Shown here piece after piece: positions 1 through 20,516 of a DNA stretch of 20,516 nucleotides (the first letter of the stretch is position 1; every line of letters begins with the position of its first letter). This DNA is from a virus. The notes under the pieces were generated by a model. It was not told the DNA's origin. It saw nothing but the letters and a program-made list of their open reading frames with translations, and ran no database searches. The stretch is taken from positions 1-20,516 of IMG/VR virus record IMGVR_UViG_3300020205_000663. One strand, given 5' to 3'. Both the position numbers and the translations under genes were made by a program.

Positions 1-1824
1 AATAATTCCACGGGCTGAGTCCCAGACGTACCAATCGCCAGTCGAGTCGGTGCGCTTGATAAGGACGAACCTTGCGCCAGAAGTGAAGCCGCAGTTGATT
101 ACCTGCGCTGCCGCTGTGCCTGTATAAGTGCCGACTTTGCTGACTCCGGCGCAGGTGGCAAACAAATACCCAACAGCGTTGAAGTTGTCTAAGTCCATCG
201 ACCCGCAGTTAATGCCAAAGTCGGTTGTGGTTGGAGCAGAAGAACCCCAAAAGTTTGAACCGGAAACCGCAGCAATACCAGCATCAAGTCGGATGTACTT
301 ATTGATGTCCCCAAAGTACACGCGCCAGTAGTTAACCTTGTTGCGGCCTTTGTAGATGATGAGTTCAGGAGCAACACCCAAGTTGTGGCTTACACGTTGG
401 TTTGCTCCGTTGTCTCCCGTCCAGCACACCTCATCAAAGAAGCCGGGGGCGCGGCGGAAGTTCCAGTAAATAGTTCTAGTGTTGTTGAAAGCGCTTGAAA
501 CTTGAAATCCTGTGTTGTCCCAACTGCGTGTTACTGAGGCAACTGCCTCTGCTGAAGTATCAGATGAAATTAACCGCTGACCACTTTGGGTTGTTGTTGT
601 TGCAATGCCGCGAAGCCTATCCAAAAACCCAGAATTACTAGATGTTCCGGGCGTGTAATTCATTACTTGCAGATCAATTGGAAAATTAGTTGTTAGTATT
701 GCCCCCGTCCCTTCGGCTACTGTTGCTAAAGTAGGACTAAACACACTCGTCCCCACCGTAGGCACTTTCATTGGGCCACGGCGGATGGCTATGTAGATGA
801 AGCTATCAGAGCCTGAAGTTACGCCTTTAAATGAAAATCCAGTGGACGTAAGACCAAACCAAACATCGTTATATTCTGCAATAGAAGAATTTGCAGACAA
901 CGCCACAGTAGCTGTATTGCTATTGGTTGCGGCAGTTGCGCCACGCATGGTGTCAATAACAAACCAATCTTCAGAACCCGCACTTCCACTAGGATTGTAT
1001 GTGCCACCTGCTGTTGAGTTTTTAAGAAGCACCCATTGCGGCTCAAAACCAACATTTACATCTGACCAAGTTCCTACGGTGGCTGACGCAGTCCCACACG
1101 AAATCACATTGTCCGTACCAGCCAGACCAAAGCCGCCTGCGTCATGGGCGTAGATATAAGCCACATAAGTCCCACCAGAAGCGTTAACACTTGCGTTAGT
1201 GCCTACACTGAAGACTGAGGATGTAGGAGTTGTTGAATTCCACCAAGTTGCGCCTGTTGCTTTAGCGGCTGTGGTGTTCAAAACAAGGTATTCGGTATTA
1301 GCTAGTGAACGATGGTAGACAGCCCAATCTGCTGTGGTGTCTGTGCGCTTAACAATAATACAGCCCGGAACTGCGCCTAAAGTGTGAGCAATGGTGGTGT
1401 TAGAACCCGTCCCCGTATACGTCACAACATCAAAGAACTTCGGCTGCTTGCGGAATGTCCATGAGGCGTAGGTTCTTGATGAAGTATTTAAGTCGTAGTT
1501 AGCAGGTATCCCTAGGCTAAACCCGGTCGCATTAAAGGAAACAAGGTCTTCATTCGAAGCGCTGCTTGCTCCCGCTCCCGCTGTAGTGGGTGGACTAATT
1601 GCGCGTGCTCTCCCCCTAACGGTGTCAAAAATAAGATGGTTTGTCGGGTTGCTTCTGCATTTAAACCAAACCATCCCACCTTTAGTAGAGAGATCAATAT
1701 TGTTTGTAATCGTCTGTGAAGTACCGTTACCCGTATACAGATACGTCGAGAACACATCCTCGATATACACCGCCGGAGTACTTCCCGCACCCTCGCCCAA
1801 TAATAGCTGCTGATTATTTGCCAT
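1..1824 (-). CDS. Large tail fibre / receptor-binding protein with duplicated module (3' end outside window)
   Basis: The frame starts at an ATG whose A is the last base of the preceding gene's TAA stop (TAATG overlap). I followed it codon by codon to the left edge and found no stop, so at least 608 residues are encoded and the C-terminus lies outside. Two copies of one module, about 330 residues apart, are visible. Copy 1 has TFRKQPKFFDVVTYTG near residue 122, then HTLGAVPG and VKRTDTTADWAVYHRSL. Copy 2 has NFRRAPGFFDEVCWTG near residue 451, then HNLGVAPE. Units ending in D-x-x-RG recur as FDTVRG, IDTMRG, LDRLRG and WDSARG. Composition is Thr/Ser/Asn/Gly-rich and beta-like, as in phage tail fibres. 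I recall this wording from a domain of unknown function common in environmental phage tail proteins (DUF7483-like, from memory). It is the last visible gene of the adhesion cluster, so a distal host-binding or virion-attached fibre is the best inference. Confidence 0.82.
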   Translation of the reverse strand, partial: MANNQQLLLGEGAGSTPAVYIEDVFSTYLYTGNGTSQTITNNIDLSTKGGMVWFKCRSNPTNHLIFDTVRGRARAISPPTTAGAGASSASNEDLVSFNATGFSLGIPANYDLNTSSRTYASWTFRKQPKFFDVVTYTGTGSNTTIAHTLGAVPGCIIVKRTDTTADWAVYHRSLANTEYLVLNTTAAKATGATWWNSTTPTSSVFSVGTNASVNASGGTYVAYIYAHDAGGFGLAGTDNVISCGTASATVGTWSDVNVGFEPQWVLLKNSTAGGTYNPSGSAGSEDWFVIDTMRGATAATNSNTATVALSANSSIAEYNDVWFGLTSTGFSFKGVTSGSDSFIYIAIRRGPMKVPTVGTSVFSPTLATVAEGTGAILTTNFPIDLQVMNYTPGTSSNSGFLDRLRGIATTTTQSGQRLISSDTSAEAVASVTRSWDNTGFQVSSAFNNTRTIYWNFRRAPGFFDEVCWTGDNGANQRVSHNLGVAPELIIYKGRNKVNYWRVYFGDINKYIRLDAGIAAVSGSNFWGSSAPTTTDFGINCGSMDLDNFNAVGYLFATCAGVSKVGTYTGTAAAQVINCGFTSGARFVLIKRTDSTGDWYVWDSARGII

Positions 1825-2468
1825 TACGTCACATTCCCCGCAACGACACAGGTTGTTCCAGATATAAACAGGATAGTCGCAACACCCGCAGCAGCAAGGG
1901 TCATGGTCGCCTTGTCAGTGAAAGTGCCTGCGATATAGGCTGTGGTGATGCTGCAAGTGATGGTGGCAGTAGAAGCTGTGTTGTTGAACAGTGTAATCGC
2001 ATTACCCTCGGCAAAGGTTGCGTCTGGGATAACGATCGCGCCGCTTGCGCCTAGTTGAACGTACTTACCAACATCGCCTACTGCTAGTGTGTAGCTGGCT
2101 GTCTTAGTTCCGACTGCTGGGACGCTCTTAAAGCCAACGGAGTTTGTGCCGTCTGCCGTTGTGCTGGACAGGTTGCCTGAAGCTGGAGTCCCGAGTGCAG
2201 GAGTAACAAGTGTCAAGTTTGTGACGGTTCCCGAGGCATTGGTAAGCACCAAGGCAGAAGGCGTACCCAAAGCTGGAGTGACTAGAGTAGGGCTTGTAGC
2301 GAATACCAGAGCACCTGAACCCGTTTCATCGGTTACTGCAGCAGCCATTTGTGCAGAAGTAGCCACCAGCGTGTTTGACGTTAAGTTGATCGTCTTGTTA
2401 GTCAGCGTCTCGGTGCTAGTCGCCGTTACAAGGTTAGTCGGAGTAATAATTCCAGATAGGGTTGTCAT
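1824..2468 (-). CDS. Tail fibre protein with TNKT/ALGTPS repeats
   Basis: This is a 214-residue, low-charge protein rich in Thr, Ala, Val and Ser. The N-terminal half has typical tail-fibre repeat wording: LTNKTINLTS around residues 22-31, TPALGTPSALVLTNASG around 64-80 and TPALGTPASGNLSSTT around 89-103. The C-terminal half (about 124-212) reads as a compact beta domain, SYTLAVGDVGKYVQLGASG followed by IPDATFAEGNAITLFNN. The LTNKT and LGTPASG phrases also occur in the 493-residue fibre encoded at 4485-5966, so the two genes share building blocks. GGAG lies seven bases before the ATG, which supports this start. The stop TAA overlaps the next gene's ATG by one base, suggesting coupled translation. 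It is probably a shaft or tip subunit of the adhesion apparatus; its receptor cannot be read from sequence. Confidence 0.8.
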   Translation of the reverse strand: MTTLSGIITPTNLVTATSTETLTNKTINLTSNTLVATSAQMAAAVTDETGSGALVFATSPTLVTPALGTPSALVLTNASGTVTNLTLVTPALGTPASGNLSSTTADGTNSVGFKSVPAVGTKTASYTLAVGDVGKYVQLGASGAIVIPDATFAEGNAITLFNNTASTATITCSITTAYIAGTFTDKATMTLAAAGVATILFISGTTCVVAGNVT

Positions 2469-2471
2469 GTT

Positions 2472-2882
2472 TTACTCCGGTTTTACAGGCCAGACTATAG
2501 TTGCTGGGAAGCCTTCCTGTGCGCTGATGTCTCTAAGTGCTTGGCGGTAGGTAGCCCACGTTGCTTTGTCTGCTGTGCTGTCGCTAATCTGCGTCCAGTC
2601 GCAATCCTTGAGCTTTTCTGTGCGTGAGGCTCGTACACTTGCGGCCTGCTCAGCGTCGTTTTGTGCTTTATAGGCTGCCTGCTGTGATGCAATCTCTGCG
2701 TCCGTAGGCAACACAGGGGCTGGAGGATTAGTCCACACACCAGCTACCAGTGTAGCGCCATTGACCGCAGTATCGGGTACGTCTGTGTCGTATAGCTTAG
2801 CTATGTCAGGGTGATAAATTTCAGATGGCGTTGCGTGTGCAACGTCTCGAATAAATCCGTTTTCAATCCATGCTTTTTTCAT
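2472..2882 (-). CDS. Tail fibre assembly chaperone-like protein (Phage_tail_APC type)
   Basis: This is a 136-residue protein. Residues 86-136 match the C-terminal motif of phage tail assembly chaperones: R-x-x-KL-x-x-CDWTQ, W-x-x-YRQALRDI, then QEGFP and a final WPVKP. Proteins with this domain help fold or attach fibre tips and are usually encoded beside a fibre gene, exactly as here, where it lies between a glycine-rich adhesin and another fibre. I start it at MKKAWIENGF (2882), two bases after the upstream stop, rather than at a Met 8 codons earlier that would overlap the adhesin's conserved C-terminus. The Shine-Dalgarno is poor, so translation may be coupled to the upstream gene. The N-terminal ~85 residues (PPAPVLPT linker, then an Ala/Gln helix) probably contact the cognate fibre. 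Family assignment is from motif memory and is strong. Confidence 0.85.
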   Translation of the reverse strand: MKKAWIENGFIRDVAHATPSEIYHPDIAKLYDTDVPDTAVNGATLVAGVWTNPPAPVLPTDAEIASQQAAYKAQNDAEQAASVRASRTEKLKDCDWTQISDSTADKATWATYRQALRDISAQEGFPATIVWPVKPE

Positions 2883-2884
2883 GG

Positions 2885-4012
2885 TTAGTACCCCGGAGTC
2901 CAACATAGAACTACAAAACCCCTACCGCCACTTCCTGCTCCATAAACACCCCCACCCCCACCGCCACCTAGCCCACCATTACCACCAGTAGCATAAGAGT
3001 TATCGCCGCCACCGCCACCGCCCATCAAGCCTCCATCACCACCTTTAGAATTAGTTGAACCAAACGAACCACCACCACCTGCACCAATACCACCATTTCC
3101 GCCATTACCATGAGCCGATCCACTTCCATAAACACCCCCGCCCCCACCACCACTTGCCCCTGATGATGCTGGAATGCGAATACTAGTAGTGCTGTTGTAG
3201 TAAGCACCGTACCCGCCACCACCAATCACTCTTTTATAAACAATGTCTAGAAAATTGGCTTGTGTTGGTGTTGGTTGTGTACCCGCAAAAAATGGGTAAG
3301 GACTTGTAGCAGATTGATAGGGAGCTTGACCCCCTCCGGGGCCACCACCATTTGAGCCTTGATTTGTATTACCTTGTTGACCAGCACCAGATGTACCTCC
3401 CCCACTGCCACCTATTTGCGTCCCAGTACCCGATTTCCCACCGATATTTCCAATTCCAGCACCACCGACAAAATCATTTGATGTGCCTGAGTTTAATCCA
3501 CCACCACCACCACTAGCTGAACTTTGCTGACCACCTCTGCCGCCAGTGCCGTAGGGCGAACCGGCAGCCCCACCGCCACCGTTGCCATCAGCCCCTTGTC
3601 CACCGCTTGCTGTAAAGGCTTGGTTTACACCAGTAGCTGTCCCAGTGCCGCCTGCACCTCCAATTGAAGAACCTCCTGTCGCTCCACCTGTAGCACTTAA
3701 CAAAGTTCCAAATGAACTAGTTCCTGTGGCAGCACCTACTGTGATAGTGGGCAATGCTTGACCCGGAGTCACATCAATAATTCCTTGTGCATAACCCCCA
3801 CCGCCACCACCTTCACCAGCGTTAGTCCAACCATTGCCACCACCGCCTACTACACACACCAACATTGTATAAACATTCTGCGGGACAACTTCTGCGCTTG
3901 TGGTTGTCAAAATAAATTTATGTTCAGTAAATGAAGGAGGAGGAGTCCCAAATATTCTCTTAGTCGGATAACCCTGCGTAATAGGATTATAGGTAAATGA
4001 AGTAGTAGCCAT
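2885..4012 (-). CDS. Glycine-rich tail adhesin
   Basis: This is a 375-residue protein in which almost everything from residue 54 to about 365 is glycine-rich: VVGGGGNGW, EGGGGGGYAQG, GGSGGGTSGAGQQG, ASGGGGGGVYGSGS, MGGGGGGDNSYATGG. The non-glycine start (1-52) and the phrase IIDVTPGQALPTITVG at 79-93 match the opening of the 'glycine-rich domain' seen in phage tail proteins. The end (FVVLCWTPGY) is a hydrophobic cap. By analogy with the gp38 adhesins of S16/T2-type phages, long Gly tracts separated by short variable loops could pack as polyglycine-II helices, with the loops binding the host receptor; that is inference. The start is well supported: GGAGGTGA sits just upstream and the ATG overlaps the previous stop by one base (TAATG). 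The downstream neighbour is a tail assembly chaperone. The Gly-codon bias also produces false frames on both strands. Confidence 0.85.
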   Translation of the reverse strand: MATTSFTYNPITQGYPTKRIFGTPPPSFTEHKFILTTTSAEVVPQNVYTMLVCVVGGGGNGWTNAGEGGGGGGYAQGIIDVTPGQALPTITVGAATGTSSFGTLLSATGGATGGSSIGGAGGTGTATGVNQAFTASGGQGADGNGGGGAAGSPYGTGGRGGQQSSASGGGGGLNSGTSNDFVGGAGIGNIGGKSGTGTQIGGSGGGTSGAGQQGNTNQGSNGGGPGGGQAPYQSATSPYPFFAGTQPTPTQANFLDIVYKRVIGGGGYGAYYNSTTSIRIPASSGASGGGGGGVYGSGSAHGNGGNGGIGAGGGGSFGSTNSKGGDGGLMGGGGGGDNSYATGGNGGLGGGGGGGVYGAGSGGRGFVVLCWTPGY

Positions 4013-4482
4013 TAGTAGTCACCTCCAACAACAGAAATTTGAAATGCTAAGACACCGCCAGCCGCTACCGTAGTACCTGCAAAGATTCTATAACCAGCAG
4101 GTAAGCTAAGAGCAAAATTAAGTGTCTGCGGTTGTGTTATCGCTGTACCCAATGCAGTTACTGTCTGAGCAGGTAACGCAATCTCACCTAACAACTGATT
4201 GTTAGTTGCTGTGGTATTAGCAGAGCCATTATTAATCCACAACCTCACTACTGATGCAGCAGTTGTACCTGTTGCTGTCGATCCGTTCGTAGCGGTATAT
4301 CTCACCGTGATTGAATCAATACGCGAACCGTTTGCACCTGCGGTATATGCCAATGCAAGTGCAGTACCAGCAGCATCAGTGCCGTCTGTCGCTTTTGTAT
4401 TTGTCATTGCTGTGCTTAAATTGCAATTCATTACACCTACATTGGGTGTAAGCGAAAAGATAGGTGATGTATTAGCTGGCAT
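4012..4482 (-). CDS. Small beta-rich tail fibre-associated protein
   Basis: This is a 156-residue protein with no family name I can assign confidently. It opens MPANTSPIFSLTPNVG and is dominated by Thr, Ala, Gly and Asn with alternating hydrophobics (SRIDSITVRYTATNGS, SVVRLWINNG, LNFALSLPAGYRIFAGTTVAAGG). It ends in a hydrophobic strand, LAFQISVVGGDY. This pattern suggests a single beta-sandwich or jelly-roll domain, as in fibre knobs. A GGAGGA Shine-Dalgarno lies inside the last codons of the upstream 493-residue fibre gene, and the ATG follows that stop by two bases. The stop overlaps the start of the glycine-rich adhesin by one base. Tight coupling on both sides argues that it is made in proportion to the two fibre proteins and assembles with them. 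A knob or connector role is inferred from location. Confidence 0.75.
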   Translation of the reverse strand: MPANTSPIFSLTPNVGVMNCNLSTAMTNTKATDGTDAAGTALALAYTAGANGSRIDSITVRYTATNGSTATGTTAASVVRLWINNGSANTTATNNQLLGEIALPAQTVTALGTAITQPQTLNFALSLPAGYRIFAGTTVAAGGVLAFQISVVGGDY

Positions 4483-4484
4483 GA

Positions 4485-5966
4485 TTAAAATCCTCCAAAG
4501 TTAAGTGCTGTATAAATAGTTGCTCCTGCTGGAACCACTGGTGCTGACGATGCTTGTGATATCCAAGATGTTCCGTCACTGGTTAACACGTTGCCTGATG
4601 TGCTGGGCGCTACAAACTGAACAGCGGATGTTCCATTTCCTAACACAACATTATTAGCAGTCAAAGTAGCTGCACCAGTACCGCCGTTAGCAACAGGCAG
4701 TGTGCCAGTAACCCCAGTTGTAAGCGGAAGCCCCGTTGCGTTAGTCAGTGTTCCAGATGCCGGAGTCCCCAATACTGGGGCGGTTAGAACGGGAGCAGTC
4801 AATGTTTTATTTGTCAGCGTTTGAACACCATCAAGTGTGACGGCTGTTCCACCGTTACCGCCCACCTGAGCGTAGACTTCCCAAGTGGCTGTTCCAGAAC
4901 TGTTGTATACAAACTGAACAGACACGCCGCTAATATCACAAACCAAGTCCTGCGCTACATCCGCGATGTTATTGCCGTTACGCCCAACCGTTAGGTTGTT
5001 TGTACCCCAAACTCCGCCAGCATCCGCAATAACTACTTGATCCCCGTTAGCGGGAGAAGCGGGGAGCGTAACCGTAAATGCACCCGCAGTCGTGTTGGTC
5101 AGAACGCCGTCATTGGCAACCGCTGTATAATTGCTTGTTTTTGTGACTGTGTAGGTGATTCCACCTGCCGCTGGTGCAGAAGATGTCCATGCAGTGCCGT
5201 TACTGGTCAGCACGTTGCCGGCAGTACCAGCAGAGGTTATCCCCGTACCCCCATTTGCCACCGGGAGGATGCCGGTTACACCCGTCGTAAGCGGCAAACC
5301 CGTAGCGTTGGTCAGGGTTCCGCTAGTAGGGGTGCCAAGCGCACCACCGTTGACTACAAACGCGCCTGCGGTGCCGGTGTTCACTCCAAGGGCGGTTACA
5401 ACTCCGGTGCCGGTCGTGACCGTAGAAGGAGCAACAGCAGCGCCACCACCAACTACCAGCGAGTTTGCAGCAAGGACGCCAGAAGAGGCCCATGTTGCCG
5501 CTCCTGAAAAATACGGAATGCCGCCAGAGGTGCCAGCGACGGTGAGGGCAAGCGTGCCTGCGCCAGTGACAGGAGAGCCGGAAACAGAGATCAAGCCGCC
5601 TGTGAACGTCTGCCCAACGGAGGTAACGCTGCCAGTACCTGTTGCTGAAATGGTGATCGACCCTGTGCTGTTCACGATCGTCACGCCGGTCCCGGCGGTG
5701 AGCGTAGACTTCGTGAGCGTGTTGCCAGTGGTGTTACCAATTAGCAACTCGCCATTCAGGTACGTGGTTTGACCTGTGCCGCCGTTTGCCACCGGAGTGA
5801 CAGTCTGCGCGATTTTCTTCACTACGCCGCCGCTGTCTTCGTAATACAGGATCCCGTCAGCGGTGTTGATCGCCAGCTCGCCTGCAGCAAGATTCGCAGC
5901 GAGCGGGGCAGCGGCAGCAGTGGAGCTGTGGTATAGCTGGATTGCGGTGTAGCCTGCTTGTGCCAT
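4485..5966 (-). CDS. Repeat-rich tail fibre protein
   Basis: This is a 493-residue fibre protein. The N-terminus, [17 protein letters not shown], then [22 protein letters not shown] (residues 26-47), is the usual opening of phage tail fibres that bind the virion. PVANGGTG occurs three times (58-65, 235-242, 424-431), the last two inside a longer repeat, [17 protein letters not shown] plus LPVANGGTG, at residues about 211-241 and 400-430. [13 protein letters not shown] (251-263) and [13 protein letters not shown] (459-471) are further paired units. [22 protein letters not shown] links it to the 214-residue fibre. Between the repeats, residues 270-370 read as a separate beta domain with IPFVR-like strands absent but [21 protein letters not shown] present. 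It ends in ALNFGGF. The Shine-Dalgarno is weak (GTGAG). It is the first gene of the adhesion cluster, so it probably anchors the fibre to the tail. Confidence 0.85.
4677..4769 (-). repeat. Fibre repeat, C-terminal copy
   Basis: This segment encodes [19 protein letters not shown] followed by [12 protein letters not shown] in the 493-residue fibre. It differs at only two residues from the copy at 5244-5336, while the DNA shows many third-position differences. The protein sequence is therefore conserved by selection or by old duplication, not by a recent copying event. Confidence 0.8.
5244..5336 (-). repeat. Fibre repeat, N-terminal copy
   Basis: This segment encodes [19 protein letters not shown] followed by [12 protein letters not shown]. 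It is the partner of the copy at 4677-4769 (29 of 31 residues identical). The two copies flank the central beta domain of the fibre and could act as homology for domain exchange. Confidence 0.8.
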
Positions 5967-5997
5967 GTCGGTTAGCTCACGTTTTCAAGTTTATAGA

Positions 5998-6225
5998 TCA
6001 ATTGTCCAGACTGGTGTCAGGGCGAACAAACGGAAGAACGATTTGATCTGGCGCACGCGGTGCAAGTCGGTACGGGTCGTAGTCATCTTTGTCCGCTACA
6101 CAAACCATCAGGCCGGGCGCGTTCGGATCGGGCGACAGATCGCCCAGCGGCATCTTCCGGCTGCAGCGAGCACACAAGCCTATGCCAAGTGTCGCATTAC
6201 CTGTTGTGTCGAGGAAGATGGCCAT
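5998..6225 (-). CDS. Conserved phage mini-protein with CxxC motif
   Basis: This is a 75-residue protein starting MAIFLDTTGNAT. It has C-A-R-C at residues 18-21 and a third Cys at 42 (GLMVCVADKDDYDPYRL), then a conserved-looking tail, RAPDQIVLPFVRPDTSLDN. I recall small phage proteins with the same DPYR...R...RPD ending next to connector genes, but none with a known function. Only three Cys are present, so a full four-Cys zinc ribbon is not shown; an incomplete or Asp/His-assisted zinc site is possible. I chose the ATG at 6225 because it follows the connector's TAA by two bases and has AAGG in front. A longer frame reaching 6411 only adds residues read through the connector gene. It lies between the connector and the first fibre, so a small tail-assembly or structural role is inferred. 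Confidence 0.75.
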   Translation of the reverse strand: MAIFLDTTGNATLGIGLCARCSRKMPLGDLSPDPNAPGLMVCVADKDDYDPYRLAPRAPDQIVLPFVRPDTSLDN

Positions 6226-6227
6226 GG

Positions 6228-7208
6228 TTACCTTGTGTAGTACATGATCATTGGCTGGTAGAACGAAGGAGATCCGTCGTTGTCGCCATCTCGCGCCTTT
6301 TGCATGGCGAGTGGTGCCCAGTTCTCGTTGATCTGCATGCGCGCTGGATCTGCCTCTGGGGTTTCTCTGCCAACCTGCACAGCAAGCTGCGCTGTGACCG
6401 CCTCCAGCCATCGCTGTGGCACTTCAATGGATTGGGCAAGCGTACCTACGTCCATGACATGCCGGTGACGCCAGCAGACCAGCACAGCGACCTCAGCGGC
6501 CTCGTTCGGTGCCGGCCAGATGTTCAGCACGGGCATCGGCAGATCACGCTGGAACCAGTAGCTGTTCGGACGGCCCGGGAATATCTTGTTGCTCTGGTTT
6601 GCGTACTGGTCGCGGTTCAGAACACCCAGCGGGATTTCATTCGGGTTGTTGGCCAGCACAATGTCGTTGTACGTGAGAGTGCCGGCTGTTGTGATGCGGA
6701 AGTACAGGAACGGCATCGGCTGGCTGATATCGCTCCACACAGTCTCGCCAGAGGCCGCTGTGTAGCTGTCGGTGCCTGCCGTGGCCCATGTGACGCCATC
6801 GGTCGAAACGGCGAACGTGAGGGCTGTGGATGCGATCCCCCAGTTAATTCCGACAGTGGCGACTTGCGTGGCTTGAGCGAATTGTACGGTGTAGGTGCTG
6901 GCCCCGGTCGTGACAGTCCCGGTGACCTCGGTCTGGGTTCGGTACAGGAGGTTGAGCACACCGACCGTGCCGGCCGGCAGCGTGACTATCGGCTGGTTCT
7001 CGTACATCGGGAGAAGGATCTTTTCGATACACCAGCTCGGTGGCTTGCTGTTGGCCAGCTCCGACAGCAGCAGGTACAGCGCATCGCGTGCGTAGTTCTG
7101 CATCTCGGCGGTGATCTTCTGCGCCACAATGCCACAACGACGGAAGGCTGTGTCGATCACCTTCCGCGTATTGAATGTGGTAGCGCTGATAGTGCCGGAT
7201 GTTGCCAT
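6228..7208 (-). CDS. Head-tail connector / tail accessory protein (P22 gp4-like) with inserted beta domain
   Basis: This is a 326-residue protein. The N-terminal ~90 residues have the layout of P22 gp4-type connector proteins: VIDTAFRRCGIVAQKIT, then a helix ARDALYLLLSELANSKPPSW, then a strand-rich LPAGTVGVLNLLYR. The C-terminal part returns to this fold with GRPNSYWFQRDLPMPVLNIWPAP (about 212-234) and helices PQRWLEAVTAQLAVQVGRE. Between them, residues ~92-185 form an inserted beta domain (LTFAVSTDGVTWATAGT, FLYFRITTAG) that reads like a galactose-binding or discoidin-type jelly roll. P22 gp4 is 166 residues, so the insert largely explains the extra length. AGGA lies seven bases before the ATG. 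It probably sits on the portal ring and starts tail assembly; tail-tubular-A-like is the alternative name. It is followed two bases later by the CxxC mini-protein. Confidence 0.7.
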   Translation of the reverse strand: MATSGTISATTFNTRKVIDTAFRRCGIVAQKITAEMQNYARDALYLLLSELANSKPPSWCIEKILLPMYENQPIVTLPAGTVGVLNLLYRTQTEVTGTVTTGASTYTVQFAQATQVATVGINWGIASTALTFAVSTDGVTWATAGTDSYTAASGETVWSDISQPMPFLYFRITTAGTLTYNDIVLANNPNEIPLGVLNRDQYANQSNKIFPGRPNSYWFQRDLPMPVLNIWPAPNEAAEVAVLVCWRHRHVMDVGTLAQSIEVPQRWLEAVTAQLAVQVGRETPEADPARMQINENWAPLAMQKARDGDNDGSPSFYQPMIMYYTR

Positions 7209-7280
7209 CGTCGATTCCTATAAGTCAGGGCTCGGCGGCTGATGCAGCACACCCGGTATTACACTGTGTGATGTTACCCG

Positions 7281-7793
7281 TTACTTCTTGCTTCCGCCAC
7301 GCTTCATCATCGGCGCCTGCTGCGGAATCATCGGATCTTGCGGAGCTGCAGGAAACCCTCTTGCATTCCCGCCCACGCCACCGGCCGGCATGCCCGGCAT
7401 GCGACCAGTCTGCTGAGCCTGAGCAGCCATCTGGGACAGAATGCCTTCAGCCATCTGCCGCTCTTGCGAAGTCAGCTTTGGCTCTTTTGCCATCGACCGC
7501 TTTTTCGCTGGCGACTTCTTTGCCTTGCCACCGCGCTTCATGGCAGCACTCCCGCCACAGGCGTAGCCATCTTTCTTGCTGGAGGCCATTTCCTGCTTCT
7601 CATGCTTGATCATGGCCTTTGGGGCACCCTTTTTCTCCATGAAAGCAATTTCTTTTTTCATCATGGATTTGGATTCTTTGGCCCCGCCTTCAGCCTTGGA
7701 TGCCGCTTTGCGCACCGCTCCACCGCGCATGTATGCTTTCACCGGCACTTTGCTTGGACCAAACTCAAACTCTTTAACGTATTTGCAGGCCAT
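7281..7793 (-). CDS. Lys/Met/Gly-rich phage protein with repeated KRGG motifs
   Basis: This is a 170-residue, very basic protein starting MACKYVKEFEFGPSKVPVKAY. It carries YMRGG at 21-25, YACGG at 78-81, MKRGG at 85-89 and MKRGGSKK at the C-terminus. A helical segment, MMKKEIAFMEKKGAPKAMIKHEKQEM, runs over about residues 44-69. Residues 89-105 are an almost uninterrupted Lys/Arg/Ala/Ser stretch, and 120-163 are Met/Gln/Pro/Gly-rich and likely disordered. I have seen the KKGAPK-MIKHE phrase in other environmental phages, always unassigned. I start it at 7793 because GGAGA lies five bases upstream; an earlier Met at 7826 would overlap the previous gene. The charge suggests contact with DNA or RNA, perhaps packaged genome ends near the portal, but no function is known. 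Confidence 0.75.
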   Translation of the reverse strand: MACKYVKEFEFGPSKVPVKAYMRGGAVRKAASKAEGGAKESKSMMKKEIAFMEKKGAPKAMIKHEKQEMASSKKDGYACGGSAAMKRGGKAKKSPAKKRSMAKEPKLTSQERQMAEGILSQMAAQAQQTGRMPGMPAGGVGGNARGFPAAPQDPMIPQQAPMMKRGGSKK

Positions 7794-7804
7794 GATCGTC
7801 TCCG

Positions 7805-8209
7805 TCAGGCGTAGGTTTTGATGCACTCAAGGATGATGGCGTACGAGTCTCCAGCAGTAGCATCGTGGGTGCTGAAAGCAATGTCACCATTGCTGCCTGT
7901 ACCCGAATTGTTGCTGATGCCGCCGAACGAGGAGAAATCCATCAAATACGGGCCGTTGGATGTAGCCTGCCATGCCAGCAAATTAACGTCCGCGTCCCAG
8001 AGGATACGAACTTCCATGCCATGAACCGTCATCCAGATCTTGTTGATCTTGACGCCGTTACATGCGTTGCCGGAAGCACTGGGGTTCAGCGTGGAGACAT
8101 CAACTTTGACGACCGCCGTTTCGCCCGTGCCATCCGAAATGTTGGTGTACTTGGCGATGAACAGCCGCTCACCGTCAAGGATGGTTTGTGATGTTACGTT
8201 GTCAGCCAT
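7805..8209 (-). CDS. Phage structural protein of unknown function
   Basis: This is a 134-residue protein starting MADNVTSQTILDGERLFIAKYTNISDG. It is followed by ETAVVKVDVSTLNPS (about 30-44), VKINKIWMTVHGMEVRILWDADVNLLAW and a Gly/Ser-rich stretch, FSSFGGISNNSGTGSNGD, ending in a hydrophobic strand AIILECIKTYA. It reads as a compact beta protein. The opening (VTSQTI-x-DG...T-x-ISDGTGET) is familiar from many marine and freshwater phages next to the capsid gene, where it is usually left as hypothetical or structural. GGAGA five to six bases before the ATG supports the start. It lies just after a terminator-like hairpin and 11 bases before the Lys-rich protein gene. A minor head or head-tail protein is inferred from position only. 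Confidence 0.75.
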   Translation of the reverse strand: MADNVTSQTILDGERLFIAKYTNISDGTGETAVVKVDVSTLNPSASGNACNGVKINKIWMTVHGMEVRILWDADVNLLAWQATSNGPYLMDFSSFGGISNNSGTGSNGDIAFSTHDATAGDSYAIILECIKTYA

Positions 8210-8230
8210 GAGAATCTCCCCAGCGTTGGT

Positions 8231-8258
8231 TTAAAAACCGGAAGGCGTACCCTCCGGT
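8231..8258 (-). terminator. Rho-independent terminator candidate after the Ala/Thr-rich structural gene
   Basis: Read on the minus strand, ACCGGAGG, a five-base loop GTACG, and CCTTCCGGT (one bulged base) are followed by a short T run. It sits six bases after the stop of the gene at 8265-8726 and ends before the ribosome binding site of the gene at 7805-8209. The form is right for an intrinsic terminator; the T run is only four to five bases, so partial read-through is likely. Confidence 0.65.
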
Positions 8259-8264
8259 AAATAT

Positions 8265-8726
8265 TCAGGCAGTGCGTGTGAACACGTACGCTGTTGCGCT
8301 TGAGAACATGAGCGTGAAGCGAGCCAAGCCAGTTACACCAGAAGCAACAGTCAGGTCGCCAAAGCTACCAGCAGTGTCGGCAGCGGCGGTGGACAAGATA
8401 CCGTTTACCGCTACTGCAATTGTTACCGTGTTGGCACCGGCAGTGTTGTCTATGTAAAGGTCAAAGACTGTACCTTGAACCGCACCAAGAGCTGCGCCCA
8501 ACAACGTGCCAGTAGGCAGTGTAATTACAGTAGCGGCAGCGGAGGTAGAAGTGATGTAGCCTTTTGCTACCTGCGCGGCGGTTGCCGTTGCGGTGGCGTT
8601 AATTTCGGCACTGGTAGCGTGAGTGATGCTGCCTGAACCTGCGATATTGCCTGTTACATTGCCTGTTAGGGCACCGATAAAACCATTGGTTGACGTAACT
8701 GGGCCGGAAAAAGTAGTTGAAGCCAT
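8265..8726 (-). CDS. Putative capsid decoration / head fibre protein
   Basis: This is a 153-residue, nearly uncharged protein rich in Ala, Thr, Gly and Val. It opens MASTTFSGPVTSTNGFIGAL with a TGNVTGNIAGSG repeat (residues 21-32), has a central Ala/Thr helix (EINATATATAAQVAKGY), and ends in beta strands: AVQGTVFDLYIDNTAG, VTIAVAVNGILS, GLARFTLMFSSATAYVFTRTA. The SGPVTSTNGF opening occurs in phage head and tail decoration-type proteins. It is the first gene after the major capsid protein, beyond a strong hairpin, so it would be made at a lower level than the capsid. I use the ATG at 8726, which has GAGGA upstream; a Met 14 codons earlier gives an atypical Cys/Arg leader. Decoration is inference from composition and place. 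Confidence 0.7.
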   Translation of the reverse strand: MASTTFSGPVTSTNGFIGALTGNVTGNIAGSGSITHATSAEINATATATAAQVAKGYITSTSAAATVITLPTGTLLGAALGAVQGTVFDLYIDNTAGANTVTIAVAVNGILSTAAADTAGSFGDLTVASGVTGLARFTLMFSSATAYVFTRTA

Positions 8727-8804
8727 TGCAGAATTCCTCTTGCACGAGTTGCCCGTGAGTCTGTGCAACGTCCGTCAGGCCGGTCGCACGGGTTGATGTT
8801 GCCT

Positions 8805-8859
8805 GAAAAGTTTTCCTATCGGGCGGCTTGCTTCAAGAGAAGGGTTGCCGCCCGATAGG
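8805..8859 (-). terminator. Strong hairpin after the major capsid gene
   Basis: CCTATCGGGCGGC (8815-8827) and its perfect complement GCCGCCCGATAGG (8847-8859) form a 13-bp, GC-rich stem with a 19-base loop. On the minus strand the stem is followed by AAAACTTTT. It begins about 15 bases after the capsid stop. A hairpin right after the capsid gene commonly acts as a terminator or mRNA 3'-stabiliser in phages, giving high capsid output. The interrupted T tract makes termination partial rather than certain. Confidence 0.7.
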
Positions 8860-8873
8860 TGTACCGCCTGTTA

Positions 8874-9791
8874 TTACAAGCCCGGCGTGCCCCACAGGTC
8901 GCGCCAGTCCGTCCAGCCCGGGATGTAGCGCTCGGTGGCCTTGTAGCGCATGGAGTCGGTTTCAAAATCACCTTCCATGCTCTTCTCAAGGCTGCGACGC
9001 ATCATCAGCTTCAGGCCATCTGGCACATCGCACTGTACCCACCATGCGGTGGTGGAAGTGATACGTGACAGGTTCGCCTGACCCTTCGGCAGCATACCCA
9101 TCGACTTGATGGGGTTGATGTCGTTGTCGGCACTGCCGCTGCGCAAAGCACTCTTCAGCAAAACTTCTGCTTGGAACACGTTGCTTGGGCCGGTGACGAT
9201 CTGCTGCGGGGTGAGGCGGATACGCTTGCCGTTGTTGTCAACAGCGTTGCGGATCTGGATCAGCATCTGTTCCAGAGAGGTCTGGGACAGAGCCGCTGCA
9301 GTGGCCAGCACGTTGCTGGCCGTAAGGCCGTTGGCCAGCGGGTGCGATGCGCTGTTCAGCACTACACCGTCACCGCCGGTATAACCAGAGGTGAAGGCGC
9401 GGTTCAGAATGTTCGCGCACAGCGTTTCTTTCGTTTCGATCAGCGACTGCGCCAAGTGCTTGGCGTAGGTCTGACCCATGCGGATGTGGTCGCCGTCTTC
9501 TACCAGCACCTTGGTCAGCGCAAAGGCAAGGCCATACACGCGGTAGAGGTAACGCTGGATGAACAGAATGCCGCCACTTTGGTAAGTGACAGGCATGCCG
9601 TCTGGCAGCTCAGGAGCCGCACCAAAACCAAAAAGAACGGGTTCTTCGTGGTAAGAGCGCGGGATGCCTTTCTGCTCGTTGAAAACTTGCTTCCACTCGT
9701 CGGCGCGTTGGTCGTACACGCCGTCGAACGTTTCATTCAGGATGGGCTCAACTACCGCCCGGAAGTCCGTACTGCGCATTGGAGTAGCCAT
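8874..9791 (-). CDS. Major capsid protein (HK97 fold)
   Basis: This is a 305-residue protein. The N-terminus MRSTDFRAVVEPILNETFDGVYDQRADEW is followed by the extended-loop region and a spine helix (DHIRMGQTYAKHLAQSLIETKETLCANILNRAF, about 101-133). The central part has SASHPLANG (147-155), SQTSLEQMLIQIRNAVDNNGKRI (169-191) and a P-domain-like stretch, LTPQQIVTGPSN, with the ADNDINPIKSMGML segment after it. AWWVQCDVPDGL (249-260) near the end is typical of this capsid family. The length is usual for short HK97-fold capsid proteins. AAGGGGG eight bases before the ATG is a strong ribosome binding site, and a 13-bp hairpin follows the stop. Neighbours upstream are a decoration-type protein and, further up, the scaffold. 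I see no protease gene in the window, so the protein may assemble without N-terminal cleavage; this is inference. Confidence 0.92.
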   Translation of the reverse strand: MATPMRSTDFRAVVEPILNETFDGVYDQRADEWKQVFNEQKGIPRSYHEEPVLFGFGAAPELPDGMPVTYQSGGILFIQRYLYRVYGLAFALTKVLVEDGDHIRMGQTYAKHLAQSLIETKETLCANILNRAFTSGYTGGDGVVLNSASHPLANGLTASNVLATAAALSQTSLEQMLIQIRNAVDNNGKRIRLTPQQIVTGPSNVFQAEVLLKSALRSGSADNDINPIKSMGMLPKGQANLSRITSTTAWWVQCDVPDGLKLMMRRSLEKSMEGDFETDSMRYKATERYIPGWTDWRDLWGTPGL

Positions 9792-9804
9792 TTGTCAGAC
9801 CCCC

Positions 9805-10398
9805 TTAGATTGAGTTGACGGCAGCTTTGTAGTGATGTTCGTTGATACGAACAGTCGCCACAATGTAAGCGTCAGTCAATGCGTCGTTGATGTTGAGAGC
9901 CCAACCAGTAATCTGGAACTGACCCGATGTTCCTTGGATCGCTGTCAGATAGGTGTTGCTCAAGCCAGTTGCAGTGGAGCCGCCCGGCGACGCCACAGTC
10001 CAGTCGCACTCTTCGCCCACAGCTGTCTGCACGGTGGTGGCAGGCGAAGGGTTGTTGTACTGAACTTGGAAGATCGTTTCTGGATCATCGTACACCCATG
10101 CAACGATGTCAGTTGCAGTGGTGCCGGTGGGCCAGAACGGGGTCAGGGTGGGCTTGCCAAGCGAGTCGATGTACTGGCAACCAGCAAACACGCCGAGCAG
10201 CGAAATGCTGTCAACAGTGCCAGTGCGCGTGCCATCAGATGTGCCGAGCTGAACAGTACCAGCGTCAACCAGCTTAACTGGATCACCTTGGAAGATGTTC
10301 GCAGCGTAGGTGCTGGCGATAGTGTAGGCTTTCGGACGCATCTGACCACTTGGATGGTAGGAGGGACGAAAGCCGAAGGGTGCATTTGTCGCGGACAT
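9805..10398 (-). CDS. Putative capsid decoration/structural protein
   Basis: This is a 197-residue protein starting MSATNAPFGFRPSYHPSGQM. It continues YTIASTYAANIFQGDPVKLVDAGTVQLG (about 25-52) and TVDSISLLGVFAGCQYIDSLGKP, and ends in a beta-rich region, FQITGWALNINDALTDAYIVATVRINEHHY. The NAPFG-x-RP opening followed by a small beta barrel (A-x-x-IFxGDPVKL...G) marks a widespread phage family encoded next to the major capsid gene and usually annotated as capsid decoration or head structural protein. AAGGAG stands nine bases before the ATG, and the stop is followed within 13 bases by the capsid start, so the two are co-translated. A cement role on the capsid surface is plausible; whether it is essential cannot be told. 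Confidence 0.8.
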   Translation of the reverse strand: MSATNAPFGFRPSYHPSGQMRPKAYTIASTYAANIFQGDPVKLVDAGTVQLGTSDGTRTGTVDSISLLGVFAGCQYIDSLGKPTLTPFWPTGTTATDIVAWVYDDPETIFQVQYNNPSPATTVQTAVGEECDWTVASPGGSTATGLSNTYLTAIQGTSGQFQITGWALNINDALTDAYIVATVRINEHHYKAAVNSI

Positions 10399-10441
10399 AA
10401 TGCGTTTCTCCTTAGCTTAATGAATAAGTTTATGGCGCGAG

Positions 10442-10969
10442 TTAAACTTCGAACTCTGCGTCACGCTCATCCACAATGTCAGCCAAGCCTTCACCCTTTT
10501 GCAACCGAGCGCCTTTTTTCTCAGCTTCGTGAGCAATAGCCTCTGCGGTGTCCCGCAGCTTCTGTTCTTCACGTAGCGGTGCGTCATGATGCGCCTCTTT
10601 CATGTACAGTTTGTACAAGTCTTCGGGCAGCTTGAACGCCAGCATCTCATTTACACCTATCATGCCCACGTAGTCGCCAGTCTTCTGAGTGGCGTATTCC
10701 CAGCCGGGAACTTCTTCCGGCTTGATGGGCTCGTACCCGAGGCGCAAGCGCCCTGCGAGTGAGTCCCGTGGATTCGTCGTGGTCAACCAACAGGTGTGGT
10801 AACCCGGGATCTTCGGCAAGTCCGGCAGTGCGGACTGAAAAAAACTTTGTCTGAACATCTCAACCCGATCACCCTCGGTCAGCTCGCGGCTCTCAGTGAC
10901 GTTACGGTCACCCACTTTGCGATCTTCCCGGGTCTTGCCGACGGATTTCTTGCTACGTATGTCAGTCAT
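10442..10969 (-). CDS. Uncharacterised structural-cluster protein
   Basis: This is a 175-residue, strongly charged protein of unknown function. Residues 1-36 are basic/acidic and probably disordered (RSKKSVGKTREDRKVGDRN). A folded core follows: MFRQSFFQSALPDLPKIPGYHTCWLTTTNP (39-68), LRLGYEPIKPEEVPGWEY and GVNEMLAFKLPEDLYKLYMKEAHHDAPLREEQKL. The C-terminus is helical and acidic, ending DIVDERDAEFEV. The core (PGYH-x-CWLTTTNPRDS...R...GYEP) recurs in phage genomes between scaffold and capsid genes, always without a tested role. AGGAG five bases before the ATG fits this start, and an AT-rich promoter candidate lies just upstream. Being the first gene of the capsid transcription unit, it may assist head assembly or head completion. 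I cannot name it further. Confidence 0.78.
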   Translation of the reverse strand: MTDIRSKKSVGKTREDRKVGDRNVTESRELTEGDRVEMFRQSFFQSALPDLPKIPGYHTCWLTTTNPRDSLAGRLRLGYEPIKPEEVPGWEYATQKTGDYVGMIGVNEMLAFKLPEDLYKLYMKEAHHDAPLREEQKLRDTAEAIAHEAEKKGARLQKGEGLADIVDERDAEFEV

Positions 10970-10989
10970 GGTCGCTCCTACAGCGATTG

Positions 10990-11022
10990 TTTATATTTAC
11001 CAGTGTGAAAAAGCTGATGCAA
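10990..11022 (-). promoter_or_regulatory. Promoter candidate in front of the capsid gene block
   Basis: The 57-base gap between the scaffold stop and the 175-residue gene is AT-rich within GC-rich surroundings. On the minus strand it has TTGCAT, a 17-base spacer, and TAAATATAAA as -10 region (TAAATA, overlapping TATAAA). The -35 match is weak, so this is a candidate only; a phage-modified or phage-encoded polymerase would need other signals. Confidence 0.4.
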
Positions 11023-11027
11023 GTGGT

Positions 11028-12056
11028 TTATCGGCGCGAGCCGTTGGCCTTGTCGTATTCCATGTACTTGCGGATGTACTTCTCGCGCAGCTTGGCGTCA
11101 TCCCAAACATTTGCATCCATCATCGCCTGCTTGCGCTCTGGGCTGATGTACACCTGCTGCCTGCCTGAGCTGCCGCCTGATGCCCTGCCGCCAGACAGTT
11201 GTGGGCCACCTGTTGGTGTGCGCGCCGGCCGGCGGTCGTCATCGCCGTCGTCGTGATCATTCCGCGATTGCTGGCGCTGGAACTTCTCTGGCAGACGACG
11301 CCTCATTCTGGATTCCATCTCGCTCCAGTATTCTGACGAAGCAGGGTCCATGCCTTCGGCCATCAGGGACGAGTCAATGGCATTGACGATTTTGGAGTCT
11401 TCGTCGCCGCCTTGCAGGTCGTACCATGAGTGCTTTTCGATGAATTTCCTCGCCAGCTTTATCTGCTCAGGAGGCAGAATATCTGGTTGTGGCGGGGCAT
11501 TGGCGGCTTGGGCCACGCGCTGGAACTCTGCAGCCTGCTGCGCCTTTACTTGTTGCAGCTGCCTGATGTCGGCAGCGGCCTGATCGCGGTATCGCATCGC
11601 TGCGGTCGCATCTGAGCCGTTGTTGGCAGTGATAGCAGCGGCATGCACATGCTCGGCCTGCCGGTAGCGGTACGCGGCTTCCTGAATGTGCTTGTCGATG
11701 TCCGTCAGCTCGCCCTGACGCTGACGCAGATCAAGTGCTGAGAACTGGCGCTCAAGCTGCTCGTTGCGCTGCTGGAGGAACTTCAGCTCCTTCTGCGAAC
11801 GGTTCTTGGCTTCTTCCTGCCGCAGTTTGCGGTCTTTCTTTTCCTGCCGGCGACGCTCACGAATTTCTTCCCGATCCGTGTCGGTACTGTCGTCATCGTC
11901 ATCGGCCTTTGTGGCGCGATCATCAGCATCGTCGTCATGGTCGTCGTCATCCCGCTTGTCTTTAAGCGAGAGCGTACTGCCTGACTGCTTGCCTTCCACC
12001 ACTTCGATGGGGGAGCCCTTGTCGTCATCTTTGTCATCGATCAATTCATTTGCCAT
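11028..12056 (-). CDS. Scaffolding protein
   Basis: This is a 342-residue, highly charged protein with the classic scaffold layout. An acidic N-terminus runs over residues 7-64 (Asp runs DDDDHDDDADD and DDDDDSTDTD). A long Glu/Arg/Gln-rich coiled-coil follows at about 62-185 (EIRERRRQEKKDRKLRQEE, LQQRNEQLERQF). The middle domain (200-260) has ARKFIEKHSWYDLQGGDED. After a Gly/Ser/Pro linker comes a basic C-terminal helical hairpin, SPERKQAMMDANVWDDAKLREKYIRKY (about 305-331). In P22-type phages the scaffold C-terminal helix-turn-helix binds the coat protein; this matches in place and charge. A near-perfect AAGGAGGTG precedes the ATG, predicting high translation. Position between the portal/co-chaperonin genes and the capsid fits. 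Assignment is by architecture, since scaffolds diverge too far for sequence recall. Confidence 0.82.
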   Translation of the reverse strand: MANELIDDKDDDKGSPIEVVEGKQSGSTLSLKDKRDDDDHDDDADDRATKADDDDDSTDTDREEIRERRRQEKKDRKLRQEEAKNRSQKELKFLQQRNEQLERQFSALDLRQRQGELTDIDKHIQEAAYRYRQAEHVHAAAITANNGSDATAAMRYRDQAAADIRQLQQVKAQQAAEFQRVAQAANAPPQPDILPPEQIKLARKFIEKHSWYDLQGGDEDSKIVNAIDSSLMAEGMDPASSEYWSEMESRMRRRLPEKFQRQQSRNDHDDGDDDRRPARTPTGGPQLSGGRASGGSSGRQQVYISPERKQAMMDANVWDDAKLREKYIRKYMEYDKANGSRR

Positions 12057-12075
12057 GTGACACCTCCTTCAGGTG

Positions 12076-12567
12076 TTAGAGAAACGCTTTCATTTCCAGC
12101 GGGTCGCCGGTTACTTTGCCCACGATGTCGAGATCCGCGAAGATCACAAACATTGCGAACGACTTGTCTGGCAGCTGTACTTCCCACCGATCACCGCCGT
12201 ACTTGGGAACGCGGACGTATTCGCCGGGCTGGCACCAGTTGCCTTCGGGCCATGGCTGCATCGTGTCGCGGTTCTTGAACGCGAGCGGACCCAGCGCAAT
12301 GACCTTGCCGGCCTGCGTGTTCCACTTCTCGGTTTCTTTGGTTTCAGTGTGGAAGATAATGCCGCCAGCCGATTTCAGCTTCGGGCTTCTGATCTGAACC
12401 AGCACGCGGCTACCGAACGGAATAACGCCCGGGTCTGCTTTGGGAAATGCTTGTTCAGTTAGTGTGTTTTCGATCCTTGCCATTACTATCGCACCGCCTG
12501 CCTGATTCTGCTCCACGACTACTGGAACACCATCGAGCCTGACGCGATCTTCACAGGTCGTTGTCAC
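12076..12567 (-). CDS. GroES-like co-chaperonin
   Basis: This is a 163-residue protein with a Cpn10 fold from about residue 48: GVIPFGSRVLVQI, KLKSAGGIIFHTETKE (64-79, equivalent to the GroES mobile loop with GIIF in place of the GIVL that docks on GroEL), AGKVIALGP (87-94), then PGEYVRVPKYGGDRWEV (114-130) and a final strand, FVIFADLDIVGKV. Bacterial GroES is about 97 residues; this one has a ~45-residue N-terminal extension and an insert with WPEGNWCQPG. T4 gp31 is the precedent: a phage GroES analogue that teams with host GroEL to fold the capsid protein. The gene sits between the portal and scaffold genes, as expected for that job. I use a GTG start at 12567, overlapping the previous gene by 17 bases, with an AGGA upstream; an ATG at 12483 is the alternative. 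Confidence 0.88.
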   Translation of the reverse strand: MTTTCEDRVRLDGVPVVVEQNQAGGAIVMARIENTLTEQAFPKADPGVIPFGSRVLVQIRSPKLKSAGGIIFHTETKETEKWNTQAGKVIALGPLAFKNRDTMQPWPEGNWCQPGEYVRVPKYGGDRWEVQLPDKSFAMFVIFADLDIVGKVTGDPLEMKAFL

Positions 12568-12748
12568 CTTCTCTTTCCTCTTTGATCATTGATAAAATTT
12601 CCGCGAGGGCGTAGTCGATCCCGGCCAGCACTCCGCTTGCTGCGCCAAACGTGAACGACGACTTATCCCCCGGACTTCTGAGCGATGACATTGCAAGCTC
12701 GGCCTGTCGCTTCTCCAGCCGCGCCATCAAAACTTTTTCGCTGATCAC
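12551..12748 (-). CDS. Small helical protein, unknown function
   Basis: This is a 65-residue protein reading SEKVLMARLEKRQAELAMSS, then a Ser/Gly loop (RSPGDKSSFTFGAASG), then a second helix, VLAGIDYALAEILSMIKEEREG. It looks like a helical hairpin. The GTG start shares the four bases GTGA with the stop of the 43-residue gene before it, a typical coupled start; a Met seven codons in is the alternative. Its 3' end overlaps the co-chaperonin gene by 17 bases. Tight packing on both sides supports it as a real gene. I know no family. Possible roles are minor head assembly or a co-factor of the co-chaperonin, but nothing in the sequence decides. Confidence 0.65.
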   Translation of the reverse strand: MISEKVLMARLEKRQAELAMSSLRSPGDKSSFTFGAASGVLAGIDYALAEILSMIKEEREGDNDL

Positions 12749-12876
12749 TTGGGTGCTTTCTTTTCGCCCTTGCCTTGCGGAATTGCCATGCCCATCGCGT
12801 AGCGCTTGTGCTGCGGCGTGTTGTCAGCTGATATCTTCACATCGTTGCCCTTTGGTTTGTCGCCTTTCTTCGCCAT
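12745..12876 (-). CDS. 43-residue basic phage protein
   Basis: Translation gives MAKKGDKPKGNDVKISADNT followed by PQHKRYAMGMAIPQGKGEKK and APK. AGGAG lies five to six bases before the ATG and directly follows the portal stop (12890), so the ribosome binding site is well placed. The stop overlaps the next gene's GTG by four bases. The protein is strongly basic with no membrane segment or cysteine. Its good ribosome site, the tight spacing and the absence of an overlapping gene argue that it is translated. The function is unknown; a small nucleic-acid- or portal-associated protein is a guess. Confidence 0.65.
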   Translation of the reverse strand: MAKKGDKPKGNDVKISADNTPQHKRYAMGMAIPQGKGEKKAPK

Positions 12877-12889
12877 GTCACTCTCCTGA

Positions 12890-15385
12890 TTATGGTCCCG
12901 GGTTTATCCCAGTCCCTGTGCTTACTGCTACTCGGTTGCCCGATTCGATTTCGGCCTCGGCCAGCTGAAGAGCGGTCGTGTTGTCGGCCGTGTTCATGCG
13001 CTCGCGTGTAGCCATCTCTTCGGCTGTACGCATGTTTTCCTGCTGCTGCTCGTACTGTGCCAGCTGTGCGCGTGCCTGCTCTTGCTGCATGATTTTCATC
13101 TGCTCGATCTGGGCATCCTGAGCCTTCTGGGCCTGCTCTGCTTGCAGCTCCTGCATCTTGATCTGAGCTGCCTGCTGGGCCTTCTGTGCGTCCTGCTGCA
13201 GCGCCTCGCGCTTCACTGTGGCGTTGATGTTGGCCACAGCCAGACTGGTATCGGGCGGAGCATTCGGCGCCGGCATCTGCGGCAGCGTTGACTGCATGTG
13301 CGCGATCAGCTGCGACACCTTCAGCATGATCGGCTCGGCCTCTTCCTGTACAAGGTTGATCAGGCGAGCCTGCTCTTTGGCGTCGTCTGGCTTGATCAGC
13401 TTGTCTTTGGTGGCGTCGTCCACCGCTCGGTGTGACTCGGTGACGTAATACTGCAGAACGTGGTCTCGCAGGTGCTTGATCATTGCAGGGGCAAACGTCG
13501 GGGCCATTGCCGGGTTCGCTCCGAACACTGGTGACATCGTGAACGGCACATGCACCATCAGGTGAGCAATGTGGTTCTGTATCGGCAGCACAAAGATGGG
13601 AGCACCCATGACCGCCGCCATGTTCTCAGAGGCGGGATCCATATTCTCCATCTCGCCGCCGCTAACCAGAATGTCCTCATCTTGCTTCATCTGACGCAGG
13701 AACATTGCTTCGACTTTGCGAGGGTCGTACAGCTGCGGTTTTGCGTCTGCTCGCTGCAGGATTGCCTGCACCTTCGCAAACCTTTGGGCCTCGCTGAACA
13801 CCTGCGGGTCGGATACCGGGACAACGTCAACCGGGCCATCAAAGTCGGCCGGCGTGACTTCAAAGTCGCCAGCCTTCTTGATGTCTTCCTCGGTCAGGTA
13901 GCTGCTGTTGATCCGGTGCAGGATCTTCAGGCTCTCGGCCATGGCGTTGTGCATGCGTGCGTGGATGCTGGAGAACACGACCATGCCCTGTTCGATCAGA
14001 GCCAGCGTGGTTCCCACCGGAGCATTCGCGTTTTGATCTGCCAAGCTCTCAAACGATGTCTGCACCACTCCACGGCCGGCGTCGACAAGAAATCCCAACA
14101 GCTGGAACAGCGTCGGGCTTGGGCCGGGGAACGGCAGCGGCATCACCAGCTTGCGGATGTCGTCCTGCATCGGGCCACCTTCAAGCTCTGCGATCTGCGT
14201 AGGCTGCAGCGTGATCGTTTGTGAGGTAGGTCCGCCCTTCAACTTCAGCGCTGTCGGGATGTTCTGGATGTGAGCGGAGTCCATCAGCGCACGTAGCGAT
14301 CCTGTTGCCGCAGCGGTGAGACCGCCGATCATGTGCGTCAGGCCGATCGCCATCGCACCACGCCACGGGATCATCGGGAACTCCACAATCCACATCAGCT
14401 CTTCGTAGTTCTCGTCCTTTGGATCCCAGTTGCGGTACAGGTTCAGGCCGCGCTGCATGTTGTCGTCGATGCTGATGATGTACGGCCGCATGCCATCCCC
14501 TTCGATGTCGCACATCAGCGATATCTCGTACACGGTACGCAGACCGTCCTCGTTGTACGGCGACGACTTCTTACCTTCGATCTTGTCGTTGGCCTTGGAC
14601 GCTTTCGAGAAGTCTGGCTCAGGCGAGCTGGCCAGCACCAAATCACGGTACATGCCGATATCGACACGGCGCTCAAACTCTTGCGCAGTCACATATTGGC
14701 GATGAGTCTTGCGCTCGGCGGTGTAGAAGTTGGTCGCCGCAAACGGGATGAAGATATCGTCAACCGGAATGAACTCGGCGCACGGTCTACGCAGAGTGCC
14801 GCCCCAGTACCACTTCATGTACTGCACGCCGCCAAGTGGGATCTGGGTCGTCAGCTGCTCATGCTCTGCGCGCAGCCCCTTGATCTGCTGCGTCATCTGC
14901 CAGTTCATGAAGTCGGTCTTGCGCTCGGCCTTGTCGGTTTTCTCTTTGTCGATCTTGCCAAAGATCTTCGACTTGACTGGTCCGCCGGGCGGGAATATCT
15001 CTTTCATGACGCGAGCGGAGAAGTCCACGCATGACTGGATCAGCATCGGGTGAACGATTTTGGTGGCACCACTGAACTGCGCACCGCCGGGCGAGTCGTT
15101 GCCCATGCCTGTACGCTTCAAGCCCTCTTCGTAAAGCTCGTCACGACGCTGTCTGGCTTCCTTGTCGATCTCGATCTTGTCCAGCAGGTCCGACACAAGC
15201 CGGGACAGCTCGCGCTGGTCAACCTCTTCGATGATGTTGGCAAAGTGCTCTTCGCTTTTCTGCGCTTTCTCAACGCCGTCGTCGAGCGTGACGAGCGCAC
15301 CACCGTCTTCGGTGTCCTCGACCTCGCTCTCTTCCTCGTCGATCTCGACCAGTTCTTCGTCTTCGCCAGTCCGGTTATCTGCCAT
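12890..15385 (-). CDS. Portal protein (P22-like)
   Basis: This is an 831-residue portal, which forms the dodecameric ring through which DNA enters and leaves the head. The N-terminus (1-36) is very acidic. The core begins near residue 57 (LSRLVSDLLDKIEIDKEARQ) and contains VHPMLIQSCVDFSARVMKEIFPPGG (111-135), a signature of P22-type and related podovirus portals, and PVDDIFIPFAATN (207-219). Residues ~720-815 are Gln/Ala-rich and coiled-coil (KAQQAAQIKMQELQAEQAQ), matching the C-terminal helical barrel of the P22 portal. P22's protein is 725 residues, so this one is somewhat longer, partly from the acidic head. The Shine-Dalgarno is weak (AGGT), and three 11-base repeats fill the 33 bases before the ATG, so start control may be unusual. 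The stop is followed by a small basic gene. Confidence 0.92.
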   Translation of the reverse strand: MADNRTGEDEELVEIDEEESEVEDTEDGGALVTLDDGVEKAQKSEEHFANIIEEVDQRELSRLVSDLLDKIEIDKEARQRRDELYEEGLKRTGMGNDSPGGAQFSGATKIVHPMLIQSCVDFSARVMKEIFPPGGPVKSKIFGKIDKEKTDKAERKTDFMNWQMTQQIKGLRAEHEQLTTQIPLGGVQYMKWYWGGTLRRPCAEFIPVDDIFIPFAATNFYTAERKTHRQYVTAQEFERRVDIGMYRDLVLASSPEPDFSKASKANDKIEGKKSSPYNEDGLRTVYEISLMCDIEGDGMRPYIISIDDNMQRGLNLYRNWDPKDENYEELMWIVEFPMIPWRGAMAIGLTHMIGGLTAAATGSLRALMDSAHIQNIPTALKLKGGPTSQTITLQPTQIAELEGGPMQDDIRKLVMPLPFPGPSPTLFQLLGFLVDAGRGVVQTSFESLADQNANAPVGTTLALIEQGMVVFSSIHARMHNAMAESLKILHRINSSYLTEEDIKKAGDFEVTPADFDGPVDVVPVSDPQVFSEAQRFAKVQAILQRADAKPQLYDPRKVEAMFLRQMKQDEDILVSGGEMENMDPASENMAAVMGAPIFVLPIQNHIAHLMVHVPFTMSPVFGANPAMAPTFAPAMIKHLRDHVLQYYVTESHRAVDDATKDKLIKPDDAKEQARLINLVQEEAEPIMLKVSQLIAHMQSTLPQMPAPNAPPDTSLAVANINATVKREALQQDAQKAQQAAQIKMQELQAEQAQKAQDAQIEQMKIMQQEQARAQLAQYEQQQENMRTAEEMATRERMNTADNTTALQLAEAEIESGNRVAVSTGTGINPGP

Positions 15386-15418
15386 GTTGCGTACCTGTTG
15401 CGTGTTTGCTGCGTTTGT
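15386..15418. repeat. Three 11-bp direct repeats (iterons) abutting the portal start codon
   Basis: On the plus strand the units are GTTGCGTACCT, GTTGCGTGTTT and GCTGCGTTTGT, end to end, with consensus G(T/C)TGCGTNNNT. The array starts at the base next to the portal ATG and ends at the -10 region of the plus-strand promoter candidate. An 11-bp period places all copies on one face of the helix, as for an operator. On the portal mRNA the same array reads as three ACGCA(A/G)C units just before the start codon. Confidence 0.7.
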
Positions 15419-15425
15419 ATATACT
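15398..15425 (+). promoter_or_regulatory. Sigma70-type promoter candidate for the plus-strand gene
   Basis: TTGCGT (15398-15403), a 16-base spacer and TATACT (15420-15425) give a reasonable -35/-10 pair. The -10 differs from TATAAT at one base. Transcription would start near 15432, about 37 bases before the ATG at 15469. The -35 lies inside the second 11-bp repeat, so a protein bound there would block it. The GTATATAC palindrome could also give a minus-strand -10, but no -35 partner is visible on that side. Confidence 0.5.
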
Positions 15426-15468
15426 GTGTACTGGGCTATGTTGCCCGATACCCTCTATGGAGGATGCT

Positions 15469-15663
15469 ATGCCATTCGTTAAACTTGCTTCAGGCTTTGA
15501 GCTCTGGAAAGGCGAGATACCTGACCCCGAGGCCCACTACGCACGCATCTCCGGTTTGCGGATGTTCCCGTCCGCTAATTTGAAACCTCAAGCCCATCCT
15601 GCTGCGAGTCCTGCTGATTCAGTATCGGCAACAGAACCCCCATCACAGCAGCCGGCAAAATGA
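15469..15663 (+). CDS. 64-residue plus-strand protein, antisense to the structural operon
   Basis: This is the only plus-strand gene I can support. The ATG has GGAGG five bases upstream, and a promoter candidate stands at a fitting distance. The first 35 codons (MPFVKLASGFELWKGEIPDP, then EAHYARISGLRMFPSANL) fall in a gap that carries no minus-strand gene, so the open frame is not a shadow; they look like a folded aromatic-containing peptide. The rest (QAHPAASPADSVSATEPPSQ) is low-complexity and runs 89 bases into the 3' end of the convergent 417-residue gene. No signal peptide, cysteine or known family is seen. A nearby in-frame ATG at 15457 overlaps the Shine-Dalgarno, so 15469 is preferred. 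It may be a small regulator or host-takeover peptide of the moron type, or a non-functional remnant; the evidence favours expression but does not prove it. Confidence 0.55.
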   Translation: MPFVKLASGFELWKGEIPDPEAHYARISGLRMFPSANLKPQAHPAASPADSVSATEPPSQQPAK

Positions 15664-16828
15664 CGCCAGCCTCCAGCGCTGCTCTCAGCCCATCATAGCC
15701 GCCCTTGGCGATGATCTTCCTCGCACGCTGAATATCGTCGCGCATGATGCTGCCTGTCGTTGCTGCTCGCTCTTCATCGCGCATCATGTTCCAGTATGAC
15801 TTAGTGCGCATTTCTGGCTCAAGTGCTCGCATCAGGTCTTGGTTGGCATCCAGCTTATCAAGCAAGCGCTTTGTGACAAGCCCTTGGCCGGGCCGCGCAA
15901 GCTCGTCTTGAATGCTCTGCTGCCCAGCGACAATCTTGTGCTGCCACCCACGCTGGCCGCCCATTTCGTCACTGATGTCGCGTCCCAATTGCCCGCTGAG
16001 CGCTTCTTCAAGCTGCTCACCTGTACGCGCCGCGCCTATATCCGTCCACGGAGCGTTGATCATATTGATCCCGCTTCCGGTGTCGGTTGCAAACATGCCA
16101 TTACGATCTGCCAGCGCCGCAATCCTGCTCATTTTTTCCGGTGTAGGGTTTCCAGTCATCGGAATTGTGACACTGGTGCGCTCATCTAACCGAGCAAGCT
16201 CGTCGGGGATAATTGCGTGATAGCCGCCGGCGTTCTGCGCATCTGTGATTGCCCTGACCAACTCTGCCGCTTCCATCTTTTCAAGATCTTCCGGCAATAT
16301 CCCGTTCGCGTCCATCCGCACCATCGGCCGCGCCACTTCGCCCGGGTTGATCTCCAGCGTGCCACCTACTGGCGTGTACGCTCCAACCATTCTATTGGAC
16401 GGCTGTGTAGGCAAGCCTGCAGCCATGTACAGCCTATCGCGGCCCTGCTCATCCAACCATGACGAGCGAGGGTCCATCTGGAACGCCAGACGCTCTTCGT
16501 AGGGCGCAGAAAGCAGATCCTGCAGATGGCCAGAGCCTGCGCCCGGCGCCTGCTCATGCGTGCCAGCGGCAGGAAAGCGCCTCTCGCTTACCGCCTTGGG
16601 CGCTCCGCGAACGGCCTTGGTGACCTTGCGGACAATGTCTCCCTTGGCGTACTTTTCGACGAGACTGCCCATGTCGATGTTGTCCAGATTCGCAGGTCGA
16701 AAGATATCTGGCAGGCCATCCTCATCATCATCGTCTGGCGCATCGCCAAACCGCACCAGATTGAGATAGTTCTCTTTCGTCAGGGGGATGTCGGCCTCAA
16801 TCATCATTTTAACGATTTCATCTTCCAT
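15575..16828 (-). CDS. 417-residue putative virion/internal protein with C-terminal hydrophobic segment
   Basis: I do not recognise this family. It starts MEDEIVKMMIEADIPLTKEN, has an acidic patch, DAPDDDDEDG (29-38), then EKYAKGDIVRKVTKAVRG (58-75), a motif shared with the upstream giant protein. The middle reads as a mixed alpha/beta domain (PVGGTLEINPGEVARPMVRMD, GYHAIIPDELARLDERTSV, FATDTGSGINMINAPW). A second AKGG at 374-377 precedes a hydrophobic segment, LRAALEAGVILPAAVMGVLL (381-400), close to the C-terminus: a single membrane-spanning or membrane-inserting helix. The ATG lies inside the last codons of the giant gene (11-base overlap), implying coupled synthesis. Location just upstream of the portal, the shared motif and the hydrophobic tail suggest a protein carried in the head and ejected with DNA; this is inference. 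Confidence 0.78.
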   Translation of the reverse strand: MEDEIVKMMIEADIPLTKENYLNLVRFGDAPDDDDEDGLPDIFRPANLDNIDMGSLVEKYAKGDIVRKVTKAVRGAPKAVSERRFPAAGTHEQAPGAGSGHLQDLLSAPYEERLAFQMDPRSSWLDEQGRDRLYMAAGLPTQPSNRMVGAYTPVGGTLEINPGEVARPMVRMDANGILPEDLEKMEAAELVRAITDAQNAGGYHAIIPDELARLDERTSVTIPMTGNPTPEKMSRIAALADRNGMFATDTGSGINMINAPWTDIGAARTGEQLEEALSGQLGRDISDEMGGQRGWQHKIVAGQQSIQDELARPGQGLVTKRLLDKLDANQDLMRALEPEMRTKSYWNMMRDEERAATTGSIMRDDIQRARKIIAKGGYDGLRAALEAGVILPAAVMGVLLPILNQQDSQQDGLEVSN

Positions 16829-19800
16829 TCCAGTCCGGCAGATTCATGCCGCCTCCGATATCAAGTAGTTGCTCTCTCATCTGATCGCCAGATATTCGCT
16901 TGTGTCTATAGTCTTTCATAGCGCCGGTAACCTGTTCTTGCAGTGACTTGTTTCTCTTTGCGACCGGGTCATAAAGGCCGCGTATTCCTTCCCATGTGAT
17001 TGACTGCATGGCGCGAGGATACTCAATGCCTCGCTCTGCAGCAGCTCGCCTTACAGCGTCTGCGTACAGGCCGTATGTTCCCTGCGCCCCAGTGATATCG
17101 CTTGAAGATGCGCCACCAAGGTTATGCTTCACTTCCAGCGAATTCCCAGATAGCGGACGGAATAGCGCTGCAGCGACATTGTGAGTGTCCGACGTTACGC
17201 TTTTCCCAGCCCACGGATTCACAATGTTGTTATAGAAGCTGCGCACCTTGTGCATATTGCCAAGCATGTTGGCGACGTTATCAATTTCAGGATTTTCAAA
17301 AATTGAAATCGCTTTCTGTATGTCTTTGAGCGACCCCCAGCCAGCTGCAGCCAACTCGCCCTTTTGCGTGAGGCGCGGACCTATAACATTCCCCATTGGG
17401 TCGACAATGTCAAAACTCCTTGGGTTGTGAGCCTCATCGTACAGCCTCAACCACACCGCTTTTTTTGCTGGAGAGTTTAGCTCGCCGTAACTTTTGTCTC
17501 TGATCAAGTCGACAATTTTTGCCGTCGCCTCATTAAATCCGCCTTTCGGCATGGCAATTAACTGCTTTGCTTTGCGCAGCATTTCAGGCGTGAATCTGGT
17601 GTCTCTCTGCGTGTGAGCGATGTCCATGACTCGATTGCCAAGAGACACGTTCTTGTACCAATCCATTTGCGGAGAAAGTGATGCGTATACGCCAGCAGCT
17701 CCCTCGATAGGTATCCCATACTTGGTGGCAGCATCGTCGGCAATCTTGTTGGCGCCTTCGTACCAGCGCGACGACATGCGCCTTGTGTCGGGCGGCATCA
17801 TGTCGTGCAGGGCCAGCAAATTTTCTACCGCATGATCACCCATAAAGCTGAAAACTGATTCTGGATCTTTGGACCCGTAGCGCGGATAGTTCAGGTATTT
17901 CCGCATGACATCCGCCTGCTTGCGCATCTGCTCTGGGTTTTCCCGAATCACATCGACGCCGATAGTTAAAGCGGGATCGTGCGGGTCACCGCTGAATTGT
18001 ACTGCTGTCGGCACGCGCTCTGACACTTGAGCGCCAGCTCTGATATCTCGATTCAGAAACTCTCGCTCTGCTGCGCCAATGCCGTCGGCTTGCGCTGCTT
18101 TCTTGTTTGCCTCAAGCGCATTCGTAACTATGTCGAACAGGTCGCCCTTGGCATACCCCGGCAGCGAGCCGTAAACATTCGACGCGATGCGCTCGCGGGC
18201 TGCTGCTCTTTCGCTGGCCTCATGGGCCGCTTCTTTCGCCGCCTCAAGCGTTGCATACCTGTCGCTTGCGAGTGACGCATCTCTTGCGCGTGCAAACGCA
18301 GCGTCGGTGATCCTACTGCCTGCACCTTCAAAGCCAAGCGACGCCAGCAGTCGATCAGACTCATCTGCATCGATAGGCGTGTCGGATCCAAGGCCGTACT
18401 TCTCGGCGAGAGACATCATGCCGCCAACAACAGGTGGCAGCGCTTCGTTGAGCGCAATGCCTCCACCAACGCCGCCAATAAGGTTCCTCAGCGTCGGGGT
18501 CAGAAACGGCCCAAGATACTCAAACGGTGCGCGTATCACCTCCTTCAGGAGGCTTTTGTTTTTCAGCGCCCCTGCCGCCCCGCCAGCTAATATCTGGCCA
18601 ATCACTTCTCCGCCGATGGTTCCCCAGCGCTCGCCCCGGCTCAGGTTGTCAGGGTCCAGCCCCGCCTGTCCAAGATGCTTTCTCATGTCAAAGTCATACG
18701 CCGCGCCAGCAGCTTCTGCCATCGGATTCTCGCCCGGCAGAAACTGACCCATGCTCACGGTGTTGTTGAATATGCCGGGCGCCGTGTAGTTGTGCCTGTT
18801 GCCATCCTCGTCGCCCCACGCCACCTTTTGAGGTGTCCATGACGCTCTGTACGCGGCTCGCGCTGCATACATCGGATCCAGTAGCTCGTCGATCATGCTG
18901 ATGCCGGTCTTATCACGCGACTGCGCTTTTGCAAATTCCTTGTCCCAGTCGTAGCTGTCACGCACATCTGGTCTCTTCGCCATACCACCCTCTTTCATGC
19001 CATTAGGCTTGTTGGTTGCCTGCAGTTTCGCTGTGATATCGGCAATTTCCTGCTCTGTAAGATAGTCAGGCAGATCGATACCCTCTGCTCGCGCTTTTGT
19101 TATGGAGTATGGCTGGAACGCCTCTGCCGCCCGACGAAGCCCAGTGTGGTGCAGATCGCCGACGTTGGCCCATTTCTGCGACCTCACAAAGTCCTGCACA
19201 AATGGAAGATACCGATCCACAGGCATCCGGTCCCCGTGGCCCTTGACCTGCCGTATTTCGGGGCGCATCAGCTCCTCGTATACGTCAGGGCGCACATTCC
19301 GCACGTAGTTGTGCAAGTCCGCGTATCCGCCGCGCTTGGTTCGCTGCTCCAGATAATCATCGAACGTGCCGGGGGCCACTTCGTCAATTGTGTCACCTGA
19401 CAGCATGTCATTGCTTCTTGGGCCGCTTGTCTCAATCGTAACGTGCGGAGCGCCTCGCTTGTCTCGCAGCGAGAACACTCGCGACATACCATCGAACACA
19501 TCGTCGCAATAGCCGCTGTCTGGATTGCCAAGGCAGTGATGCATCTGGTCTGATTCGTATTTCATTGCATCCCTGATGCTCTGGTAGCCGCCATCGTCAT
19601 CTTTGCCGATCACCCTCAGCGCTTTCTCCAGCGCCTCTTCCTCGGTCGCGTAACTACCAAGCGGCGCCTCATCACCAAGGGGGTAGTGAAGTACATACCG
19701 GCCACTCTGGCGCGACATATCATTGCTCGGACCAATGCTGTAACCCTCTGGCAACTTAGTCAGCTTGTCCTTGGGCTTGATCTCAACCCAGCGCATGTCC

Positions 19801-20516
19801 TTTTCTGGGTACTCTTTGTGGATGAACGTGGCCGGGTTCATTGACGCAGCCAGCTCCGCCTTCGCACTTTCTGCAGCGCGCCATGCGTTGATCTTGCCCA
19901 CCAACTGCGACGCCTGCGCAACCGATACTCTCGGCAGCGACTCTGGCTTCAGGCGCAGCATGTCAGGCAGGTCGGAGTCTGGGCGCATCGCGTTGTGCAG
20001 CTCGTCGCGGAGGCGCTGCAGCCCGAGATCATGTACTCTGACATCCCCGTACAGAATCGTTTCTTTTGGAAGCGACGCAAGCCACGGATTTTCCGCCATA
20101 ACCTTATCAATATACGCTTTTGGCCTGCCCGATGGGTTGGTCAGCCAATCGAGGGTGTCTGATGACACGCCAGAAAGGCCGATATCTCCTGTCGGCCTTC
20201 TCGGAGGCCACACAGCGTTCGTCTGCGAATCACGCATCCGCCCTTCATCCAACAACGGCACATGCCTCTGCTCCGGTGCCAGCAGCGCAAGCGGATCATT
20301 CGGCGAGCCGTAGTCGCGCTTGATGTACTTTGCAAGAGAGGTGTCGATCCAGTTGTTCAGCGCTGCGACCTCGGGCTTCTCAACGTCGGCGCGCTTCAAT
20401 GGCGCCAGACTCTTCTCCGGGTAGCCCTTCAGCCACTGGCGAACCAGATTGCCCTTCTGGTACTTCTGGATCAGTCCGCCCTTGTTGTACTTGCGAGCAA
20501 GGTCAACCAGACCGCC
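16818..20516 (-). CDS. Giant multidomain (polyvalent-type) protein, 5' end outside window
   Basis: The frame enters from the right edge and is open for 1,232 codons; the true start is outside. Residue numbers count from the edge. KYNKGGLIQKYQKGNLV is at 9-25. A PcfJ-like segment is at about 310-362: QMHHCLG (324-330), GYCDDVFDGM and RVFSLRDKRGAPHVTIE. Residues 630-705 are Gly/Ala-rich and hydrophobic (WGTIGGEVIGQILAGGAAGAL, NLIGGVGGGIAL), then a charged Ala-rich helix, LPGYAKGDLF (785-794), and a C-terminal domain from ~845. That domain has WYEGANKIADDAATKYGIP, YASLSPQMDWYKN (944-956) and VTSDTHNVAA (1107-1116). Stitching of unrelated domains on one very long chain is the mark of phage polyvalent proteins, which are often injected with DNA. 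PcfJ-like domains are known parts of such proteins. The C-terminal domain resembles phage sequences I cannot name safely. The 417-residue gene follows with an 11-base overlap. Confidence 0.8.
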   Translation of the reverse strand, partial: GGLVDLARKYNKGGLIQKYQKGNLVRQWLKGYPEKSLAPLKRADVEKPEVAALNNWIDTSLAKYIKRDYGSPNDPLALLAPEQRHVPLLDEGRMRDSQTNAVWPPRRPTGDIGLSGVSSDTLDWLTNPSGRPKAYIDKVMAENPWLASLPKETILYGDVRVHDLGLQRLRDELHNAMRPDSDLPDMLRLKPESLPRVSVAQASQLVGKINAWRAAESAKAELAASMNPATFIHKEYPEKDMRWVEIKPKDKLTKLPEGYSIGPSNDMSRQSGRYVLHYPLGDEAPLGSYATEEEALEKALRVIGKDDDGGYQSIRDAMKYESDQMHHCLGNPDSGYCDDVFDGMSRVFSLRDKRGAPHVTIETSGPRSNDMLSGDTIDEVAPGTFDDYLEQRTKRGGYADLHNYVRNVRPDVYEELMRPEIRQVKGHGDRMPVDRYLPFVQDFVRSQKWANVGDLHHTGLRRAAEAFQPYSITKARAEGIDLPDYLTEQEIADITAKLQATNKPNGMKEGGMAKRPDVRDSYDWDKEFAKAQSRDKTGISMIDELLDPMYAARAAYRASWTPQKVAWGDEDGNRHNYTAPGIFNNTVSMGQFLPGENPMAEAAGAAYDFDMRKHLGQAGLDPDNLSRGERWGTIGGEVIGQILAGGAAGALKNKSLLKEVIRAPFEYLGPFLTPTLRNLIGGVGGGIALNEALPPVVGGMMSLAEKYGLGSDTPIDADESDRLLASLGFEGAGSRITDAAFARARDASLASDRYATLEAAKEAAHEASERAAARERIASNVYGSLPGYAKGDLFDIVTNALEANKKAAQADGIGAAEREFLNRDIRAGAQVSERVPTAVQFSGDPHDPALTIGVDVIRENPEQMRKQADVMRKYLNYPRYGSKDPESVFSFMGDHAVENLLALHDMMPPDTRRMSSRWYEGANKIADDAATKYGIPIEGAAGVYASLSPQMDWYKNVSLGNRVMDIAHTQRDTRFTPEMLRKAKQLIAMPKGGFNEATAKIVDLIRDKSYGELNSPAKKAVWLRLYDEAHNPRSFDIVDPMGNVIGPRLTQKGELAAAGWGSLKDIQKAISIFENPEIDNVANMLGNMHKVRSFYNNIVNPWAGKSVTSDTHNVAAALFRPLSGNSLEVKHNLGGASSSDITGAQGTYGLYADAVRRAAAERGIEYPRAMQSITWEGIRGLYDPVAKRNKSLQEQVTGAMKDYRHKRISGDQMREQLLDIGGGMNLPDWNGR

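Follow-up and report, generated by a model that had tools for sequence, protein, structure and literature searches.

The stretch of viral DNA analyzed here (the window; 20,516 nucleotides, IMG/VR record IMGVR_UViG_3300020205_000663) carries its structural-gene cluster on the minus strand. The gene for the portal is encoded on this strand, with its start codon at 15385-15383, and a 64-residue protein is encoded on the opposite strand beyond an 83-bp intergenic region that contains three short tandem repeats. A GroES-like co-chaperonin gene (12076-12567; phrog_3188) lies among the structural genes just past the 3′ end of the portal gene, and positions 16818-20516 encode a very large protein with a DUF7178 domain (PF23802) at residues 855-948 of the annotated open reading frame. 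The features around the intergenic region are as follows:

12890-15385, minus strand: portal (head-to-tail connector), 831 aa; matches phrog_1216 (portal, E 7e-14) and is 49% identical to a Caulobacter phage RW protein.
15386-15396: repeat unit 1, GTTGCGTACCT; on the minus strand, predicted ribosome-binding site and spacer of the portal.
15397-15407: repeat unit 2, GTTGCGTGTTT; holds the candidate -35 and forms part of the candidate plus-strand promoter.
15408-15418: repeat unit 3, GCTGCGTTTGT; spacer of the candidate plus-strand promoter.
15397-15418, plus strand: units 2 and 3 together, candidate -35 and promoter spacer; present only in the three alleles with the small gene and the promoter.
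15398-15403, plus strand: candidate -35, TTGCGT, in unit 2.
15420-15425, plus strand: candidate -10, TATACT; invariant in the three alleles, with TATAAT at the matching place in L122, L124 and L126.
15433-15446, plus strand: predicted hairpin GGGC-6-GCCC at the predicted transcript start; from RNA folding and a compensatory change.
15452-15463, plus strand: predicted hairpin CCTC-TATG-GAGG, containing the ribosome-binding site GGAGG (15459-15463); from RNA folding, sequence invariant in the three alleles.
15469-15663, plus strand: small gene, 64 aa (MPFVKLASGF...GLRMFPSAN...); supported by dN/dS, a family in 20/20 loci and a 97% profile match.
15575-16828, minus strand: 417-aa gene upstream of the portal; an open reading frame whose C-terminal module is 39-55% identical in 20 loci.

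The initial annotation drew attention to the repeats, and its description of them holds: three 11-bp units run head to tail from 15386 to 15418, adjoin the portal ATG and are followed by TATACT. Seven of the 11 columns are identical across the units. Among 300 dinucleotide shuffles of the window, 1% gave a triplet at period 11 with 7/11 or more fully identical columns, and 8% gave a comparable triplet when any period from 8 to 15 was permitted; these figures apply to a triplet chosen post hoc. The triplet is thus uncommon, not overwhelming, and its significance is modest. The window contains five occurrences of the motif GYTGCGTNNNT where 2.2 are expected, three of the five inside the triplet; the scan of the rest of the genome proposed in the initial annotation, run over the window, found no enrichment elsewhere.

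Read on the minus strand, unit 1 is AGGTACGCAAC and stands directly before the portal ATG. It contains the Shine-Dalgarno AGGT (15396-15393, minus strand) 7 nt ahead of the start codon, so the claim that the repeat takes the place of a normal Shine-Dalgarno was mistaken. Eight IMG/VR loci have portals at 98-100% identity, and the 5′ flank is included in six of them. The tract and the small gene are present in the window, L001 and L004-L006, the latter three sharing one sequence in this region. L002 and L003, with near-identical portals, lack units 2 and 3, TATACT and the small gene, and have other genes upstream of the portal; they nonetheless keep unit 1 as AGGT and a 7-nt spacer. Because AGGTACGCAAC-ATG (AGGTATGCAAC in L003) is retained in these two loci without units 2 and 3, unit 1 is, on this comparison of alleles, the predicted Shine-Dalgarno of the portal and its 7-nt spacer. 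Across alleles it reads GTTGCGTACCT, GTTGCATACCT or GTTGCGCACCT: the proposed repeat core TGCGT has changed twice independently (TGCAT in L003, TGCGC in L004) and the proposed “spacer” ACCT is invariant. An iteron array had been expected to keep its core and period in relatives while the spacer drifted, and unit 1 does the opposite. Units 2 and 3 are nearly invariant, in only three distinct alleles, on which alone they are hard to judge.

These alleles also bear on the suggestion that the repeat, as part of the portal mRNA, controls portal translation. With transcription arriving from upstream, the portal leader would include the repeat, but this form of control is unneeded, because every close allele keeps AGGT-N7-ATG whether or not it has the cassette; the fold of the portal leader is, moreover, no better than that of shuffled sequences (z -0.86), and we consider RNA-level control very improbable. 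Further afield, the 75-base 5′ flanks of about 66 portals at 50-64% identity, read by eye, contain no such repeats; most of these portals closely follow another gene and many have an ordinary ribosome-binding site. In one branch (L023, L025 and L026, at about 2885-2926) an A/C-rich leader, TATACTTCACGCAAACGAAACACACACAGAGGTAAACG-ATG, is kept upstream of the portal though the preceding gene differs, which suggests that the portal has its own promoter or leader there.

On the plus strand, units 2 and 3 would supply the -35 and spacer of a sigma-70-type promoter with TATACT as its -10. The combined site, TTGCGT-N16-TATACT, matches consensus at 8/12 positions and lies 49 nt ahead of the small-gene ATG. 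The -35 proposed in unit 2 is indeed there, at a spacing of 16 bp, but it agrees with consensus at only 3/6 positions, and a standard promoter scanner called no promoter at this site. The plus-strand promoter stands as a candidate, and 44 nt beyond its -10 lies the start of a conserved gene on that strand. Searches with the DNA of the promoter core returned five further contigs (L012, L013, L015, L016 and L019), which were set aside as promoter relatives: the match lies inside coding DNA and the phages are unrelated.

Distant homologues of the small gene (their recovery is described below) show which parts of this arrangement recur. In the branch L122-L128, a strong sigma-70-like candidate, TTGATA or TTGTTA-17-TATAAT (10-11/12 matches), is found 57 nt before the small-gene ATG. 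In L122, L124 and L126 the gene again faces a divergent neighbor, and the candidate -35 lies inside the start of that neighbor. For L124 and L128 the count of promoter hits equals the level of shuffled sequences, so that these two candidates draw their weight only from position and recurrence. No 11-bp repeats occur in the promoter regions of the L122-L128 small genes. The arrangement differs in L113-L121, where same-strand genes precede the small gene. The element in common is, as far as these candidates can be read, a small-gene promoter where the neighbor is divergent, and not an iteron array. Because the distant small genes keep a promoter candidate without the repeats, we regard the tract as probably an ordinary divergent control region of 83 bp between the minus-strand portal and a separately transcribed small gene on the plus strand, in place of the portal-control element first suggested.

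The iteron reading would instead make the tract an operator, at which a protein, perhaps a phage regulator or else the small protein, binds units one helical turn apart, covers both the -35 and the portal ribosome-binding site, and switches between small gene and portal. Like iterons and the tandem operators of cooperative DNA-binding proteins, the units stand head to tail at 11-bp steps beside a promoter candidate, and both their rarity at period 11 (about 1% of shuffles) and the near-invariance of units 2 and 3 speak for such a role. Unlike iterons, however, there are three units here, one of them a ribosome-binding site, and the core of that unit is altered in L004 while the portal Shine-Dalgarno stays. 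Unit 1 also occurs without units 2 and 3 in L002 and L003, the homologous promoter regions of L122-L128 and the flanks of the roughly 66 other portals are free of repeats, the motif is not enriched elsewhere in the window, and no second two-unit site was found in the fragments of the relatives. An operator is therefore improbable, and the portal-controlling iterons of the initial annotation are not borne out.

The -10 region raises a further alternative. Bidirectional promoters built on one near-symmetric -10, with divergent start sites 7-25 bp apart, are common in bacteria (PMC10268837), and GTATATAC is near-palindromic and symmetric in all alleles (with GTATAC in L001); it could start transcription both ways, producing an mRNA for the small gene and, for the portal, a short leader. 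In having a symmetric TATA-like core between divergent genes it resembles the bidirectional -10 promoters of Warman et al. (2021, as cited in PMC10268837). It differs from them in that the minus-strand hexamer is poor and not conserved (TATATA in the window, GTATAC in L001), with no good -35, and in that the promoter here is a candidate predicted from sequence. The portals of L002 and L003 must, in addition, be expressed without the GTATATAC element, and we consider a bidirectional promoter unlikely, if less so than an operator. A palindromic operator at 15418-15432 was also considered and rejected; its symmetry is lost in L001.

The 83-bp region itself is well conserved. Between the window and L004, the 83 bp (15386-15468) differ at three positions (96% identical), as against 25/150 in the first 50 portal codons (83% identical; Fisher P 0.003) and 47/114 in codons 1-40 of the small gene (59% identical; Fisher P 2e-10). 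L001 differs from the window at nine positions in the 83 bp, none of them among the 33 repeat bases. Recent recombination could also account for the high identity. One reading takes recombination as the only cause, the promoter as inactive and the repeats as a chance by-product of a ribosome-binding-site spacer lying beside a promoter-like spacer. This reading gains from the weak -35 and from there being three alleles only, but the first portal codons are less conserved than the intergenic region, a hairpin in that region carries a compensatory change and a conserved gene follows it; we judge this reading quite improbable.

If the control region works as we propose, RNA polymerase with the main sigma factor of the host would start rightward near 15432-15433 and produce a short mRNA for the small protein, with a leader of about 37 nt that folds into a 5′ hairpin and a second hairpin over GGAGG. 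In L001, G15435 is replaced by A together with C15444 by T, which restores a pair of the 5′ hairpin; this lone compensatory change is suggestive only, and a palindromic DNA site would leave the same pattern. The fold of the leader is modestly better than shuffles (z-scores -0.9 to -1.4). The 5′ hairpin may protect the small-gene mRNA, and the smaller one, over the Shine-Dalgarno, may adjust how efficiently that mRNA is translated. Transcription of the portal most likely arrives from upstream, within the structural-gene operon, and translation of the read-through transcript would use AGGT-N7-ATG.

The predicted beneficiary of this promoter, the small gene, has GGAGG five bases before its ATG and converges with the 417-aa minus-strand gene, whose stop is at 15575, so that the two genes share 89 bases at their 3′ ends. 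The window protein has 39-47% identity to its L001 and L004 counterparts. Over codons 1-40, dN/dS is 0.31, 0.33 and 0.17 in the three allele pairs, and because of these low ratios the small gene is very probably real and under purifying selection.

We traced its wider family by way of its neighbor. Searches with the small protein alone returned only the alleles already known, and scans of genome collections were negative; no match was found in PHROGs, Pfam or isolate phage genomes (tblastn), NCBIfam gave one chance-level match only, and a PDB profile search gave nothing significant. Searching with the C-terminal module of the neighboring large gene yielded 20 loci (including four phages already seen), and in 20/20 an antisense open reading frame with an FPSAN motif crosses or abuts the large-gene stop codon. 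The family members are 60-69 aa long and lie antisense at the 3′ end of the module, in the same frame relative to the large gene in all loci. The window subfamily matches the remaining members with an hhalign profile probability of 97% (E 1.2e-10). Although that frame is constant, the conservation of FPSAN is not explained by the overlap alone, because the motif lies anywhere between 7 bases past the large-gene stop and 23 bases within it. A structure predicted from three sequences was of poor quality (pLDDT 60); a nine-sequence model has a strand-strand-helix core at pLDDT 80-90, with a pTM of 0.37 and a low-confidence tail, and is too weak for a fold search.

The module itself (about 180 aa) is fused to different N-terminal parts depending on the locus, and the large protein varies in length accordingly: 417 aa in the window (15575-16828), at least 934 aa in L001 and L005 (1-2805) and 715 aa in L113 (1363-3510) and L114 (1348-3495). 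The large phage protein is, as these loci read, shuffled, and the small antisense gene accompanies it in every locus found. Nine portal-bearing contigs (29-68 kb) of the wider portal family contain no member of the small family. The pairing of the small gene with one C-terminal module in 20/20 loci hints that the two work together, an idea that can be tested. Tentatively, the small protein could belong to an undescribed phage family (N-terminal strand-strand-helix, FPSAN and a variable tail) whose members are obligate antisense partners of the large-protein C-terminal module, with convergent 3′ ends that overlap, and target that large protein or its mRNA; in the phages of the window, the divergent promoter would time it relative to the structural operon. 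A literature search for a described precedent returned general background only. This family, easily missed because it runs antisense within a structural cluster, is of more interest than the repeat tract.

The small gene can also be compared with phage morons and other separately transcribed accessory genes. It too has its own promoter candidate between late genes, its presence varies (it is absent from the near-identical L002 and L003) and it is protein-coding under selection (dN/dS 0.17-0.33). Unlike morons, it lies on the opposite strand in convergent overlap with the upstream gene, it is tied to the large-gene C-terminal module in every locus found, and no terminator-like site was found near 15663 in a scan of 14900-16000. 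In L114, a 125-aa protein without a family match (3618-3995, minus strand) is encoded just before the small gene and overlaps its start; by impression it is a possible DNA-binding regulator.
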